Notes under the pieces: generated by a model
Databases searched by the model: none
Told to the model about the DNA's origin: nothing
Seen by the model: only the letters and a program-made list of their open reading frames with translations
From: an uncultured Chloroflexota bacterium
GTDB taxonomy: Bacteria; Chloroflexota; UBA11872
Assembly: GCA_958296175.1 (NCBI GenBank)
Contig: OY282448.1
Location: 2,728,127 to 2,792,126, forward strand
DNA: 64,000 nucleotides
Reading direction: 5' to 3'
Shown here: positions 1-64,000 of the stretch, one piece after another
Layout of the letters: each line of letters begins with the position of its first letter
Numbering within the stretch: the stretch's first letter is position 1
Program-made: the position numbers and the translations under genes

Positions 1-506
1 GCGATCAGGATGTTGGGCGGGTCGCCAATCAACGTCGCGGCGCCGCCGATGTTGGAGGCCAGGATTTCCACGATGAAGAGCGGCACCGGGTTCAGGCCAA
101 GGCGCGACGCCACGAAGATGGTGACGGGAGCGATCAGGATGACCGTGGTGACGTTGTCCAGAAACGCCGACAGCACGGCGGTGATGAGCGCGAGCGCCAG
201 CATCAGTTTTACGCCGTCGCCGCCCGTCCAGCGCGCCGACAGGATGGCCAGGGACTGAAACGCGCCGGTCTGCCGCACGATGGCGGCCAGCACCATCATG
301 CCCACCAGCAGCAGGATCACGTTCAGGTCGATGTGATGGAACGCTTCCTCTTGGTTGAGGATGCCGACCAGGATCATGAGCGCGCCGCCGCCCAGGGCAA
401 CCGCCGATTTGGGGACGCGGTCGGTTGCGATCAGGGCGTAGGCCAGCACGAAGATCACGACGCCGGCTACGAGGAGACCTGTACCTACCGCGGCGTGTTC
501 ATCCAT
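1..506 (-). CDS. SLC13/ArsB/NhaD-type ion transporter, N-terminal part (runs off the left edge)
   Basis: The reverse strand reads an integral membrane protein from an ATG at 506; only about 168 residues lie in the window and the C-terminus is beyond base 1. Hydrophobic segments fill it. Two stretches are diagnostic of the ion transporter superfamily: SAFLDNVTTVILIAPV and, near the edge, SNIGGAATLIGDPPNILI. These are the paired hairpin signatures of ArsB, NhaD and SLC13-like carriers. It should sit in the inner membrane and move an anion or exchange sodium for protons. The substrate cannot be told from this half. No other gene lies in the 445 bp upstream, so it is probably transcribed alone or heads an operon beyond the edge. 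Confidence 0.85.
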   Translation of the reverse strand, partial: MDEHAAVGTGLLVAGVVIFVLAYALIATDRVPKSAVALGGGALMILVGILNQEEAFHHIDLNVILLLVGMMVLAAIVRQTGAFQSLAILSARWTGGDGVKLMLALALITAVLSAFLDNVTTVILIAPVTIFVASRLGLNPVPLFIVEILASNIGGAATLIGDPPNILI

Positions 507-951
507 AAATCGTCATTCACTGGTTCGTGCACGGCCCGCATGCCGGGCCGCAAAGGGTACACCTCAGCGGCGCGGCGTCGCTCCGCGACCGCCGCGCCCC
601 CGCGATGGTACGCCACGGTCCCCGCGGGACAAAACATGGGGGCGGAGCCTTGGGAGCGGGTACGACCATTCACGGGGGCGGGGCCGATCTTCGCCCGCCA
701 TGCTCCGTTCGAAGCTCCTCGTCCCTGGAAACAACGACCTGGGGTGCGGGTACGGCCGCGCCTGCATTGCCGCGGGCGGGTGGGCGTGGGGCTTCGAGCT
801 CGCCGGGCAGCCAGAGCGCATAACTTCATCGCCGCGGGCGGGCGGGCGGGCGTGGGATTCGACCAGCTTCCGGACCCCGCCCATCCAGGGAGCAGGAACG
901 AAAGGGAGGGGGTGAGAACACCAGGGCGCGACAAGGGAAACGCTGAGGGTG
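507..951. other. Gene-free gap upstream of the ion transporter
   Basis: I see no convincing gene in these 445 bp. They are extremely G-rich, with repeated GGGCGGGCGGGCG runs around 770-860. This gap must contain the promoter of the leftward transporter gene, but no clear -35/-10 pair stands out. Confidence 0.5.
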
Positions 952-1740
952 CTATGGGACACGTACCGAGGGGGAGCGGGAAACGGCTCGTTCTTCTGCG
1001 GCCTGGTCGATAGCTCGAACGGCCAGCGGCGCGGCGGCGCGCAGGGCGCGCAGGGCCGTGCGCAGGTCGCGTACGAAGCGGATGGCCGCGCGCAGTTCCA
1101 GCGGCAGGCGGCCCAGACCCAGGATCTCCGGCCACAGCCGCCCGCCCTGCAGGGCGCCCAGCGCGGCCACGGCGCGGGGGATTCCGCGGCCTGGAGGGTC
1201 CAGCACGACCCGCAGGCCAACCGCGGGAACGCCCGCCGACCGCGCGCCGGCCAGCACGGCGTGCGTTTCCATGTCCACGCCCACAAACCCCGCGCGGCCC
1301 AGCCGGCGCTTGTCGTCGGCGTCCGCCAGCTGGTCGACGTGCGCCAGCGCGCCTGCCTGGGGCGGCGGGCCGCGCTCGTTCAGCGCCTGCATGACGGCCG
1401 CGGCCAGCCGCGGACAGGCGGGCGCGGGTGCGGCGAACGGCGGCCCCGCGCCGCTGGCGACCAGCACGCGGCCAGGCGCCTGGCCGGGTTGGGTTCCCCC
1501 CGCCAGTCCGGCAACGAGCACCGCACGCAGGGGCCGGCGGTCGAGCGTCTGCTCCAGCGCGGCCGCGGCCCGCGCGGCGCCCTGGCCCGTCACCACGGCG
1601 ACGGTCTCCACGCCGTCGAAGCGCCAGCGGCGCGCGCCCGCCTCGGGCACGCTGAAGCCGGCGGCGGCCGCGCCCGTCGCGGCGCTCAACTCGGCGCGCG
1701 TGGCGGCCAGGATGCCGATCGGGAGGCATTCGCCGCTCAT
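952..1740 (-). CDS. Phosphorylase-superfamily (nucleosidase-like) protein
   Basis: A 262-residue protein with an ATG start. The segment VGVDMETHAVLAGARSAGVP, followed by LRVVLDP, matches the conserved C-terminal core of the PNP/UDP phosphorylase and MTA/SAH nucleosidase superfamily (the Met-Glu that contacts ribose, then a helix and a Leu-Arg-Val strand). The N-terminus (LPIGILAATRAEL) fits the first strand of that fold. Family members cleave or phosphorolyse nucleosides, and the hopanoid-linked HpnG branch makes ribosylhopane. The catalytic Asp of the classical SD motif is not obvious, so the substrate is open. It is alone on this strand, with no purine or hopanoid genes nearby. Confidence 0.55.
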   Translation of the reverse strand: MSGECLPIGILAATRAELSAATGAAAAGFSVPEAGARRWRFDGVETVAVVTGQGAARAAAALEQTLDRRPLRAVLVAGLAGGTQPGQAPGRVLVASGAGPPFAAPAPACPRLAAAVMQALNERGPPPQAGALAHVDQLADADDKRRLGRAGFVGVDMETHAVLAGARSAGVPAVGLRVVLDPPGRGIPRAVAALGALQGGRLWPEILGLGRLPLELRAAIRFVRDLRTALRALRAAAPLAVRAIDQAAEERAVSRSPSVRVP

Positions 1741-1741
1741 C

Positions 1742-1912
1742 TGGACACCCGTGCAGGCGGGAATGACGGACGAGCAGCGGCCACGAACGCCGCCGGCCAG
1801 GTGACACCCGCCTGGACTCCCGCTGGCGCAGGAACGACGGCGGGGGGAGTGGTCGGTGACGCCGCCGGGCGGTGGACGTTCACCGGAGTTCCCTCATGCG
1901 CGGGAATGGCGG
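1742..1912. repeat. Three degenerate palindromic repeats, period about 71 bp
   Basis: Copies begin at 1742, 1813 and 1885. Each resembles GGACTCCCGC..GCGCGGGAA(T/C)G(A/G)CGG and can fold CCCGC against GCGGG. Spacing is 71 and 72 bp. They fill the gap between two leftward genes and look like a REP-type intergenic element rather than coding DNA. Confidence 0.6.
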
Positions 1913-1972
1913 GGTACGCCGGCCGCGGTCGAGCGGCGCCGGGCCGCCCAGCACCGCCGCCGCGGCAGCGCC

Positions 1973-2737
1973 TCAACCAGCGGCGAAGAACCGGTGGCGG
2001 GCTGGCTGGGCGACGACGTGTTGGTAATCCTCGATCTGGCCGACCGTGCGGCCGTCCACCACGAACGGCGTCGGCCCCCGCAGCACGTATTCCGCCCGGT
2101 CGAAGCGGTTGAACACCGTGTGCGCCAGCCGCAGCCAGGTCATGGGGTCGGCGTCGGCCGCGTCCAGATCGGCCCAGAGCATCGGCCCCGTGTCGATTTG
2201 AAACAAGACACGTTCGGGATGGAAGTTGAACGTCTTGACGGGGTATTCCAGCGTCGCCCGGCGCGTGTCGTCGGCGTTCCGGATGTCGGTCTGGATCACG
2301 ACAGGCGCATCGGAGAGGGCCGCGGCCACCAGCGCCGCGTTGTCCGCGGCGGGCCGTGGGTCCGGCAACGGCGTCAGCGTGTAGTCCAGGTCGAGGTAGT
2401 GCTCGCCAATCGGCATCATCACTGGCCGCGGGTCGGGGTCCGCCAGCGAATGGCTGAAGCGCAGCATGCGGTCCTTGCGCTGGGCCCAGGCCAGCCGGTA
2501 TTCGCCGCTCGGTTGCTGGATGCAGGAGTCGTCACGGTACATCCACTCCGTGCGGCAGGGCGCGATCAGGTAGAACTCCTCGCTCGCGCCGGACGCCTGG
2601 TCGACGACGCGTGCACGCGCATCGAACAGGATACGCACGCTGTTGCCGTAGGGCATGTGGCCCGGCGTGCGCGTGTCCGAGGTCGACGGCGCGGTCGTCC
2701 AGCGCAGATACGAACGGCTGTAGTCCAGCGGCTGCAT
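1973..2737 (-). CDS. Conserved-looking hypothetical protein, 254 aa
   Basis: I do not recognise the family. The start chosen is the ATG at 2737, because GAGGAAATTCGC precedes it (GAGG with 8-nt spacing); upstream in-frame starts run into repeat DNA. The protein begins MQPLDYSRSYLRW and has no membrane segments or signal peptide. Composition is that of a normal soluble protein, rich in Asp, Arg and aromatics (for example YPVKTFNFHPERVLFQIDTG), which argues that it is real. Its neighbours, an unknown membrane protein and the nucleosidase-like gene, give no functional clue. Confidence 0.6.
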   Translation of the reverse strand: MQPLDYSRSYLRWTTAPSTSDTRTPGHMPYGNSVRILFDARARVVDQASGASEEFYLIAPCRTEWMYRDDSCIQQPSGEYRLAWAQRKDRMLRFSHSLADPDPRPVMMPIGEHYLDLDYTLTPLPDPRPAADNAALVAAALSDAPVVIQTDIRNADDTRRATLEYPVKTFNFHPERVLFQIDTGPMLWADLDAADADPMTWLRLAHTVFNRFDRAEYVLRGPTPFVVDGRTVGQIEDYQHVVAQPARHRFFAAG

Positions 2738-2782
2738 GCGAATTTCCTCGACACCGCGGTGCACCGCCATTGTGCCTGCGGC

Positions 2783-2995
2783 GGCGCTCCGCGGCACGCG
2801 GGCCTGGGCGTCTGGGGGGCAACTTCGGGCGGCTGGCGCCGCTCCGCGGCACGCGGGCCTGGGTCTAGACGCTCACGGACGCAGCAGGCCGGTTGCCGGA
2901 CGGCCGCGCACGGCCTGGGTCAGACGCCGCCCGGCGAGCGGCGGCGAGGCATTCTCAACGGCCGCCCGCGCACGCTCTGGGTCAGACGCTCACGG
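2783..2995. repeat. Four imperfect direct repeats, period 55-62 bp
   Basis: Copies around 2783, 2838, 2899 and 2957 share a core like CGGCACGCGGGCCTGGG followed by TCAGACGCTCACGG. Alignable CTGGGT blocks sit about 56 and 62 bp apart, and the first two copies are 55 bp apart. The last copy reaches the 3' end of the small membrane protein gene. Confidence 0.55.
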
Positions 2996-3367
2996 GTGCA
3001 GCTCTTGCAGCACCGCGTCGACGTCCACGCTGCACGCCGAGCCGCGCCAGTCGCCTCGGTAGTGGACGCACTGCAACTGCTGCACGACGGTGCCGCGCAG
3101 GTTGCAGGTCTCGAACAACCCGGGCGACGCGCGGCTGCGCGGGGCGGTGGGCATGCCCAGGAACGCGCCCTGGAAATAGGCGCAGGATTCCTGCAGCTCG
3201 GCCACCGTGGGCGGGCGCGACCGCAACCGCCGCTCCTCGCCTTCGAACTCGGCGTTCTCGACCTGAAAGCGCACGCCAATGATGACTAGCACCAGAATGC
3301 CCACCACGGCCACGATGCTAAAGATGCGCAGGCCGTTGCGGATCAGGAATGGTTCTCGTTCAATCAT
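2990..3367 (-). CDS. Small single-pass membrane protein, 125 aa, unknown
   Basis: The likely start is the ATG at 3367, with GGAG about 9 nt upstream; an in-frame TTG lies 15 nt earlier. After a short charged N-terminus (MIEREPFLIRNG) there is one clear membrane helix (IFSIVAVVGILVLVIIGV, roughly residues 15-33), then about 90 hydrophilic residues with four cysteines (residues from SCAYF to GSACSV) that would lie outside the cytoplasm if the N-terminus is in. Cysteine spacing suggests disulfides. I do not recognise the family. Confidence 0.6.
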   Translation of the reverse strand: MIEREPFLIRNGLRIFSIVAVVGILVLVIIGVRFQVENAEFEGEERRLRSRPPTVAELQESCAYFQGAFLGMPTAPRSRASPGLFETCNLRGTVVQQLQCVHYRGDWRGSACSVDVDAVLQELHP

Positions 3368-3695
3368 GCGGGCGCGCTCCAACCGCAGCTCGACAGGCAG
3401 CGGACCTGTCCACCATAAGCGATTATGCCCCCAAACTTCCAGTCCCCGCCTGCACGACGGCAGGACCGGCCGCCGTCCTCACCTGCCGCGCCCTCCCGTG
3501 GGCGCCCTTTTTCTGGATGGGAGCGGGCGAGGCAAGGGTCAGCGGCGGCGACCAGACGCCCCGCCGCGCCCGTAACACTCGCCCGCGCCCCGGTCATCCC
3601 CGCATCCATGCCCCGCGTCCGCGCCGCGAGCCGTGCGTGCGCCCGGAGCGCCTGGGGCGGTGCGGCGGCGCGGCGCGTGCGGCACAATATCCGGC
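3368..3695. promoter_or_regulatory. Divergent intergenic region with probable gnd promoter
   Basis: No gene is seen in this 328-bp gap between the leftward membrane protein and gnd. CACAAT at 3683-3688 lies seven bases before the gnd GTG (3696), the spacing expected if transcription starts at the start codon, and no Shine-Dalgarno sequence separates them. No convincing -35 is present. Confidence 0.35.
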
Positions 3696-5141
3696 GTGAC
3701 ACCCAACACCGTTGGACTCGTCGGCCTTGCGGTCATGGGCCGCAATCTGGCGCGCAACATCGCGCGGCAGGGGTTTGCGGTCACCGTGTACAACCGCACG
3801 CAAGCGCGCACGGATGCATTTCTGGCCGGCGAGGCTGCCGGCAGCACGATTCGCGGCGCGCACACGCTGCCGGCGTTGGTGGAGGCGCTGGCGCGGCCGC
3901 GACGGGTGATTCTGATGGTGCAGGCGGGCGGCGGCGTGGACGCCGTGCTCGACCAGCTGCTGCCGCTGCTGGCACCGGGCGACGTGGTGATGGACGGCGG
4001 CAACTCGCACTTTCACGACACCAACCGCCGCGGCGCGCGCGTGGAAGCCGCCGGGCTGCATTTCCTGGGCACCGGCGTCAGCGGCGGCGAGGCGGGGGCG
4101 CTGCTCGGCCCGTCCATCATGCCCGGCGGCCCCGCGGCGGCCTATCAGGCCATGCGCCCCGTGCTGGAACGCATCGCGGCGCAGGCCGACGACGGCCCCT
4201 GCACGGCCTACTGCGGCACCTCCAGCGCCGGGCATTATGTCAAGATGGCGCACAACGGCATCGAATACGGCGACATGCAGCTCATCGCCGAGGCCTACGC
4301 CGTGCTCCAGGCCGCCGGGCTGACCCCGCCCGAACTGGCCGACGTCTTCAGCGCCTGGAACGAGGGCGAGCTGGCATCGTTCCTGATCGAAATTACAGCC
4401 GACATCTTTCGCGTCCGCGACGACGGCGGCGGGGGGGCGTACCTGGTCGACCGGATTCTGGACGCCGCCGGACAGAAGGGCACCGGCCGCTGGATGTCGC
4501 AGGACGCGCTGGAGCTGGGAGTACCCATTCCCACCATCGACGCCGCCGTGTGGTCACGCAACATCTCGGCGCGCAAGCGCGAGCGGGTTGCGGCGGCGGG
4601 GACCCGCCCGGCGCCCAGTCTGGAACGAACGCCCGACCTGGCGGCGCATGTGCAGCAGGCGTTGTACGCGGCCAAAATCTGCTCCTACGCCCAAGGCATG
4701 GCGCTGCTGCGCACGGCCTCGGAGGCCTACGCCTACGGCATCGACCTGGCCGAGATGGCGCGCATCTGGAAGGCCGGGTGCATCATCCGCGCGCGGCTGC
4801 TGGGACGCATTCAAGGCGCGTTCCAGGACGACCCCGATTTGCCGAATCTGATGCGCGACCCGTCGTTCGCCGCACGGCTGGCCGAGGCGGAACCGGCCTG
4901 GCGCTCCGTGGTCGGCGCCGCCAAGCGCGCCGGGATACCCTGCCCCGCAATGAGCGCGTCGCTGGACTACTACGACGCTTACCACGCGGCCCGGCTTCCA
5001 GCCAACTTGATTCAAGCCCAACGCGACTACTTCGGCGCCCACACCTACCAGCGCACGGACCGCAGCGGCGTCTTCCACACCCGCTGGGAAGCCGGCGCCT
5101 CAGCCGGCCGCGCCGTAAGCATACCCGTCGACAACGGCTGA
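3696..5141 (+). CDS. gnd: 6-phosphogluconate dehydrogenase, decarboxylating
   Basis: Oxidises and decarboxylates 6-phosphogluconate to ribulose 5-phosphate with NADP in the oxidative pentose phosphate pathway. The 481 residues match the long bacterial enzyme. Visible signatures in order: nucleotide-binding GLVGLAVMGRNLARN, then YNRT; substrate loop GVSGGEAGALLGPSIMPGG; catalytic helix HYVKMAHNGIEYGDMQL with the Lys and the HNG; QKGTGRWMSQ; and the C-terminal tail YFGAHTYQRTD typical of the dimer-clasping end. The GTG at 3696 puts the dinucleotide fold at the very N-terminus; an upstream in-frame ATG would add 21 arginine-rich residues. It stands alone and may be leaderless. Confidence 0.97.
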   Translation: MTPNTVGLVGLAVMGRNLARNIARQGFAVTVYNRTQARTDAFLAGEAAGSTIRGAHTLPALVEALARPRRVILMVQAGGGVDAVLDQLLPLLAPGDVVMDGGNSHFHDTNRRGARVEAAGLHFLGTGVSGGEAGALLGPSIMPGGPAAAYQAMRPVLERIAAQADDGPCTAYCGTSSAGHYVKMAHNGIEYGDMQLIAEAYAVLQAAGLTPPELADVFSAWNEGELASFLIEITADIFRVRDDGGGGAYLVDRILDAAGQKGTGRWMSQDALELGVPIPTIDAAVWSRNISARKRERVAAAGTRPAPSLERTPDLAAHVQQALYAAKICSYAQGMALLRTASEAYAYGIDLAEMARIWKAGCIIRARLLGRIQGAFQDDPDLPNLMRDPSFAARLAEAEPAWRSVVGAAKRAGIPCPAMSASLDYYDAYHAARLPANLIQAQRDYFGAHTYQRTDRSGVFHTRWEAGASAGRAVSIPVDNG

Positions 5142-5333
5142 CGCCCGCCAACGTTCCCGCTGTTTTACGCTCCCTCACGGGAGGCCTTGGCATGTGTGAC
5201 CGCAAGGTGCGGGGAGTATCCGACGCGCATGCACGCCGAATCCGATTGCGGCTGCGGATGGACGACAGCTCCGGAGAAATTCGCAGGCGCGCCGTCTTCA
5301 CGACGGGTCCAGTCCTACACAGACTCCCGGCCG

Positions 5334-6842
5334 CTATCTTCCAGGCAATTCATATCGAACGTCCAAGATCCCCAGCTCCGCAATCGGGTCTTCGACGAAC
5401 CGCGCCGCCTGGTCGTCTCCCTTGAGGTAGTAGTCGAACCAGTTCTTCGTGTAGTAGTTGCGAATAAACGTCGGCATGAAGACGTCGACGCCGTCGACCA
5501 CACCCCAGGCGAGCGGGGTGAACGACTCGCCGCGGAAGGACGGGTCCAGAACGTCCGCACCAACCGCTTTGCGGCTGCGGGCCGCGGAGGAGAATTCGCC
5601 CAGCAGCGCGTCGTGATCGAGGTCTTTCACCAGGACGATCACCTTGTCGCCCGTGGCGCGGGTATAGGCGTTGCGCGCGATGGGCTGCGGGTTCTGGTCG
5701 CTGGGCAGCTCGCGTTCCGCCTCCAGCACCCAGATATCTTCGGGATTGCCGCCGGCGGCGCTGAGGGTGTTCCACATCAACCCGCGGAAAACCCCTTGCA
5801 CGAAGTCGTCTTCGGAGCCGTGAATCTGCATGACCGGTTGGGAGTTCCCGGCCGGCTGGCCGTCGGCCGCCAGTCCACCGCCGAAAATCCCGGGCGGTTC
5901 CCAATAGCGCGGCGGCCCGTTGTTGTAGCCCACGGCCGCAACCAGAGCGTCGATGCGCTCCACGGCAAACTGCGCCGTCATCGAGCCGAGCGAGTGCCCG
6001 GCAATGCCGATGCGGTCCAGGTCGAGCGCCCCGCTGAACAGGCCGCACACGTCAGCGCCGTGGATCGGCTGCCCGCGCGCGGTGTATTCGGCGAGGCACG
6101 TTGCTTTCCCCGCATTCAAGCTGCGAAGGCCGTCGATAACCGACGCCACGTCGTCCACGCGCTGCGTGAAGAACTCTCCCATCATCTCGCCGACTTTGTT
6201 CCCGCCGCCTGGAACCGCGCGCAAACCCTCGCTCGCGCGCGCGCCGGCGCGCGTCGATCCTTCCGGCTCGAAGAAGTAGGCGTAGAAGCGGGGAATCACT
6301 TTGGGCTCGCCTTGGATGGTTCGATACACGCGGTCGAGCGTTTGGGCGTCAGCGGTTTGCGCGAATCTGGAGTCGGGACTTTCGAACACGCGCGGCTGCG
6401 AACTGTCCGAGACGAAGCTGGGCGCAACGACCACGTAGCCGTGGCTGGCCAGATACTCGGCAAACCCATCCCAGAGCAGGGAATACCCGCCCAACCCATG
6501 CGCCAAGACGACGATGGGAAACCGTCCATCCGCCGCGGGCGTCTGGGAGCGCGCATCATCACCCGCGGCCGGATACCACACGTGCGCGGCCACAATCTGC
6601 CGCTCGCCGGCCGCGCCGATCTCGCGCGACGCCGCCAAGTAACCATCGGACCCGTGCCGAGCGTTCCACCAGTCGAACGGTCGGTCCGGGTCGTGAAAAA
6701 AGAGCGGCCGCATACCGACGTCGTACGTTCCGCGCTGGGTATATTCCTGCGTCCACGACGCGGCGTCTCTCGACCAGAAGCAGCCGGTCAACGCCATGCC
6801 AACGCTTCCGACGATGAGGACTGCGGGCAGAAAGAATCGCAT
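5334..6842 (-). CDS. Lipoprotein alpha/beta hydrolase (lipase / PAF-acetylhydrolase-like)
   Basis: A 502-residue exported esterase. The N-terminus is a lipoprotein signal peptide with lipobox ALTGC (Cys21), so the mature protein is probably anchored outside the cytoplasmic membrane. The alpha/beta hydrolase core shows an oxyanion-hole segment AHGLGGY (about 114-120) and the nucleophile elbow GHSLGS (Ser284). Candidate Asp and His follow in HGSEDDF and KDLDHDALLGE. The arrangement resembles the PAF acetylhydrolase and dienelactone hydrolase-like lipases, so an ester substrate is likely but not defined. It is convergent with gnd, 192 bp apart. Confidence 0.8.
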   Translation of the reverse strand: MRFFLPAVLIVGSVGMALTGCFWSRDAASWTQEYTQRGTYDVGMRPLFFHDPDRPFDWWNARHGSDGYLAASREIGAAGERQIVAAHVWYPAAGDDARSQTPAADGRFPIVVLAHGLGGYSLLWDGFAEYLASHGYVVVAPSFVSDSSQPRVFESPDSRFAQTADAQTLDRVYRTIQGEPKVIPRFYAYFFEPEGSTRAGARASEGLRAVPGGGNKVGEMMGEFFTQRVDDVASVIDGLRSLNAGKATCLAEYTARGQPIHGADVCGLFSGALDLDRIGIAGHSLGSMTAQFAVERIDALVAAVGYNNGPPRYWEPPGIFGGGLAADGQPAGNSQPVMQIHGSEDDFVQGVFRGLMWNTLSAAGGNPEDIWVLEAERELPSDQNPQPIARNAYTRATGDKVIVLVKDLDHDALLGEFSSAARSRKAVGADVLDPSFRGESFTPLAWGVVDGVDVFMPTFIRNYYTKNWFDYYLKGDDQAARFVEDPIAELGILDVRYELPGR

Positions 6843-6965
6843 CGTGGTTCAGTATGCGTCGGTCGTTTCCGCCCGGCAACCCTGGGCGCTGCCCGGGTTT
6901 CGATCCGGACGCCGCGCCGCCGTGTCGAGTCTGGCGTGCCTGGCACCGCGCGCGGGGCGCAGGCG

Positions 6966-7982
6966 TCAGGCAAGGGGGAGCGCGACGGGTCGGCCGCGGG
7001 CGGCGGAAAGGTCGGCGGCCAGGCAGGCTTCGTGGGTGTTGACGCTGTTGGCCAGGCTGACGTGGGACTCCTGGCCGCGTTCGATACAGTCCAGCAGGTG
7101 GGCGGCCTGGCCGCGGAAGGGGTGGTGGGACACGTCGCCGCTGTCGGGCAGCACGGTTGGGATTTCGGCGTAGTCGGTCTGGCCGCGGACGGTCTGGCTG
7201 AAGATGCGGTTGTCGAGCATGGTGCCGCGGTCGCCGTAGAGAGAAATCCTGAACTTGTAGGGCGCGTCGTCGTCGAGGTTGGAGAGCGCCTTGCCCAGGG
7301 CGCCGTTGGCGAACGTGCAGATCATGACGGTGGTGCCGGGGTATTCGAACCGGTCGCTGCCCGAGACGGCGTAGGCGCTGACTTCGGTGATGTCGCTGTC
7401 GGTGAAATAGCGCAGGGCGTCTACGGCGTGGCAGCCGGCGTTGAGGAAGGAAGAGCGTCCCTGGGCGGCGGTGCGCGACCAGGCGTATTGGGCGTACCAG
7501 GGTCCCAGGCCGTGGACGTAGTCGACTTCGGCCATGAAGAGGCGGCCGAGCGCGCCGTTGGCGAGCTGGGCCTTGACGAGGTCGAAGAGCGGGTTCCAGC
7601 GCAGCACGAAGCTGACGACGGACTGGACGCCGGCGGCCTGCACGGCCGTGCGCATGGCGTGGAGGCTGTCGAGGTCCAGCGCGGCCGGCTTTTCGATCAG
7701 CACGTGCTTGCCCGCCGCGGCGGCGGCGATGGTGTTGGCGGGGTGCAGGTCGTGCGGGGTGCAGATGGCAACGACGTCGACGTCGGGGCGTTGCAGGACG
7801 GCGTCGAGGTCGGTTTCGACGGCGGCGTGGGTCTGGCCGGTTTCGGCGGCCACGCGGCGGGCGGATTCGGCGCGGCGGCTGGAGATGACGGTCACGCGGG
7901 CCTGGGGATGGGCGGCAAAGGCGCGCACGTGCTCAGCCGCCACCCAGCCGGCGCCGTGAACGGCGACGCCGTATGTGCGCAT
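6966..7982 (-). CDS. Gfo/Idh/MocA family oxidoreductase
   Basis: A 338-residue NAD(P)-dependent sugar or inositol-type dehydrogenase. The ATG at 7982 gives MRTYGVAVHGAGWVAAEHV, a Rossmann GxGxxA-type fingerprint. It is followed by VDVVAICTPHDLHP and KHVLIEKPAALDLD, the family EKP motif whose Lys contacts substrate and cofactor. The C-terminal half forms the substrate sheet, with LNAGCHAVDALRYFTD carrying the usual His-x-x-D. Genes of this class act on many sugars and polyols, and the substrate cannot be read from sequence. It diverges from the next gene pair at about 8.0 kb. Confidence 0.88.
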   Translation of the reverse strand: MRTYGVAVHGAGWVAAEHVRAFAAHPQARVTVISSRRAESARRVAAETGQTHAAVETDLDAVLQRPDVDVVAICTPHDLHPANTIAAAAAGKHVLIEKPAALDLDSLHAMRTAVQAAGVQSVVSFVLRWNPLFDLVKAQLANGALGRLFMAEVDYVHGLGPWYAQYAWSRTAAQGRSSFLNAGCHAVDALRYFTDSDITEVSAYAVSGSDRFEYPGTTVMICTFANGALGKALSNLDDDAPYKFRISLYGDRGTMLDNRIFSQTVRGQTDYAEIPTVLPDSGDVSHHPFRGQAAHLLDCIERGQESHVSLANSVNTHEACLAADLSAARGRPVALPLA

Positions 7983-8139
7983 GGTTCGAGGCTCGCAGGG
8001 GGAGGGACGGCGGGAGATTTTACGAGGTTGGCGAGCTCGGTTTGGCGGGGCATGGGCGGCTGGAGGTTCGCGGTGGAAGCGCGCACGGGGGGAAGGCGAG
8101 GGACGCTTACACTGCGCGGAGGGCGGGGAAGGGGTTGCG

Positions 8140-8583
8140 GTGTTCGAGGACGAGTTTCGGGTGTACGACCTGGACACACCCGAGGTGCGGGCGTTGCAGC
8201 GGGTGTTTCCGGCGGAGACCTTTGCGCTGGTGGAAGGGTTGCTGGCGCTGTGGCAGCAGGCGGGGATGCCGCTGCGTCCGGCGGCGCGGGGGTTTGCGCT
8301 GCAAGCGCCGCACGGGGAGCGGCTGACGACGGTGGCGTGGGTGTACGCGCCCGACCGCCGGCATCCGGTCGGGCGGCTGGAGGTGGCGCTGGACCTGTTG
8401 CGGCGGCGCGGGGTGACGCCTGACCACATCGACGCGCTGCGCGACGACCTGACGCGGTTTCCCACGCACGAGGCGGGCGAGCACGCGGCGCTGGTGCAAC
8501 TGCCGCTGCGGTCGGACCTGAGCAGCAGCGACGTGGAGCGCGTGGCCGCGGCACTGGTGCGCTTTGGGCTGTCGCTGGCTTGA
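8140..8583 (+). CDS. Hypothetical soluble protein, 147 aa
   Basis: Start taken at the GTG at 8140, preceded by GGAAGGGG; the in-frame DNA upstream is arginine/glycine-rich and overlaps the divergent oxidoreductase promoter. The protein (VFEDEFRVYDLDTPEV...) has no membrane segment, signal or motif that I recognise, and ends in an alpha-helical DVERVAAALVRF segment. It overlaps the following efflux carrier by TTGA, so the two are probably translated together. Function unknown. Confidence 0.6.
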   Translation: MFEDEFRVYDLDTPEVRALQRVFPAETFALVEGLLALWQQAGMPLRPAARGFALQAPHGERLTTVAWVYAPDRRHPVGRLEVALDLLRRRGVTPDHIDALRDDLTRFPTHEAGEHAALVQLPLRSDLSSSDVERVAAALVRFGLSLA

Positions 8584-10016
8584 TTCGAACGCTGCGGGCG
8601 GGGAAGCGGTCGGCGCCGCCGCAGCGCTGGGCCACGATGGCGGTGGTGGCCAGCGGGGTGTTCATGGCCACGCTGGACGCCAGCATCGTGAACGTCTCGC
8701 TGCCGACGCTGGTGCGCGAGCTGGACGCGCCGTTTGCCAGCGTGCAGTGGGTGACGCTGTCCTATCTGCTGGTGATTACGGTGCTGCTGCTGCCGGCGGG
8801 GCGGCTGGCGCAAATGCTGGGGCCGCGGCGGATGTTCCTGGCCGGGTTCGCGGTCTTCACGCTCGGCTCGCTGCTGGCCGGGCTTGCGCCGAACGTGTGG
8901 GCGCTGGTGGGGGCGCGCGTGGTGCAGGGTTTGGGGGGCTCGATCACGCAAGCGCTGGGGCCGGGGCTGGTGGTGGACGCTTTTCCCGAGCGGGAGCGGG
9001 GCAAAGCGATCGGCCTCATTCTGGCGGCGGTGTCCACGGGGCTGGTGAGCGGGCCGGTGCTGGGCGGGCTGATTCTGGGGACGCTGGGCTGGCCGTTCAT
9101 CTTTCTGGTGAACGTGCCGGTGGGCCTGGCGGCGCTGGCGCTGGGGGCGCGCGTGCTGCCGGCGCGCCGGCCGCAGCGCGGCGGGTTCGACTGGCCGGGC
9201 GCCGCGCTGCTGATTGGCGGGTTGTCGGCGCTGCTGCTGGGGTTCAACCGCATCCAGACGCTGGGGCTGGGCGCGCCGCCGGTGCTGGCGCTGATCGCGG
9301 CAGGACTGACGTTGCTGGCCGGGTTTGCCTGGTGGCAGCGGCGCACGCCCACGCCGACGATCGACCCGGCCATGTTTCGCGTGGCGGACTTTACGGCGGC
9401 CAGCCTGGCGGGGTATCTGGCGTTTGCGGGGATGGCGACCAACATTCTGCTGCTGCCGTTCTACTTGCAGCGCGTGCTGGAGCTGCCGGTGCAGCAGGTG
9501 GGGCTGCTGATGGTGGTCGTGCCGGCGCTGATGGGGGTGCTGGGCACGCCTGCGGGGATGCTGGCGGACCGCACCAGCGCGCGGGCCGTGGGCGCGGCGG
9601 GCATCGTGCTGTCGGCGGCCGGCCTTGCCATGCTGACGCTGGCGGCGGCGGACACGCACCCGCTGGCGGTGATGATTCCGCAAGCGGTGATCGGGGTGGG
9701 TTACGCCTTGTTCAATAGCGGCAACGCCAGCCTGCTGATGGGCGCGGCGGCGCCGGCGCACCGCAACCAGGCCAGCGCGGTGCTGGCGCTGGCGCGCAAC
9801 ATGGCGCAGGCCACGGGCCAAGCGCTGTGGGGAGCCGTCTGGGGCGCGCTGGTGATGCTGCAAGCGGGAGTCTCTGGACCGGAAGCGGCGGCGGGGGCGG
9901 ACACGGTGGGAGCGTTTCGGCTGGTGTTTGGCGCGGCCAGCGTGGTGGTGCTGGTCGGGGCGGGGGTGTCGGTGTGGCCGGTGGCGGCGGCGCGGCGGAG
10001 GGCGGCGGGGCGGTAG
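8580..10016 (+). CDS. MFS drug transporter, DHA2 (EmrB/QacA) family
   Basis: A 478-residue, 14-helix type major facilitator, probably a proton-driven multidrug exporter in the cytoplasmic membrane. Signatures: helix 1 motif D1 ATLDASIVNVSLPTL, motif A-like GRLAQMLGPRRMFLAG, and the exporter motif C in helix 5 (STGLVSGPVLGGLI). I use the TTG at 8580, which overlaps the upstream stop as TTGA; an ATG at 8637 would remove the charged tail and start inside helix 1, so it is less likely. No regulator such as TetR or MarR lies next to it. Confidence 0.88.
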   Translation: MIRTLRAGKRSAPPQRWATMAVVASGVFMATLDASIVNVSLPTLVRELDAPFASVQWVTLSYLLVITVLLLPAGRLAQMLGPRRMFLAGFAVFTLGSLLAGLAPNVWALVGARVVQGLGGSITQALGPGLVVDAFPERERGKAIGLILAAVSTGLVSGPVLGGLILGTLGWPFIFLVNVPVGLAALALGARVLPARRPQRGGFDWPGAALLIGGLSALLLGFNRIQTLGLGAPPVLALIAAGLTLLAGFAWWQRRTPTPTIDPAMFRVADFTAASLAGYLAFAGMATNILLLPFYLQRVLELPVQQVGLLMVVVPALMGVLGTPAGMLADRTSARAVGAAGIVLSAAGLAMLTLAAADTHPLAVMIPQAVIGVGYALFNSGNASLLMGAAAPAHRNQASAVLALARNMAQATGQALWGAVWGALVMLQAGVSGPEAAAGADTVGAFRLVFGAASVVVLVGAGVSVWPVAAARRRAAGR

Positions 10017-10088
10017 GAGTTCTGGCGCCGGAAGAGCGCCGGGGTGCGGGGCGGGGCTTGGCCGAGTGTGGGGGAAAGCGGCGGGGTT

Positions 10089-10177
10089 TCGTCTGCTTCG
10101 ACGGGCTGGACGGGCTGGGCCGGGGATTTCTGGGCTTTGTCCTGATGGTCGTTGCGTTGGCGTGCACACGCCCTAGA
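10089..10177. repeat. Dispersed ~90-bp element, copy A
   Basis: Shares extended blocks with 51314-51407: GCTGGACGGGCTGG, TCTGGGCTTT, a GTCCTGAT block, TGCGTT, then a GTGCAC box and CGCCCTAGA. Both copies run in the same orientation. The final CCCTAG overlaps the stop codon of the leftward gene at 10173. Confidence 0.65.
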
Positions 10178-10997
10178 GGACGAGGTCCAGGTCGATGATT
10201 TTGGTGGACGCGGCGGGTTTGGCGGTGGGGGCGGCGCTGGGGTCTGGCGGGGCGTCGGGGCGAAGAGGGTCGGGGGAACCGTTGGAAGGGACGTTGCGGA
10301 GGCGGCGCAGAAGGGCCAGGCCTTTGCGGGTGTCGCTGGCGATGCGCGGCTGGACCTGCGTGCGCAGCCGCAGGCGGAAGCGCCAGTAGGTGAAGTCTTT
10401 CCACACGTCCCAGCGCACGCGGGCGGGCGGGCGCATGCCGCGCTCGGCCAGGTAAGCGGCCCAGAGGTCGGCAAGGGAATACCCGTAAACGGCGCGGTAG
10501 GCGCTGCCGCGGGCGCGGTCCAGCACGTGGGCCTTGGCCTGTTCCAGCTCGACGGCGTGCAGCAGCGCCTCTTCGACGTCGACGCCGTAAAAGTGGTTCA
10601 GATAGGCCTTGTGGCGGGCGGGGCCCAGGGCGCGTGCAAAGGCGGCGGCGGGCACGCGCAGGGGTGGGCGCCCCTGAAAGCGCAGAGCGTTGCGCTCGCG
10701 GCGCGGGGCGGCGTCGGGGCGGGCGGCGGCCAGGCGGTCGAGCAGCAGGATCAGGTCGAGCGCCTGGCCGGCCACGAGGTAGGTGCGCCGGCGGCCGTGG
10801 CGCACTTCGGAGGCCAGGCGCCACTGTCCGGCGGCGAGGAGGGCGGCGAGGTACCAGTGGCGGCCGGCGGCCAGCTCGTCGTCGAAGCGGCGGAACGGGT
10901 CCGCGGGCGGCTGGGGCGGGTCGGCGGGGGGGGTGGACGGCTGGGGCGCGCGGGGGTGGGACAGGCGGGATCTTTCGGTGGGGGCGCGCACGTTCAT
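10173..10997 (-). CDS. Hypothetical protein, 274 aa, low-complexity ends
   Basis: Unrecognised. The first 40 residues are proline-rich (PQPSTPPADPPQPPADP) and the last 45 are also Pro/Ala-rich. Between them lies a well-composed helical domain, including YLAALLAAGQWRLASEV, HKAYLNHFYGVDVEEALL and AVYGYSLADLWAAYLAERG, with no membrane segments. It ends in IDLDLVL, an acidic/hydrophobic tail that could be a docking peptide. The 3' end runs into the dispersed repeat. Monocistronic, facing the RNase H gene across a repeat array. Confidence 0.6.
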   Translation of the reverse strand: MNVRAPTERSRLSHPRAPQPSTPPADPPQPPADPFRRFDDELAAGRHWYLAALLAAGQWRLASEVRHGRRRTYLVAGQALDLILLLDRLAAARPDAAPRRERNALRFQGRPPLRVPAAAFARALGPARHKAYLNHFYGVDVEEALLHAVELEQAKAHVLDRARGSAYRAVYGYSLADLWAAYLAERGMRPPARVRWDVWKDFTYWRFRLRLRTQVQPRIASDTRKGLALLRRLRNVPSNGSPDPLRPDAPPDPSAAPTAKPAASTKIIDLDLVL

Positions 10998-11046
10998 ACT
11001 ATGGTGCGCAGTGTTGGCGGCGGGGCGCTTTGCCTAGCTTTCTCCC

Positions 11047-11222
11047 CTCACCCTGCCCTCTCCCCGCTGGGGAGAGGGTAAGACGATGCGCCCGCTCCAG
11101 CTGGGGTGAGGGGATGACGGCGCGCCTGCTCCCGGCTGGGGCGAGGGTAGGACGATCTGCCCGCTCCCGGCTGGGGCGAGGATAGGACGATATGCCCGCT
11201 CGCCGCGGGGGCGAGGGGATGA
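11047..11222. repeat. CTCACCCT-headed tandem array, 34-35 bp units
   Basis: A head reading CTCACCCTGCCCTCTCCC with a short palindrome (CCCCGCTGGGG) is followed by units starting GAGG(G/A)(T/G)A at 11074, 11108, 11143, 11178 and 11213 (periods 34, 35, 35, 35). Each unit carries GCCCGCTC..GCTGGGG. It fills the gap between divergently placed genes and includes DNA just upstream of the RNase H gene. Confidence 0.75.
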
Positions 11223-11262
11223 GGACTCGGGAACGGCTGAGGCGGATGGGAGGAGTTGGGCG

Positions 11263-11688
11263 TTGCGGTATTTCGTGCATTGCGACGGGGCATGCCGGGG
11301 GAATCCGGGGCCGGCGGCGGCCGGGGTGGTGGTCTACGACGCGGACGGGGGAGTGGCGGGACGGGTTGCCGTGCGCCTGGGCGTGATGACCAACAACCAG
11401 GCGGAATACCACGCCGTGCTGGCGGGGATGCGGCTGGTGGAGCAGCTGGCGCCGAGCGCGGTGGAGTTTCGGCTGGACAGCCAGCTGACGGTGCGCCAGC
11501 TGAGCGGTGCGTGGAAGATCAAGCACGAGCGGCTGAGGGCGCTGGCGGCGCAGGTGCACGCGGCCGCGCCGGAGGGGGTGCCGGTGCGCTTCACGCACGT
11601 GCCGCGCGGACGGAACGCGGCGTCCGACCGGCTGGCCAACTGGGCGCTGGATCACGCCGCGCCCTCCGAGGGCGATCTCCCGCTGTAG
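11263..11688 (+). CDS. Ribonuclease H-like protein (RNase HI type)
   Basis: A 141-residue single-domain RNase H fold that should cut RNA in RNA-DNA hybrids. The acidic catalytic set is visible: Asp in FVHCDGACRGNPGPAAAG, Glu in NNQAEYHAVLAGM, Asp in RLDSQLTVRQLSG, and a final Asp in RGRNAASDRLAN. The form resembles the short RNase HI class fused elsewhere to CobC-like domains, here stand-alone. The start is TTG at 11263 with AGGAG 8 nt upstream, the best ribosome site locally. It lies 500 bp before mraZ, is cotranscribed in direction but separated by its own gap, and follows a tandem repeat array. Confidence 0.88.
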   Translation: MRYFVHCDGACRGNPGPAAAGVVVYDADGGVAGRVAVRLGVMTNNQAEYHAVLAGMRLVEQLAPSAVEFRLDSQLTVRQLSGAWKIKHERLRALAAQVHAAAPEGVPVRFTHVPRGRNAASDRLANWALDHAAPSEGDLPL

Positions 11689-12033
11689 GTCTCGGCTCGG
11701 GCGGCCCCGCCGGCGAGCCTTGGACGCGGGCGCGCCGGACCGGCGCACTATATACATGCGTGCGCCGCAAGCGGCGGACGCGGTTCGGCCTGGTGACGTC
11801 ACGCCGACGATGCGTCCCACCTTCGCCGCGGGCGGCGGGCGGGGGGAACCCTCGCAGTCAGCGGGCCGCGCCGTGGAATCGAGGCAGCCGGCAGCGGGCG
11901 CGGCGCCGTGCGCAAACCTGAAAATCGCGCCTGCGGCCGCGGCCGAGCCGCCGCGCGTGCGGCCCAGGGCGGCGCGGGCGCGCGCTGGAGGCCGCCGGCG
12001 GCGGCGGTGGTCAGGCGTCTGGATGCGGCCTCC

Positions 12034-12053
12034 AAAAAATCTTCCGACTTTTT
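12034..12053. promoter_or_regulatory. AT-rich inverted repeat containing the 12-mer shared with ftsZ
   Basis: AAAAATCTTCCGACTTTTT forms a near-perfect palindrome around TTCC. Its right part TTCCGACTTTTT (12042-12053) recurs exactly at 23004-23015 ahead of ftsZ. It lies 147 nt upstream of the mraZ ATG. A shared regulator site or a factor-independent stop for upstream transcription are both possible. Confidence 0.45.
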
Positions 12054-12129
12054 CCGTTTTTTCGCTGATTTCGTGTTGACACGCCGGTGGGGAGTATGGT
12101 TCACTTCTTGCGCTGAATCACCTCATCCG

Positions 12130-12154
12130 TGGTGGATAGTGGGTTGTCGTGGGG
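12130..12154 (+). promoter_or_regulatory. MraZ-box-like operator (three direct repeats, period 10)
   Basis: TGGTG at 12130, TGGGT at 12140 and TGGGG at 12150 are spaced by exactly 5 nt, in phase on one DNA face. This is the TGGGN-N5 arrangement known for MraZ operators in Escherichia coli and Mycoplasma. The last box ends 34 nt before the mraZ ATG. The inference is autorepression of the dcw operon by MraZ. Confidence 0.65.
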
Positions 12155-12188
12155 AGCGAAAGGGCCAACGTCGGCTTAGGCACGGACC

Positions 12189-12635
12189 ATGGCGAGCTTC
12201 AAAGGCACCTATGTTCACCAGCTGGACGCCAAGGGGCGTCTGGCCATTCCCAGTCGATTGCGGGCGCAGATGGAACAGGGCGGCACCTTGACCGTGGACG
12301 CCGAGGAGTGTCTGACGCTGTATCCCGCGGGGCGCTGGCAGGAGAGGGAACACGAGATCAGCACGCTGGACCCGTTCAACCCCGATGCGCGCGACATCAA
12401 GCGGCGCATCTTCGGGTCGGCGGAGGACGTGGCGTTCGACCGGCAAGGTCGAATCGCCATTGCCGCCCACCTGCGCGATCACGCGGGCTTGACCAAAGAA
12501 GTGGTCGTGATGGGTGTGGGTGACGTCATCGAATTATGGGACGCAGCGGCCTGGCAGGAGCGGCACGTTCGCATCGCCGCCGATGCGTCCAACATCATGC
12601 GGCGCGCCCGCGGAGGCGTTCCGCTCTCAACCTAG
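12189..12635 (+). CDS. mraZ: MraZ, transcriptional regulator of the dcw cluster
   Basis: A 148-residue protein with two AbrB-like half-domains. The first DxKGRxxxP motif is DAKGRLAIP (residues 13-21). The second is degenerate (FDRQGRIAIAAHLR, about residues 80-93) but correctly placed. MraZ rings bind TGGGN direct repeats upstream of their own gene, and such repeats lie at 12130-12154. It heads the cluster, as in most bacteria. A 54-bp spacer containing a strong hairpin separates it from rsmH, so its expression may be uncoupled from the downstream genes. Confidence 0.96.
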   Translation: MASFKGTYVHQLDAKGRLAIPSRLRAQMEQGGTLTVDAEECLTLYPAGRWQEREHEISTLDPFNPDARDIKRRIFGSAEDVAFDRQGRIAIAAHLRDHAGLTKEVVVMGVGDVIELWDAAAWQERHVRIAADASNIMRRARGGVPLST

Positions 12636-12642
12636 GGTGTTC

Positions 12643-12678
12643 TGTGTGGGACGCGGTGCCTCCCCCGCGTCCCACACA
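12643..12678 (+). promoter_or_regulatory. Perfect 14-bp stem-loop between mraZ and rsmH
   Basis: TGTGTGGGACGCGG (12643-12656) is the exact reverse complement of CCGCGTCCCACACA (12665-12678), with an 8-nt loop TGCCTCCC. No U-run follows, so it is not a standard intrinsic terminator. It ends 11 nt before the rsmH ATG, occupies the place of the ribosome site, and no other Shine-Dalgarno sequence is visible. It could gate translation or act as an mRNA processing or protection site. Confidence 0.7.
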
Positions 12679-12689
12679 CACCGATTCCC

Positions 12690-13826
12690 ATGCGCGCCGC
12701 AACGGCCCACCATCAGCCAGTGCTCGCGGCGGCCGTGGTGGAGCTGCTGCGCCCCTGTCTGGACGGGCTGATCGTGGACGGGACGGCGGGGCTGGGCGGA
12801 CACACGACGGCGCTGCTGACCGCCGGCGCGCAGCGGATGCTGGCGCTGGATCTGGACCCGGAGGCCGCGCGGCTGCTGAGCGAGCGCATGCGCGCCGAGG
12901 CGCGCGTGCGGGTGCTGCACGCAAGCTTTGCCGACCTGGGCGCGCACGTGCCGGCGGGCGGCGCGGCGGGGGTGGTGCTGGACCTGGGGGTCTCCTCGCT
13001 GCAACTGGACACGGCGGCGCGCGGGTTTTCGTTTCGCCTGGACGGGCCGATTGACATGCGGTTCGACCCGACGAGCGGCGCGCCGGCCGCGCAGATCGTG
13101 AACCGCATGCCGGAGCCCGAGCTGGCGGCGCTGTTGCGGACGCTGGGCGAGGAGCGGCGGGCGCGGGCGGTGGCGCGGCGCATTGCGGCGGCGCGGCCGC
13201 TGCATTCCACGGCGGCGCTGGCGCGGGTGGTGGCGGGCGCGTTTGCGGGGCGCCAGCGGCGGCACCCGGCCACGCGCACGTTTCAAGCGCTGCGCATGGC
13301 CGCGAACGCGGAACTGGAGACGCTGCGGCAGGGCTTGGACGCGGCGCGCTTGGCGCTGCGCGGGGGCGGGCGGCTGGCGGCGATTGCGTTTCACAGCCTG
13401 GAAGACCGCGAGGTGAAGCAGACGTTCAACGCCTGGGCGGGCGCGGGGTTGGGCCGCGTGGTGACGCGGCGGCCGATTCGGCCGGAGCGCGCGGAAACGC
13501 AGTCGAACCCACGGGCGCGCAGCGCGCGGCTGCGGGGGTTCGAGGTGGATTCGGGCGTCGACCCTCACCCTAACCATCTCCCTCGAAGGGAGTGGGGACC
13601 GGAAGAGCCGAGCGGCTGGGATGCCTCCCACGCGCCCGACCATCTCCCTCGGAGGGAGCGGGGACCGGAAGAGCCGACCGGCTGGGATGCCTCCCACGCG
13701 CCCGACCATCTCCCTCGGAGGGAGCGGGGATCACAAGAGCCGAGGGGGTCGAGGGGACCAAGTGAGCTGCGGGGATCGAATGGATCGAGGGAATCGAGGG
13801 GGCCGCGTGGACCGGGGGAGTCGTGA
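12690..13826 (+). CDS. rsmH: 16S rRNA (cytosine(1402)-N4)-methyltransferase RsmH with repeat-derived tail
   Basis: Methylates N4 of C1402 in 16S rRNA using SAM. The core (about residues 1-290) is complete: HQPVLAAAVVELL, the SAM loop DGTAGLGGHTTALL, LALDLDPEA, VVLDLGVSSLQLD, GFSFRLDGPIDMRFD, TFQALRMAANAELE and AIAFHSLEDREVK. About 90 further residues follow, containing three copies of a 22-residue unit (HLPRRERGPEEPTGWDASHA-like) encoded by three 66-bp direct repeats, then Arg/Gly/Ser-rich sequence. That tail is not part of the family and stems from an intergenic-type repeat. It ends in TGATG overlap with ftsL. Confidence 0.96.
   Translation: MRAATAHHQPVLAAAVVELLRPCLDGLIVDGTAGLGGHTTALLTAGAQRMLALDLDPEAARLLSERMRAEARVRVLHASFADLGAHVPAGGAAGVVLDLGVSSLQLDTAARGFSFRLDGPIDMRFDPTSGAPAAQIVNRMPEPELAALLRTLGEERRARAVARRIAAARPLHSTAALARVVAGAFAGRQRRHPATRTFQALRMAANAELETLRQGLDAARLALRGGGRLAAIAFHSLEDREVKQTFNAWAGAGLGRVVTRRPIRPERAETQSNPRARSARLRGFEVDSGVDPHPNHLPRREWGPEEPSGWDASHAPDHLPRRERGPEEPTGWDASHAPDHLPRRERGSQEPRGSRGPSELRGSNGSRESRGPRGPGES
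13563..13740. repeat. CTCACCCT-headed 66-bp tandem repeats inside rsmH
   Basis: The head CTCACCCTAACCATCTCCC is followed by CATCTCCCTC blocks at 13575, 13641 and 13707, exactly 66 bp (22 codons) apart. Each unit includes an inverted repeat (CTCCCTCGGAGGGAG type) and GACCGGAAGAGCCGA. The third unit degenerates near 13740. The period is a multiple of three, so the frame of rsmH is preserved. Confidence 0.85.
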
Positions 13827-14293
13827 TGGCGCTGCGGCAGGTTCCGATGGTGTTGCGGCGGGCGCCGTGGCATTCGGAGGCGTTGCGCTGGGTGCCGGCG
13901 GCGGCGCCGGCCTCGCGGATCGTGCTGGCGGTGATCGTGGCGGCGTTCGTGATCTCCATGGTGTGGATTCAGCAAACGCAGACGCTGGTGCGGCTGGGGG
14001 GCGAGATTCAGCGGCTGGAGATCGAGCTGGAGCGGGTGGAGCTGGAGCGGCAGAGCATTCTGGCGGAGCTGGCGCTGCTGAACGACCTGACCACCGCGCA
14101 GCGTCTGGCCTACACCCAGCTGGAAATGCGCCTGCCGCGGCGGCCCGTGTTCACGCGGGCGCAGCCGCTGCCGCCCGGCGTGTCGTTCGACCTGCCGCTG
14201 TGGGCGGCGCCCACGCAACCGTTGCGCGAACCTCCCTGGTGGGAAGAGCTGGCCCGTGAAGTCAGTACGCGGATTACTCGGCTCGCGGAATAA
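13826..14293 (+). CDS. ftsL: FtsL/DivIC-like septal protein
   Basis: A 155-residue bitopic protein in the ftsL position. A basic cytoplasmic tail is followed by one membrane helix (IVLAVIVAAFVISMVWI, about residues 33-49) and a heptad-rich coiled coil (LVRLGGEIQRLEIELERVEL... to about 95), then a proline-rich tail. Such proteins join FtsQ/DivIB at the septum and activate FtsW-FtsI. Sequence conservation in this family is low, so the assignment rests on topology and position. The ATG at 13826 overlaps the rsmH stop (TGATG), and the 3' end overlaps the ftsI start by 38 nt. Confidence 0.82.
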   Translation: MALRQVPMVLRRAPWHSEALRWVPAAAPASRIVLAVIVAAFVISMVWIQQTQTLVRLGGEIQRLEIELERVELERQSILAELALLNDLTTAQRLAYTQLEMRLPRRPVFTRAQPLPPGVSFDLPLWAAPTQPLREPPWWEELAREVSTRITRLAE

Positions 14294-16076
14294 GCGCGCC
14301 GCGGACGTGGACGCCGGCGAGCCGCCGGACCCGTCGCGGCGTCTGATTCTGATGCTGCTGGGCGGGGTGGGCGCGGCGGGCGCGCTGGGCTGGCGGCTGT
14401 TCGACTGGCACGTGAACCAGGCAGCGGCGCTGGCCGCGCGCGGGTCGAGCGCGCTGCTGACGCGCAGCGAGATCAACCCGCGGCGCGGGAACATCGTGGA
14501 CCGCAGCGGCGACGTGCTGGCAATCAGCCGCAGCGCGGTGCGCGTGGTGGCCGACCCGTCGGAGCTGCACCACGACGCGGACCCGTTCGAGGTGGCCGAC
14601 CGGCTGGCGGAGCTGTTGGGCGTGGACGCGGCGGTCATCGCCGAACGGCTGGGCAACCCGACCTCGCGCTACGCGGAAATCCAGCGCGAGGTGATCGGCG
14701 AACCGGCGGACGCCGTGGCCGCGGCGATCGAGGACGGCCAGCTGCCCGGCGTGCGGCTCGACCCGGACCGCATGCGCACGTATCCCAACCGCGAACTGGC
14801 CGCGCACGTGCTGGGGTTCGTGGGCGAGAACACGTCGCGGCCGGGCGACGTGGTGGGCCAGGCCGGCATCGAGGCGTGGTACGACGACATTCTGGGCGGG
14901 CAGCCGGGGATCGTGAGTTCCGACATCGACCGGCTGGGGCGCCGCATTCCCATCGGGCGGTATGCGCACCAGCCGCCGCAGCACGGCTCGCACGTGACGC
15001 TGACGATCGACCGAACGATTCAGCACATTGCCGAGCAGGAACTGGACGCGGCCATCGACGAGTTCAGCGCCGCGTCGGGCACGATCTTGATCACCAATCC
15101 CAAGACCGGCGAGGTGCTGGGGCTGGCGAACCGCCCGGCCTACGACCCGGGGCGCATGCACGAGTACCGCACGTTTGGCCCCGAATTTTCCAACCGCGCC
15201 AGCGGGCTGATCTTCGAGCCGGGCAGCACCTTCAAGCTGATCACGATGGCGGCGGGGCTGGACACGGGCGCGGTGCGGCCGGAGACCACGCACGATCTGC
15301 CGGGGATCATGACCTACTACGGGCAGGAGTTCAAGAACTGGGACGAGCGCACCCATCCGGAGCAGACCATGGTGAGCGTGTTGCAGCACTCCAGCAACAC
15401 GGGGGCGATCTTCGTGGCCGACACCATCGGGGCGGACCGGTTCTACAGCTACCTGGACGCCTTCGGGTTCGGGTCGCGCACGGGCATCGATCTGGCCGGC
15501 GAGGTGTCTGGCATCGTGCGCCGCCGCGGGGATCCGATGTGGTTTCTGCCCGACCTGGCGGCCAACTCGTTTGGCCAGGGCATCTCCGTCACGCCGGTGC
15601 AGCTGGCAACGGCGGTTGGGGCGATTGCCAACGACGGGGTGATGATGCGGCCGCGCGTGGCGCGGGCGGTGACGCACCCCGACGGCCGCCACGAAACGAT
15701 CGAGCCGCAGTCCATCCGGCGGGTGCTTTCGACCGAGACGGCCCGCACGCTGGTGCAGATGATGGAAGCGGCGGAGTCAGCCGTGACGGGCAACCTGGCC
15801 CGCATTCCGGGCTACCGAACGGCTGGCAAGACGGGCACCGCCGAGATTCCCTCCGGCGGGAAACTGCTGGAAGACACGGCCATCGCGTCGTACGTCGGCT
15901 TTGGCCCGATCGAGCATCCGCACGTGCTGGTGCTGGTCATCATCGAGCGGCCGCAGACGGCGTTCTTTGGCGCGCAGGTGGCTTCGCCGACCTACGCGCG
16001 GGTGATGAGCCGCGTGGCGACGTACATGAAAATCCCACCGCGCGAGCGGCGGGATCTGAACGCGGCGCGCACGTGA
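14256..16076 (+). CDS. ftsI: Penicillin-binding protein 2/3, septal transpeptidase (FtsI class)
   Basis: A class B PBP of 606 residues that cross-links septal peptidoglycan. It has one N-terminal membrane anchor (LILMLLGGVGAAGALGW), then the dimerisation region with PRRGNIVDRSGDVLAIS. The transpeptidase domain carries all three active-site motifs: STFK (Ser324, Lys327), SSN (379-381) and KTG (525-527). No PASTA domain follows, unlike many Gram-positive homologues. The GTG at 14256 is chosen because it keeps the charged cytoplasmic tail; it lies inside ftsL. The stop overlaps the ftsW GTG as GTGA within a duplicated 24-bp sequence. Confidence 0.95.
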   Translation: MKSVRGLLGSRNKRAADVDAGEPPDPSRRLILMLLGGVGAAGALGWRLFDWHVNQAAALAARGSSALLTRSEINPRRGNIVDRSGDVLAISRSAVRVVADPSELHHDADPFEVADRLAELLGVDAAVIAERLGNPTSRYAEIQREVIGEPADAVAAAIEDGQLPGVRLDPDRMRTYPNRELAAHVLGFVGENTSRPGDVVGQAGIEAWYDDILGGQPGIVSSDIDRLGRRIPIGRYAHQPPQHGSHVTLTIDRTIQHIAEQELDAAIDEFSAASGTILITNPKTGEVLGLANRPAYDPGRMHEYRTFGPEFSNRASGLIFEPGSTFKLITMAAGLDTGAVRPETTHDLPGIMTYYGQEFKNWDERTHPEQTMVSVLQHSSNTGAIFVADTIGADRFYSYLDAFGFGSRTGIDLAGEVSGIVRRRGDPMWFLPDLAANSFGQGISVTPVQLATAVGAIANDGVMMRPRVARAVTHPDGRHETIEPQSIRRVLSTETARTLVQMMEAAESAVTGNLARIPGYRTAGKTGTAEIPSGGKLLEDTAIASYVGFGPIEHPHVLVLVIIERPQTAFFGAQVASPTYARVMSRVATYMKIPPRERRDLNAART

Positions 16077-16112
16077 GCGCGGAACACGGCGCGCACGTGA
16101 GCGCGGCACGCG
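16065..16112. repeat. 24-bp direct duplication carrying the ftsI stop/ftsW start
   Basis: GCGCGCACGTGAGCGCGG (16065 onward) recurs 24 bp later (16089 onward). Each copy contains GTGA, so ftsW has two in-frame GTG starts (16073 and 16097) eight codons apart; only the first also provides the ftsI stop. Confidence 0.7.
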
Positions 16113-17239
16113 GCGCGCGCGCGCTGAGACGTCCGACCAGCTGGCCGGCGCGGGACCCGTATCTGCTGATTCTCACCGTGGTGCTGCCGCTGGGGGGCGT
16201 GGTGCTGGTGGCCAGCGCGCGCATCCCGGCGGTGCTGGGCGAAAGCTCGCTGCTGGAACGGGTGACGGTGCAGCAGATGGTGTTCGCGGTGGCCGGGGTG
16301 GTGCTGGCGCTGGGGTTGAGCGCGGTGGACTACCACCGCTACGCGCGGATTGCGCTGCCGGCGCTGGCCGCGGCGTGGGTGTCGCTGATCGGGGTGTTGT
16401 TCGTGGCGGACGCCACCGACCTGTTTGCGGCGCGGCGCTGGTTCCGCATTGGCGATCTGACGGTGCAGCCGAGCGAGTTCGCCAAGATTGCCATGATCAT
16501 GGCGCTGGCCGCCCTGGCGCAGAAGTACGGGGGCGCGGTGCACTCCTGGCGCGTGTCCATCCTGCGCCTGGGCGGCGTGATGGTGCTGACGGTGCTGCCG
16601 ATTCTGCTGGAACCCGACCTGGGCACGGCGATCACCGTGGGCGTGGTGGGGTTCGTGATGATCTTTGCGGCGGGCGCGCGCCTCCACCACCTGCTGATCT
16701 GGCCTGCGGTGCTGGTTCCCGCAGCCATGCTGTCGATCATGCGCAACGCGTATCAGCGGGAACGCCTGTTCACGTTTCTGAGCGGCGACCCCGACCTGGC
16801 GCGCACGGGCTATCAGGCGGCACAGGCGCAAATCGCCATGGGGTCGGGCGGCGTCACCGGGCGCGGCCTGGGCCTGGGCACGCAGAAGTTCCTGCTGCCG
16901 ATTCCCGACTCCGACGCCATTTTCGCCGTGCTGGGCGAAGAGTTCGGCCTGGTCGGCACGGGCACCGTGTTGGTGCTGTTCCTGGCGTTGTTCGTGCGCG
17001 GCATCCAGATTGCAGCCGCCAGCCCGGACGTGTTTGGGCGTCTGCTGGCGGTTGGCATCGTGACGCAACTGGCGTTCCAGGCGTTCGTGAACATGGCGGT
17101 TGTGACGGGTCTGGTGCCGGTGACCGGCATCACGCTGCCCTTCATCAGCCGCGGCGGCTCGTCGCTGCTGGCGTCGCTGGTGATGATGGGGATTTTGCTG
17201 AACGTGGCGCGCCACGCCGACTTGCGGCGGAAAGCGTGA
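16073..17239 (+). CDS. ftsW: FtsW, septal peptidoglycan glycosyltransferase (SEDS family)
   Basis: Polymerises lipid II at the division site together with FtsI. The 388 residues form about ten membrane helices. SEDS markers are present: RRWFRIGDLTVQPSEFAKIA, where the canonical SxWxxxG.xxQPSE motif is easily recognised; the catalytic-loop region EPDLGTAITV; the loop with QAQIAMGSGGVTGRGLG; and the C-terminal TGITLPFISRGGSSLLAS. The start is the GTG at 16073, with GTGA coupling to ftsI; the second GTG at 16097 is an alternative. The end overlaps murG as GTGA. Confidence 0.95.
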   Translation: MSAEHGAHVSAARGARALRRPTSWPARDPYLLILTVVLPLGGVVLVASARIPAVLGESSLLERVTVQQMVFAVAGVVLALGLSAVDYHRYARIALPALAAAWVSLIGVLFVADATDLFAARRWFRIGDLTVQPSEFAKIAMIMALAALAQKYGGAVHSWRVSILRLGGVMVLTVLPILLEPDLGTAITVGVVGFVMIFAAGARLHHLLIWPAVLVPAAMLSIMRNAYQRERLFTFLSGDPDLARTGYQAAQAQIAMGSGGVTGRGLGLGTQKFLLPIPDSDAIFAVLGEEFGLVGTGTVLVLFLALFVRGIQIAAASPDVFGRLLAVGIVTQLAFQAFVNMAVVTGLVPVTGITLPFISRGGSSLLASLVMMGILLNVARHADLRRKA

Positions 17240-18351
17240 GCTTCGTGCTGGTGGGCGGCGGAACCGCCGGGCATATCTTCCCCACCATCGCGGTGGCGCG
17301 GCGGCTGGCGGAGCTGGCGCCGCAGAGCGCCCAGCTGATCGTGTGCGGCTCGCGGGAGCTGGACCGGCTGTTGTACCGGGACGTGGGGGTCGACCTGCTG
17401 GAACTGCCGGCGCGCGGCGTGATCGGTGCGCCCTGGGCGCAGATTCCCTGGCGGGTGTGGCTGCTGCTGCGCTCGTTCCTGCGCGTCTGGCGCGCCTTTG
17501 GGCGGCTGCGGCCCAGCGCGGTGATCGCCAGCGGCGGCTACGTGAGCGTGCCGGTGCTGCTGGTGAGCTGGCTGCGGCGGGTGCCGTCGGTGATCTTTTC
17601 CGGCGACGCCGCGCTTGGCTGGGCCACGCGGGTCATGGCGCCGCTGACGTCCACGGCCACCATTTCGTTCGACGAGGCGCGGGGCCAGATCTGGCGCGCG
17701 CCGGTGGAGCTGACCGGGTATCCAATCCGCGCCTCGTTCCGCTCGCCCGATCCGGCGGCGGGGCGGGCGGCGCTGGGTCTGGCGGCGGACCGCCCTGCAG
17801 TTGTGGTGATGGGCGGCAGCCAGGGCGCGCACGCCATCAACCAGGCGCTGCGGGCGGACCTGCCGCGCCTGCTGGCGCGCGCCTCGGTGGTGCACGTGAG
17901 CGGCCGCGGCGACTACCGCGCGCTGACGGCGGAGCGCGACCGTCTGCCGCCGGAGCTGCGCGCGGCGTATCACGTGCACGACTTCATTGCGGAAGGGTTT
18001 GCCAACCTGCTGGCCGCGGCCGACGTGGTGGTCAGCCGCGCGGGGGCGACGTCGGTGGCCGAGTTGGGCGCGGTGGGCGCGGCGGCCGTGCTGATTCCGG
18101 GGCAGTTCGGCGCCGGCCATCAGGTGGCAACGGCGCAGGCGGTGGCCGCCACCGGCGCGGCGGTCACCGTGCGCGAGCGCGAGCTGGCGTCGGGGCGGCT
18201 GGGCGACGTGCTGCTGGAGATTCTGGACGACCCGCAGCGCTTGCGCGCGATGCGCGCGGCCTCCCGCGCGCGCGGACGGCCAGATGCGGCGGCCGAGGTG
18301 GCGCGCCTTGGCCTGCGGCTGGCCGCCCGCGGCGCGAACGGCGGCGCCTGA
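17236..18351 (+). CDS. murG: MurG, UDP-GlcNAc:lipid I N-acetylglucosaminyltransferase
   Basis: Adds GlcNAc to lipid I to form lipid II at the inner face of the membrane. The 371 residues show the two-domain GT-B fold: GGGTAGHIFPTIAVA at the extreme N-terminus (first G loop), ASGGYVSVPVLL in the acceptor site, then VVMGGSQGAHAIN and SRAGATSVAELGAVG, in which the family E and sugar-nucleotide contacts lie, and GAGHQVATAQ near the C-terminus, where most MurG proteins have DNHQ. The start is GTG at 17236, overlapping the ftsW stop. Confidence 0.94.
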   Translation: MSFVLVGGGTAGHIFPTIAVARRLAELAPQSAQLIVCGSRELDRLLYRDVGVDLLELPARGVIGAPWAQIPWRVWLLLRSFLRVWRAFGRLRPSAVIASGGYVSVPVLLVSWLRRVPSVIFSGDAALGWATRVMAPLTSTATISFDEARGQIWRAPVELTGYPIRASFRSPDPAAGRAALGLAADRPAVVVMGGSQGAHAINQALRADLPRLLARASVVHVSGRGDYRALTAERDRLPPELRAAYHVHDFIAEGFANLLAAADVVVSRAGATSVAELGAVGAAAVLIPGQFGAGHQVATAQAVAATGAAVTVRERELASGRLGDVLLEILDDPQRLRAMRAASRARGRPDAAAEVARLGLRLAARGANGGA

Positions 18352-19736
18352 TGCCGCCGCAGGTGACCGACGCCGACGTGCGCCGCGTGCACGTGGTGGG
18401 CGTGGGCGGCAAGGGCATGAGCGCCATCGCGGCGGCGCTGCTGGACCTGGAAAAGACCGTGTCGGGCAGCGACCTGGACCTCTCGCCGCAAGCCCTGCGG
18501 CTGCAACGCCGCGGGGCGCACGTCGTGCGCGGCCACGACGCCGCCAACCCGCTGGGCGCCGACATCGTGGTGCACTCGTCCGCCGTGCCCGCCAGCAACC
18601 CGGAACTGGCGGCGGCGCGCGCGGCCGGGATTCCCATCGGCACGCGGGCGGAGGCCGTGGCGGCGCTGTTCAACCATCGGCGCGGCATCGCCATCGCCGG
18701 CACGCACGGCAAGACCACCACCGCCGCCATGACCGCCACCATCCTGCACGAGGCGGGGCTGTCGCCCTCGTTTCTAATTGGCGCAGACGTGCCGACCTTG
18801 GACGGCGACAACGGCCGCATCGGGCGCGGGTCCTGGATGGTGCTGGAAGCCGACGAGTTCGACGACGCGTTTCTGGCCTATCGGCCGCACGTGGCGGTGT
18901 TGACGCACCTGGAGCCCGACCATCTGGACCACTTTGGGACCGTGGAACGGATGACGGCGGCGTTCGAGCAGTTCGCGGCGCGGTCGGCCGCGCAGGCGAC
19001 GCTGATCGCGCGGCGCGACGTGGCGGCGCTGCGGCGCGCGGCGGCGGCGCACGCGCGCCCGGTGGTGTGGTTCGGCCCTGGCGGCGACTGGCGCATCGAG
19101 CACTACACCCCCGGCGCGCCGGGGCCGACCCTGGAGATTGCCGGCCCCGCGGGGCCGGTGGGCGTGCGTCTGCGCGTGCCCGGACGGCACAACGCCATGA
19201 ACGCGCTGGCGGCCATGGCCGCCGCCGCGGAGGCCGGGGTGGACGCCTCGGAGGCCGCGCGCTCGCTGGAACGCTTCCAGGGCTCCGAGCGGCGCATGCA
19301 GCGGCGCGCGGCGGCGCACGGCGTGCAGGTGTTCGAGGACTACGCGCATCACCCCACGGCCGTGCGCGCCAGCCTGCAGGCGGCGCGCGAGCTGCAGCCG
19401 CGGCGGGTGATTGCGGTGTTCCAGCCCTTGCTGCAATCGCGCACGCGCGACCTGTTCGACGACTATCTGGACGCTTTCGTAGACGCCGACCGCGTGATTC
19501 TGGGCGACATCCACTCGCCGCCGGGGCGCGAGCCAGAGCTGGGCGTCCGATCCGCCGATCTGGCCGACGCGCTGCAGGGCCCCGACGTGGAGGTCGTCAC
19601 GCCGCTGGACGCGATTGCGGACCGGGTGCTGGCCGGCCTGGCGGAGGGCGACCTGGTGCTGGTGATGGGTCCCGAGTCGGTGACCGGCGTGGCCGACCGC
19701 CTGGCGGCGGCCGTGGAACGCGGGGGCGCGGCATGA
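18351..19736 (+). CDS. murC: MurC, UDP-N-acetylmuramate:L-alanine ligase
   Basis: ATP-dependent ligation of L-Ala to UDP-MurNAc, the first peptide step of peptidoglycan synthesis. The 461 residues show an N-terminal Rossmann domain (VVGVGGKGMSAIA), the ATP loop AGTHGKTTTAAM (about 117-128), the metal/ATP site EADEFDDAFL, HLEPDHLDHFG, and the C-terminal domain with RHNAMNALAA and DYAHHPTAV. All key motifs are intact. The start ATG overlaps the murG stop (TGATG). Other Mur ligases (MurD, MurE, MurF) are absent from this cluster. Confidence 0.95.
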   Translation: MPPQVTDADVRRVHVVGVGGKGMSAIAAALLDLEKTVSGSDLDLSPQALRLQRRGAHVVRGHDAANPLGADIVVHSSAVPASNPELAAARAAGIPIGTRAEAVAALFNHRRGIAIAGTHGKTTTAAMTATILHEAGLSPSFLIGADVPTLDGDNGRIGRGSWMVLEADEFDDAFLAYRPHVAVLTHLEPDHLDHFGTVERMTAAFEQFAARSAAQATLIARRDVAALRRAAAAHARPVVWFGPGGDWRIEHYTPGAPGPTLEIAGPAGPVGVRLRVPGRHNAMNALAAMAAAAEAGVDASEAARSLERFQGSERRMQRRAAAHGVQVFEDYAHHPTAVRASLQAARELQPRRVIAVFQPLLQSRTRDLFDDYLDAFVDADRVILGDIHSPPGREPELGVRSADLADALQGPDVEVVTPLDAIADRVLAGLAEGDLVLVMGPESVTGVADRLAAAVERGGAA

Positions 19737-20656
19737 CGTCGGCGCCGCCCTTTCCGCCGCGGCTGCACGTGCGCGCGCAGGAGCCCATGGCGCGGCACAC
19801 GTCGTTTGGCGTGGGCGGGCCTGCCGATTACTGGGTGGAGGTTCGCCGCCTGGACACGCTGCGGCTGGCGCTGGCCAGCGCCGAGGCGCTGGGGATGCCG
19901 CGCACGGTGATGGGGCACGGCACCAACGCGCTGGTGGCCGACGCCGGGGTGGAAGGCCTGGTGATTTACAACCGCTGCTCCGGGTTCGACCCGCGCCGCG
20001 CCGCGGGCATGGTGCTGGTGGAGTCGGGCCACGGCATGGCCCGGCTGGCCGGCCGCTGCGCGCAGCTGGGACTGGGCGGGCTGGGGTTTGCCATTGGCGT
20101 GCCGGGCACCGTTGGCGGCGCGGTGTTCGGCAACGCGGGCGCGTTTGGGTCCGACGTGGCGGCGGTGCTGCACTCGGCCCTGGTCTGGCTGCCCGGCGGT
20201 GAAGGCGAACGGCCGGCGCGCGCGTTCGAGTTCGGCTATCGGCGCAGCCGCTTGCAGACGGAGGCGGGAGCGCCCGTGGTGCTGCGCGCGGCGCTGCGCG
20301 TGGAACCCGCCGCCGTGGACGACCTGCGGCGCGAGCTGGACGCCCTGGTGCAGCGGCGGCGCGCCACGCAGCCGCGGGGCCGCAACGCCGGGTCGTTCTT
20401 TGCCAACCCGGAGGGCGATTTTGCAGGCCGCCTGATCGACGCGCTTGGCATGCGGGGGCTGGCCGTCGGCGGGGCCTTCGTGTCCAGGCTGCACGCCAAC
20501 TTCCTGTCCACCCGCAACGGCGCAACCGCCCGCGACGTGCTGGAACTGGCGCTGCAGGTCAAGCGCCGCGTGGCCGACGCCTGCGGCGTGCGGCTGACGC
20601 CCGAAGTCCGCCTGCTTGGCCGCTGGAACGCCAGCGCGCAGGAGTTGTTCGCATGA
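19733..20656 (+). CDS. murB: MurB, UDP-N-acetylenolpyruvoylglucosamine reductase
   Basis: FAD- and NADPH-dependent reductase that forms UDP-MurNAc. The 307 residues carry the FAD-binding signature near the N-terminus (HTSFGVGGPADYWVE), GHGTNALVADAG, GVPGTVGGAVFGNAGAFG, and the active-site segment GRNAGSFFANP with the proton-donating Ser region; the C-terminal LTPEVRLLG holds the catalytic Glu. This is the type I architecture. ATGA overlaps with both murC and ftsQ imply coupled translation. Confidence 0.95.
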   Translation: MTSAPPFPPRLHVRAQEPMARHTSFGVGGPADYWVEVRRLDTLRLALASAEALGMPRTVMGHGTNALVADAGVEGLVIYNRCSGFDPRRAAGMVLVESGHGMARLAGRCAQLGLGGLGFAIGVPGTVGGAVFGNAGAFGSDVAAVLHSALVWLPGGEGERPARAFEFGYRRSRLQTEAGAPVVLRAALRVEPAAVDDLRRELDALVQRRRATQPRGRNAGSFFANPEGDFAGRLIDALGMRGLAVGGAFVSRLHANFLSTRNGATARDVLELALQVKRRVADACGVRLTPEVRLLGRWNASAQELFA

Positions 20657-21492
20657 CGCCCCCCAGTGAGTACGTGCTCATGCGGACGTTTTCGCTCGTC
20701 ATCGCCGGGCTGGCCGCCAGCGTGCTGATCTGGATGCTGCATTCGCCCGTGTTCGACGTGCGCAACGTGTCGGTGCACCGCGCCGACTCGTCGCCGCCGC
20801 CGGCCGTGGATCTGGAGGACATCGACGCGGCGGCGCAGCGCCTGGTTGGGCACAACGTGTTCCAGATCGACACCAACCGCATGCGTGAGGAACTGCGCGA
20901 GCTGCCGGGCGTGGCCGACGCGCTGGTGCAGGTGCGGCTGGACGGCCGCGCCGTCGTGACCGTGGCGTACGAAGCGCCGGTGGCCAACTGGGTCGTGGAC
21001 GGGAAGAGCTTCCTGGTCAACGCCTCTGGCGAGGTGCTGGCGCCGCATTTCGAGCCGGACTTGCAGCTGACGGTGGAAGACACCTCGCACGACCGCGTAG
21101 TCGTGGGCGACCTGATCGACGTGGGCGCGCTGTTCGCCGCGCACCAGCTGCAGAGCAACCTGCCGCTGCTGCGCGTGATTCCGAGCCGCATTCGGTACAC
21201 GTCCAGCGGACTGACGGTGGTCGATCACGCCGGCCGCGAGCTGGAGTTTGGCGACACCGCGCAGCTGAGCGCCAAGCTCACGGCGCTGCACGCCGTGCTG
21301 GAACAGGCGAACCGCCTGGGCGAGCGGATTGCCAGCGTGGATCTGCGGCCGGTGGAACGCCCGACGTATCGAACCGTGGGCGCGCCGCCGTTGATCACGA
21401 ACATAGACGTCACGCAAGCAGCCGCGGACGCCGCGGCCGAGGCCGAGGCCGCCGCCGAAGCCGACGAAGCTCTGACCGGCGAGGCGCCCTAG
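20653..21492 (+). CDS. ftsQ: FtsQ/DivIB-type division protein
   Basis: A 279-residue bitopic division protein. After a short N-terminus there is one membrane helix (FSLVIAGLAASVLIWML), then an extracytoplasmic POTRA domain starting SPVFDVRNVSVHRAD with the conserved RxELxxLPGVADALVQVRLDG pattern, and a beta domain (FQIDTNRM...). It bridges FtsA/FtsZ-side and septal wall enzymes together with FtsL. The last 25 residues are an Ala/Glu-rich tail (AAADAAAEAEAAAEADEA) not usual for the family. It starts inside murB (ATGA). Confidence 0.9.
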   Translation: MTPPSEYVLMRTFSLVIAGLAASVLIWMLHSPVFDVRNVSVHRADSSPPPAVDLEDIDAAAQRLVGHNVFQIDTNRMREELRELPGVADALVQVRLDGRAVVTVAYEAPVANWVVDGKSFLVNASGEVLAPHFEPDLQLTVEDTSHDRVVVGDLIDVGALFAAHQLQSNLPLLRVIPSRIRYTSSGLTVVDHAGRELEFGDTAQLSAKLTALHAVLEQANRLGERIASVDLRPVERPTYRTVGAPPLITNIDVTQAAADAAAEAEAAAEADEALTGEAP

Positions 21493-21496
21493 CCCG

Positions 21497-21625
21497 ATGA
21501 CGACCTGGATGCCGCGGGCGGGACAAGCCAGGGCGCGCCGCGCGGCCGCGGCAGGGAGCACAGCCGCGGCAGGGAGCACGGCCACGGCAGGGAGCACGGC
21601 CGCGGCAAGGAGCGCCGCCCCGTGA
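21497..21625 (+). CDS. Possible 42-residue leader ORF coupled to ftsA
   Basis: An ATG at 21497 opens 42 codons ending in a TGA that overlaps the ftsA GTG exactly as GTGA. The peptide starts MTTWMPRAGQARARRAAAAG and continues as an imperfect AAAGST repeat, because it spans the 18-bp tandem repeats. No strong ribosome site precedes its ATG. It may be a translated coupling leader that brings ribosomes to ftsA, or a chance frame in repeat DNA. Confidence 0.35.
   Translation: MTTWMPRAGQARARRAAAAGSTAAAGSTATAGSTAAARSAAP
21545..21616 (+). repeat. Four 18-bp tandem repeats ending in the ftsA ribosome site
   Basis: Units CCGCGGCAGGGAGCACRG begin at 21545, 21563, 21581 and 21599. Each has an AGGGAG. 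In the last unit it has become AAGGAG (21607-21612), 9 nt before the ftsA GTG. Expansion or loss of units would move or multiply Shine-Dalgarno-like sites. Confidence 0.8.
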
Positions 21626-22869
21626 AAGGTGGACGCACGCTGGTTGGCCTGGACGTGGGCACCACCAAGACCTGCGCCGTGATCGGGCAGGAATACCGCG
21701 ACGCGCAGCTGCACGTGCTGGGAATGGGCACCGCGCCGTCGTACGGGCTGAAGGGCGGCCAGATCGTCGACGTCGTGCTGACGGTCAAGGCCATCGACGA
21801 AGCCATCTACCGCGCCGAGCAGGCGGCCCGCGTGCGCGTGTCGAGCATTGTGGCCGGCATTGCCGGCGGCCATCTGCAATCTCACAGCCAGCGCAGCGAG
21901 CTGCGCCTGATGCCAAACGAGCGCGAGGTGGGCAACCGCCACATCAGCGCCGTGGTTCGCGGCGCCGCGGTGCTGAGCCTGCCGGACGACCGCGAGGTGG
22001 TGGCGGTGATTCCCAAGACCTTCAGCGCCGACCACCTGAGCGACGTGCTCGACCCGCGCGGGCTGGCGGCGCGGCGGCTGGCGGTGGAGGCGCACGTGGT
22101 GACCGGGGCGACCAACGCCGTGGCCAACCTGCATCGCTGCATCGACCAGGCCGGCCTGGCCTCGGAGGGGGCCGTGCTGCAGCCGCTGGCCTCGGCGCGC
22201 GCCTGCCTGACGCACGAGCAGCGGCGCGAGGGGGTGGTGCTGATCGACATCGGCGGCGGCACCACCGACGTGGCCGTGTTCGTGGACGACGCCTGCTGGC
22301 ACATTGCGGTTATCCCGCTGGGCGGCTCGATTGTGACGGCGGACATTGCGCGCGGATTGCGGCTGCCCACCAAGGCCGCCGAGGCGCTGAAAGTGCAGCA
22401 CGGGCGCGTGGACCCCTGGATTGCCAGCGACGACTCCACCGTGGACGTGCCGGGGTTCGACCACGGCGCACCGGTGGCCGTACGCCGCCGCGACCTGGGC
22501 GAGGTGGTCACCAGCCGCATGGAAGAGCTGCTGACCTTGGTGCGCAGCGAGATCGTGCGCAGCGGCTATTACGACATTCTGCCGGCCGGCGCCGTGCTCA
22601 CCGGCGGGGGGTCGCGCGTGGCCGGGCTGCCCGCGCTGGCCAGCGAACTGCTGGGCATGCCCGTGGGCCTGGGCCGCCCGCAGCCGCTGCACGGGCTGGA
22701 CGACGACCTGCGGTCGCCGGAGTTCAGCACCGGCGTGGGTCTGGTGCTGATGGCGGCCCAGCACTCGGATGCGGACGGCTGGGTAACCACCAGCGTGCGC
22801 CCGCGCCAAGGCGTCCTGAGCCGCCTGGGCGATTGGATGCGCTCGGTTGTCACCCCGCCCGCGACGTGA
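21622..22869 (+). CDS. ftsA: FtsA, actin-like membrane anchor of the Z ring
   Basis: Tethers FtsZ to the membrane and recruits the divisome. The 415 residues show the actin-fold phosphate loop LVGLDVGTTKTCAVIG, the SHS2 (1C) domain around residues 85-160, a second phosphate loop VVLIDIGGGTTDVAVF, and the adenosine loop AVLTGGGSRVAGLP. The C-terminal end VLSRLGDWMRSVV is an amphipathic helix, the usual membrane target. The GTG start at 21622 is served by AAGGAG in the last 18-bp repeat. Confidence 0.94.
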   Translation: MKGGRTLVGLDVGTTKTCAVIGQEYRDAQLHVLGMGTAPSYGLKGGQIVDVVLTVKAIDEAIYRAEQAARVRVSSIVAGIAGGHLQSHSQRSELRLMPNEREVGNRHISAVVRGAAVLSLPDDREVVAVIPKTFSADHLSDVLDPRGLAARRLAVEAHVVTGATNAVANLHRCIDQAGLASEGAVLQPLASARACLTHEQRREGVVLIDIGGGTTDVAVFVDDACWHIAVIPLGGSIVTADIARGLRLPTKAAEALKVQHGRVDPWIASDDSTVDVPGFDHGAPVAVRRRDLGEVVTSRMEELLTLVRSEIVRSGYYDILPAGAVLTGGGSRVAGLPALASELLGMPVGLGRPQPLHGLDDDLRSPEFSTGVGLVLMAAQHSDADGWVTTSVRPRQGVLSRLGDWMRSVVTPPAT

Positions 22870-23188
22870 CGGGGCCGCGGGGGGCTTGAACGTCGGCGCG
22901 CCGCCGCGCTTTTGTTCGCCCGCCGCGCCGGCGCGGGGCGAAGCCATCGCACGCCTGGGGCCGAACGGTGAAAGCGCCGCTCACCGCGCCGGCGCGGAGT
23001 CTTTTCCGACTTTTTTATTATGTCAACTCGGCCCGCTCACCGCGCCGGCGCAGGGCGGAGGGTTGGGGCGAGGGGAAAAAGTGGGCGCCATGCGGAGGGT
23101 TTTCGTGGGCATAATGGCGCGATTGCCGCGGCGTTTCCGATGCGGACGATCTGGCCGCCGTGCTGCTGCGTGAGAAGGAAGATTGCGT
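22870..23188 (+). promoter_or_regulatory. ftsA-ftsZ intergenic region with probable ftsZ promoter
   Basis: No credible gene in 319 bp. Three copies of a GCGCCGGCGCGG-type palindrome (near 22928, 22987 and 23045; the last two preceded by GCTCACC) flank an AT-rich island. The island holds TTCCGACTTTTT (23004-23015), identical to a site before mraZ, followed by TATTAT (23016-23021), a good -10. No -35 consensus is present. The ftsZ ribosome site AAGGAA lies at 23175-23180, 8 nt before the ATG. Confidence 0.5.
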
Positions 23189-24355
23189 ATGGCCGAGACT
23201 GAAGGCCGCGGTGGCAGTCGGATTACGAGATTGACCCCGACCGATCACGACGCCCGCACGCCAAGCGGCGGGGACGCGGTGGCCGAGCTGCGCGTGATTG
23301 GGATTGGCGGCGGCGGCAGCAACGCTGTCGAACGCATGGTCGAAGAACACGTGCAGGGCGTCGACTTCATCGCGGTGAACACCGACGCGCAGGCGCTGGT
23401 GCGGTCGAGCGCACACCAGCGCATCCGCATCGGCGACAAGGCCACGCGCGGCCTGGGGTCCGGCGGGCAGCCCGTGATGGGCCAGAAAGCCGCCGAAGAG
23501 TCAATTGACGCCATTCGCGAGGCGGTGGACGGCGCGGACATGGTGTTCATCGCCGCCGGCATGGGCGGCGGTACCGGCACCGGCGGCGCGCCGGTGGTGG
23601 CGGACATCGCCCGCGAGGCCGGCGCCTTGACCGTGGGGGTGGTCACGCGCCCGTTCGACTTCGAAGGCAGCACCCGCGCGCGCTACGCCGAGGAGGGCAT
23701 CCGCCACCTGCAAGAGCGGGTGGACACGCTGGTGATCATTCCCAACCAGCGCCTGCTGGCCGTGGCCGACGCCAAGACCTCGATCAACGAGGCCTTTGCG
23801 CTGGCCGACGACATTCTGCGGCAGGCGATTCAGGGCGTGTCGGATCTGATTACGCAGCCCGGCCTCATCAACCTGGACTTCAACGACGTGCGCACGGTGA
23901 TGAGCCAGTCGGGCAGCGCTCTGATGGCGATCGGGCAAGGGCAGGGTGAAGACCGCGCGCGCGACGCGATTACGCAGGCGCTGAACAGCCCGCTGCTGGA
24001 CGTGTCCATCGACGGCGCGCGCGGCGTGCTGCTGAACTTCACCGGCGGCATGGACATGACGCTGCACGAGGTGAACGAGGCCGCCGAGATCGTGGCCGAG
24101 GCCGCCGAGCGCGACGCCAACATCATCTTCGGCACCGTAATCGACGAGAGCATGGACGGCCGCATGCAGGTGACGGTGATTGCCACGGGCTTCCAGGACC
24201 AGAGCGCCGAGGCGCGGCCGGCGGCGCGCCGCCGCGTGTCGCGGCCCGCGTCCGCCAGCCCGGTGGTGCGGGAGCTGGACTTCTCGCGGCCGGCGGACGA
24301 CGGCGGCGAGATCGAGATTCCCACCTTCCTGCGCCGCCGCTCGGAAGGCCGCTGA
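23189..24355 (+). CDS. ftsZ: FtsZ, tubulin-like GTPase of the division ring
   Basis: Polymerises into the Z ring. The 388 residues have an unstructured 30-residue N-terminus, then [14 protein letters not shown], the tubulin signature [15 protein letters not shown], the T7 loop region FNDVRTVM with the GTPase-activating Asp, and a short linker. The C-terminal peptide [12 protein letters not shown] matches the conserved tail that binds FtsA. The ATG at 23189 is supported by AAGGAA 8 nt upstream; a TTG two codons earlier is unlikely. It is separated from ftsA by its own promoter region. Confidence 0.97.
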
Positions 24356-24375
24356 GCCGGGTCGAGCACCCTGCA

Positions 24376-25095
24376 ATGACGGATGCGAGCGCCGGCGGGG
24401 ACCTGGCCGGGCGCGTGAGTGCCGTGCGGGCGCGCATCGCGTCGGCCTGCCGCGCCGCGGGGCGCACGCCGGATGAGGTGACGCTGGTGGCCGTGGCCAA
24501 GACGTTCGACGCGGCCGCGGTGCGCCAGGGGCTGGCCGCCGGGCTGACGGATTTTGGCGAGAACCGCGTCCAGGAAGCGCAGGCCAAGATTCCCCAGGTG
24601 GGCGGCGGGCGCTGGCACATGGTGGGCCGCGTGCAGCGCAACAAGGCGCGCGCCGCGGCGGCGCTGTTTGCGCTCATCCACTCCGTCGACTCGGAGCGCC
24701 TGGCGCGCCGCCTGGAGCAGGTGCGCGGCGGCCGCGCCTGCGAGGCGCTGCTGCAAGTCAACCTGATCGAGGCGGCCGCGCACGGCGGCGTGGGCGCGGC
24801 CGAGCTTCCCGCGCTGGCCGCCTCTATCGACCGCGAGACGGGGCTGACCCTGCGCGGCTTGATGACCATCGGGCCGCTGGGCGGGAGCGCGACGGACGTG
24901 CGCGCCTGTTACAGACGCCTGCGCGGCCTGCGCGACGAGCTGCGGCCGCGCCTGCCCAACCAGCCGCTGCACGAGCTGTCCATGGGCATGACCGACGATT
25001 TCGAGCTGGCGATTGCCGAAGGCGCCACGATCGTGCGCGTCGGCCGCGCTATCTTTGGCGAGCGCCCCTCTGCCGCACGTGTAAACGCCGCGTGA
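24376..25095 (+). CDS. yggS: YggS family PLP homeostasis protein (YlmE-like)
   Basis: A 239-residue alanine-racemase-type barrel that binds pyridoxal phosphate and controls vitamin B6 balance, not known to be a catalyst. The PLP lysine lies in LVAVAKTFD. Further signatures are FGENRVQEAQAK, WHMVGRVQRNK and, near the C-terminus, HELSMGMTDDFELAIAEGAT with the phosphate-binding region VRVGRAIFG. The GMTDDFE form of the family GMS.D motif is common. It directly follows ftsZ (20 bp), as in many bacteria, and overlaps yggT by GTGA. Confidence 0.93.
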   Translation: MTDASAGGDLAGRVSAVRARIASACRAAGRTPDEVTLVAVAKTFDAAAVRQGLAAGLTDFGENRVQEAQAKIPQVGGGRWHMVGRVQRNKARAAAALFALIHSVDSERLARRLEQVRGGRACEALLQVNLIEAAAHGGVGAAELPALAASIDRETGLTLRGLMTIGPLGGSATDVRACYRRLRGLRDELRPRLPNQPLHELSMGMTDDFELAIAEGATIVRVGRAIFGERPSAARVNAA

Positions 25096-25349
25096 ACCCC
25101 GTCCTTCAACTCCTCGACTGGCTGGTGAACATCGTGATGTTCGCCATCATCGGCCGCGCCATCCTGTCCTGGTTCGTGCGGGACCCGTCGCATCCCGCCA
25201 TGCGGCTGTTGATCGACGTGACGGAACCCATCCTGGGGCCCATTCGGCGCGCGCTGCCGGCGTCCTGGACGATCGACCTCTCGCCGTTGATCGCGATTCT
25301 GCTGATTCAGGTGCTGTGGCAACTTATTCTGTCCATTATTGTCTCGTGA
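25092..25349 (+). CDS. yggT: YggT family membrane protein
   Basis: An 85-residue protein with two membrane segments (LVNIVMFAIIGRAILSWF and LIAILLIQVLWQLILSIIV) separated by the conserved hydrophilic loop with EPILGPIRRALP. This is the YggT/YlmG fold linked to division-site and envelope organisation, including chloroplast nucleoid partition in plant homologues. The GTG start overlaps the yggS stop (GTGA), and the ftsZ-yggS-yggT order is widely conserved. Confidence 0.92.
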   Translation: MNPVLQLLDWLVNIVMFAIIGRAILSWFVRDPSHPAMRLLIDVTEPILGPIRRALPASWTIDLSPLIAILLIQVLWQLILSIIVS

Positions 25350-25379
25350 CCAGCCGCGCCGCGCCCGACGAGCCTGCCC

Positions 25380-25664
25380 ATGCCTGCCGTGGTCTACGTG
25401 AACGTGCGCACCGCGCCGCGCGCGCGGGGCGCCAGCCTGCGGCGGCGGTCTGACGGAACGCTGGCGGCCCGGGTCGGCGCGCCTGCGGTTGGCGGGCGGG
25501 CCAACGCGGCCGTGCTGACGCTGCTGGCGGAGCGCCTGGGCGTGCCGGTGGGCAGCCTGGCCATTGCGCGGGGCCGCGGCAGCCGCGCGAAGCGCGTGGC
25601 CGTGACCACCAACGACCCGGACGCCCTGCGCGCGGCTATCGCCAGACTGGCGGCGTCCACGTGA
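25380..25664 (+). CDS. DUF167 (YggU) family protein
   Basis: A 94-residue protein of the small DUF167 fold: N-terminal strand VVYVNVRTAPRARG, a middle with VGAPAVGGRANAAVLTLLAERLGVP, and the final strand with GRGSRAKRVAV. Normal DUF167 pattern is V.P.A....V........L.V...APP..GKAN..L...LA..L......V.I..G..SR.K. The molecular function of the family is unknown. It lies in the usual place after yggT, and its TGA overlaps the hisS GTG. Confidence 0.88.
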   Translation: MPAVVYVNVRTAPRARGASLRRRSDGTLAARVGAPAVGGRANAAVLTLLAERLGVPVGSLAIARGRGSRAKRVAVTTNDPDALRAAIARLAAST

Positions 25665-26929
25665 TCCAGCGTCCGCGCGGCACGGCCGACCGGCTGCCCG
25701 ACGCCGCGCCCGCCTGGCGGGCGGTCATCGAGGCCTTCGAGCGCGAGTGCGGGCTGCGCGGGTTCCAGCCCATCAGCACGCCCACCATCGAACGCACCGA
25801 ATTGTTCACGCGCACCACCGGCGCGGCCACGGACATCGTGCAAAAGGAGATGTACAGCTTCGACGACCGCGGCGGCGACGCGCTGACGCTGCGCGCCGAG
25901 GGAACCGCGCCGGTGGTGCGCGCCTATCTGCAAAACGGCATGCACAACCTGCCGCAGCCGGTCAAGCTCTGCTACGTCGTCTCGGTGTTCCGCTACGACC
26001 GCCCGCAGGCGGGGCGTTACCGCGAGCACCACCAGATTGGCGCGGAGGCGCTGGGCGACGAGAGCCCGGCGGTGGACGCCGAATTGATCGACCTGCTCTG
26101 GTCGACCTACCGCGCGTTGGGGCTGCACGACCTGCGGCTGGAACTGAACTCGCTGGGCGACGCGGACACACGCCCGGCCTATCGGCAGGCGCTGGTGGAC
26201 TACTTCACGCCGCTGGCCGACCGGCTGGATCACGAGAGCCGCGCGCGGCTGTCCACGAACCCGCTGCGCATTCTGGATTCGAAGCACCCGGACACGGCGC
26301 GGCTGTGCGAGGGCGCGCCGCGGCCGATCGAGTATCTGGGCGGCCCGGCGCGCGCGCACTTCCAGGAGCTGCGCAGCCTGCTGGGCGCGCTGGAGATTCC
26401 GTTCCAGATCAACCACAGGCTGGTGCGCGGGTTGGACTACTACAACCGCACGGTCTTCGAGTTCGTGCCGCCTGGCGAGGGGGCGCAACGCACCGTGGGC
26501 GGCGGCGGACGCTACGACGATCTGGCGGAACTGCTTGGCGGGGCGCGCGTGCCGGGGGTGGGGTTCGGCAGCGGGATCGAACGCATCCTGCTCGGCCTGG
26601 AGCGTCTGGAGCGCATGCCGGACGGCGCGCCGTCCGTGGCCGCCTACGTCGCGCCGCTGACGGCGGCGGCGCTGCCGGAAGCGCTGCGCACGGCCCGCCG
26701 CCTGCGCCAGGCCGGCGTGGCCGCGGCCTGCGGGTTCAGCGCCGCCAGTCCGCGCTCGCACCTGCGCCGCGCCAACGGCATGCAGGCGCGCGCCGCCATT
26801 CTGATCGGCGCGCGCGAACTGGAACGCGGGATGGTGGCCGTCAAACCGCTGGACGGGGGCCGGCAGGAGGAAGTGCCGCGCGATCGGGCCGCGGCGGCGG
26901 TTCGCGCGATCGTGCAGGCCGCTCCATGA
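25661..26929 (+). CDS. hisS: Histidyl-tRNA synthetase
   Basis: Charges tRNA-His. The 422 residues contain class II motifs: motif 1 region RGTADRLPD at the start, motif 2 [15 protein letters not shown] with [20 protein letters not shown], the histidine-specific [15 protein letters not shown] (HisA motif) and [14 protein letters not shown], and motif 3 [16 protein letters not shown]-terminal anticodon-binding domain of about 95 residues follows, which HisZ paralogues lack; this favours HisS. The position directly before hisH suggests co-regulation with histidine synthesis. GTG start overlapping the upstream gene; the 3' end overlaps hisH (ATGA). Confidence 0.93.
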
Positions 26930-27555
26930 TTGCCGTGGTGGACTACGGGGCGGGGAACATCCACAGCGTGGCGCGGGCGCTGGCGCACGTGGGGGCGGAC
27001 TTCGAGGTTACGAGCGACCCGTCCGCGGTTGCCGCGGCATGCGGGGTGGTGCTGCCCGGCGTGGGGGCGGCGGCCGACACGATGCGCGGGTTGCGCGCGG
27101 CGCGCGTCGACGACCCCGTGGTGTCCGCCATCCAGCGCGGCGTTCCCTATCTGGGTGTCTGCATGGGGCTGCACGTGCTGTTCGACCACAGCGACGAGGA
27201 CGGCGGCACGCCCTGCCTGGGCGTGCTGCCGGGGGTGGTGACGCGGTTTCCGGACGGCCTGGCCGTGCCGCACATGGGCTGGAACCAGGTGCGCCCGACG
27301 GCCGACTCGGAGCTGCTGGCCGGCATTCCCCCCGGCGCCAACTTCTACTTCGTGCACTCCTATTTCCCGCAGCCGTCCGAGGCCTCGTGCGTGCTCGCTA
27401 CCACGGATTACGGACTGACTTTCACCAGCGCGGTGCAGCGCGGAAGTCTGTTCGCCACGCAGTTTCACCCCGAAAAGAGCGGGCGTCTGGGGTTGCGCGT
27501 CTACGCCAACTTCACGCGCCTGGCCGGCCAGACGCCTGCGGCGGAGTTCGCCTGA
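26926..27555 (+). CDS. hisH: HisH, glutaminase subunit of imidazole glycerol phosphate synthase
   Basis: Class I glutamine amidotransferase that supplies ammonia to HisF. The 209 residues show the nucleophile elbow [10 protein letters not shown] (Cys79) and the His/Glu partners in QFHPEKSG (His181, Glu183). The N-terminus [18 protein letters not shown] is typical. All triad residues are intact. It lies two genes before hisF, separated by hisA, in an operon with 3-4 nt gaps or overlaps. Confidence 0.96.
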
Positions 27556-27558
27556 TCC

Positions 27559-28284
27559 ATGCAGGTTTATCCGGCCATCGACATTCGCGGCGGCACGTGC
27601 GTGAACCTGGTGCAGGGAGACTTCGGCCGCGAGACGGTCTACCACGAGGACCCGCGCGAGGCGGCGCGCATCTTTCTGGCGCAGGGGGCGGATTGGCTGC
27701 ACGTGGTGGATCTGGACGCGGCGCGCAGCGCCGAACGCACGCACGCGGCGCTGGTGCGCGAGATCATTCAGCTGGCCGCCGGCGTGCCGGTGCAGGTCGG
27801 CGGGGGGCTTCGCACGCTGGACGACGTGCGCGCGGCGCTGGACGACGGGGCGGCGCGCGCGGTGCTGGGCACCGCCGCCGTGCGCGACCCCGACCTGCTG
27901 CGCCGCGCGGCGGCGGCCTTCCCCGGCGCCGTGGCCGTGGGCGTGGACGCGCGCGGCGGGCGCGTGGTGGTGGACGCCTGGGAAACGGACGGCACGCTAT
28001 CGCCCCTGGAGCTGTCGGAACGGGCGGTGGACGCCGGCGCGGCCGCGCTGGTGCACACCGACGTGGCGCGCGACGGCATGCTGGGCCAGCCAAACTTTGC
28101 GGCGACGGAGGACCTGGTGCGGCGCTACGGCGCGCGCGTGGACGTGATTGCCTCCGGCGGCGTGCACAGCGCCGACGACGTGCGGCGGCTGGCGGCGCTG
28201 GGCGCGGACGGCGTCATCATCGGCCGGGCGCTCTACACGGGCGCGGTTACGCTGGCCGAGGCCATCGCGGCAGCGCGCGGCTGA
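27559..28284 (+). CDS. hisA: HisA, ProFAR isomerase
   Basis: Catalyses the Amadori rearrangement of ProFAR to PRFAR in histidine synthesis. A 241-residue TIM barrel with two internal halves. The catalytic Asp near the N-terminus is in YPAIDIRGG, the second catalytic Asp is in [14 protein letters not shown], phosphate loops lie at [10 protein letters not shown] and [11 protein letters not shown]. PriA-type dual activity with TrpF, known in actinobacteria, cannot be excluded from sequence alone. It is three bases downstream of hisH. Confidence 0.95.
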
Positions 28285-28286
28285 CC

Positions 28287-29090
28287 ATGCTCACCCGCCG
28301 CATCATCCCCTGTCTGGACGTCAAGAACGGCCGCAACGTGCGCGGCGTGCGCTTTTCGGCCGACGTGGACGCCGGCGACCCGGTGGAGCTGGCCGCGCGT
28401 TACGACGCGGAAGGCGCGGACGAGCTGGTGTTCTACGACATCACGGCCTCGGCGGAAGGCCGCGGCATCATGGTGGAGCTGGTGGAGCGCGTGGCTTCGC
28501 AGGTCTTCATCCCGCTGTCGGTCGGCGGCGGGCTGCGCAGCGCGGACGACATGCACCGCATGTTGCGCAGCGGCGCGGAAAAGGTCTCGGTGAACAGCGC
28601 GGCGCACCTGAACCCCGACTTGATTCGCGAAGGCGCGGACCGGTTCGGCTCGCAGTGCGTGGTGCTGTCCATCGACGCGCTGCGCGACCCCGGCAGCGAC
28701 CCGCCGCGCTGGACGGTCTATCTGAACGGCGGGCGCACGCGCACGGAGCTGGACGCCGTGGCGACGGCGCAGCGCGGCGCGGAGCTGGGCGCGGGCGAGA
28801 TCGTGCTGAACAGCATCGACGCCGACGGCACGCGCGACGGCTATGACCTGCAGCTGCTGCGCGCGGTGACCGACGCCGTGTCGATTCCGGTGATTGCCTC
28901 AGGCGGCGCCGGCACGCTGGCGCACCTGCGCGACGCGGTGACGATCGGGCACGCGCACGCGGTGCTGGCGGCCTCGATCTTTCACTTCGAGGTGTTCAGC
29001 ATCCAGGAGGCCAAAACGTTCATGGCCGCCGCCGGCATTCCGATGCGCATGGACCCCTATCCCCAGGTCCCGGCGGCGGACCGCGTCTAG
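28287..29090 (+). CDS. hisF: HisF, cyclase subunit of imidazole glycerol phosphate synthase
   Basis: Converts PRFAR plus ammonia to imidazole glycerol phosphate and AICAR, with HisH. A 267-residue TIM barrel. The catalytic acids lie in [19 protein letters not shown] (Asp near residue 11) and [25 protein letters not shown] and [14 protein letters not shown] are the phosphate sites. Its last codons and stop lie in the first of two 20-bp direct repeats (29074 and 29094). hisG, hisD, hisC, hisB, hisI and hisE are not in this window. Confidence 0.96.
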
Positions 29091-29113
29091 GAGCGGCGGG
29101 CCGCGTCTAGGAG
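29074..29113. repeat. 20-bp direct duplication at the hisF end
   Basis: CGGCGGACCGCGTCTAGGAG is repeated once with one mismatch. The first copy supplies the hisF TAG; the CTAG of the second supplies the stop codon of the small gene on the opposite strand. Confidence 0.75.
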
Positions 29114-29217
29114 TCGTCCGACGAGCCGCGAATGAGGCTGTAAATCCAGTACAGCAGTCCGAGGGTGAGGCCCCCGAACGAGATCCCGATCACGAGGTAG
29201 AAAACGACGGTTTGCAT
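29107..29217 (-). CDS. 36-residue single-pass membrane peptide
   Basis: An ATG at 29217 with a strong ribosome site (CTGGAGGC, about 10 nt upstream) opens 36 codons: MQTVVFYLVIGISFGGLTLG, then a few more hydrophobic residues and a charged tail ending RGSSDDS. Nearly the whole peptide is one membrane helix, N-out or N-in undecided. CATAAT on this strand (29316-29311) could be its -10. Composition, start signal and the convergent position after hisF argue for a real small protein. I do not recognise the family. Confidence 0.6.
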   Translation of the reverse strand: MQTVVFYLVIGISFGGLTLGLLYWIYSLIRGSSDDS

Positions 29218-29535
29218 TCCGGACTGCCTCCAGTTTGGCTCGTGTGCGCTGTAAACCCCTGCCGGCTCGGACGCTCGCGCCGCGGCGCCTGCCCAGCGCC
29301 GCAACGCCGAATTATGCCTAACATCGCGCCTGCGCGCATACCGCCCGCCGCCGCGCCGGGCGCTGCCGCGTCCGCGGTTGGATTGCGCCCGCGCGCATGC
29401 CGCCCGCCGCCTGTGCGCGGGCGGCGGTGATTCCCGCGCCGGTTCCTCGCGTCCCCGCTCCATGCCTGCCCGCGCCTTCGCTCCCTTCAGAGAGCTGGGG
29501 CCGAACTCTTGCGGTGGGTGGGCGCAGGTTAGGGA
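29218..29535. other. Gap with ~59-bp-period direct repeat
   Basis: No gene seen in 318 bp. GCGCCTGCGCGCATACCGCC at 29326 recurs as GCGCCCGCGCGCATGCCGCC at 29385 (59 bp apart). The small gene on the minus strand should have its promoter here (CATAAT, 29316-29311). Confidence 0.5.
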
Positions 29536-30837
29536 TCAACGGGGCGGGCGGGAGTCTGGGGTCAGGGCGGGGGTGTCGGCCTTTGGTTGGAGGCGCGAGC
29601 GCACCACGGCCAAGCCTCCCAGGCTCAGCAGGAAGTACACGCCCATCATGGCGAAGGCCGCGCGGTAGCCCAGGCCTGGCTCGATGCGGTTCACCACGTC
29701 CAGCGCCACGCCCGCCGAGAGCGTGGCCAGGGCGTCGCCCCCGGCCGTGGCCACGTTGGTCAGTCCCATGTAGAGCCCCGCCGCGCGCAGGTCTGGCACC
29801 AGGTCGATGGCCGCGGCCCAGTCGGCGGCGGTGAACAGGCCCAGGCCAACGCCGAGCACGCTGGCGAAGAGCACGACCTGCACGAAGGATTGCGCGAACA
29901 GCAGCAGCACGGCGGAGGCTGCGCCCAGCAAGGCCGCGGCCGCCACCAGCCGCAAGCGCCCGAAGCGGTCGGCCGCCCAGCCGGCCGGCAGGCTGCTGAG
30001 CACGGCCAGCATCAACACCGCGCCCAGCACCACGGTGGTCTTGTTCTGGGGGTCGGCTTCGCCCAGGCCGCGCCCCAGGAAGAGCTGGATGAAGTTGTCC
30101 ATGGCCTGCAAGCCCATGAAGAAGAGCAGGCGCGAGAGCATCAGCCAGGCGAAGGCTGGGTTGGCGCGCAGTTCGGCGAGGCGCCGCCGCACTTCTACGC
30201 GCAGGCCGGGCATGGGTTGCGGCGGCGGCGGCGGCGGCTCGCGCACGAAGACCCACGACGCCAGCGCACTCGCACCGAGCACCGCCACGATTGCGGCCAG
30301 CGCCGCCAGCACCTGGCCCTGGGCCAGCAACATGCCGGCCACCCCGGCGCCCAGCAAGGTGCCTATAAGGTTGGCCAGACCAAAGAACCCCGACGCGCGC
30401 CCGCGCGCCGACGGCTCGACCAGGTCGGGGATCACGCCCTGATAAGGCCCGTGCGCGCTGTTGGCGCCGATCTGCAACCCCACCACGGCCGCGAAGAGCA
30501 GCCAGTAGAACGGCGAGACGCCGATGAGGATCAGGAACGGGACGCACGCCAGCACGCCCCCCAGCATGAACGGGCGCCGGCGGCCGATGCGGAAGCGCGC
30601 GCGGTCGCTCAGCGCGCCGGCGAGGGGCTGCACCAGGATGGCGATGGCCAGCCCTACGAACACCAGAGCGCCGATGGCCGTGCCCTGCACCTCGGGGCCG
30701 ACCAGCTGGGGCACGAGCGTGGGAAACACCTGGATGTTCAGGCCGCCCCACATGAACGACAGGCCGACCCAGAACAGGCTGATGCGCAGGAAGAACCAGC
30801 GCGAGCGCGAGGCCTGGAACAAGCGGTTGGCGCTCAT
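29536..30837 (-). CDS. MFS transporter, GPH/SLC45-like
   Basis: A 433-residue, 12-helix carrier. The loop after helix 2 reads GALSDRARFRIGRRRPFM, the form seen in sugar-cation and sucrose-type (GPH/SLC45) symporters rather than drug exporters. A long cytoplasmic loop with a run of prolines (REPPPPPPQP) separates the two halves, and the second half has GWAADRFGRLRLV. It probably imports a sugar or related compound with a cation. The divergent Gfo/Idh gene across 263 bp may act on the imported substrate; that link is an inference from position. Confidence 0.82.
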   Translation of the reverse strand: MSANRLFQASRSRWFFLRISLFWVGLSFMWGGLNIQVFPTLVPQLVGPEVQGTAIGALVFVGLAIAILVQPLAGALSDRARFRIGRRRPFMLGGVLACVPFLILIGVSPFYWLLFAAVVGLQIGANSAHGPYQGVIPDLVEPSARGRASGFFGLANLIGTLLGAGVAGMLLAQGQVLAALAAIVAVLGASALASWVFVREPPPPPPQPMPGLRVEVRRRLAELRANPAFAWLMLSRLLFFMGLQAMDNFIQLFLGRGLGEADPQNKTTVVLGAVLMLAVLSSLPAGWAADRFGRLRLVAAAALLGAASAVLLLFAQSFVQVVLFASVLGVGLGLFTAADWAAAIDLVPDLRAAGLYMGLTNVATAGGDALATLSAGVALDVVNRIEPGLGYRAAFAMMGVYFLLSLGGLAVVRSRLQPKADTPALTPDSRPPR

Positions 30838-31100
30838 GCCGGCAGGCCCGGCGGCGCGCGGCGCACGGACGGCAGGCCCGCCGCCCGCCGCCGGCGGGGT
30901 GGGCGGGGCGGGCGGCGCCCGCTGGGCGGGGCCGCTCGATCCAAGTCGCGCATTGCCGCTTCGCCTGTCCGTGTCATGCGCGAGTGTGCCGACCGCGGGC
31001 GCGGCGGTCGAATCGACCGCGGCGCCGCGGCGGCGCCGCGGGGCAGTGCAGGTGCGCCTGCTCGTATAGACTTCGCGCGGGATTGCGCGGGAGGCTTGCG

Positions 31101-32210
31101 GTGGCTGCCGATCCGATCACGTTTCTGGTGCTGGGCACGGGGCGCATGGCGCACCGGCACGCGGCGGCGCTGGCCAAGATTCGCGCCGCCCCCGAGCGCG
31201 TGGACGGCGAACCCGTCCCCGTCATCCTGGGAGTTTACGGGCGCACGCCCGCACGGCTGCGGGAGATGTTCGAGGAACACGGCGCGGACTTTACGAGCGA
31301 CCACCTGGAAGGCTCGATCGCGCGCTACGACGTGGACGTGGTGGACAACTGCCTGGTGAACCGTTTGCACCACGGCCCGCTGATGCAAGCCGTGGCGGCG
31401 GGCAAGCACGTGTTCACGGACAAGCCGCTGGGCGCGACCCTGGCGGAGTCCGAAGACCTGTGCGCGGCGGTGCTGGCGTCCGGCGCGCGCCACGGCATCG
31501 TGCAGAACATGCGCTTCCAGGGCGGGCCGCAGGCGGCCAAGGCCATCCTGGCCAGCGGCGAGCTGGGCCGGGTGTTTCACGCGCGCGTGGTGTTTGGCTA
31601 CTACGTGCCGGCGCGCGTGACCAACCGTCCGCCGTGGTTCTTCAAGCACGAGGAGGCCGCGGGCGGCGTGGTGCACGACATGATGGCGCACTTCTACGAC
31701 CTGCTGGAGTGGCTGATCGGCCCGGCGGCGAGCACGCACTGCCTGACGTTCGACGGCATTGCCGAGCGCGAGGATCCGGCCAGCGGCCCGTTCCGCAGCG
31801 AGGTGGAGGAGTCGTGCAGCGTCAACCTGCGCTTCCAGAACGGCGCAATCGGGCAGGTTTTTTCCAGCTGGGTGCGCCGCCGCCACGAGGACGTGCCCAC
31901 CATCAGCATCGACTGCGAAGACGGCGGCCTGCTGATTACGGCCAACCGCTGCTGGGTGCAGCGCGGCGGCGGCCCGCTGTTTTTTTACGACCCGGCCGCG
32001 GAACAGGGCGACCCGATGGACGGCTGGACGCCGGTGCCGACGACGCCTCGTGACCCGTTCGAGGTGCAGCTGCGCGCCTTCGTGCGCTGCGCGGCCACCG
32101 GCGCGGACTATTCGCCGGACTGGACCGAGGCCGTGCGCACGCACCGCTGGGTGGAGGCCGCCTACGAGTCGGCGGCCAGCGGCCGCGAGGTGTCGATCGA
32201 CGGCGCGTAG
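31101..32210 (+). CDS. Gfo/Idh/MocA family oxidoreductase
   Basis: A second NAD(P)-dependent sugar-type dehydrogenase (369 aa), unlike the one at 7.0 kb. It has an N-terminal Rossmann strand FLVLGTGRMAHRHAAAL, VDVVDNCLVNRLH, KHVFTDKPLGATL (Lys of the EKP-type motif, here DKP), and AAGGVVHDMMAHFYDLLEW in the substrate domain with the His-x-x-Asp. The GTG at 31101 is preferred, with GGGAGG 6 nt upstream; TATAGA at 31065 may be its -10. Substrate unknown. Its neighbours (a sugar-type carrier and a TIM-barrel isomerase) suggest a polyol or sugar pathway. Confidence 0.87.
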   Translation: MAADPITFLVLGTGRMAHRHAAALAKIRAAPERVDGEPVPVILGVYGRTPARLREMFEEHGADFTSDHLEGSIARYDVDVVDNCLVNRLHHGPLMQAVAAGKHVFTDKPLGATLAESEDLCAAVLASGARHGIVQNMRFQGGPQAAKAILASGELGRVFHARVVFGYYVPARVTNRPPWFFKHEEAAGGVVHDMMAHFYDLLEWLIGPAASTHCLTFDGIAEREDPASGPFRSEVEESCSVNLRFQNGAIGQVFSSWVRRRHEDVPTISIDCEDGGLLITANRCWVQRGGGPLFFYDPAAEQGDPMDGWTPVPTTPRDPFEVQLRAFVRCAATGADYSPDWTEAVRTHRWVEAAYESAASGREVSIDGA

Positions 32211-32230
32211 ACGGCGCCTAGACGGCGGCG

Positions 32231-32668
32231 TCAGGCGTGGGCGGGGATGCGTTCGACGGGGTCGCCGGGAAGGACGACGCCGCCGCGGGCAACGACGGCC
32301 AGCATGCCGCGGCGGCCCTGCAGTTCGGCCTGGAGACCGGAGCGCAGCGCGTCCATCTTGCGGCAGGGGGCGCAGGGATGCGAGATCAAGAGCTCGGCGC
32401 GCGGTCCCAGGCGCAGGCGGTCGCCTTCCCGCAGCGCGGCCACGTCCAAGCCGCGCGTAGCGATGTTTTCGCGCACGTCGCCGGCGCGCAGGCGCAGGGC
32501 GTCCAGCGTTTCCGTGTCCATCACCAGCACCTGGTTGCGCGCGTCGGGTTTGGCGTGGCGGTCGCCTTCCACGCCCAGACCATCCAGCAGGTTGAGGCTG
32601 GCAACCTCTTCGTTGCGTCCGGGGGCGGGCGACACCCGCACCCAGGCGACGTGTCCGGCGGGGCTCAC
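32231..32668 (-). CDS. MOSC domain protein
   Basis: A 145-residue stand-alone MOSC (molybdenum cofactor sulfurase C-terminal) domain. Visible signatures: LDGLGVEGDRHAKPDARNQVLV near residues 28-50, ENIATRGLDVAALREGDRLRLG, and the Cys segment LLISHPCAPCRKMD, where the conserved Cys is expected to bind sulfur or metal. Small MOSC proteins like YiiM act on N-hydroxylated compounds or carry sulfur. The start is GTG at 32668, overlapping the upstream isomerase stop (GTGA). mobA, another molybdenum cofactor gene, is 3 kb away. Confidence 0.85.
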   Translation of the reverse strand: MSPAGHVAWVRVSPAPGRNEEVASLNLLDGLGVEGDRHAKPDARNQVLVMDTETLDALRLRAGDVRENIATRGLDVAALREGDRLRLGPRAELLISHPCAPCRKMDALRSGLQAELQGRRGMLAVVARGGVVLPGDPVERIPAHA

Positions 32669-33495
32669 AGCAACGCCAGCAGGCGCACGAGCGCGGCATG
32701 CGCCTGGCGCCAGGCGGCTTCGCGGCCGCGCCCGCGCCAGGCGGCGGTCTGCGCCAGGTGGGGTTCGAGGGACAGATAGGCCACCGACGCCGGGTCGCAG
32801 GCGCGCAGCAGGTCGGGAAGCTGGCCGCCGCCCGCGCCCGCCGGCGCCCAGTCGCCCGCGTCCGTATCGAAGTCTTTGACGTGCAGCATGCAGGTGCGGG
32901 CGCCCAGCAGCGGCCAGGCCTGGTCGAACGGCCGCACGCCTCCGCGCACGAAGTTGCCCGGGTCGAGGCACATGCCGACGGAGACGCCCGGCAGGTCTAA
33001 GAACTCGGCGCAGGCGGCCGGGGTGTCGTTGTAGAGATCGTGCTCGTTCTCCAGGCTGAGCGTGATGGACGCGTCAATGGCCGCGGCGCGCTCGCCTACG
33101 CGCCGAAAGGCCTCCAGGGCAGCGGGGCGGTCACGTGCGCGGGGCATGCCGTGGTCGGGCTGAAAGCCGAACACCCGCACGTAGGCCGCGTCCAGCGCGT
33201 GCGCGGCGCGGATGGCGCCCTCGACCTGGCGGAACTGCACCTGGATGTCGGCGCTCAGCGGCGCCTTGCCCACCGGCGAGCCGATTTGGGAGCAGCGCAG
33301 GCCGTGGTCGTCCAGCATGCGCCGCATGACCGCCAGCTCGGCGTCGGACATGTCCACGATGTTTTGGGTCTGGCCGCCCGGCAGCCGCACGCGCCGCGGC
33401 TCGAGGGCGTCCACCCCCAGCGCGGACATGACGGCCAGCTGCGTGGACAGGTCGTCGGCAATCTCGTCGCCGAAGCCTGAAATCTCAAAGGGCAT
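32665..33495 (-). CDS. Sugar phosphate isomerase/epimerase (xylose isomerase-like TIM barrel)
   Basis: A 276-residue AP-endonuclease-2-type TIM barrel. Putative metal ligands are Glu in LSLENEHDLYND, Asp in MCLDPGNF, His/Asp in MLHVKDFD and Glu in YLSLEPHL. This set matches the IolE/IolI and hydroxypyruvate isomerase-like group. It should isomerise or epimerise a sugar or inositol derivative with a divalent metal. It is translationally coupled to the MOSC gene and faces away from a peptidase C26 gene across 66 bp. Confidence 0.83.
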   Translation of the reverse strand: MPFEISGFGDEIADDLSTQLAVMSALGVDALEPRRVRLPGGQTQNIVDMSDAELAVMRRMLDDHGLRCSQIGSPVGKAPLSADIQVQFRQVEGAIRAAHALDAAYVRVFGFQPDHGMPRARDRPAALEAFRRVGERAAAIDASITLSLENEHDLYNDTPAACAEFLDLPGVSVGMCLDPGNFVRGGVRPFDQAWPLLGARTCMLHVKDFDTDAGDWAPAGAGGGQLPDLLRACDPASVAYLSLEPHLAQTAAWRGRGREAAWRQAHAALVRLLALL

Positions 33496-33561
33496 GCCTG
33501 CATTGTGGCATTGCGCGCGGGCCGCGGCGATACTGACGGGTCGCACCACCTGGGCGGACGC

Positions 33562-34305
33562 ATGGGTATGACCGCGGTGATTGGCGTGGCGGCCGGCGAC
33601 GCGCTGCATGCCGCGTCCGCGGAAGGCGCGCCCGGCCGGCCCCACGCGGCGCTGAAGCAGGAATACCTGGACGCCGTGGTTGCCCAGGGCGCCGCCCCGC
33701 TGGTGATCACGCCCGACGCGGCGGCGGCGGCCGCGGCCGTGACGGCGCGCATCGACGGCTTGCTGCTGGTGGGCGGCGCGGACGTGGACCCGGCGCGCTA
33801 CGGCGAAACGCCGCTCAACGATAGCGTGTCGCCCGGCCCCGCGCGGGACGCGCTGGAGCTGGCGCTGCTGGCAAGCGTCCAGACGCGCGGCCTGCCCATC
33901 CTGTCCATCTGCCGCGGGCATCAGCTGCTGAACGTATCCCGCGGCGGCACGCTGTGGCAGGACCTGCCGGCGCAGCGGCCCGACGCGCTGCGGCATGGGC
34001 AGTGCGGCCCGCCGGACGCGGACGGCCACGAGGTGCGCGTGGCGCCCGGCAGTCTGCTGCACCGCATCGTGGGGGCGGAACGGCTGGCGGCCAACTCGTT
34101 TCATCACCAGAGCGTGCGGCGGCTGGGCCGCGGGTTGCAGGCCAGCGCCTGGAGCGCCGACGGGATGGTGGAGGCGCTGGAAGACCCGGCGCAGCGGTTC
34201 GTGCTGGGCGTGCAGTGGCACCCGGAGGAGTTGCTGGCCCGCCCGCCGCACCGCGCGCTGTTCCAGGCGTTCGTCCACGAGGCCGAGCGGCGCACGACGG
34301 GATAA
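33562..34305 (+). CDS. Class I glutamine amidotransferase-like hydrolase (peptidase C26, PuuD-like)
   Basis: A 247-residue hydrolase resembling gamma-glutamyl-GABA hydrolase. Nucleophile Cys lies in SICRGHQLLNVSRGG, and the His/Glu pair is in GVQWHPEELL. LLVGGADVDPARYGE is the characteristic N-terminal loop, and NSFHHQSV the substrate loop. It probably cleaves a gamma-glutamyl amide in amine or polyamine breakdown, but no other puu gene is nearby. ATGs at 33562 and 33568 are equally possible. Confidence 0.87.
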   Translation: MGMTAVIGVAAGDALHAASAEGAPGRPHAALKQEYLDAVVAQGAAPLVITPDAAAAAAAVTARIDGLLLVGGADVDPARYGETPLNDSVSPGPARDALELALLASVQTRGLPILSICRGHQLLNVSRGGTLWQDLPAQRPDALRHGQCGPPDADGHEVRVAPGSLLHRIVGAERLAANSFHHQSVRRLGRGLQASAWSADGMVEALEDPAQRFVLGVQWHPEELLARPPHRALFQAFVHEAERRTTG

Positions 34306-34586
34306 CGGGGGACAAGGCCAGGCGGGAACGAGAGGCGCGCGGCCATTGGGACGCGGGCCGAGCGGCGCGGGCAGGACAGAGCGTGACTGGTGGTACGGGT
34401 TGGACGTGCCAGGCGTGACGGCGGCTTCACGCGCCGCACGTTTTCGGGACACCGAACGCGGGGACCGACCCCGTCCAGGACAGATAAGGGCTTCACACGC
34501 CGCACGTTTTCGGGACGCCGAACGCGGCGAACATCCCAAAACGCTCGTGATACGCTGCGGGACCGTTGACGGCAGGGCTTTGACAG
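34306..34586. repeat. Gap with two 38-bp direct repeats, period 66 bp
   Basis: GCTTCACGCGCCGCACGTTT (34424 onward) continues into TTCGGGACACCGAACGCGG and recurs at 34490 with three changes; the repeats end at 34461 and 34527, separated by 28 unrelated bases. The last 60 bp carry a possible promoter for the next gene (GATACGCTG region). No gene seen. Confidence 0.6.
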
Positions 34587-34979
34587 ATGCGCGACGGTGC
34601 GCTGCTTCGAGTTCGCCGGTTGGCGCCGACCCGGCTGGCCGCCGACGTGCGGCGGGAAGTCCGCGGCGCGGCGCTGGCGCTGTCCGACGCCATCGCGCAG
34701 CAGTTCCCAGGGGTAACCGTCGAGGTGGACATGCACAGCGTGGACGGCGAGGACGCCATCCTCTGGATTCGGGACGGGCAGAGGGTGCGCGGCGACGGGC
34801 TGGCGCATTTCGTGGATGGGGTGTGTCGGCGGCAGACCCGCCGCACCGGTTTCTGGATCGTGCCCCGCATCCTGCCCGGCGCGGCGTCGCCCGACGACCG
34901 CCAGGAGAGCTTCGATCTGGCGAGTTCGGCCTACCGGCGTTTGCGCTCGGTGAGCGGCATCCCGCTGCGCGCGCGCTGA
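34587..34979 (+). CDS. Hypothetical protein, 130 aa
   Basis: Unrecognised. A soluble protein with mixed alpha/beta character: a helical AADVRREVRGAALALSDAIA segment, a strand-rich VTVEVDMHSVDGEDAILWIR, then GFWIVPRILPG and a helical Ser/Arg tail. The composition is unlike the frame-shadow peptides around it, supporting a real gene. Its 3' end overlaps the 3' end of the convergent mobA by 49 bp, so one of the two may end earlier in relatives. Confidence 0.55.
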   Translation: MRDGALLRVRRLAPTRLAADVRREVRGAALALSDAIAQQFPGVTVEVDMHSVDGEDAILWIRDGQRVRGDGLAHFVDGVCRRQTRRTGFWIVPRILPGAASPDDRQESFDLASSAYRRLRSVSGIPLRAR

Positions 34980-35566
34980 TAGTCGGCGGGCGTGTTGAGG
35001 TTCTGAAACGAGCGTAAGTCGGGGCTGACGGCGCGCAGCTGGCGCTCGTCCACCCGCACGGCGGCCAGGTCGTCGAAGACGGGCGCGATCTTGAGCCGGC
35101 GGCGCACGATGCGCGCGCGCATGGCGCGCAGGGCGGTTTTGCGGTAGACGGCGTGCAGCGGCTCGGGATAGCCGTCGATCATGGGCACGACCGCGTCCGC
35201 CGCGCCGACGCGCCCCACCAGGTCGAGAATCAGCGCGCGGTCCAGAAAAGGCATGTCGGCCGCAGCCACGAACGCCAGGTCGTGCGCCGCCGCGGCCAGG
35301 CCGCTGTAGACGCCTCCCAGACTGCCGGCATTTGGAAACAGGTCGCCCACGATGCGCGCGCCGTCTACCTGGGGATGGTCGTTGGCCACCAGCAGCAGGT
35401 CGTCGGTGACGGCCCGCACCGAGGCGGCCACATGGTGCAGCAAGGTGGCGCCGTCCGTCTGGGCGGCGGACGGCCAGGGCAGGGCGCGCTTGTCGCGGCC
35501 CATGCGGCGGCTGCGGCCTCCGGCCAGGATCACGACCGACAGCCGCGCGGGCGCGCCGCCGATCAT
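34931..35566 (-). CDS. mobA: Molybdenum cofactor guanylyltransferase (MobA-like NTP transferase)
   Basis: Transfers GMP from GTP to molybdopterin to give the MGD cofactor. The ATG at 35566 places VVILAGGRSRRMGRDKRAL near the N-terminus, the nucleotide loop with the catalytic Lys. Further matches: GPxGG-equivalent AGSLGGVYSGLAAA, FVAAADMPFLD with the metal-binding Asp, and the C-terminal FQNLNTPADYQRA. At 211 residues it is of normal length. An upstream in-frame ATG would add 29 residues that overlap the trx promoter. It sits 3 kb from a MOSC protein; no molybdoenzyme is seen here. Confidence 0.86.
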   Translation of the reverse strand: MIGGAPARLSVVILAGGRSRRMGRDKRALPWPSAAQTDGATLLHHVAASVRAVTDDLLLVANDHPQVDGARIVGDLFPNAGSLGGVYSGLAAAAHDLAFVAAADMPFLDRALILDLVGRVGAADAVVPMIDGYPEPLHAVYRKTALRAMRARIVRRRLKIAPVFDDLAAVRVDERQLRAVSPDLRSFQNLNTPADYQRARSGMPLTERKRR

Positions 35567-35643
35567 GCGTCGTTGACGCGCGGGTTCGCGCTGCCTAGGC
35601 TCAATCGACCCGTGACGTTCCATCTCATGCGTAAGGACCTCTG

Positions 35644-35976
35644 ATGGCCGCACCCGAAGCCGTGACGGACGGCGACTTCCACGCCAAGGTAATCGAATCG
35701 CCGCTGCCCGTGCTGGTGGACTTTTGGGCCGAGTGGTGCGGCCCCTGCAAGATGATTGCGCCGCTGGTGGACGAGCTGGCCGAGGAATACGACGGGCGCG
35801 CGGCCTTCGCCAAGGTGGACGTGGACGCGAACCCGCAGACGCCGGGCGCCTACGGCATTCGCGGCATTCCGACCTTGCTGGTGTTCAGCGGCGGGGCCGA
35901 GGTGGAGCGGCTGGTCGGCTTTCGACCCAAGGCGGACCTGGCGGCGGCGCTGGACAAGGCGCTGGCGGGGGCGTAA
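35644..35976 (+). CDS. trxA: Thioredoxin
   Basis: A 110-residue cytoplasmic disulfide reductase. The active site WAEWCGPCK (Cys32, Cys35) is perfect, preceded by VLVDFWAEWC, with the buried Asp and the cis-proline segment RGIPTLLVF. No signal peptide, so it is the general cytosolic thioredoxin, reduced by thioredoxin reductase (not in this window). It starts 78 bp from the divergent mobA start. The 3' end is followed by a palindromic tandem array. Confidence 0.95.
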   Translation: MAAPEAVTDGDFHAKVIESPLPVLVDFWAEWCGPCKMIAPLVDELAEEYDGRAAFAKVDVDANPQTPGAYGIRGIPTLLVFSGGAEVERLVGFRPKADLAAALDKALAGA

Positions 35977-36080
35977 GCGCGCGCTTGGGGCGGCTTCTCG
36001 GGCGATTGACGGTTTGGCCGCCGCCCCGTGGGGCGAGTGTTGGGAGTTGCGGGGGCTTTGCTTGGGAGGGCGCTCCGGGA

Positions 36081-36254
36081 CTCACCCTCACCCTGCCCTC
36101 TCCCTGAGGGAGAGGGGAAGAGTCTGTTCGCTCCCTGAGGGAGAAGGGAAGAATCTGTGCTCTCCCTGGGGGAGAGGGGAAGAATCTGTTCGCTCCCTGA
36201 AGGGGAGTGGAAGAACCTGTGCTTTCCCTGGGCAGGAACGTCTCCGGACCAACC
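36081..36254. repeat. CTCACCCT-headed tandem array, five 31-bp units
   Basis: After the head CTCACCCTCACCCTGCCC, units containing (C/T)TCCCTG..GGGAG begin at 36100, 36131, 36162, 36193 and 36224, exactly 31 bp apart. Each unit can fold CTCCCTGAGGGAG and ends GGAAGARTCTGT(T/G). It lies in the convergent gap between trxA and dnaG and is the only notable content there. Confidence 0.85.
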
Positions 36255-36286
36255 GCGTAGCTCTGGAGGAGAGAGGGGCGAGGGGG

Positions 36287-38155
36287 TTAGTGGGGGGTTA
36301 GGGGGCGGGTGCCGAGGTGTTCTTGCATGGCGCCGGCCACGCTGAGGCGTTCGTTCCAGAGGGCGTTGAGGCGGGCGGCGATTTGCTGGTCGGACTCGGC
36401 GCCGCCGCCGGCGGCGAGTCGGGCTTCTTCGATTTCGGCGTCGATGCGGCGGCCGCGCAGGCGCAGGGTGAGTTCCTGCAGCTTGACGTGCACGTCGATT
36501 GCGCCGTCGCCGATCTGATCGGCGGCGGTTCGGACGGCGGTCAGGCAGCGCTGCGAGGCGGGGTCGAGCTCGGCGTGCACGCGCTCCCAGTCGATAGCGC
36601 GGTGATCGGCGGCTTCCTGCACGATGCGCCGCAGCAGATGCTGGGCGGCCGGGTCGCGCAGCAAGGCGGGGTCCAGACGGCCCACCAGGTCCACGGCGCT
36701 GGCGTCGGCGCGGGCGGCGCAGGTCAGCAGTTCTTCTTCCAGCGGGTCGAGGGGTAGATCGCCGCTGGCGGCGGGTTGGTCGGGGGGCGGCTGGTTGGCC
36801 GCGGCGCGCGGCGCGCCGCGGCGGCCGGAGCGGCTGGCCAGGCGCCGCAGCTCGTCCACCGGCACGCCGCTGGCGCGCGACAGCCGCTCGAAGTAGTGGC
36901 CGCGCACGACCTCGTCGCGAATCTCGGCCACGATGGGCAGCAGCTCGCGCATGGCGGCGCGGCGGCCGCGCAGGCTGTCCAAATCGTGCTCCTGGGCGGC
37001 CCAGCGGAAGGCAAAGTCGGCCAGCGGCGTGGGGGATTGGATCAGCTCGCGCCAGCGGTCGGGGCTGGCGCGCACGAGCGAATCCGGGTCTTCGCCCTGG
37101 GGGAGTTCGGCGATGCCTATGTCGGTGGCCAGGCGGTCTTCGTGGCGGACCAGGCCGCGCAGGTCCACGTTAGTTCCTGACTCGTACACGGCCTGGCCGC
37201 GCACCACGTCCAGCCCGCGGCGCGCGGCGGCGGCGCCGGCCGCGTCGGCGTCCAGGGCGATGACGATGCGCATGGCGCCGGAGGTGGTGAGCATGCGGGC
37301 CTGTTGCGGGGTGAGCGAGGTGCCCATGGAGGCCACGGTGTTGGCAAACCCGGCCTCGTGCGCCGCGATGGCGTCCATGTAGCCCTCCACGATGACGGCC
37401 GTCCCCGCCGCACGAACGGCGTCGCGGGCCAGGTGGAAGCCGTACAGCAGGTGGCCCTTGGTAAAGACTTCGGAGTCGCGCGTGTTGAGGTACTTCGGCT
37501 CCACGTCGCGCAGCGTGCGGCCGCCGAAGCCCACCACGGCGCCCGTACGGTCCCAGATGGGGAAGATGAGACGGTCGAACAGGTAATCGCGCACGCCGCG
37601 GTCGTCGGCGCGCGTGAGGCCGGACGTGTCGATGTCTTCGAGCGCGAACCCCTGGGCGCGCAGCCGGCCGAGCAGCGGCGAGCCGCGGGCGGCGGCCCAG
37701 CCCAGGGCGAAGCGTTCGACGCTGGCCGCGGCGAGGCCGCGGGCGCGCAGGTAGTCGCGCGCCGGGGCGGCCTCGGGCGATTCCAGGAGCTGGCGGTGCA
37801 GGAAGTCGCGCGCCGAGGCCAGCACGCCGAGCAGTTTGTCGCGGCGGCGGCGGCGTCCGGGGTCGGCCGCGGCCGCGCCGACCTCGATGCCGGCCTCGCG
37901 GCCCAGTTCGCGCAGCGCGTCGGGGAACTCCACGCGGTCGCGGCGCATGACGTAGGTGAGCAGGTCGCCGCCCGCGCCGCAGCCGAAGCACTTGAAGCTG
38001 CCGCGGTCGGGGAACACGAAGAAGGAGGGGGTCTTTTCTTCGTGGAAGGGGCAGCGCGCCTTCCAGTTGCGCCCGGCGCGCAGCAGCCGCAGGTCGCGGC
38101 CGATGTACTCGACCGCGTCGAGCCGGGCTTTGACGTCCTCGACGGGGGTGGCCAT
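36287..38155 (-). CDS. dnaG: DnaG, DNA primase
   Basis: Makes RNA primers for replication. The 622 residues carry the N-terminal CHC2 zinc finger CPFHEEKTPSF...CFGCG (Cys35, His38, Cys56, Cys59), a RNA polymerase domain with ARDYLRARGL and FGGRTL, then a Toprim metal centre with AVIVEGYMD and IALDADAAG. The C-terminal helical part resembles the DnaB-interacting domain. The catalytic set is intact. It is not in a rpsU-dnaG-rpoD operon here, and no rpoD follows. Confidence 0.96.
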   Translation of the reverse strand: MATPVEDVKARLDAVEYIGRDLRLLRAGRNWKARCPFHEEKTPSFFVFPDRGSFKCFGCGAGGDLLTYVMRRDRVEFPDALRELGREAGIEVGAAAADPGRRRRRDKLLGVLASARDFLHRQLLESPEAAPARDYLRARGLAAASVERFALGWAAARGSPLLGRLRAQGFALEDIDTSGLTRADDRGVRDYLFDRLIFPIWDRTGAVVGFGGRTLRDVEPKYLNTRDSEVFTKGHLLYGFHLARDAVRAAGTAVIVEGYMDAIAAHEAGFANTVASMGTSLTPQQARMLTTSGAMRIVIALDADAAGAAAARRGLDVVRGQAVYESGTNVDLRGLVRHEDRLATDIGIAELPQGEDPDSLVRASPDRWRELIQSPTPLADFAFRWAAQEHDLDSLRGRRAAMRELLPIVAEIRDEVVRGHYFERLSRASGVPVDELRRLASRSGRRGAPRAAANQPPPDQPAASGDLPLDPLEEELLTCAARADASAVDLVGRLDPALLRDPAAQHLLRRIVQEAADHRAIDWERVHAELDPASQRCLTAVRTAADQIGDGAIDVHVKLQELTLRLRGRRIDAEIEEARLAAGGGAESDQQIAARLNALWNERLSVAGAMQEHLGTRPLTPH

Positions 38156-38378
38156 GACGAGACGATCCTACGACGGGAGGGGATTGTGGATTGGGGATTG
38201 GGGGCTGGGGCGGGGCGTTCGTGGGAATGATGGATATGGCGGCGGTCTCTGGGAGGGGCAGGGGCGATGGCTGGCCGCTGACTCTTCGCGCGTGACTACC
38301 GGGCGGGCGTACGGCGAGGCGGCGTTGGAGGCGATGCTTTGACTCTTCGCGCGTGACTATCAGACGGGCGCTTGTTGG
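38156..38378. repeat. Gap with two 61-bp-period direct repeats and a GGATTGTGGATTGGGG motif
   Basis: TGACTCTTCGCGCGTGACTA at 38279 recurs at 38340. Between dnaG and these lies GATTGTGGATTGGGGATTGG (about 38183), a motif that recurs twice near 43.7 kb. No gene seen; the second repeat lies next to the ppdK stop. Confidence 0.6.
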
Positions 38379-41033
38379 CTAGCGGTCGCGGAAGCTTTGT
38401 TCCAGTCGGGCGTGAGCGGCGGCGATGCGGGCGACGGGAACTCGGTAGGGGGAGGCGCTGACGTAGTCGAGGCCCAGGGATTCGCAGAAGTCGATGGAAG
38501 CCGGGTCGCCGCCGTGTTCGCCGCAGATGCCGACTTCGATGTCGGGGCGGGCGGCGCGGCCCTGGTCGGCGGCGATGCGCATGAGCGCGCCCACACCCTC
38601 GCGGTCCAGCACGCCGAAGGGGTTGTCGGCCAGGATGCCGTCGTCCACGTACTTGAGCAGGAAGCGGCCTTCGGCGTCGTCGCGGCTGATGCCAAAGGTG
38701 GTCTGGGTGAGGTCGTTGGTGCCGAAGCTGAAGAACTCGGCCACGCCGGCGATGTCGGCGGCGGTGAGACAGGCGCGCGGCACTTCCAGCATGGTGCCGA
38801 ACTTGAACTCCACACGCTCGCCGGCGCCGTGCTGCACGTGTTCGGCCGCGGCGCGCAGGCGGGCCTCGATGGTGGTGAGTTCGGTGACGTGGCCGATGAG
38901 GGGGATCATGATTTCGGGCAGGGTGGGGACGGCCTCGGCCTGGAGGTGCAGCGCGGCTTCCACGATGGCGCGCACCTGCATTTCGTAGATCTCGGGGTGC
39001 ATGAGGCCGAGGCGGCAGCCGCGCAGCCCCAGCATGGGGTTGGCTTCGTGCAGCTCGGCGGCGCGGGCGACTTTGCGGCGCGCCAGGGCCAGCTCGGCTT
39101 CGGAGGCGCCGCGGCGCTCCAGGTCGGTCAGCTCGTCGTCGACGCCGCTCAAGAACTCGTGCAGCGGCGGGTCCAGCAGCCGAATGATGACGGGGAGCCC
39201 CTGCATGGCGCGCAGGATGCCGATGAAGTCCTGCCGCTGGATGGGCAGCAGGCGGTCGAGTGCGCGGCGGCGCTCGGTCTCGGTTTCGGCCAGGATCATG
39301 TCTTGCACGATGGGCAGGCGGTCGCCTTCGCGGAACATGTGCTCGGTGCGGCAGAGGCCAATGCCCTGCGCGCCGTAGGAGCGCGCCAGCTCGGCTTCGG
39401 CGGGGGTGTCGGCGTTGGCCCAGACTTCCAGCCGCCGCAGCTCGTCGGCCCAGCCGAGCAGTTCGAGCAGCTGGGGGGTCATTTCGCCTGGAATCAGCGG
39501 CGTCTCGCCCAAGATGACGTCGCCCTGGGTGCCGTCGATGGTGAGGACGTCGCCGGCGGCGACGACTGCGTCGCCGACGCGGAACTGCCGGGCGGCCAGG
39601 TCGATCTCCAGGGTTTCGCAGCCGACCACGGCGGGCAGGCCCAGCTGGCGGGCGACGATGGCGGCGTGGCTGGTTGCGCCGCCGCGGGAGGTGAGGATGG
39701 CGCGCGAGGCGGCCATGCCGTGGAAGTCGTCGGGCGAGGTTTCGGGCCGCACCAGGATCACGTCACGGCCCTGGGCGGCCAGGTCGGCGGCTTCGTCGGC
39801 GGTGAAGACGGCCTGGCCGCTGGCGGCGCCGGGCGAAGCGTTCAAGCCGCGCGTGAGAGCGTCCACGGGGGCGGAGCGGTCGATGCGGTCGTGCAGCAGC
39901 GCGGCCACTTGTTCCGCTTCGACCCGCCGCACGGCCTCGGCGCGGTCGATCTTGCCTTCGTGCACCATGTCCACGGCGATGCGCACGGCGGCGGCGGGGC
40001 TGCGCTTGCCGGCGCGTGTTTGCAGCATGTAGAGGCGGCCGTCTTCGATGGTGAATTCCAGGTCCTGCATCTCGGCGTAGTGGGCTTCCAGGGTTTGGGC
40101 GTAGGCCTGGAACTCGCCGTAGACCTCCGGCAGGGTTTCGCGCAGGGCGCTGATGGGCGAGGGCGTGCGCACGCCGGCCACCACGTCTTCGCCCTGGGCG
40201 TTGAGCAGGTATTCGCCAAAGAGTTCGTGCACGCCGTCGTTGGGGTTGCGGGTGAAGGCCACGCCGGTGCCGGAGCGTTCGCCCATGTTGCCGAAGACCA
40301 TGGTCTGCACGTTGCAGGCCGTGCCCCAGTCGTGCGGCAGGCGGTGGAAGTTGCGGTAATCCACGGCGCGGCGGCCATGCCACGAGTCGAAGACGGCTTT
40401 GATGGCGCGGTCGAGCTGTTCGTGCGGGTCTCGAGGGAAGCGCTGGCCGGTTTCGCGCATGATGAGACGCTCGAAGTCGGCCGCGACGTTTTCCCAATCG
40501 CCGGCGGTGAGGTCGAGATCGTGGGTCTTGCCCAGGCGCTGCTTGTGGCGGTGGATGACGTCCTCGAAGGCGCGGCTGTCCACGCCCAGCACGATGGCGC
40601 CGAAGCCCTGCACGAAGCGGCGGTAGGCGTCGCGGCTGAAGCGCGCGTCGCCGGTCAGGGCGGTGAGGCCGTCCAACGTGCGGCTGTTCAGCCCCAGGTT
40701 GAGCACGGTGTCCATCATGCCGGGCATGGAGACGCGCGCGCCGGAGCGGACGGAGACGAGCAGGGGGTTGGCCGGGTCGCCGAAGCGTTTGCCGGTCTGT
40801 GTTTCGACGTCGACGAGGGCGGTTTCGAGCTGCTGCTGCAGGCCGGCGGGAAAGACGCGGTCGTTGGCGAAGTAGGCCAGGCAGGCTTCGGTGGTGATGG
40901 TGAGGCCGGGCGGCACGGGCATGCCGGCGCGGGTCATTTCGGCGGATCCTGCGCCTTTGCCGCCCAGCAAATTGCGCATGGACTCGGCGCCTTCGCGAAA
41001 CAGGTAGACCCACTTGACGGCGGCGGCAGACAT
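38379..41033 (-). CDS. ppdK: Pyruvate phosphate dikinase
   Basis: Interconverts pyruvate, ATP and phosphate with PEP, AMP and PPi. The 884 residues contain the N-terminal ATP-grasp domain (LLGGKGAGSAEMTRAGMPVP, VSVRSGARVSMPGMMDTVLN, TGVAFTRNP), the swivelling His domain with ILTSRGGATSHAAIVARQLG (the phosphorylated His), and the C-terminal PEP/pyruvate barrel with GLRGCRLGLMHPEIYE, FSFGTNDLTQTTFG and GICGEHGGDPASI. The ATG at 41033 is chosen; farther upstream is the divergent MFS region. PPDK often supports gluconeogenesis or PPi-based glycolysis. Confidence 0.97.
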   Translation of the reverse strand: MSAAAVKWVYLFREGAESMRNLLGGKGAGSAEMTRAGMPVPPGLTITTEACLAYFANDRVFPAGLQQQLETALVDVETQTGKRFGDPANPLLVSVRSGARVSMPGMMDTVLNLGLNSRTLDGLTALTGDARFSRDAYRRFVQGFGAIVLGVDSRAFEDVIHRHKQRLGKTHDLDLTAGDWENVAADFERLIMRETGQRFPRDPHEQLDRAIKAVFDSWHGRRAVDYRNFHRLPHDWGTACNVQTMVFGNMGERSGTGVAFTRNPNDGVHELFGEYLLNAQGEDVVAGVRTPSPISALRETLPEVYGEFQAYAQTLEAHYAEMQDLEFTIEDGRLYMLQTRAGKRSPAAAVRIAVDMVHEGKIDRAEAVRRVEAEQVAALLHDRIDRSAPVDALTRGLNASPGAASGQAVFTADEAADLAAQGRDVILVRPETSPDDFHGMAASRAILTSRGGATSHAAIVARQLGLPAVVGCETLEIDLAARQFRVGDAVVAAGDVLTIDGTQGDVILGETPLIPGEMTPQLLELLGWADELRRLEVWANADTPAEAELARSYGAQGIGLCRTEHMFREGDRLPIVQDMILAETETERRRALDRLLPIQRQDFIGILRAMQGLPVIIRLLDPPLHEFLSGVDDELTDLERRGASEAELALARRKVARAAELHEANPMLGLRGCRLGLMHPEIYEMQVRAIVEAALHLQAEAVPTLPEIMIPLIGHVTELTTIEARLRAAAEHVQHGAGERVEFKFGTMLEVPRACLTAADIAGVAEFFSFGTNDLTQTTFGISRDDAEGRFLLKYVDDGILADNPFGVLDREGVGALMRIAADQGRAARPDIEVGICGEHGGDPASIDFCESLGLDYVSASPYRVPVARIAAAHARLEQSFRDR

Positions 41034-41145
41034 GCGCGGGCAACTCCGGGTGGGGATCAGGCGCTCGGTGGAGGCGCGGGAGTGCTCGAACTGTACCATC
41101 GCGCTCGCGTGTGGCAGCTGGACGGAAGGCCGCGGCATCTCCTGG

Positions 41146-42309
41146 TTGAGCGCCGCCCGTCGGTGGGTGGCGACCGTGGCGCTGGGCCACTTTGCCGTGG
41201 ACTTCACGGCGCAGCTGCCCACCATGATGTATCCCTACCTGATCCAGCGGTTCGAGCTGTCGAATTTTCTGGTGGGGGTGATCGCCACGGCGTGGGCAGT
41301 GACCTCGTCGATCTCACAGCCGCCGTTTGGCTATCTGGGCGACCGGGTGGGGCGCCGCTGGCTGGCGGCGGGCTGCATTGCGGCGATGGCGGGGCTGGTG
41401 GCCGCGATTCCCCTGGCGCCGTCGTACGGCCTGGTGGTGGCGCTGGCGGCGCTGGCGGGAATTGTGGTGGGCGGGTTCCATCCGCAAGGGGGGTCCATCG
41501 CCAACGAAGCGGCGGCGCGGAACAAAGGCGCCAGCGTTTCGACGTTTTTTCTGGGCGGGCACCTGGGGTTTGCCGCCGCGCCGCTGACGGCCGGGGTGGT
41601 GCTGGCCGCCAGCGGGCTGGCGGGGGCGCCCTGGCTGGCGCTGCCGGCGCTGCTGGTGGCGGCGCTGCTGCCGCTGGGGCTGCGGGGCGCGGGCACGGCG
41701 GCGGCGGCGGCGCGCGCGGCCGCGCGCACCACGCGCGCCGCGCCGGCCGCGGTGGGCAGCGCGGTTGCGGCGCTGCTGGTTGCGGCGGTGGTGCGGGGCT
41801 GGGCCTATGCCAGTCTCAACGTCTTCACGCCCCTGTTCGTTTCACCCGACACGCCCAACCCCACGCTGTACGGCGCGCTGCTGACGACGTACCTGGGGTT
41901 TCACGCCGCGGGCGCGTTCAGCGGCGGCCTGCTGGCGGACCGCGTGGGGGCGCGGCGCATCATCGGGGCGTCGTCCGTGCTGCTGGCGCCGTGCGTGGCC
42001 GTCTACGCGTTGGCGCCGGTGGGTTGGGCGTCGTTCGTGTTTCTGGGCGCCGCGGGGGCGCTGATCGGGGCGGGATTCACGCCAACGGTGCTGCTGATGC
42101 AACGGCTGATGCGCCACCGCATGGGCTTGGGCACTGGCATCGTTCTGGGCGTGTCGTTCGGCGCCGCGGCGCCCGGCAACATGCTCACGGGGTGGGTGGG
42201 AGACGCGGCGGGGCTGCACGTAGCTTTCCTGCTGCTGGCCGCAGCGCAGGCGGCGGTGCTGATAGCGTTGCGCTGGATTCCCGCGGGCCGGCAGCCGGTC
42301 GACGCCTAG
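41146..42309 (+). CDS. MFS transporter, Fsr-like
   Basis: A major facilitator of about 387 residues. Helix 1 and 2 read GHFAVDFTAQLPTMMYPYL and SSISQPPFGYLGDRVGRRW, close to the fosmidomycin-resistance (Fsr) branch, with a PQGGSIANEAA loop after helix 4. It is likely an exporter of a small molecule in the cytoplasmic membrane. No in-frame ATG is suitably placed: starts are TTG 41146 or GTG 41167; I use the TTG. It diverges from ppdK 112 bp away. Confidence 0.82.
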   Translation: MSAARRWVATVALGHFAVDFTAQLPTMMYPYLIQRFELSNFLVGVIATAWAVTSSISQPPFGYLGDRVGRRWLAAGCIAAMAGLVAAIPLAPSYGLVVALAALAGIVVGGFHPQGGSIANEAAARNKGASVSTFFLGGHLGFAAAPLTAGVVLAASGLAGAPWLALPALLVAALLPLGLRGAGTAAAAARAAARTTRAAPAAVGSAVAALLVAAVVRGWAYASLNVFTPLFVSPDTPNPTLYGALLTTYLGFHAAGAFSGGLLADRVGARRIIGASSVLLAPCVAVYALAPVGWASFVFLGAAGALIGAGFTPTVLLMQRLMRHRMGLGTGIVLGVSFGAAAPGNMLTGWVGDAAGLHVAFLLLAAAQAAVLIALRWIPAGRQPVDA

Positions 42310-42352
42310 GCACGGCCCGCGCACGGCGGCCGAGGCGGGAAGGAGCGCGAGG

Positions 42353-43663
42353 ATGACGGAGATCGAACGGCTGCGCACCACGCTGGCGGACGAACTGACG
42401 CAGCGGGACGAGGAGGGCTGCGACGTTGCAGACCTGCGGGGCGAGGTGGAGGCGCAGGGACTCGCTGCGCTGTCGGCGGCGGAGGTCACGGCGTATCTGG
42501 ATCGGCTGGCTGCGCTGCCCGTGCGGCCGGGGTTTGCCTACCGCGAACCCAGCGGCCTGGCGTCCATCCAGGCGGCGCGGCCGGCCGCGCCGCCGCTGCC
42601 GGCGGCGGACATGGCGGAGTACGAGCAGCGGCTGCGCGGGGCCTGGCTGGGGCGCTGCGCGGGGTGCTGCCTGGGCAAGCCGGTGGAGCTGTGGCCGCGG
42701 CAGGAGATTCGCCGCTATCTGGACGCCGCGGGCGTGGGCGAGCTGCGCGACTACCTGCCGCTGCTGGACCCCAACCCGGCGGCTCGGCCGCTGCACCCCT
42801 CGGCGCTGGTGTCCACGCGGGGCAACATCGACGGCATGCCGCGGGACGACGACATCGACTACTGCATCCTGGCGCTGCTGGTGCTGGAAGCGCACGGGCT
42901 GGAGGCTTCCACCGAGGACTGGGCGGCCGCCTGGCTGGAGCGTCTGCCCTTCATGCAGGTCTACACGGCCGAACGGGCGGCCTACCGCAATCTGGTGCTG
43001 GGGGTTCCGCCTGGCGAGGCGGCCAGGGTGCAAAACCCCTACCGCGAGTGGATCGGGGCGCAGATTCGGGCCGACGTGTTGGGCTACGTGTCGCCAGGGC
43101 TTCCCGCGCAGGCCGCCGAGCTTGCCTACCGCGACGCGGCGCTGTCGCACGTCAAGAATGGGATATACGGGGAGATGTGGGCGGCGGCCAGCGTGGCGGC
43201 CGCGTTCAGCCTGGACGACCCGGTGGAGGCGGTCGGCGCGGGGCTGGCGCAGATTCCGGCCGCCAGTCGGCTGCACGAGGCGCTGACGCAGACGCTGGCC
43301 TGGAGCCGCGAGCTGCCCGCCTGGGAACAGGCCTGGGAGCGGGTGGAGGCGGCCTACGGCGGCTATCACACCGTGCACACCATCAACAACGCCTGCTACA
43401 CGGTGCTGGGGCTGGCCTACGGCCGCGGAGATTTTGGCGCCACGGTGGGGATTGCGGTGGCGTGCGGCGAGGACACGGATTGCAACGGCGCCACGGCCGG
43501 CTCGATTTTCGGCGCGGCGCACGGCGCGGCGGCGGTGCCGGACGCCTGGACGGCGCCGTTCCACGACCGCGCGGCCACCAGGGTGAGCGGCGCGGGCGAA
43601 CCGAGGATTAGCGGGCTGATCGAGCGGACGGCCAGGCTGGAGCGGAAGTTTCGGGGCGGGTGA
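42353..43663 (+). CDS. ADP-ribosylglycohydrolase family protein
   Basis: A 436-residue all-helical DraG-type hydrolase that should remove ADP-ribose from protein or nucleic acid. The binuclear metal-site motifs are present: RLRGAWLGRCAGCCLGKPVE, GMPRDDDIDYCI (the TDDT-like acidic cluster), and the C-terminal GEDTDCNGATAGSIFGA (GGDTDTNA-like). The first 85 residues form a separate helical extension. No ADP-ribosyltransferase is seen in the window. Start ATG 42353 is preceded by GGAGCGAGG. Codon use fits its neighbours. Confidence 0.9.
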   Translation: MTEIERLRTTLADELTQRDEEGCDVADLRGEVEAQGLAALSAAEVTAYLDRLAALPVRPGFAYREPSGLASIQAARPAAPPLPAADMAEYEQRLRGAWLGRCAGCCLGKPVELWPRQEIRRYLDAAGVGELRDYLPLLDPNPAARPLHPSALVSTRGNIDGMPRDDDIDYCILALLVLEAHGLEASTEDWAAAWLERLPFMQVYTAERAAYRNLVLGVPPGEAARVQNPYREWIGAQIRADVLGYVSPGLPAQAAELAYRDAALSHVKNGIYGEMWAAASVAAAFSLDDPVEAVGAGLAQIPAASRLHEALTQTLAWSRELPAWEQAWERVEAAYGGYHTVHTINNACYTVLGLAYGRGDFGATVGIAVACGEDTDCNGATAGSIFGAAHGAAAVPDAWTAPFHDRAATRVSGAGEPRISGLIERTARLERKFRGG

Positions 43664-43668
43664 AAAAG

Positions 43669-43715
43669 ATTGTGGATTGGGGATTGGGGAATTGTGGATT
43701 GGGGATTGCCGAAGG
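43669..43715. repeat. Two copies of ATTGTGGATTGGGGATTG-type motif
   Basis: GATTGTGGATTGGGGATTGG (43669) and AATTGTGGATTGGGGATTGC (about 43690) lie in the gap before ribokinase. A third copy sits at about 38183, again in a gap. The motif is far less GC-rich than its surroundings. Confidence 0.6.
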
Positions 43716-43867
43716 TTGGGGGAGGCGAAGCGGCGCGAAGTTTTTGGGTGAGGGGATCGTTGGCGTCTTCGTTGCGCGGGCTGGGGCGGAGCGTTCTGCG
43801 TCCCCAGCTTCGGTTCGCCAGTGACCGCCTGAGACTCGCGGGTCGTGGGAGCGCTTGGCGCCAGGCG

Positions 43868-44791
43868 CTATCGACTCGCGCCGCCGCCGCTCTCTAGCAG
43901 GCCGCGGATTTCGTTGGCCGAGGGCATGGAAGGTTGGGCGCCGCGGCGGGAGGCGGCCAGGGCGCCGGCGGCCTGTCCCCAGCGCAGGGCGTCGGGCGCG
44001 GAGCGCCCGGCGGCGAGGGCGGCCGTGAACACGCCGCAGAAAGCGTCGCCGGCGCCGGTGGTGTCCACGACCTGCACGGCGAAGGCGGGCTGCGCGCAGC
44101 GCTGACCGTCGAGGCGGGCCACCAGCCCCTGCGCGCCCAGCGTGACCACGCAGCCGCGGCGGGTTCGGGAGGCCAGCAGGTCGGCCAGGGCGCCGGGGCC
44201 GCCGGGGTCGATCGCCTGGCCGGCCAGCTGGGCGGCTTCGATCTCGTTGACGACCACCACGTCCACGTGCGCCGCGTCGACGCCGCCGTGCGCGTCGACC
44301 GGCGAGGCGTTGAAGACGCGCAGAGCGGTGGGCGGCGCGGCCTGGAAGGCGGCGGCGGTGACCTGGGCGGAGATTTCGCCCTGGCCGATGACGGCGCGCG
44401 GCTGCAGGCGGGCCACGGCGGCGGCGGCCTGGTGCGGGCGGGCGCTGAGGTTGGCGCCTTCGGCCACGGCGATGGCGTTGGCGCCGGCGGCGTCCACGAA
44501 AATGAGCGCGGCGCCGGTGGCGTCGGCCTGGCTGCGCGTGACGTGGGTCACGTCGACGCCGCTGGCGCGCAGGCCGTCCAGCAGGCCGCGGCCGGCGTCG
44601 TCGTCGCCCACCGCGCCCAGCATGCTGACGGTTGCTCCGGCGCGGGCGGCGGCCACAGCCTGGTTGGCGCCTTTGCCGCCCGCGTACCGCGCCAGACGGC
44701 CGTGGTGCACGGTCTCGCCCACGGCGGGGATGCGCGGCACGCGGATCACCAGGTCGAGGTTGAGGCCGCCCACGACGGCGACATCGGTCAC
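43868..44791 (-). CDS. rbsK: Ribokinase (PfkB family)
   Basis: Phosphorylates ribose or a similar sugar with ATP. The 307 residues show PfkB signature 1 YAGGKGANQAVAAARAG near residues 36-52 and signature 2 DTTGAGDAFCGVF with the catalytic Asp, plus the N-terminal VVGGLNLDLV. The GGKGANQA form favours true ribokinase over fructokinase. No rbs transporter or regulator is nearby. It is transcribed leftward after the queuosine transporter, 93 bp apart. Confidence 0.92.
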   Translation of the reverse strand: MTDVAVVGGLNLDLVIRVPRIPAVGETVHHGRLARYAGGKGANQAVAAARAGATVSMLGAVGDDDAGRGLLDGLRASGVDVTHVTRSQADATGAALIFVDAAGANAIAVAEGANLSARPHQAAAAVARLQPRAVIGQGEISAQVTAAAFQAAPPTALRVFNASPVDAHGGVDAAHVDVVVVNEIEAAQLAGQAIDPGGPGALADLLASRTRRGCVVTLGAQGLVARLDGQRCAQPAFAVQVVDTTGAGDAFCGVFTAALAAGRSAPDALRWGQAAGALAASRRGAQPSMPSANEIRGLLESGGGASR

Positions 44792-44884
44792 GGCGGCGGC
44801 AGGACGCGCGCGGCGGCGCGGCTCGGCAGGCTCAGGCAGCGGCGGCGCCGCAGGGCGCCGCCGCCGGCCCGGGCGGCCGTGCTG

Positions 44885-45631
44885 CTAGGCAGTTGCGGCG
44901 GCGTTGACGCTGGCCTCGTCGGCGTCGCCGAAGACGCCGAAGGGGTTGAGCGAGCGCGGCGGGTCGTAGATGTCCATGCCCTCGGTGCGCTTCAGCCAGC
45001 CGACCACCGCGTACGTCAGCGGCAGGGCGATGATTTCGTAGACGGTCTTGACCAGCCAGGCAAAGATCATGGCGCTGAGAACGTCGGCCATGGGCCACAA
45101 GCCGGACAGGCCGAAGGCAATGACGTAGAAGATGATCGAGTCGACGCCCTGCCCGAAGAACGTGGACGAAATTGCGCGCACCCAGAGGAAGCGGCCCTTG
45201 GTTTTGTTCTTGAGCACCACCATCACCACGGCGTTGACGAACTCGCCCACGATGTAGGCAACGAACCCGCCCAGCAGGAGCCAGCCGGTGGTGCCGAGGA
45301 TGGTCTGGTAGGCCTCCTGGTCGCCGTAGAAGGACGGCGCCGGGATGGCGCTGGCGATCATGAAGAGGATGACCATCAGCAGGTTGCAGGCAAAACCCAG
45401 CCAGATGACGCCGCGCGCGACGCGGAAGCCGTACACCTCGGTCAGCACGTCGCTAATGATGTAGCCGATCGGGAAGCAGACGACGGAGACGGACACCACC
45501 ACGCTGGTAGCGCCCAGGAACTCGAAGGGAAGGTCGAAGAGCGATAGCGGCTTGGAGGCGACGATGTTGCTGACGAGCAGCACGGTGACCGCAAGGGCGG
45601 TGATGATGACGAGCTTGCCGGAGAAGCGCAC
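44885..45631 (-). CDS. yhhQ: Queuosine precursor transporter (YhhQ/QPTR family)
   Basis: A 248-residue membrane protein with about six helices that imports queuosine precursors (preQ0/preQ1) for tRNA modification. Signatures: PIGYIISDVLTEVYGFRVAR after helix 2, and RAISSTFFGQGVDSIIFY in the second half, both diagnostic of the family. No queC/D/E/F or tgt gene is in the window, so this organism may salvage. I looked for a preQ1 riboswitch upstream and saw none. Confidence 0.92.
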   Translation of the reverse strand: MRFSGKLVIITALAVTVLLVSNIVASKPLSLFDLPFEFLGATSVVVSVSVVCFPIGYIISDVLTEVYGFRVARGVIWLGFACNLLMVILFMIASAIPAPSFYGDQEAYQTILGTTGWLLLGGFVAYIVGEFVNAVVMVVLKNKTKGRFLWVRAISSTFFGQGVDSIIFYVIAFGLSGLWPMADVLSAMIFAWLVKTVYEIIALPLTYAVVGWLKRTEGMDIYDPPRSLNPFGVFGDADEASVNAAATA

Positions 45632-45820
45632 GCGGTCCCTCGCAATCGCCCGTGTGGGCGCACGCTACGAATCGCGGGATGCTGCCACACGTCGATTGAC
45701 GGCGGCAACCGCCGCGCCCCGGACGAGGCGGTATTCGGACCGTCCGGGCGCTCCATGCGCTGCTGCGCGCGGGGCGGCCTTCCCAGGTTGGGGCCGCTGG
45801 CGGGGCGGCCTGGGGGCGGG

Positions 45821-46591
45821 TCAGCCGCGGCGGCGTTCGGCGGCGGCCTCGCGCAAGGCGAGCCAGGCGAAGCGGGGCAGCGCGCGCATGCGGCGCCAGC
45901 GCCAGGGCTGACGCGCCAGGCGGAAGGCCCACTCCAGGCCGAGGGCGCGCAGAGGCGCGGGGGCGCGCCGCACCCGGCCGGCGATGAAGTCGAACGTGCC
46001 GCCCACACCCACGCCCACGACGCCTGGGACGTGGGCAAGGTTGCGCTCGAGCCAGTGTTCCTGCTGGGGCGCGCCGTAGGCCGCCAGCACGAGGTGGGGG
46101 CGGACGCGGGCGATGGCCTGGCGGGCCTGGGCGTCGCCTGCGGGGCGGGGCGTGCCCACCCACGCGGCGGGGAGGATGAGCGCGGGGTGGCGGGCGGTGA
46201 GCGCGCGCGCCGCCGCGGCCGCCACCCCGGGCGCCGCGCCCACCAGCATGAGTCGGTAGCCGCGCGCGGCGGCCAGCGCAGCCAGGTCGTCGACCAGGTC
46301 CACGCCGGTCACGCGCTGGGGCATGCGCCGGCCGCGCAGGCGCGCGGCGGCCACCACGCCCGCGCCGTCGGGCACGTTGAGCTGCGTGCGCTGCAGCAGG
46401 GCGCGGAAGCTGGCGTCGCGGCGGGCGCGCATGACGAGTTCGGGGTTGACGGTGGCCACGTGCGCGCGGCGGCCGGCGCTGAGTCGGGCGTCGATCCAGG
46501 CCACGGCTTGGGCGCGGGTGACGCCGTGCACGCGCACGCCCAGCACGCGGGTCTCCAGGGCGCGCAGATCGTCCGGGTCGGCGCTGGTCAC
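45821..46591 (-). CDS. WecG/TagA/CpsF family glycosyltransferase (GT26)
   Basis: A 256-residue membrane-associated transferase that adds a sugar (for example ManNAc) to a lipid-linked acceptor in surface glycan synthesis. Visible: VTRAQAVAWIDARL, the ATVNPELVMRARRD segment with the conserved NPE, LNVPDGAGVVAAARLRG with the catalytic-site Asp, RVTGVDLVDDL, and LVAAYGAPQQEHWL followed by GVGGTFDFIAGRVRRAP. GTG start at 46591, overlapping the GT9 stop (GTGA). Last gene of the folK-folC-DUF1992-GT9 operon. Confidence 0.91.
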   Translation of the reverse strand: MTSADPDDLRALETRVLGVRVHGVTRAQAVAWIDARLSAGRRAHVATVNPELVMRARRDASFRALLQRTQLNVPDGAGVVAAARLRGRRMPQRVTGVDLVDDLAALAAARGYRLMLVGAAPGVAAAAARALTARHPALILPAAWVGTPRPAGDAQARQAIARVRPHLVLAAYGAPQQEHWLERNLAHVPGVVGVGVGGTFDFIAGRVRRAPAPLRALGLEWAFRLARQPWRWRRMRALPRFAWLALREAAAERRRG

Positions 46592-47706
46592 GGCAGCAGG
46601 TCCAGCACGGCGCGCAGGACGACCTGCGGCTGGAGCCAGCGCATGCAGAGCGCGTCGCCGTAGATGCATTCGGCGGGGCGGTCGAAGGCGTAGCACGGGC
46701 CGCAGGGCAAATCGACGCGCAGGGCGCGGGCGCGCGGGCCGCCGGGGCCGTGCACGGCAACGTCGGTGGGCCCGTGCAGCATGACGACAGACCGCCCCAG
46801 GGCGCGGGCGAGATGGCCGGGGCCGCTGTCGGTGGACACGACCACGTCGGCGCTGGCCAGCAGGCGGATGAGGTCGTCCAGCGAGGTCGCGCCGGTGTGA
46901 TCGGCGGCGTTGGGCGCGGCGGCGGCGACGCGCCTGGCCAGGGGGCGCGCGTCGGCCAGGCCGACCATGCCAAGCGCGCCGACGCGGGGCGCCAGCAACG
47001 CCGCCAGGGCGGCCCAGTGCCGGTCCGGCCAGCGCTTGGCGCTGCCGTGGCTGGCGCCGGGATGCAGAACGACCAGCGGGCGGGACTGGGCGGGCGCAGG
47101 GCGCGGTCGGGCGGGCGGCGGCGCGGCGCAGGTGTGCCAGACGACCGGGCCGCCAACGAGCCGCGCGGCCAGCTCGGCTTCGTGCGGGCCGCCGTTGCGC
47201 CGGCGTCCGGGGAGCGCGCGGTCGAAGCTCCAGCGCGGGGCTTCGGCGCGGTATCCCACGCACCAGCGCGCGCCGCTGAGCGCCGCGGCCACGCCGGCGA
47301 TGGGGCCGTAGACGCTGACTGCCAGGTCGAACCGGCGCGCGCGAATCTTGCGCAGCACGCGCAGGGCCTGCCGCCAGGCGCGCGGGTCGACGACGCCGGG
47401 CCAGTGCGTGACGCGGCCGCCGTCGAAGCCGATGCCCTCGTCCACGGCCGGGCAGCTGCGGACGATGGGCTGCCACTGCGGCGGCGCCGCGACGACGATG
47501 CGCGCGGCGGGCCAGCGGGCGCGGGCGGCGGCGGCGGCCGACAGCGCGTTGACGACGTCGCCCATGAGGTCGAAGCGCACGATGAGGACGGAGCGCGGCG
47601 GCCGGCGCGGGGCGCGGCGGCCCTGCGCCAGGCGGCGCAACGCGAACACCGCAGTCAACCCAACGGCCAGGACGCGCCCGCTCCAGACGCGCAGCCGGTA
47701 TTTCAT
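46588..47706 (-). CDS. Glycosyltransferase family 9 (heptosyltransferase-like)
   Basis: A 372-residue GT-B enzyme of the ADP-heptose:LPS heptosyltransferase family. The N-terminus SVLIVRFDLMGDVVNAL follows a short basic/hydrophobic segment; VLHPGASHGSAKRWP is the nucleotide-sugar loop, and VSTDSGPGHLARALG the second family motif. The donor may not be heptose in an organism without classical LPS. CGPCYAFDRPAECIYGDALC near the C-terminus holds three of its cysteines, the usual metal-like cluster in this family. ATG overlaps the DUF1992 stop (ATGA). Confidence 0.89.
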   Translation of the reverse strand: MKYRLRVWSGRVLAVGLTAVFALRRLAQGRRAPRRPPRSVLIVRFDLMGDVVNALSAAAAARARWPAARIVVAAPPQWQPIVRSCPAVDEGIGFDGGRVTHWPGVVDPRAWRQALRVLRKIRARRFDLAVSVYGPIAGVAAALSGARWCVGYRAEAPRWSFDRALPGRRRNGGPHEAELAARLVGGPVVWHTCAAPPPARPRPAPAQSRPLVVLHPGASHGSAKRWPDRHWAALAALLAPRVGALGMVGLADARPLARRVAAAAPNAADHTGATSLDDLIRLLASADVVVSTDSGPGHLARALGRSVVMLHGPTDVAVHGPGGPRARALRVDLPCGPCYAFDRPAECIYGDALCMRWLQPQVVLRAVLDLLP

Positions 47707-48425
47707 TGCGTGGACGCGCCGCCCCGGGCGCGCCCCTGCAACCGTCTCGCAGCCGCTGCGGCTTGCCCGTCGACAGCGCCGCCCCGGGCGCGCCTTTGCG
47801 CCCTTTGCGCAACTCCCAGGCGAAGGGGGCGCTGTGGACACACCAGTTCCCGCACAGGTGTCTCTCGAGCCTCCTGGATTCCGGCCGCGTATCGAGCACG
47901 GGGCGGGCTTTTCGCTGGAACGACGGTTGTTGCAAAGGTCTCCCAGGGCCAGAGCGCGTCGAAGCGCCGCAGCGCGGCGGAGGCGCGGAAGGCCGCGCGC
48001 GGCGCGCCCCCTGGCGCCGAACTGTCGTAGCGGTCGACGTCGCGCTGAACCTGGCGCGCGCGGCGGGCGAACTCGCCGCGCGCGGCGGCGTGCGCGGCCC
48101 GCGCGGCTCGAAACTCGGTCTTGAAGGCGTCGGCGCGCACCTGCGCCAGCCGGGCGCGGAGCGCGCGCATGCGGCGTTCGTGCCGGGCGAAGCTGCGGCG
48201 CAGATCGTCCAGCCCGCGCCGCACGTCCTTGCCGGTCTCGATCCAGGCCGGCGCCGCGTTGGCGCCGCGCAGGACGTGGTAGGCCAGCCGCCATTCGGGG
48301 GGCGTGTTGGGATCGTCGGGCGTCAGGTCGAGCGGTTGGCCGCGGCTGGAGGGTCGGTCGAACTCGCCGGCCGCGGCGGCTTCGTCCAGCAGGCGGCGGG
48401 CGCGGCGTTCGAGCAGCGTTTCCAT
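47703..48425 (-). CDS. DUF1992 (DnaJ-homologue subfamily C28) protein with repeat-derived tail
   Basis: A 240-residue protein. The first 150 residues match DUF1992: LLERRARRLLDEAAAAGEFD, then RGQPLDLTPDDPNTPPEWRL and AYHVLRGANAAPAW, followed by a long coiled helix. The function of this family is unknown; it is widespread as a small soluble protein. The last 75 residues are unlike the family: they read through DNA containing GCGCCGCCCCGGGCGCGCC twice, 60 bp apart, and end RGGASTQ. Despite this the stop still overlaps the GT9 start as ATGA. Confidence 0.8.
   Translation of the reverse strand: METLLERRARRLLDEAAAAGEFDRPSSRGQPLDLTPDDPNTPPEWRLAYHVLRGANAAPAWIETGKDVRRGLDDLRRSFARHERRMRALRARLAQVRADAFKTEFRAARAAHAAARGEFARRARQVQRDVDRYDSSAPGGAPRAAFRASAALRRFDALWPWETFATTVVPAKSPPRARYAAGIQEARETPVRELVCPQRPLRLGVAQRAQRRARGGAVDGQAAAAARRLQGRARGGASTQ
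47716..47794. repeat. 19-bp direct repeat, period 60 bp, inside the DUF1992 gene
   Basis: GCGCCGCCCCGGGCGCGCC at 47716-47734 and 47776-47794. The copies lie in the coding tail of the DUF1992 gene and give related RGGA-like residues. Confidence 0.7.
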
Positions 48426-48506
48426 CAGGCGGCGGGGCGCGGCAGCGGCGGCGGCGGCGCGGGTGTGGTCGGTCGCATGGTCGGCCAGGGTGTGACGCGC
48501 CCGATC

Positions 48507-49940
48507 CTAAGCCTTCGGCGGTGCCGTTTGCGCGCCTCGGCCTTCCGAGGCGCTTTCTGTGCGCGGCCGCCCGGCGCCGGGCAGCGGCACGGGCGGGTCG
48601 ACGTGCTCGGCCAGGCCAAGCGCAGCGCGCACGTCGGCGGCGACGGCCAGGCTGCCGGTGGCGAGCACGGCGCCGTCGGGCCGGCAGGCGGCGCGGGCCA
48701 GGTGGAGCGCCTGCGCAGCGTCGGCGGCGGTGACGGCGCTGACTGGGGCGACGGAGGCGTGGACGTGCGCCAGCGTCGCGTCGGCCGCCGCGCCGCGCGG
48801 GTGGCGGGGGGCAATCACGATCAGGTGGGTGGCGTAGCCGCGCAGGGCGGCGGCCATACGCGCGGCGGGTTTGTCGCGCAGCGCGCCGAAGACGACGGGG
48901 CCGCGGGGCAGGCCGAGCCAGGTTTGCAGGGTGGTGACGACCGCCTGGACGGCTTCCACGGTGTGCGCGCCGTCGACGACGACCGCGGGGCCGCGCGCGG
49001 CCAGTTCCAGCCGCGCGGGCCAGCGCACGGCGCCGAAGCCGCGCCGGACGGCGGCCGGCGGGATGGGAACGCCGCGCGCATCGAGTTCCCGGCAGACGGC
49101 ATAGGCCAGGCCCGCATTGCGCGCCTGATGCGGGCCGGCCAGTCCCAGCTGGAACTCGACGTCCGCGCGGGGGTCGTGCGCCGTCGCAACGGCGCGCCTG
49201 CCGCGCCAGACGGCGGCGCCTTTGGTGCGCAGCGCCTGGGCAACGTGGACGGGCGCCCCCCGGGCGTGGGCGGCCTGGCGGACGGCCTGCAGCACGTCGG
49301 GCGCCTGGTCGCTGACCAGCATGGGAACGCCCGGTTTGGCGATGCCGGCCTTCTCGCGCGCGATCTGCGGCAGGGCGCCGCCCAGCACGGCGGTGTGCTC
49401 GCGCGCGATGGTGGTGACGGCCGTGACCGCGGGCGTGACCACGTTGGTGGCATCGAGGCGGCCGCCCAGACCGGTTTCCAGCACGACCAGGTCGACGTCC
49501 TGCGCCCGAAACCAATCCAGCGCCATGGCGGTGCTGATCTCGAAGGTGGTGAGCGCGCCCAGGTCAGGGTCGCGCGGCAGGCGGTCGACGGCGGCGCGCG
49601 CGCGCGCGGCCAGGCGCGTCAGGGCCTTGGGGTCGATGGGGCGGCCGTCGATCTGGAAGCGTTCGCGGTAGCTGTGCAGGTGCGGCTGGGTGTACATGCC
49701 CGTGCGCCGGCCGGCGGCGCGGGCGGCCGCGGCGACCAGCGCGCAGACGCTGCCTTTCCCCTTGCTGCCGGCCACGTGCAGGATGCGCAGGCGCAGGTGG
49801 GGATTGCCGAGTTCGCGCAGCAGGCGCGCCGTGCGCTGGACGCCGCGCTCGAAGGGGGCGTCGGGTCGGTAGCCCACGCCGCGCTCGAAGTCGGCGTGGC
49901 TGTACAGCCAGGCGAGGGCGTCGGCGTCGGTGCGGAACAT
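48507..49940 (-). CDS. folC: Dihydrofolate/folylpolyglutamate synthase
   Basis: Adds glutamate to dihydropteroate or folate with ATP. The 477 residues show the Mur-ligase-like ATP loop HVAGSKGKGSVCALV (about 55-69), HLHSYRERFQIDG, FEISTAMALDWF, LETGLGGRLDATNVV and, in the C-terminal domain, VVDGAHTVEAVQ with the conserved DGAH. Length is slightly above usual, with a 30-residue Pro/Arg-rich tail. The ATG at 49940 lies 8 bp after folK, so both are probably one transcript. Confidence 0.94.
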   Translation of the reverse strand: MFRTDADALAWLYSHADFERGVGYRPDAPFERGVQRTARLLRELGNPHLRLRILHVAGSKGKGSVCALVAAAARAAGRRTGMYTQPHLHSYRERFQIDGRPIDPKALTRLAARARAAVDRLPRDPDLGALTTFEISTAMALDWFRAQDVDLVVLETGLGGRLDATNVVTPAVTAVTTIAREHTAVLGGALPQIAREKAGIAKPGVPMLVSDQAPDVLQAVRQAAHARGAPVHVAQALRTKGAAVWRGRRAVATAHDPRADVEFQLGLAGPHQARNAGLAYAVCRELDARGVPIPPAAVRRGFGAVRWPARLELAARGPAVVVDGAHTVEAVQAVVTTLQTWLGLPRGPVVFGALRDKPAARMAAALRGYATHLIVIAPRHPRGAAADATLAHVHASVAPVSAVTAADAAQALHLARAACRPDGAVLATGSLAVAADVRAALGLAEHVDPPVPLPGAGRPRTESASEGRGAQTAPPKA

Positions 49941-49948
49941 GGCGGAGG

Positions 49949-50584
49949 TCAGGGTGCGCGCAGCAGCGCCGAGGGCGGGTGCGCGCGCGCGACGCCGGTC
50001 AGGTCGATCTGGCGCGCCATGACCTGGAGCGCAACGTCCGCGCCGGGCGGCACGACCTCCGGCGCGACGTCGGCCAGGGGCGCCAGCACGAAGGCGCGGC
50101 GGGCGTAGGCCGCGTGGGGAACCGTCAGGCGCGGCGTTTCGGCGCGCGCGCCGCCGAAGACGATGACGTCCAGGTCCAGCGGGCGCGGGCCCAGGCGCGG
50201 CCCCGGGCGGCGTCCGGCGGCGAACTCGAGGGTCTTGGCAACGAAGAAGAGCCGCCGCATGCCCAGGCCGGTTGCGCCGCGCACGGCCGCGTTCAGGAAG
50301 GGCGCCTGGTGCACGAATCCCGCCGGTTCGGTTTCGTAGACGTGCGAGACGCGGAGGTCCGCCAGCACCAGGCGCAGGCCTTCGACGGCGCGGCGCAGGT
50401 TGGCCAGACGGTCGCCCATGTTGGCGCCGAGGGCGATGAGGACGTCGGTCGCGGCAGTAGGCGCGGCAGTCGGGTGCAGGACGATAGCGGCGGGTGGATG
50501 GCGGCGGGCGCCGATTATCGTCGATGCAACGCCGCGCGCACGGTCCGCGCAGCACGGCCGCCTCGACCTGGCGCCTCGGATCAT
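49949..50584 (-). CDS. folK: HPPK, 2-amino-4-hydroxy-6-hydroxymethyldihydropteridine pyrophosphokinase
   Basis: Transfers pyrophosphate from ATP to the pterin in folate synthesis. LIALGANMGDRLANL, YETEPAGFVHQAPFLNAAV and GPRPLDLDVIVFGG are the three family blocks, with the metal Asp pair in DLDV. The ATG at 50584 adds about 48 Arg/Ala-rich residues before the first strand; a non-ATG start near 50480 would be closer to the usual length, but no good GTG is seen. folK is first in the leftward folK-folC-DUF1992-GT9-WecG operon. Confidence 0.91.
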   Translation of the reverse strand: MIRGARSRRPCCADRARGVASTIIGARRHPPAAIVLHPTAAPTAATDVLIALGANMGDRLANLRRAVEGLRLVLADLRVSHVYETEPAGFVHQAPFLNAAVRGATGLGMRRLFFVAKTLEFAAGRRPGPRLGPRPLDLDVIVFGGARAETPRLTVPHAAYARRAFVLAPLADVAPEVVPPGADVALQVMARQIDLTGVARAHPPSALLRAP

Positions 50585-50830
50585 GGCCTCGGTCCTTCCG
50601 CGCCATGGGGAACTGGCTCGGCGCCAGCCTCGACCGCGGCAGCGGGGCGGCCCCAGACCGGCGGCGGACAGGCCGCATCCCAGCGGCGCCGGGCAGGCTC
50701 TCGGCTCTTGCCACCCTGACTATCACGTCCAGGTTGGCGAGCACGGAGCGCGGCACGATCCGACGCATGCGCATCTTCACGGGCTCGTCCCGCCCGAACC
50801 GGGGACGCGACGCGGCCGGCGCTGGTGAGG

Positions 50831-50919
50831 GGCGCGCCGGAGGCTGCATGGGACAGCGGGCGCGTCTTCCTCGGCAAGTGCATCGTTGACGGGCGCGCCC
50901 GAGGCTGCATGGGACAGCG
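50831..50919. repeat. 28-bp direct repeat, period 61 bp
   Basis: GGCGCGCC(G/C)GAGGCTGCAT with GGGACAGCG following, at 50831-50858 and 50892-50919, separated by 33 unrelated bases. Confidence 0.75.
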
Positions 50920-51166
50920 TTTCCACGCGCGCGGCTGCCTTCGCCCACACAACACCGAGGGTCACCCCCCTCACCCTGCCCTCTCCCTCCAGGGAGAGGG
51001 GAAGAACTGCAGCCGATCTGGGGGTGGGCTGCGCGGCCCGCTCTCTCCAGGGCGCGGGGGGGGGAGCGGTTTGGGCCTGCAACCACGACTTCTACAAGGC
51101 CTGCAACCGCGGTCTGTGCAAGCGCCGGAATGTGTTCGAACGTCTGGGTCGGCGGTGGCAAGGACA

Positions 51167-51247
51167 GCGGCGGGGGCGTTGGGTGTAGGGGTAGCGGCGG
51201 GGGCGTTGGGTGGAGGGGTGGCGGCGGGGGCGTTGGGTGAGGGAGTC
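51167..51247. repeat. Three 27-bp tandem repeats
   Basis: Units begin GCGGCGGGGGCGTTGGGTG at 51167, 51194 and 51221; the rest of each unit varies (TAGGGGTA, GAGGGGTG, AGGGAGTC). Confidence 0.85.
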
Positions 51248-51313
51248 GTGGCTGGGTCGTCGGGTAAACGGAGTGATGTCTGGGTCGTCGGGCGGCCGGG
51301 GCGGCGGGGGGTC

Positions 51314-51407
51314 TCGTCCGCTTGGGTGCGCTGGACGGGCTGGATCTGGGCTTTCTGGTCTGTGTCCTGATCGTCGATGCGTTACGTTCGTGTGCACGCG
51401 CCCTAGA
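51314..51407. repeat. Dispersed ~90-bp element, copy B
   Basis: Same element as 10089-10177, same orientation, with several small substitutions and indels. It again ends in GTGCAC, then CGCCCTAGA. No gene stop coincides with it here. Confidence 0.65.
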
Positions 51408-51737
51408 TTCACGCTGGCGCGGTTGCCGACCGGGGCGTGGGGTGAGCCGATAATGTCGTGACGCTTGCACGCCCCCTGGAACCCGGCCCTTGCGAAACGT
51501 TCGGTCTCAGCGTGAGAGCGCCGGCGCGGCACTGGCGCTCCTCTCGGCATCGACACGCGCTGGGCTTGGGCGGCAGCGCGGGGACGGCGGCGGCGCCGCG
51601 GCCCCGGCGCTCCCCTCGGCGTCGACACGCGCTGCCGCCCAAGCCCCAGCGCGGGGGCGGCTCGTGCCGGCGGCGAGCTGGCAGGCCCTGCGGGTTCGGC
51701 GGCGGCGCGTGGGGCGGCCTGGGCGCGGGGGGCGGCG

Positions 51738-53600
51738 ATGACGGCGCGGGTCTGGCCGCGGGGGTTGGCGCGGGCCGCCGCCTGGCGCGGGGCGTTGGCG
51801 GCGGCGGTGGTTGCGGTTGGGTGCGCCGTTTTGCTGGTGGCCATGTTTGCGGATGCGAGCCTGGCGCGGCGCCTGGCGCCCTGGATGGTGGGGGCGCTGG
51901 CCGCGCCGGCGGCGCTGTGGGCGCGGCGGGCGGCGCGGCCTGGGGAACGCGCGGCCGCGGCTGGGGTCGGCGCGGCGGCGCTGACCGCGGCGATCGGCGG
52001 GACGCTGATGCAGCTGGGGTCGACTGCGGCCACGGGTTTGGCCGTGCTGGCCGCGGCGGCGGCGGGCGCGGCGGCGGTCACGGCTTACGTGCACAGGGGC
52101 GGCGCAGCCGTGGGTCATGCCGGGAACACGCGGCGCATCGCGGCGGGGGTGAGCGTTCGTTCCGATGGCTGGGTGCTGGCCGCCGCCGCGGTCGCGGCGG
52201 CGGTTGCGGCCGCTGCCGCAGTGGTCGGCGGGCGCACCACGGGAGTGGCGCTGGCGGCGCTGCTGACGGCGGGCGGCGCGCTTATCGCGTGGCGCATGGC
52301 CGCGCCGCGGATTTCTACGCGCGCGCTGACGGCCGCGCTGGCCGCGCTGGCCGTGGCGGCGGCGCCGTTTCGCCAGGTCAGCGAAATCCAGGTGGGCGGC
52401 GTGGCGGTTGGCGTCAGCGACGCGCTGCTGGCCGCCGCGCTGCTGCTGTGGCTGGGGGGGCGGGGTCGGCGCGCGGGGGCGCGCGTCCCCGTCTACGCCT
52501 GGGCCGTGCTGATCTTTACCGCCTGGCTGGGGCTGACGTCGCTGGCGGCGGCGGCGCCGGCGCTGGCGCTGAAGGAGGTGCTGAAGTGGCTGCAAGTAGC
52601 GGCGGGGGTGGCGCTGCTGGCGGACGTGATGCGCGGCCGGCGCGAGCGCCGCACGGTGTTCGTGCTGGTCGGCGCGTCCTTGCTGGCGCAGGCCGTGCTG
52701 GGCCTGGTGCAGACCGCGGCGCAGCTGGGGCCGGCAGGGTTGGTGGTGGGCGGCGTGCTGCGGGCCTACGGCACGTTCGACCAGCCAAACCCATACGGCG
52801 GCTATCTGGCGCTGCATCTGCCGGTGGTGCTGGCGGCGGCGGTCTACGCGCGCGGCTCGCGGCGGCGCTGGCTGCTGCTGCTGGGCCTGCTGATGCTGGC
52901 GGCGCTGCTGGTCAGCCGCTCGCGCGGGGCCTGGCTGGGGTTCGGCGCGGGGACGCTGACGGTGGTGCTGGCGGCCGGGGCGCGCACGGCGCCCGCGGCG
53001 CGGGCGGCCATGGCGGCGCTGGCGCTGGGCGCGCTGGCGCTGGCGGGCGCGCTGCTGGCGGGCGTGTTCGACGGCGTGTTGGCGCCGGACATCGATCAGG
53101 CGCTGGGCGGCGCGCATCCGGTGGCGGACGTGGTGCGGGCGCGCGCGCTAGACGACTTCGCCGTGGCGCAGCGCGTGGCGCATTGGGCGGCGGGATGGCG
53201 TATGTTGCTGGACTGGCCGCTGTTGGGCGTGGGGGCGGGCAATTTCGACGCGGCGTATCGGTTCTACGCGCTGCCTCCGTTCGACGAACCCTTGGGCCAC
53301 GCCCATAACGTGGTGCTGAATTTTGGCGCGGAGGCCGGATTGGCAGGCATGCTGGCGTTTGCGGGCCTTAGTCTGTGGGCTTTGTGGATTGCCGCGTCCG
53401 CGGTGCGGCGCTCGCGCGGCGCCGCGCTGGAGTGGCTGCCGGTGGGGGCCTGCGGCGGATTGGCGGCAATCGTCACGCAGAACATGGTGGACAGCCTCTT
53501 TGTGAGCGGGATGGGATCGATCTTCGCGTTGCTGGTGGGCGCGTGTCTGGCGGCCACGCCGGCGCGCCGGCGCGCCGGCGCGCCGGCGGCGCAGCCATGA
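51738..53600 (+). CDS. O-antigen ligase-like membrane protein
   Basis: A 620-residue polytopic membrane protein. The first 230 residues are a set of very alanine-rich helices not typical of the core family. The ligase/polymerase core follows, with AYGTFDQPNPYGGYLALHLP and DWPLLGVGAGNFDAAY, then HAHNVVLNFGAEAGLAGML; these match the Wzy_C/RfaL family loop with the conserved His. It should transfer or polymerise a lipid-linked glycan on the outer face of the membrane. ATGA coupling to the next gene supports a shared pathway. Confidence 0.87.
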   Translation: MTARVWPRGLARAAAWRGALAAAVVAVGCAVLLVAMFADASLARRLAPWMVGALAAPAALWARRAARPGERAAAAGVGAAALTAAIGGTLMQLGSTAATGLAVLAAAAAGAAAVTAYVHRGGAAVGHAGNTRRIAAGVSVRSDGWVLAAAAVAAAVAAAAAVVGGRTTGVALAALLTAGGALIAWRMAAPRISTRALTAALAALAVAAAPFRQVSEIQVGGVAVGVSDALLAAALLLWLGGRGRRAGARVPVYAWAVLIFTAWLGLTSLAAAAPALALKEVLKWLQVAAGVALLADVMRGRRERRTVFVLVGASLLAQAVLGLVQTAAQLGPAGLVVGGVLRAYGTFDQPNPYGGYLALHLPVVLAAAVYARGSRRRWLLLLGLLMLAALLVSRSRGAWLGFGAGTLTVVLAAGARTAPAARAAMAALALGALALAGALLAGVFDGVLAPDIDQALGGAHPVADVVRARALDDFAVAQRVAHWAAGWRMLLDWPLLGVGAGNFDAAYRFYALPPFDEPLGHAHNVVLNFGAEAGLAGMLAFAGLSLWALWIAASAVRRSRGAALEWLPVGACGGLAAIVTQNMVDSLFVSGMGSIFALLVGACLAATPARRRAGAPAAQP

Positions 53601-54631
53601 CGGAGGAGCGTCCCGCAGCCGCCGGGGCCGCGCCGCGCGACGCGGCGCTGGCGCAAGACGCGGTTCGACAGAAGTTTTTGAGCTGGCGCACGCTGGCCAG
53701 CTTTGCGGCGGCCGGGGCGCTGCTGGCGCTGACCTGGGTGCTGGCCGATCTGCAGCTGGAAGACATTGCGGCGCGCATCCGGTCGGCGAACCCCTGGCTG
53801 ATTCTGGCGGCGTACGGGGTGTTTGGGTTGACCTTTCCGATCCGCACGCTGCGCTGGCGGGCGCTGCTGCTGAACACGGCGCACCGCGAGAACGTGGATC
53901 CGCAGTACCGCGCGCTGGATCTGTTCCAAATCCTCTACATCTCGTTCTTCGTGAACGGCGTGGCGCCGGCCAAGCTGGGCGACATTTATCGGGGCTACAT
54001 GGCACGCGCGAACTACGGCACCTCGCTGACGCGCACGCTGGGCACGGTGGTGTCCGAGCGGGTGCTGGACGTGGGCACGCTGATCGCGCTGGTGCTGGGG
54101 TCGGCGGCGCTGCTGATACGGGCGCCGGAGACCAGCGAGGACGTGGGGCGCGTGCTGGTGATCGCGGCGGCGGCGATGGGCGTGCTGGCGCTGGGGGTGG
54201 CGTTCCTGCTGTTCTTTGGCACGCCGATCTTTGCGCGGCTGCCGCGGCGCGCGGCGGAGGTCTACGAGCGATTCCACAGCGGCGTGTTCGACAGCTGGAC
54301 CTGGCGCAGCGGGCCGCTGCTGCTGCTGGCCAGCCTGGCGATCTGGCTGCTGGAAATGGCGCGGCTGGCGCTGGTAATGCAGGCGCTGGGGCTGTCGCTG
54401 AGCGCGGAGGCGGTGATCTTCGTGGGCACGGCGTCCTCGCTGCTGCTGGCCGTGCCCACGCCGGGGGGGCTGGGGGCCGTGGAAGGCGGGTTGCTGGGGC
54501 TGATGCGTCTGATGGGCGTGGGCTTCGGCGCGGCCGGCACGGTGGCGATCGTGGACCGCGTGATCACGTATTGGTCGGTCGTCTTTACCAGCGGGCTGCT
54601 GTTCGTGCTGACGCGGCTGAAACGCAAGTAG
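53597..54631 (+). CDS. Lysylphosphatidylglycerol synthase TM-domain / flippase-like protein (UPF0104)
   Basis: A 344-residue integral membrane protein with about eight helices. GVAPAKLGDIYRGYMARAN and ERVLDVGTLIALVLG, together with PTPGGLGAVEGGLLGLM near the C-terminus, match the MprF TM domain/AglD family. Members translocate lipids or lipid-linked sugars. Its position directly after the ligase-like gene suggests flipping of a lipid-linked glycan. ATG inside the ligase gene end (ATGA). Confidence 0.9.
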   Translation: MTEERPAAAGAAPRDAALAQDAVRQKFLSWRTLASFAAAGALLALTWVLADLQLEDIAARIRSANPWLILAAYGVFGLTFPIRTLRWRALLLNTAHRENVDPQYRALDLFQILYISFFVNGVAPAKLGDIYRGYMARANYGTSLTRTLGTVVSERVLDVGTLIALVLGSAALLIRAPETSEDVGRVLVIAAAAMGVLALGVAFLLFFGTPIFARLPRRAAEVYERFHSGVFDSWTWRSGPLLLLASLAIWLLEMARLALVMQALGLSLSAEAVIFVGTASSLLLAVPTPGGLGAVEGGLLGLMRLMGVGFGAAGTVAIVDRVITYWSVVFTSGLLFVLTRLKRK

Positions 54632-54636
54632 CGCGC

Positions 54637-55773
54637 ATGCGGGTTGCGATCGACGTGACGGCCGCGGCCACGCAACATGCGGGGATCGGCCGCGCGGTGC
54701 GCGAGCTGGTGGGCGCGCTGCTGCGCGAACCCGAGCGGCCCGACCTGACGCTGGTGTATACGCGGCGCGGCCCGGCGCGCGAGATCGACGGGCTGGCGGT
54801 GTACGAGCGTGTGCGGGTGCGCCGGCTGCCGCTGTCGCCGCGCGCGGCGCTGGCGGCCTGGCACAAGGCGCGCCTGCCGCTGCCGATCGAGGCGCTGATC
54901 GGCGCCGCGCAGGTGTTTCACGGGCCGGACTTCACGCTGCCGCCGCTGGCGCTGGCGCGCGGGGTGCTGACGGTGCACGACCTTTCCTACCTGACGCGCC
55001 CGCAGGACGCGCATCCGGCGCAACGCAGATTCCTGGAATCGGCGGTGCCGCGGTCGATCGGGCGGGCGCGGTCGATCGTGGCCGTGTCGGAAGCCACGAA
55101 GCGCGACTTGATGGAGCATTACGGCCTGCGCGCGGAGCGGATTCACGTCGTGCCGAACGCCGTGCCGGCCTGGTTCGGCGCGATAACCGACGCCGAGGAG
55201 CTGGCGGCCGTGCGGCGGCGGCTGGAATTGCCGGCCACGTTCGTGCTGTCGGTGGGCACGATTCACCCGCGCAAGAACATTGCGGGACTGGCACAAGCGG
55301 CGGCGCTGGCCGCGCGGCGGCTGGGCGACCCGCTCGAACACCTGCACGTGGGCAGCGAGGGCTGGCGGCACGATGAGGTGTACGCGGACATCGCGCGGGC
55401 CGGCGCGCGCGTGCGTTTCCTGGGGTTTCTGGACGACCGCACGCTGCGGGCGCTCTATACGCTGGCGGCGGCGACGGCGTTTCCCAGCCACGCCGAGGGA
55501 TTCGGCATTCCGGTGCTGGAGGCCTTTGCGTGCGGCTGCCCGGTGGTGGCGTCGGACACTCCGGCCGTGCGCGAGGTGGCCGGCGAGGCGGCCGTGTTCG
55601 TCGACCCCGCACGGCCGGAGGCTATCGCGGACGGCTTGGTGCGCGTCGTGGGCGACCGCGCGCGCCGCGAGGCGCTGGTGCAGCGCGGACACCAGCGCCG
55701 ACGAGCGTTTTCATGGGCGCAGGCGGCGCAGGCGCAGCTGGAGGTGTATCGGCGAACGGCGCGGGGAGGTTGA
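54637..55773 (+). CDS. Glycosyltransferase family 4
   Basis: A 378-residue GT-B glycosyltransferase. N-terminal domain MRVAIDVTAAATQHAGIGRA is the acceptor side with GIGR; VSEATKRDL opens the linker; VGTIHPRKNIAGL is the donor phosphate loop and AFPSHAEGFGIPVLEAFACG the E-x7-E nucleotide-sugar site. It should extend a surface glycan with a nucleotide-activated sugar. ATG at 54637, five bases after the flippase-like gene's stop. It is followed by a 214-bp gap that contains a direct repeat. Confidence 0.93.
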   Translation: MRVAIDVTAAATQHAGIGRAVRELVGALLREPERPDLTLVYTRRGPAREIDGLAVYERVRVRRLPLSPRAALAAWHKARLPLPIEALIGAAQVFHGPDFTLPPLALARGVLTVHDLSYLTRPQDAHPAQRRFLESAVPRSIGRARSIVAVSEATKRDLMEHYGLRAERIHVVPNAVPAWFGAITDAEELAAVRRRLELPATFVLSVGTIHPRKNIAGLAQAAALAARRLGDPLEHLHVGSEGWRHDEVYADIARAGARVRFLGFLDDRTLRALYTLAAATAFPSHAEGFGIPVLEAFACGCPVVASDTPAVREVAGEAAVFVDPARPEAIADGLVRVVGDRARREALVQRGHQRRRAFSWAQAAQAQLEVYRRTARGG

Positions 55774-55987
55774 GGGCGGAGATGGAGCGAGGGAACCAGC
55801 GCGGAGGGAGACGGCAGGCCGAGCGCGCGGGGACGCGGGCTCGACGACGTTGCCCTGGATCAGCGGCTGCTCCGACGGGCCGAGCGCGGGGGGACGCGGG
55901 GGCCTGGGGCTGCGCTCGGACGCGAATGTTCGCTGGTGGACTGGCGAACGACGCGGGCGCAGTGGCTAGAATGCGGCGGAGGTTGCG
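55774..55987. repeat. Gap with 61-bp-period direct repeat and possible promoter
   Basis: GGCCGAGCGCGCGGGGACG (55817) recurs as GGCCGAGCGCGGGGGGACG at 55878, 61 bp away. TAGAAT at 55967-55972 is a plausible -10 for the next gene; GCGGAGG lies just before its GTG. No gene seen. Confidence 0.5.
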
Positions 55988-56608
55988 GTGAACCCTGAGC
56001 TGCTTCAGATCTACGGCATCATTGGCGGGGCGTCGTACCTGGTCGGCAGCGTGCCGATGGCGCTGATCGTCACGGCGCTGTTCAAGCGGGTGGACCTGCG
56101 CAGCACGGGGTCGGGCAGCCTGGGCATCTACAACACCTTTTTCCGGGCGGGCAAGCTGCCGGGGGTGACGGCGCTGCTGTGGAACCTGGCGGCGGCCACC
56201 TGTGTGATCCTGCTGGCGCGCGTGCTGGCGCCGGGCGATGCGGTTGCCGAGCTGATTGCGGTGACCGCGGTGGTGGCGGGCAGCATGTGGCAGCTTTTTG
56301 CACGGTTCCGGGGCAGCCGCGGGACCACCACGCTGGGGTTCGCGCTGCTGGTGGGGAACCCGCCGCTGTGGGCCGCGTGTTTCGGCGTCTGGCTGCTGGC
56401 GCTGTTGCCGCGGCGGCGCACCACGGACGCCACGCCGGCGCTGCATCTGATGCTGCCGGCCATCTTTGGGCTGATGGCCTGGTCGTGGAGCTACGCGGTT
56501 GCCGGCGCGGTGCTGGGCGTGCTGCTGGAGGCGAAGCGCCGCTCCAGTCCCGACGACGCGCTGGCGCTGGGCTTGTATCGGCGCTTCGGCATCAACACCA
56601 ACAGCTAG
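55988..56608 (+). CDS. Divergent PlsY-like membrane protein
   Basis: A 206-residue, six-helix protein resembling the acyl-phosphate:glycerol-3-phosphate acyltransferase PlsY. LVGSVPMALIV matches motif 1, DLRSTGSGSLGIYN aligns with the GSGNxGATN motif, and LFARFRGSRGTTTLG with the FKGGKG motif. Several residues conserved in true PlsY differ: GSGN is GSGS, GATN is GIYN, GGKG is GSRG and the expected GH before the third motif is GS. It may be an acyltransferase with another substrate. GTG start with GGAGG upstream. Embedded among glycosyltransferases. Confidence 0.72.
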   Translation: MNPELLQIYGIIGGASYLVGSVPMALIVTALFKRVDLRSTGSGSLGIYNTFFRAGKLPGVTALLWNLAAATCVILLARVLAPGDAVAELIAVTAVVAGSMWQLFARFRGSRGTTTLGFALLVGNPPLWAACFGVWLLALLPRRRTTDATPALHLMLPAIFGLMAWSWSYAVAGAVLGVLLEAKRRSSPDDALALGLYRRFGINTNS

Positions 56609-56626
56609 ACCGCGAGAGGCCGCGCC

Positions 56627-57685
56627 CTGCGGATTGCGTTCAACGCCTGGTTCCGCCGCCACCCCGCCACGGGTTCCGGCCAATATCTGGACGCGCTGGC
56701 GCGGGCGCTGCGGGCGGGGTACCCCGACCTGGCAATCATCGAGCACACGCCTGCGGCGCGGCTGCGCGGCGCGGCGGCGAAGGTGTGCTGGGAACAGGCG
56801 CTCTGGCCCTGGCGGGCGCGCGGCGCGCTGGGCCACGCGCCGTATCTGGCGCCGCCAGTCGCCGGCGGGCCGTGGGTGGTGACGGTGCACGACATGATCC
56901 CGTTCGTGCTGCCGGCCTACGGGGCCGGCGCGGGGGCCACGCTGTACCGCTGGCTGGTGCGGGCGGGGCTGCGGCGGGCGGCGGCGCTGATCGCCGATTC
57001 GGAATGGACGCGGCGCGACCTGGTTCGCATTGGCGGCGTTCCGCCAGCGCGGGTGCGCGTGACGCCGTTGGGCGTGGAGGATCGGTTCTCGCCTGGCAGT
57101 ACGACGGAACGGGCCGCCGCGCGCCAACGGCTTGGGCTGCCCGAGCGGTATGGGCTGTACCTGGGCACGCGCGACCTGCGCAAGAACTTGCAGGTGGCGC
57201 TGGCGGCCTGGCCGGCCGTGTGGCGGGCGAGCGGACTGCCGCTGGTGATTGCGGGACGAGCGCCGCGCAGCGGCAGCCGGGTGTTCGTGGACTGGTTCGC
57301 CAACCTCGACCCGCAGGCGGCGGCCTGGCTGCACGTGATTGGCCCGGTGGCCGAACGCGACAAGCCGGACCTCTACCGCGCGGCCGAGGTTTTTGTGTTT
57401 CCATCGCGCTACGAAGGCTTTGGGCTGGACCCGCTGGAAGCGATGGCCAGCGGCGCGCCGGTGGTTGCGGCCGACGCGACGTCGCTGCCCGAGGTCGTGG
57501 GCGACGCGGGTCGTCTGGTAGAACCCAACGACCCACGCGCCTGGAGCGACGCCGTGCTGGAGATCGTGCAACATCCGACCGTTGCCAATGACCTGCGCGA
57601 CCGCGGGCTGGCGCGCGCGGCGGCCTTCACCTGGGCGCGCACGGCGGAGCTGACGTATGCGGTGTATCGGGCGGTTGGCGCATGA
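56627..57685 (+). CDS. Glycosyltransferase family 4 with probable CTG start
   Basis: A GT-B glycosyltransferase (352 aa). The frame reads LRIAFNAWFRRHPATGSGQY from a CTG at 56627, exactly what the family N-terminus requires, but between the PlsY-like stop (56606) and this point there is no ATG, GTG or TTG. GAGAGG lies 8 nt before the CTG. The first standard start inside would remove about 52 residues. Donor-site motifs YLGTRDLRKNLQVAL and VFPSRYEGFGLDPLEAMASG are intact. A CTG start or a sequence error upstream explains this. Confidence 0.85.
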   Translation: MRIAFNAWFRRHPATGSGQYLDALARALRAGYPDLAIIEHTPAARLRGAAAKVCWEQALWPWRARGALGHAPYLAPPVAGGPWVVTVHDMIPFVLPAYGAGAGATLYRWLVRAGLRRAAALIADSEWTRRDLVRIGGVPPARVRVTPLGVEDRFSPGSTTERAAARQRLGLPERYGLYLGTRDLRKNLQVALAAWPAVWRASGLPLVIAGRAPRSGSRVFVDWFANLDPQAAAWLHVIGPVAERDKPDLYRAAEVFVFPSRYEGFGLDPLEAMASGAPVVAADATSLPEVVGDAGRLVEPNDPRAWSDAVLEIVQHPTVANDLRDRGLARAAAFTWARTAELTYAVYRAVGA

Positions 57686-57771
57686 GGCCGCCGGGTCGAT
57701 TGGTGGTTTACGAGCGTTGCGCCGCGGCGGCGCCTGCGCCGCCTGGGGGCGCGGCAGGCAAGGGCGGCTGA
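57682..57771 (+). CDS. Possible 29-residue ORF between two glycosyltransferases
   Basis: ATG overlaps the stop of the preceding gene (ATGA) and the frame ends at TGA 57771, 3 bp before the next ATG. The peptide starts MRPPGRLVVYERC and ends Gly/Ala/Pro-rich. No homology is recognised and the overlap may be chance. Confidence 0.2.
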   Translation: MRPPGRLVVYERCAAAAPAPPGGAAGKGG

Positions 57772-57774
57772 GCA

Positions 57775-58872
57775 ATGCGCGTGCTGATGATCTCGAAAGC
57801 GCTGGTGGCGGGGGCGCATCACGACAAGCTGCGGGCGCTGGGCGCGCACGCCGACCTGGAGCTGCTGGCGGTGTCGCCGGACCAGTGGATCGAGGACGGC
57901 CGCCGCGTGGTTGCGGAACGCCCCGCGCCGCGCGGCTACGAGATGGCCTACACGCCGCTGCGGCTGAACGGGCGCTACCACCTGTATTGGTTCCGCGGTC
58001 TGCGCCGGCTGCTGCGCAGCTATCGGCCCCAGGTGCTGCACGTGGACGAGGAACCGTACAACCTGTCGGCGGCCATTGCCTGCCGCGACGCGGCCGCCTT
58101 TGGGGTGCGGCCGGTGGTGTTCGCCTGGCAGAACCTGACGCGGCGCTACCCGCCGCCGTTTCGCTGGCTGGAGCGCTACGTGCTGGAGCGCGCGGACGCG
58201 ATCGCCGGCACCAATGCGGCGGCCGAGGTGCTGCGGCACAAGGGCCACCGGCGGCGGATTGCCGTGATTCCGCAGTTTGGCGTGGATCCCGAGGTCTTTG
58301 CGCCGCGGCCCGAACCTCGGGACGCCGAGCGGTTCGTGGTGGGTTACGCCGGGCGGCTGGTGGCGGCCAAGGGCGTGGACGTGTTGATCCGCGCGGTTGG
58401 CGCCATAGGCGGCGGCGCGGAACTGGCCATTGCGGGCAGCGGTCCGGCGGCGCCGGATCTGCGTCGCATTGCGGCCAGCATGCGCGGCGTGACCTTCGAG
58501 GGCGTAATGGCCAGCGCGGCCATGCCGGCGTTCTACCGACGGCTGGACGCGTTCGTGCTGCCCACCGTGGGGCGGCGCGGCTGGACGGAGCAGTTTGGCC
58601 GCGCGGCCGTGGAGGCCATGGCCTGCGGGACGCCCACGGTGGTGACGGACAGCGGCGAGCTTCCGCACGTGGTGGGCGGCGCGGGCGAGATCGTGCCGGC
58701 GGGCGACGTGCACGCGCTGGCCGACACGCTGGCGCGGCTGCGCCGCGACCCCGAACGGCGGGCGCAGCTGGCGGCAGCAGGACGCGCCCGAGTGCTGGAC
58801 GCATTCACGACCGAGCGCGTGGCGGCGGCAACCGCCGCGTTCTACCGCGAGGTGGCCGCCGACGGCGGCTGA
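57775..58872 (+). CDS. Glycosyltransferase family 4
   Basis: A third GT4 (365 aa). It starts MRVLMISKALVAGAHHDKLR; VLHVDEEPYN and the long N-terminal domain with LTRRYPPPFRWLERYVL suit a large acceptor. The donor half shows VGYAGRLVAAKGVDVLI, AIAGSGPAAPDL and the E-x7-E region PTVGRRGWTEQFGRAAVEAMACG. Probably transfers a sugar to the same surface glycan as the other two. ATG start 3 bp after the 29-codon frame. Confidence 0.93.
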   Translation: MRVLMISKALVAGAHHDKLRALGAHADLELLAVSPDQWIEDGRRVVAERPAPRGYEMAYTPLRLNGRYHLYWFRGLRRLLRSYRPQVLHVDEEPYNLSAAIACRDAAAFGVRPVVFAWQNLTRRYPPPFRWLERYVLERADAIAGTNAAAEVLRHKGHRRRIAVIPQFGVDPEVFAPRPEPRDAERFVVGYAGRLVAAKGVDVLIRAVGAIGGGAELAIAGSGPAAPDLRRIAASMRGVTFEGVMASAAMPAFYRRLDAFVLPTVGRRGWTEQFGRAAVEAMACGTPTVVTDSGELPHVVGGAGEIVPAGDVHALADTLARLRRDPERRAQLAAAGRARVLDAFTTERVAAATAAFYREVAADGG

Positions 58873-59105
58873 GCCGCCAGCGCGAGCGGGAGGACGCGCA
58901 CCCGCGGCTGGCCAGGCGGCCGTCGACGGGCCGCGGTCCGAGCCGCCGCCCAGACGGGAGGCCGCGCCATGGTTCGCGGCGGCGGCGTGGTGGACAATAG
59001 CGTAGGTTGACGCCCTGGGCCCGCGGCGCAACGCACGCGGGGCTTGGCAGCGCCAACGACGACCGAAGCGCCGCGGCCAGCGGCGCGCTGCAAAGGAGTG
59101 GGGTA
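58873..59105. other. Gap before the small 68-residue gene
   Basis: No gene seen. GGCAACGCACGCGG-type DNA precedes the small gene; CAATAG near 58995 is a weak -10. The last 15 bp give AAAGGAG, an unusually good ribosome site for a TTG start. Confidence 0.35.
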
Positions 59106-59312
59106 TTGGCCTCCAGACGACGCGTCTCGCTGAGCGACTTGTATGCGGAAGCCTGCCGGCGCATGGACATCACGCCGGAGGAGGCGCTGGGCTGCGAACG
59201 CCAGTCCGACCGCCTGCGCCTGATGATTGCCCAGGATCGCTGGACGGATTTCGAGCTGATCGACGACCCGGAAAACGACCGCCTGGTGCTGGGCGCGGAG
59301 ATGGAGTCCTAA
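59106..59312 (+). CDS. Small hypothetical protein, 68 aa
   Basis: TTG start at 59106, preceded by AAAGGAG with about 8-nt spacing. The peptide LASRRRVSLSDLYAEACRRM continues MDITPEEALGCERQ and ends with an acidic, strand-like DDPENDRLVLGAEMES. It is charged, soluble and well composed for a real small protein, with two helices predicted by eye. I do not recognise the family. It faces the UbiA-type gene (convergent). Confidence 0.6.
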   Translation: MASRRRVSLSDLYAEACRRMDITPEEALGCERQSDRLRLMIAQDRWTDFELIDDPENDRLVLGAEMES

Positions 59313-59400
59313 GCCGCCGGCGCACGCCGGGGGCGGCGGGCAGGGTTCCGCCGTTCGCGCATCCGCGGCGGCGGGCGCGGGCGGGCGGCTAGCCGCCGGC

Positions 59401-60303
59401 TTAGCTGCCGGCTTCGCCGCCGAACTGCAAGATTGCCCAGCAGGCCGCCACCCACACGACCAGCGAGGCCAGAATCCCGCGGTCGCGCCAGAGCAGCCGT
59501 TCCGGCGCCTCGCCGTCGCCGCGCGCCAGCAGCGCGTCAAGGTAGCGCAAGATTCCGTACAGCGCGATGGGCGCGGTGAGCATCATCAGGTGGTTGGCCG
59601 GCAGGTTGGGCGCGGAAAACGTGTAGAGCGTGTAGCTGAGCACGCTGGTGGAGGCGGCGAGCATGACCAGCGTGCGCAGAAACTCCGGCGTGTAACGGGC
59701 CAGCACCGGCCGCGCGCTGGCGGCCTGCGGCCCGCGGCTGAGTTCGGCCCAGCGCTTGCCCACGGCCAGGAACAGCGCCAGCGAGAAGACGCAGCAGTAC
59801 AGCCAGGGCGAGACGGCCACCCCAATGGCCAACGCGCCGCTCACCGCGCGCACGACGAACCCGCCGGCGATGACCAGCAGTTCGATGATGGCCGCGTGCT
59901 TGAGCCAGAGCGAATAGCCCAGCAGAAGCGCGGCAAACAGCGCCAGCGCCAGCGCCAGCGGCCGCGACAGGAGGAACGCCAGCGCCAGCGCCCCGGCCAC
60001 GGCCAGCAGCCCGGCAGGCAGGGCTGCGCGGGCCGGGAGGCGCCCGTCGGCAATCGGGCGGCGGCGCTTGCTGGGATGGCGGCGGTCGAGCGGCGCATCG
60101 ATCACGTCGTTGATGACGTACGACCCCGCCGAGACCAGCGTGACGAGAGCGCAGGCGGCCGCGGCCAGCAGCACGCTGTCGGCGTTGCGGAACTCCAGCG
60201 CGAACAGCAGCGCGGCCAGCACCACCAGGTTCTTGGGCCACTGCTGCGGCCGTCCGCTCTCCAGCAACGCGGCCGCCCCCGCCGCCAGGCCGCGCCGCGT
60301 CAT
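59401..60303 (-). CDS. UbiA prenyltransferase, decaprenyl-phosphate phosphoribosyltransferase-like
   Basis: A 300-residue, nine-helix UbiA enzyme. RPQQWPKNLVVLAALLFAL and INDVIDAPLDRRHPSKRRRP with IADG match the mycobacterial DPPRS branch (NDxxDxxxDxxHPxKxxRPIA). The second acidic region is replaced by YSLWLKHAAIIELLVIAGGF, with VVRAVSGALAIG and SPWLYCCVFSLALFLAVGKR, again like DPPRS. It would make decaprenyl- or undecaprenyl-phosphoryl-5-phosphoribose, the precursor of lipid-linked arabinose. No DprE1/E2-like gene is in the window. Start ATG 60303. Confidence 0.85.
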   Translation of the reverse strand: MTRRGLAAGAAALLESGRPQQWPKNLVVLAALLFALEFRNADSVLLAAAACALVTLVSAGSYVINDVIDAPLDRRHPSKRRRPIADGRLPARAALPAGLLAVAGALALAFLLSRPLALALALFAALLLGYSLWLKHAAIIELLVIAGGFVVRAVSGALAIGVAVSPWLYCCVFSLALFLAVGKRWAELSRGPQAASARPVLARYTPEFLRTLVMLAASTSVLSYTLYTFSAPNLPANHLMMLTAPIALYGILRYLDALLARGDGEAPERLLWRDRGILASLVVWVAACWAILQFGGEAGS

Positions 60304-60362
60304 GGGCGCTCGCGGCCGCCAGGCGCGGCGCCGGTTGCCACCGCTCCCCGCCGGGCCAGGGC

Positions 60363-61463
60363 TCAGCGGTCGAAGCGCCGGTCGAGCAGCGCGTTGGCCA
60401 GGCGCACCGTCCCGGCAAAGGCCAGCAGCAGGCCGACCAGCATGCCCACCGTGGTCCAGGCCTGGCTGGCCGACGCCCAGCTCAGCAACGCGAACACGCC
60501 CCAGGCCGACGCCGCCAGTCCCAGCATGATGAGGGGAAAGACCAGGCCCACGGCCACGACGGTGTAGCCCGGCGTCTGCCGCACCGCGCCGGCATCCAGC
60601 ACCCGAAACGCGCGTCGGCTGGTTCGGTCCAGGTGATAGGCGGCGGTGAACCAGAACACGCCCAGCACCAACGGCGCGCCCACCCAGGCTGCGGCGGCGA
60701 GGTTCGTTGCGCCGGCCACGCGCGGATCGTCCGGGGGCGGCAGCGGCGTCCAGGGCAAGTCCAGCGCCAGCAACCCCTGCACCGACCCCACCACGCCGCC
60801 CTCGGCCCACGGCAAGGCCACGGACACCACGGCCCAGCCCAGCAGTCCCAGCACGGCCACGGCCAGGACCGTGAACCCAAGCTCGCGCCGCGTGCCCTGG
60901 ATGCGGTGCAGGTAGGCGCGTATCAGGTCGAGGGTCTCCTGCAAGGTCAGCGGGCGGTCGTCCGCGGGCGGCGGCTTGGAGCGCGCCGAGGGCCGAATGA
61001 TCAAGTCCTGCGCGGGCGTTTCGCCGTCGGGGTCCTGCTCGACGGTCCGCGCGGCGTTCCTGCGCGGCGAAGGTTCGTCTACGTCGTCACCGGACGCCGG
61101 GCGTCCGGCGGCGGGCGGCGAGCGACGGGATATGCGCACGGCCGCGGCGCGCCGCGGCTCAGGGGCGCGCGCGCCGTCCGTGTCGTCCCGCGCGCCGCGC
61201 TGCGGAGCGCGGGGGGCCGGGCGAAGGTCGTCGGCGGGCGGCGTCGGGCCCTCGGGGGGAGCGGCGCGGGCTGGGTCTGCGTCGTCTCGAGCGGCGCGGC
61301 CGCGCCGGGAGCGGGGCGGCCGCGGTCGGTGCTGGATCGTTCGCGCCTCCGGGCCAGTCGCGGCAACGATTCTACGCGGGTGGACGGGTTGGTGAGCGGG
61401 CGCCTGCGCGGAATTGCATGCGCCTTCGTTCCTCCCCGCCCAGGAAGAGACGTTTGCATCCAT
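60363..61463 (-). CDS. Membrane protein with long disordered N-terminus, unknown
   Basis: About 366 residues from an ATG at 61463 (later starts possible). The first 180 are Arg/Pro/Ala-rich and disordered. Then LTLQETLDLIRAYLHRIQGT precedes four membrane segments, including LGFTVLAVAVLGLLGWAVVSVAL, APLVLGVFWFTAAY, VVAVGLVFPLIMLGLAASAW and WTTVGMLVGLLLAFAG. A short DRTSRRAFRVLDAG lies between them. The membrane half seems real; the N-terminal half could be shorter. Function unknown. Confidence 0.6.
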   Translation of the reverse strand: MDANVSSWAGRNEGACNSAQAPAHQPVHPRRIVAATGPEARTIQHRPRPPRSRRGRAARDDADPARAAPPEGPTPPADDLRPAPRAPQRGARDDTDGARAPEPRRAAAVRISRRSPPAAGRPASGDDVDEPSPRRNAARTVEQDPDGETPAQDLIIRPSARSKPPPADDRPLTLQETLDLIRAYLHRIQGTRRELGFTVLAVAVLGLLGWAVVSVALPWAEGGVVGSVQGLLALDLPWTPLPPPDDPRVAGATNLAAAAWVGAPLVLGVFWFTAAYHLDRTSRRAFRVLDAGAVRQTPGYTVVAVGLVFPLIMLGLAASAWGVFALLSWASASQAWTTVGMLVGLLLAFAGTVRLANALLDRRFDR

Positions 61464-61733
61464 CACTGCCGGGGCAGGCCGCGACCTGTCCAAACGCTCG
61501 TCGAACCTGTCGACGGTGACGCTGGGGTCCGGGACTGGCTCGAGGGCGGGGCGGGCTTGCGCCGGCGCGGCGAGGCTTTGCCCAAGTCTCAGGAAGGGTG
61601 ACGGCGTTCGAGGGGCGGCGTGCCCGCTACCGCCCAGGGAGAAGGAACGAGCGGTACGCGGGGGCGCGAGAGCGGCGGGGGACGCGGGCGCGCAGTCATA
61701 ATTGGCATGCCTGGGTTTGCGGGAGATCAGGTT
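61464..61733. promoter_or_regulatory. Divergent region with probable sulfatase promoter
   Basis: CATAAT at 61697-61702 is a good -10; the downstream GGGAG (61721-61725) lies 8 nt before the GTG at 61734. Upstream DNA is GC-rich with no clear -35. No gene seen. Confidence 0.4.
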
Positions 61734-63014
61734 GTGTCCCTGCCAAATGTGTTGATCGTGACTACGCATGACACCGGGCGGTTCATCCAGCCTTACGGCG
61801 TGACCACGGTGGAGACGCCGACCTTGAACCGGCTGGCGGCGGAGGGAGCGCGGTTCGACGCGTACACGACGGCGCCGCAGTGCTCGCCCAGCCGCGCCAG
61901 TCTGACCACGGGGCGCTATCCGCACGCCAACGGAACCATGGGACTGACGCACAACGAGTTCCGCTGGGACCTGCACCCGGGCGAGCGCACCATTCCGCAG
62001 GTGCTGCGCACGGCTGGCTACCGCAGCGGGCATTGGGGCGTGGAGCACGCGGCGCGCGACCCGCGGCGCATTGGCAACGACGTCTACGAGGCGGCGCGCG
62101 ACATCGAGGCGATTGCGCCGGCGCTGGCGGCGTTCATCGACGCCGAGCCTGGGCGGCCGTTCGCGGCGCAGGTTGGGTTTGGCCAGACGCATCGGGTCAG
62201 CGGCGGCTTCGGGTTTGGCGGCCAGCCGTTCGACGCGCACGGCGTGACCACGCCGCCGTATCTGGCGGACGCGCCGGCCACGCGCGCCGACCTGGCGGAC
62301 TTCCAGGCTTGCGTCAACCACGCCGACGCCATGATCGGCCGGCTGCTGCGGGTGGTGGAAGACCGCGGCCTGCTGGACCGGACGCTGGTGGTGTACGTGA
62401 GCGACCACGGCATCGCCTTCCCGCGCGCGAAGTGCACGCTCTACGACCCGGGCATCGAAATCTCGTTGATCGCCAGGCTGCCGGGCACGGCGCTCAGCGG
62501 CGGGGCGGCGCCGGCGGGCATGGCCAGCATCATGGACGTGCTGCCCACGCTGATCGAGCTGACCGGCGCGGACGCGCCGCCGGATTTGCACGGCGCGTCG
62601 CTGCTGCCGCTGGCGGCCGGCCAAGCCGCGGGCCGCGACGAGCTGTTCGTGGAAAAGACGTATCACAGCTACTACGACCCCATGCGCGGGGTTCGCACGG
62701 CGGGCTGGAAATACATCCGCAATTTCGAGCCTGGCCTGGGGGTCGAGATTCCCAGCGACATTGCCGCCAGCGGGGCCTACCGCGATCTGGCGGGGCGTCT
62801 GCATCCCTCGCACCACGCGCCGGTGGAGCTGTACGACCTGTGCGCCGACCCCGCCGAACGCACCAACCTGGCCGGCCAGCCTCGGCACGCGGCAGTTCAG
62901 GCCGAACTGGAAGGCAAGGTGCTGCGCTGGATGCGCGACACCGGCGACCCGCTGCTGGAGGGGCCGATCGAGTCGCCGTTCTATCGGGAGACGCTGGCGG
63001 AATTCGTCACATAG
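61734..63014 (+). CDS. Sulfatase (Cys-type arylsulfatase family)
   Basis: A 426-residue sulfatase without signal peptide. The start used is GTG 61734 (GGGAG 8 nt upstream); an ATG at 61707 is too near the -10. Signature CSPSRASLTTGRYPHANG places the residue that becomes formylglycine at Cys50. VLIVTTHDTGRF, MASIMDVLPTLIEL and SDHGIAFPRAKCTLYDPGIE complete the metal site. It hydrolyses a sulfate ester, possibly from algal or host glycan. A formylglycine-generating enzyme is needed but is not in the window. Followed after 95 bp by the GIY-YIG gene. Confidence 0.93.
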   Translation: MSLPNVLIVTTHDTGRFIQPYGVTTVETPTLNRLAAEGARFDAYTTAPQCSPSRASLTTGRYPHANGTMGLTHNEFRWDLHPGERTIPQVLRTAGYRSGHWGVEHAARDPRRIGNDVYEAARDIEAIAPALAAFIDAEPGRPFAAQVGFGQTHRVSGGFGFGGQPFDAHGVTTPPYLADAPATRADLADFQACVNHADAMIGRLLRVVEDRGLLDRTLVVYVSDHGIAFPRAKCTLYDPGIEISLIARLPGTALSGGAAPAGMASIMDVLPTLIELTGADAPPDLHGASLLPLAAGQAAGRDELFVEKTYHSYYDPMRGVRTAGWKYIRNFEPGLGVEIPSDIAASGAYRDLAGRLHPSHHAPVELYDLCADPAERTNLAGQPRHAAVQAELEGKVLRWMRDTGDPLLEGPIESPFYRETLAEFVT

Positions 63015-63109
63015 CCCGCGGGCGGCGCTTCGGCGCTCGCTATTCGCCGAAGGGGAACGAGGAAAAGACGTACAGTTAGCCGTCTCGCCACGGGAATCAG
63101 GCGCAACGC

Positions 63110-63955
63110 ATGGACCACACCAGCAAGATTTCGGACCATCTGCAGCAACGCCTCGCGGACGAAGGGATGAGTGAAGTCAGCGCCGTGGAGGCTGCCCGGT
63201 GGTTGGATGAAGCCAGATTGCTCAGGGACAGTCCATCGCGTCCTGGAAAGCCCCTTCGAGACATCCTGCGCAAACATCGGGGAATGCAGGCCATCGCAGG
63301 CGCATATCAGGACCCGCCACAACCTCATGGCCGCTGGTTCATTCGGCGCGTAACGGCCTCGGACGACGCGCCGCCCGAACCGCAGCGGCGCGGCGGCCAG
63401 AGAGCCTCATCTCGCCCGTCGGCCAACAGGCCGGCGCACGCAACCGAAGGGCCGGCACACGCCATCGACACGGTCGAGGCCGCAGAAGCCGCCGGGTTCT
63501 CGGGCTTCGTGTCCGTTGGCGAGTGCATCGAGCGAGGGTTGCCTCGCAATCAGCCTTCCCTCAACCAACCGGGTGTTTATCTGATTTGCGCCCCGCCGAG
63601 CTATCTGCCTGAATTCATCCCACCGGACGAAGCGCGCATCGCAAGAAACGTGCACTTTCCTTGGACGCTGGCCCGTCTGAGGGAAAAATGGGTCGAGGGA
63701 GTCGATGTGCTGTACGTCGGAAAGTCGACGCAGCTCCGACAGCGGTTGAGAACTCTGCTCAGACACTGTCAGGGCCGCAGCGTCAACCACACGGGCGGGG
63801 AGATCATCTGGCAGCTGCGAGGGTATGAGTCCTTCCTTCTTTGCTGGCGGCCTACCGAGCCGCCACCCGCGCCGCGCAATCTGGAAACGCGGCTCATCCA
63901 GGCGTTCATGCGGGCACACCGAGGGCGCTTGCCCTTTGCGAACCGGCAGACGTAG
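63110..63955 (+). CDS. Stand-alone GIY-YIG nuclease-like protein
   Basis: A 281-residue protein. The N-terminal 120 residues are helical and contain a low-complexity linker (QRASSRPSANRPAHATEG). The C-terminal half has a GIY-YIG domain: GVYLI (155-159), LYVGKSTQLRQRL (201-213, with Arg210 and Arg212), Glu259 in NLETRLIQAF, and Asn278 in LPFANRQ. All five signature positions are present, so nuclease activity is likely. GC content looks lower than the neighbours, suggesting acquisition. ATG start at 63110, with GGAATCAGG upstream. Substrate unknown. Confidence 0.78.
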   Translation: MDHTSKISDHLQQRLADEGMSEVSAVEAARWLDEARLLRDSPSRPGKPLRDILRKHRGMQAIAGAYQDPPQPHGRWFIRRVTASDDAPPEPQRRGGQRASSRPSANRPAHATEGPAHAIDTVEAAEAAGFSGFVSVGECIERGLPRNQPSLNQPGVYLICAPPSYLPEFIPPDEARIARNVHFPWTLARLREKWVEGVDVLYVGKSTQLRQRLRTLLRHCQGRSVNHTGGEIIWQLRGYESFLLCWRPTEPPPAPRNLETRLIQAFMRAHRGRLPFANRQT

Positions 63956-64000
63956 GAGCTTGCGGCTCAGCGGTCAGACGGACGCGCGAGTCGTGCGGGA

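Follow-up and report, generated by a model that had tools for sequence, protein, structure and literature searches.

The stretch of DNA analyzed here (the window, 64,000 nucleotides) corresponds to positions 2728127-2792126 of the single-contig genome, 3.0 Mb with an estimated completeness of 94%, of an uncultured Chloroflexota bacterium. The order RNase H-like gene, mraZ, rsmH, ftsL, and ftsI is common to the window and Chloroflexi bacterium UBA6622, the nearest named relative in our search. The rsmH product is predicted to be RsmH, the 16S rRNA m4C1402 methyltransferase: Pfam PF01795 matches residues 6-285 and TIGR00006 residues 5-285, the latter with 236 bits versus an equivalog cut-off of 154, and the invariant columns are kept. 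Past this core, the frame remains open up to residue 378. The features of the locus, all on the plus strand, are the following.

12690-13826, plus strand: rsmH, whole frame, 378 aa.
12690-13559, plus strand: ancestral part of rsmH, residues 1-290 (catalytic core and short native tail GFEVDSGV), delimited with PF01795, TIGR00006, and an alignment with 20 relatives.
13560-13823, plus strand: inserted 264 bp (88 codons), an in-frame C-terminal extension absent from all relatives.
13561-13592, plus strand: REP-like head ACCCTCACCCTAACC with first palindrome CTCCCTCGAAGGGAG, member of a genome-wide family.
13575-13640, plus strand: 66-bp unit 1, HLPRREWGPEEPSGWDASHAPD, found with TRF.
13641-13706, plus strand: 66-bp unit 2, HLPRRERGPEEPTGWDASHAPD, found with TRF and by unit-to-unit comparison.
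13707-13746, plus strand: partial unit 3, with about 40 of 66 bp matching, HLPRRERGSQEPR.
13747-13823, plus strand: unique G-rich segment of about 77 bp coding for GSRGPSELRGSNGSRESRGPRGPGES.
13824-13828, plus strand: TGATG, the rsmH stop overlapping the ftsL start, conserved with relatives and ancestral.
13826-14293, plus strand: ftsL-like gene, with a weak DivIC/FtsL match, in the dcw order mraZ-rsmH-ftsL-ftsI.

A sequence-only reading of the window had proposed an in-frame fusion between the 3' end of rsmH and a dispersed intergenic repeat, with the enzyme core ending near residue 290 and translation continuing to a stop that overlaps ftsL. The relatives and the genome-wide family described below support the fusion, the core indeed ends at about residue 285, and the frame runs to TGA at 13824-13826, whose last base starts the ATG of ftsL at 13826. 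The array itself is less regular than the three exact 66-bp units coding for three copies of a 22-residue block that had been described. The 66-bp period stands, as TRF detected it at 13573-13743 with 2.6 copies and 94% matches, but direct comparison revealed two full units followed by only part of a third. Units 1 and 2 are identical at 63 of 66 positions, the differences amounting to one silent and two amino acid changes; in unit 3, 35 of the first 40 bases agree before the sequence diverges. The head motif CTCACCCTAACC occurs exactly at 13564. The last 77 bp or so of the tail (13747-13823) are not repeat and match nothing else in the genome. The net insertion of 264 bp is exactly 4 x 66, although only some 2.6 units can be recognized.

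Comparison with relatives gave the state of the gene without the insert. In all 12 same-genus relatives, RsmH stops eight residues after a conserved RLR, and CTGATGGC follows, in which the TGA overlaps the ftsL ATG. The window RsmH also has eight residues at this place (GFEVDSGV), then the 88 extra ones, then the same TGATGGC. Excising 13560-13823 restores the relatives' rsmH-TGATG-ftsL junction, gap-free around the stop. As the relatives' RsmH proteins are only 58-69% identical to that of the window, it is tail length and the element boundary, not near-identical flanks, that fix the exact insertion point. The consensus start of the element, 13561, lies within 1 nt of the point derived from the alignment, so that both lines, which are independent, point to an insertion at the last codon boundary. 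Array-free rsmH genes thus end at the position matching 13559, as had been predicted, and a tail common to all relatives, the outcome named beforehand as incompatible with a fusion, is excluded by the tail-less ends in the genus. When 41 genomes of the class were scanned for an RsmH end followed by the head, the window genome alone was positive.

The proposal that the insertion replaced the original stop codon was not borne out. The CTGATGG overlap of rsmH and ftsL is present in 12/12 same-genus relatives and in 4/6 members of a sister genus. Since TGATG is common to the relatives, the ancestral stop is still in use, with the insertion placed immediately upstream of it. No convincing target-site duplication was found at the insert; GTCG is present at both ends, but a duplication of it implies an ancestor that is out of frame. 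Two apparent counterparts of the long RsmH were discarded. A tblastn match of the tail to UBA6622, reaching query residue 338, crosses stop codons, enters ftsL, and does not represent a homologous tail. A seemingly long RsmH in a relative (G007:C255:8247-8362) is split by a scaffold gap (Ns) with poor flanks, which mimics an in-frame insertion.

The element belongs to a dispersed family. A search with the head CCTCACCCTAACCCTCTCCC at up to three mismatches returned 120 genome-wide matches, versus 0 for the reversed control. The consensus from 110 aligned heads starts 2 nt before CCTCACCC, has a GGGAGAGGGG-type second arm, and measures about 46 nt; most copies have a CCTCTCCCT...GGGAGAGG stem. 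Gene context was mapped for 110 of the 120 matches, from sequence stretches around the repeats with genes called by a simple codon model trained on the window rather than taken from full annotation, and 98 of these 110 heads lie outside called genes, yet about 83% of the window is coding. Many copies, mostly intergenic, and a short palindromic unit are the marks of REP sequences. The conserved end is [A/C]CCCTCACCC (reverse complement GGGTGAGGG[G/T]); neither end carries the GTAG/CGTC tetranucleotide, and the REP-associated tyrosine transposase RAYT (PF01797) was found in 0/13 genomes of the genus, with control genomes positive. Because both the tag and RAYT are missing, we call the element REP-like and place it outside those superfamilies. 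Its distribution in the phylum is patchy, with a match in 64/251 genomes; it is frequent in this and certain other families. An Rfam search of 10900-14400 gave no match at E<=1, and a literature search yielded nothing relevant for the peptide PHPNPLP or for CCCTCACCC.

Within the window, 10 matches to the CTCACCCTAACC head at up to 2 mismatches were found versus 2.5 expected. The head had been said to be shared with noncoding arrays at 11047, 36081, and 50970. A REP-like head is present at all three places, in the variant form CTCACCCTGCCC and not as CTCACCCTAACC (located by head scan and gene calls, the two arrays also by TRF):

11047-11219, plus strand: intergenic array with variant head CTCACCCTGCCC.
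36081-36232, plus strand: intergenic array with variant head CTCACCCTGCCC.
50970-51001, plus strand: intergenic single REP-like element with variant head CTCACCCTGCCC.

The elements often open tandem arrays with locus-specific spacers. That the period is a multiple of three had been given as the reason why translation continues, and we considered whether coding drove the 66-bp period in rsmH. The same period is found in four other REP arrays, and among 48 arrays near heads the tandem period modulo 3 is 0 in 19, 1 in 16, and 2 in 13, which shows no bias. A multiple of three is thus not special to coding, and this argument was abandoned. The four other 66-bp arrays, at G000:C1 767125, 884237, 1657358, and 2841573, have different spacers. 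Within the rsmH insert, the +1 frame is also open, so that openness alone is weak evidence of coding, and the +2 frame meets the TAA of the head. What is constrained is the total length of the insert, which must be a multiple of three for the ancestral TGATG to be reached.

The same element enters other reading frames. The frame used in rsmH reads PHPNPLP, and a GNAT gene gains PPHPDPLPLAGGEGGR in that same frame, absent in relatives. In a helicase gene of the window genome (G000:C1:95436-96332), the element, read in the opposite-strand frame as SPSPLQGEGRGEG, forms an internal in-frame insert of some 52 residues that is missing from the homologues in three relatives (G006, G015, and G029). 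In HsdM-like genes of two relatives (G008:C33 and G004:C69) the element is likewise in frame, and both genes have it at one common site, between TYH(T/A)WR and Y(S/T)DIPGFCKSA. Genes entered in the +2 frame receive their stop from the TAA of the head and end in ...PSP: a lipid A acyltransferase-like gene, a histone deacetylase-like gene, and a paralogous surface-protein-like family. A rhodanese gene likewise takes its stop from a variant head, in this case TAG; the 11 homologues closest to it in relatives have ...PIER as their C-terminus. Among the cases found, rsmH has the longest C-terminal extension. In the surface-protein-like paralogues (...DLLYPAETWREFEVFAPAP), the element lies at the 3' end in six copies, near G000:C1 221287, 1376020, 1450773, 1852810, 2016915, and 2129431, most of which end on its TAA.

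These parallel cases bear on the reliability of the rsmH sequence. G-runs and tandem repeats are error-prone, and the genome is a single contig with an estimated completeness of 94%; an indel or a collapsed repeat might therefore hide an early stop, RsmH ending in or before the array. An artefact would be expected to arrive exactly at the ancestral TGATG only about one time in three, however, and fusions of the same kind exist in other genes. We give very little credence to a sequencing or assembly error and treat the fusion as genuine.

We then considered what the tail might do as a protein. It is rich in arginine and proline over its 88 in-frame codons, and the 66-bp period holds the peptide repeat in phase, as might be the case for a functional tail under selection that derives from a repeat by chance, for example a basic proline/arginine-rich rRNA-binding tail. 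Its codon use is not gene-like: the mean codon log-odds of -0.48 is the lowest of 55 gene ends, the other 54 all being at least 0.07, and GC3 is 0.69 versus 0.92 in the RsmH core. AlphaFold, run with an alignment of 21 RsmH sequences in which only the window RsmH covers the tail, returned a confident core and pLDDT below 50 for residues 294-378. The tail is thus predicted to be unstructured, a low pLDDT fitting disorder without proving it. Together with the occurrence of the tail in one species only and the two amino acid changes versus one silent change between units 1 and 2, these features make a selected function very unlikely. The array in rsmH is most likely a tolerated insertion, and the tail may be nearly neutral for the enzyme. 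Its predicted tryptic peptides include EWGPEEPSGWDASHAPDHLPR and GPEEPTGWDASHAPDHLPR.

A role at the level of nucleic acid was also weighed. The array places three palindromes within 250 nt of the ftsL start, and REPs located at most 15 nt from stop codons lower translation in E. coli, according to earlier work as cited in PMC12306157; the array might thus work at the rsmH-ftsL boundary mainly as RNA or DNA, with hairpins tuning ftsL translation or mRNA decay and with translation being incidental. Shuffled sequences nevertheless fold at least as well as the array RNA (z = +1.9). The palindromes are separated from the stop by about 100 nt or more, which puts them in translated sequence and outside the zone of such REP effects, and no relative keeps the array. 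There is in our view only a slim chance that it acts mainly in this way.

A tolerated insertion accounts for these observations as follows. A REP-like palindromic element, present in about 120 copies in the genome, would have inserted directly after the last codon of rsmH, ahead of the stop, and then grown locally by tandem duplication into an array of 66-bp period. The net 264 bp are divisible by three, and the element is free of stops in the rsmH frame (PHPN-LP), so that ribosomes should read through to the original TGATG. RsmH would thereby gain an unstructured 88-residue tail, which is probably translated, and within the division operon rsmH and ftsL would keep their translational overlap. 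We regard this account, from insertion before the stop through local growth to read-through as a tail, as very probable.

The position of the array between two overlapping genes may help to explain why this copy is found in its frame. At the 108 sites with both neighbors available, the element-bearing gene overlaps the next gene only at rsmH and at the helicase gene. All genes that end on the head's own stop are followed by a long gap or by an opposite-facing gene. Frames that break the rsmH-ftsL overlap would presumably have been selected against, and selection for coupling is a plausible reason for the survival of this copy in its frame. The stronger proposal, that rsmH-ftsL translational coupling kept the array in the TGATG-reaching frame and that growth by 66 bp was filtered to preserve it, is unlikely in our judgment. 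If true, it would mean that the division operon accepts a palindromic repeat solely in the frame that carries ribosomes to the old TGATG.

In-frame palindromic repeats are known from other bacteria. In Proteobacteria including Rickettsia, intragenic REPs lie in frame or supply stops, and clusters of them code for 43-82 residues (PMC3733652). The element described here resembles these GTAG/CGTC-tagged REPs as a short, high-copy palindrome that is mostly intergenic and sometimes in frame or stop-giving. It differs in its conserved end, [A/C]CCCTCACCCTAACC rather than GTAG or CGTC, in the lack of RAYT in the genus, in the position of the stop inside the head (TAA, or TAG in the variant), and in the 88 codons added to rsmH. 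Rickettsia palindromic elements (RPE; Ogata et al. 2000) likewise lie in frame in conserved genes and are tolerated, one RPE-bearing enzyme being active in the accounts summarized in PMC2229807 and PMC10969869. Location in frame in conserved genes with absence from the relatives' orthologues, as for RPE, was found for rsmH, the helicase, and GNAT. We do not claim RPE membership, since the descriptions of RPE set them apart by host and unit length: about 100-150 bp (105-146 bp) in Rickettsia versus, in this Chloroflexota genus, units of about 46 nt that expand into tandem arrays. ERIC, Correia/NEMIS, and other bacterial MITE are small non-autonomous elements with open frames that fuse to host genes (PMC2229807), as seen here, but they have terminal inverted repeats and target-site duplications, of which no convincing example was found at rsmH.

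The phenomenon is of a known kind; judged from the literature consulted, what is new is the host group, the site, and how many parallel cases there are. Documented best in Rickettsia and some Proteobacteria, in-frame palindromic repeats are here extended to a genus of Chloroflexota. The states before and after insertion can be clearly told apart at a conserved housekeeping gene, and one genome has several parallel cases, comprising C-terminal tails, an internal insert, and donated stops. Annotators should be aware that C-termini or inserts of the PHPNPLP, SPSPLQGEGRGEG, or PSP type in this genus are repeat-derived. The rsmH case offers a testable example of an insertion surviving between two overlapping operon genes.
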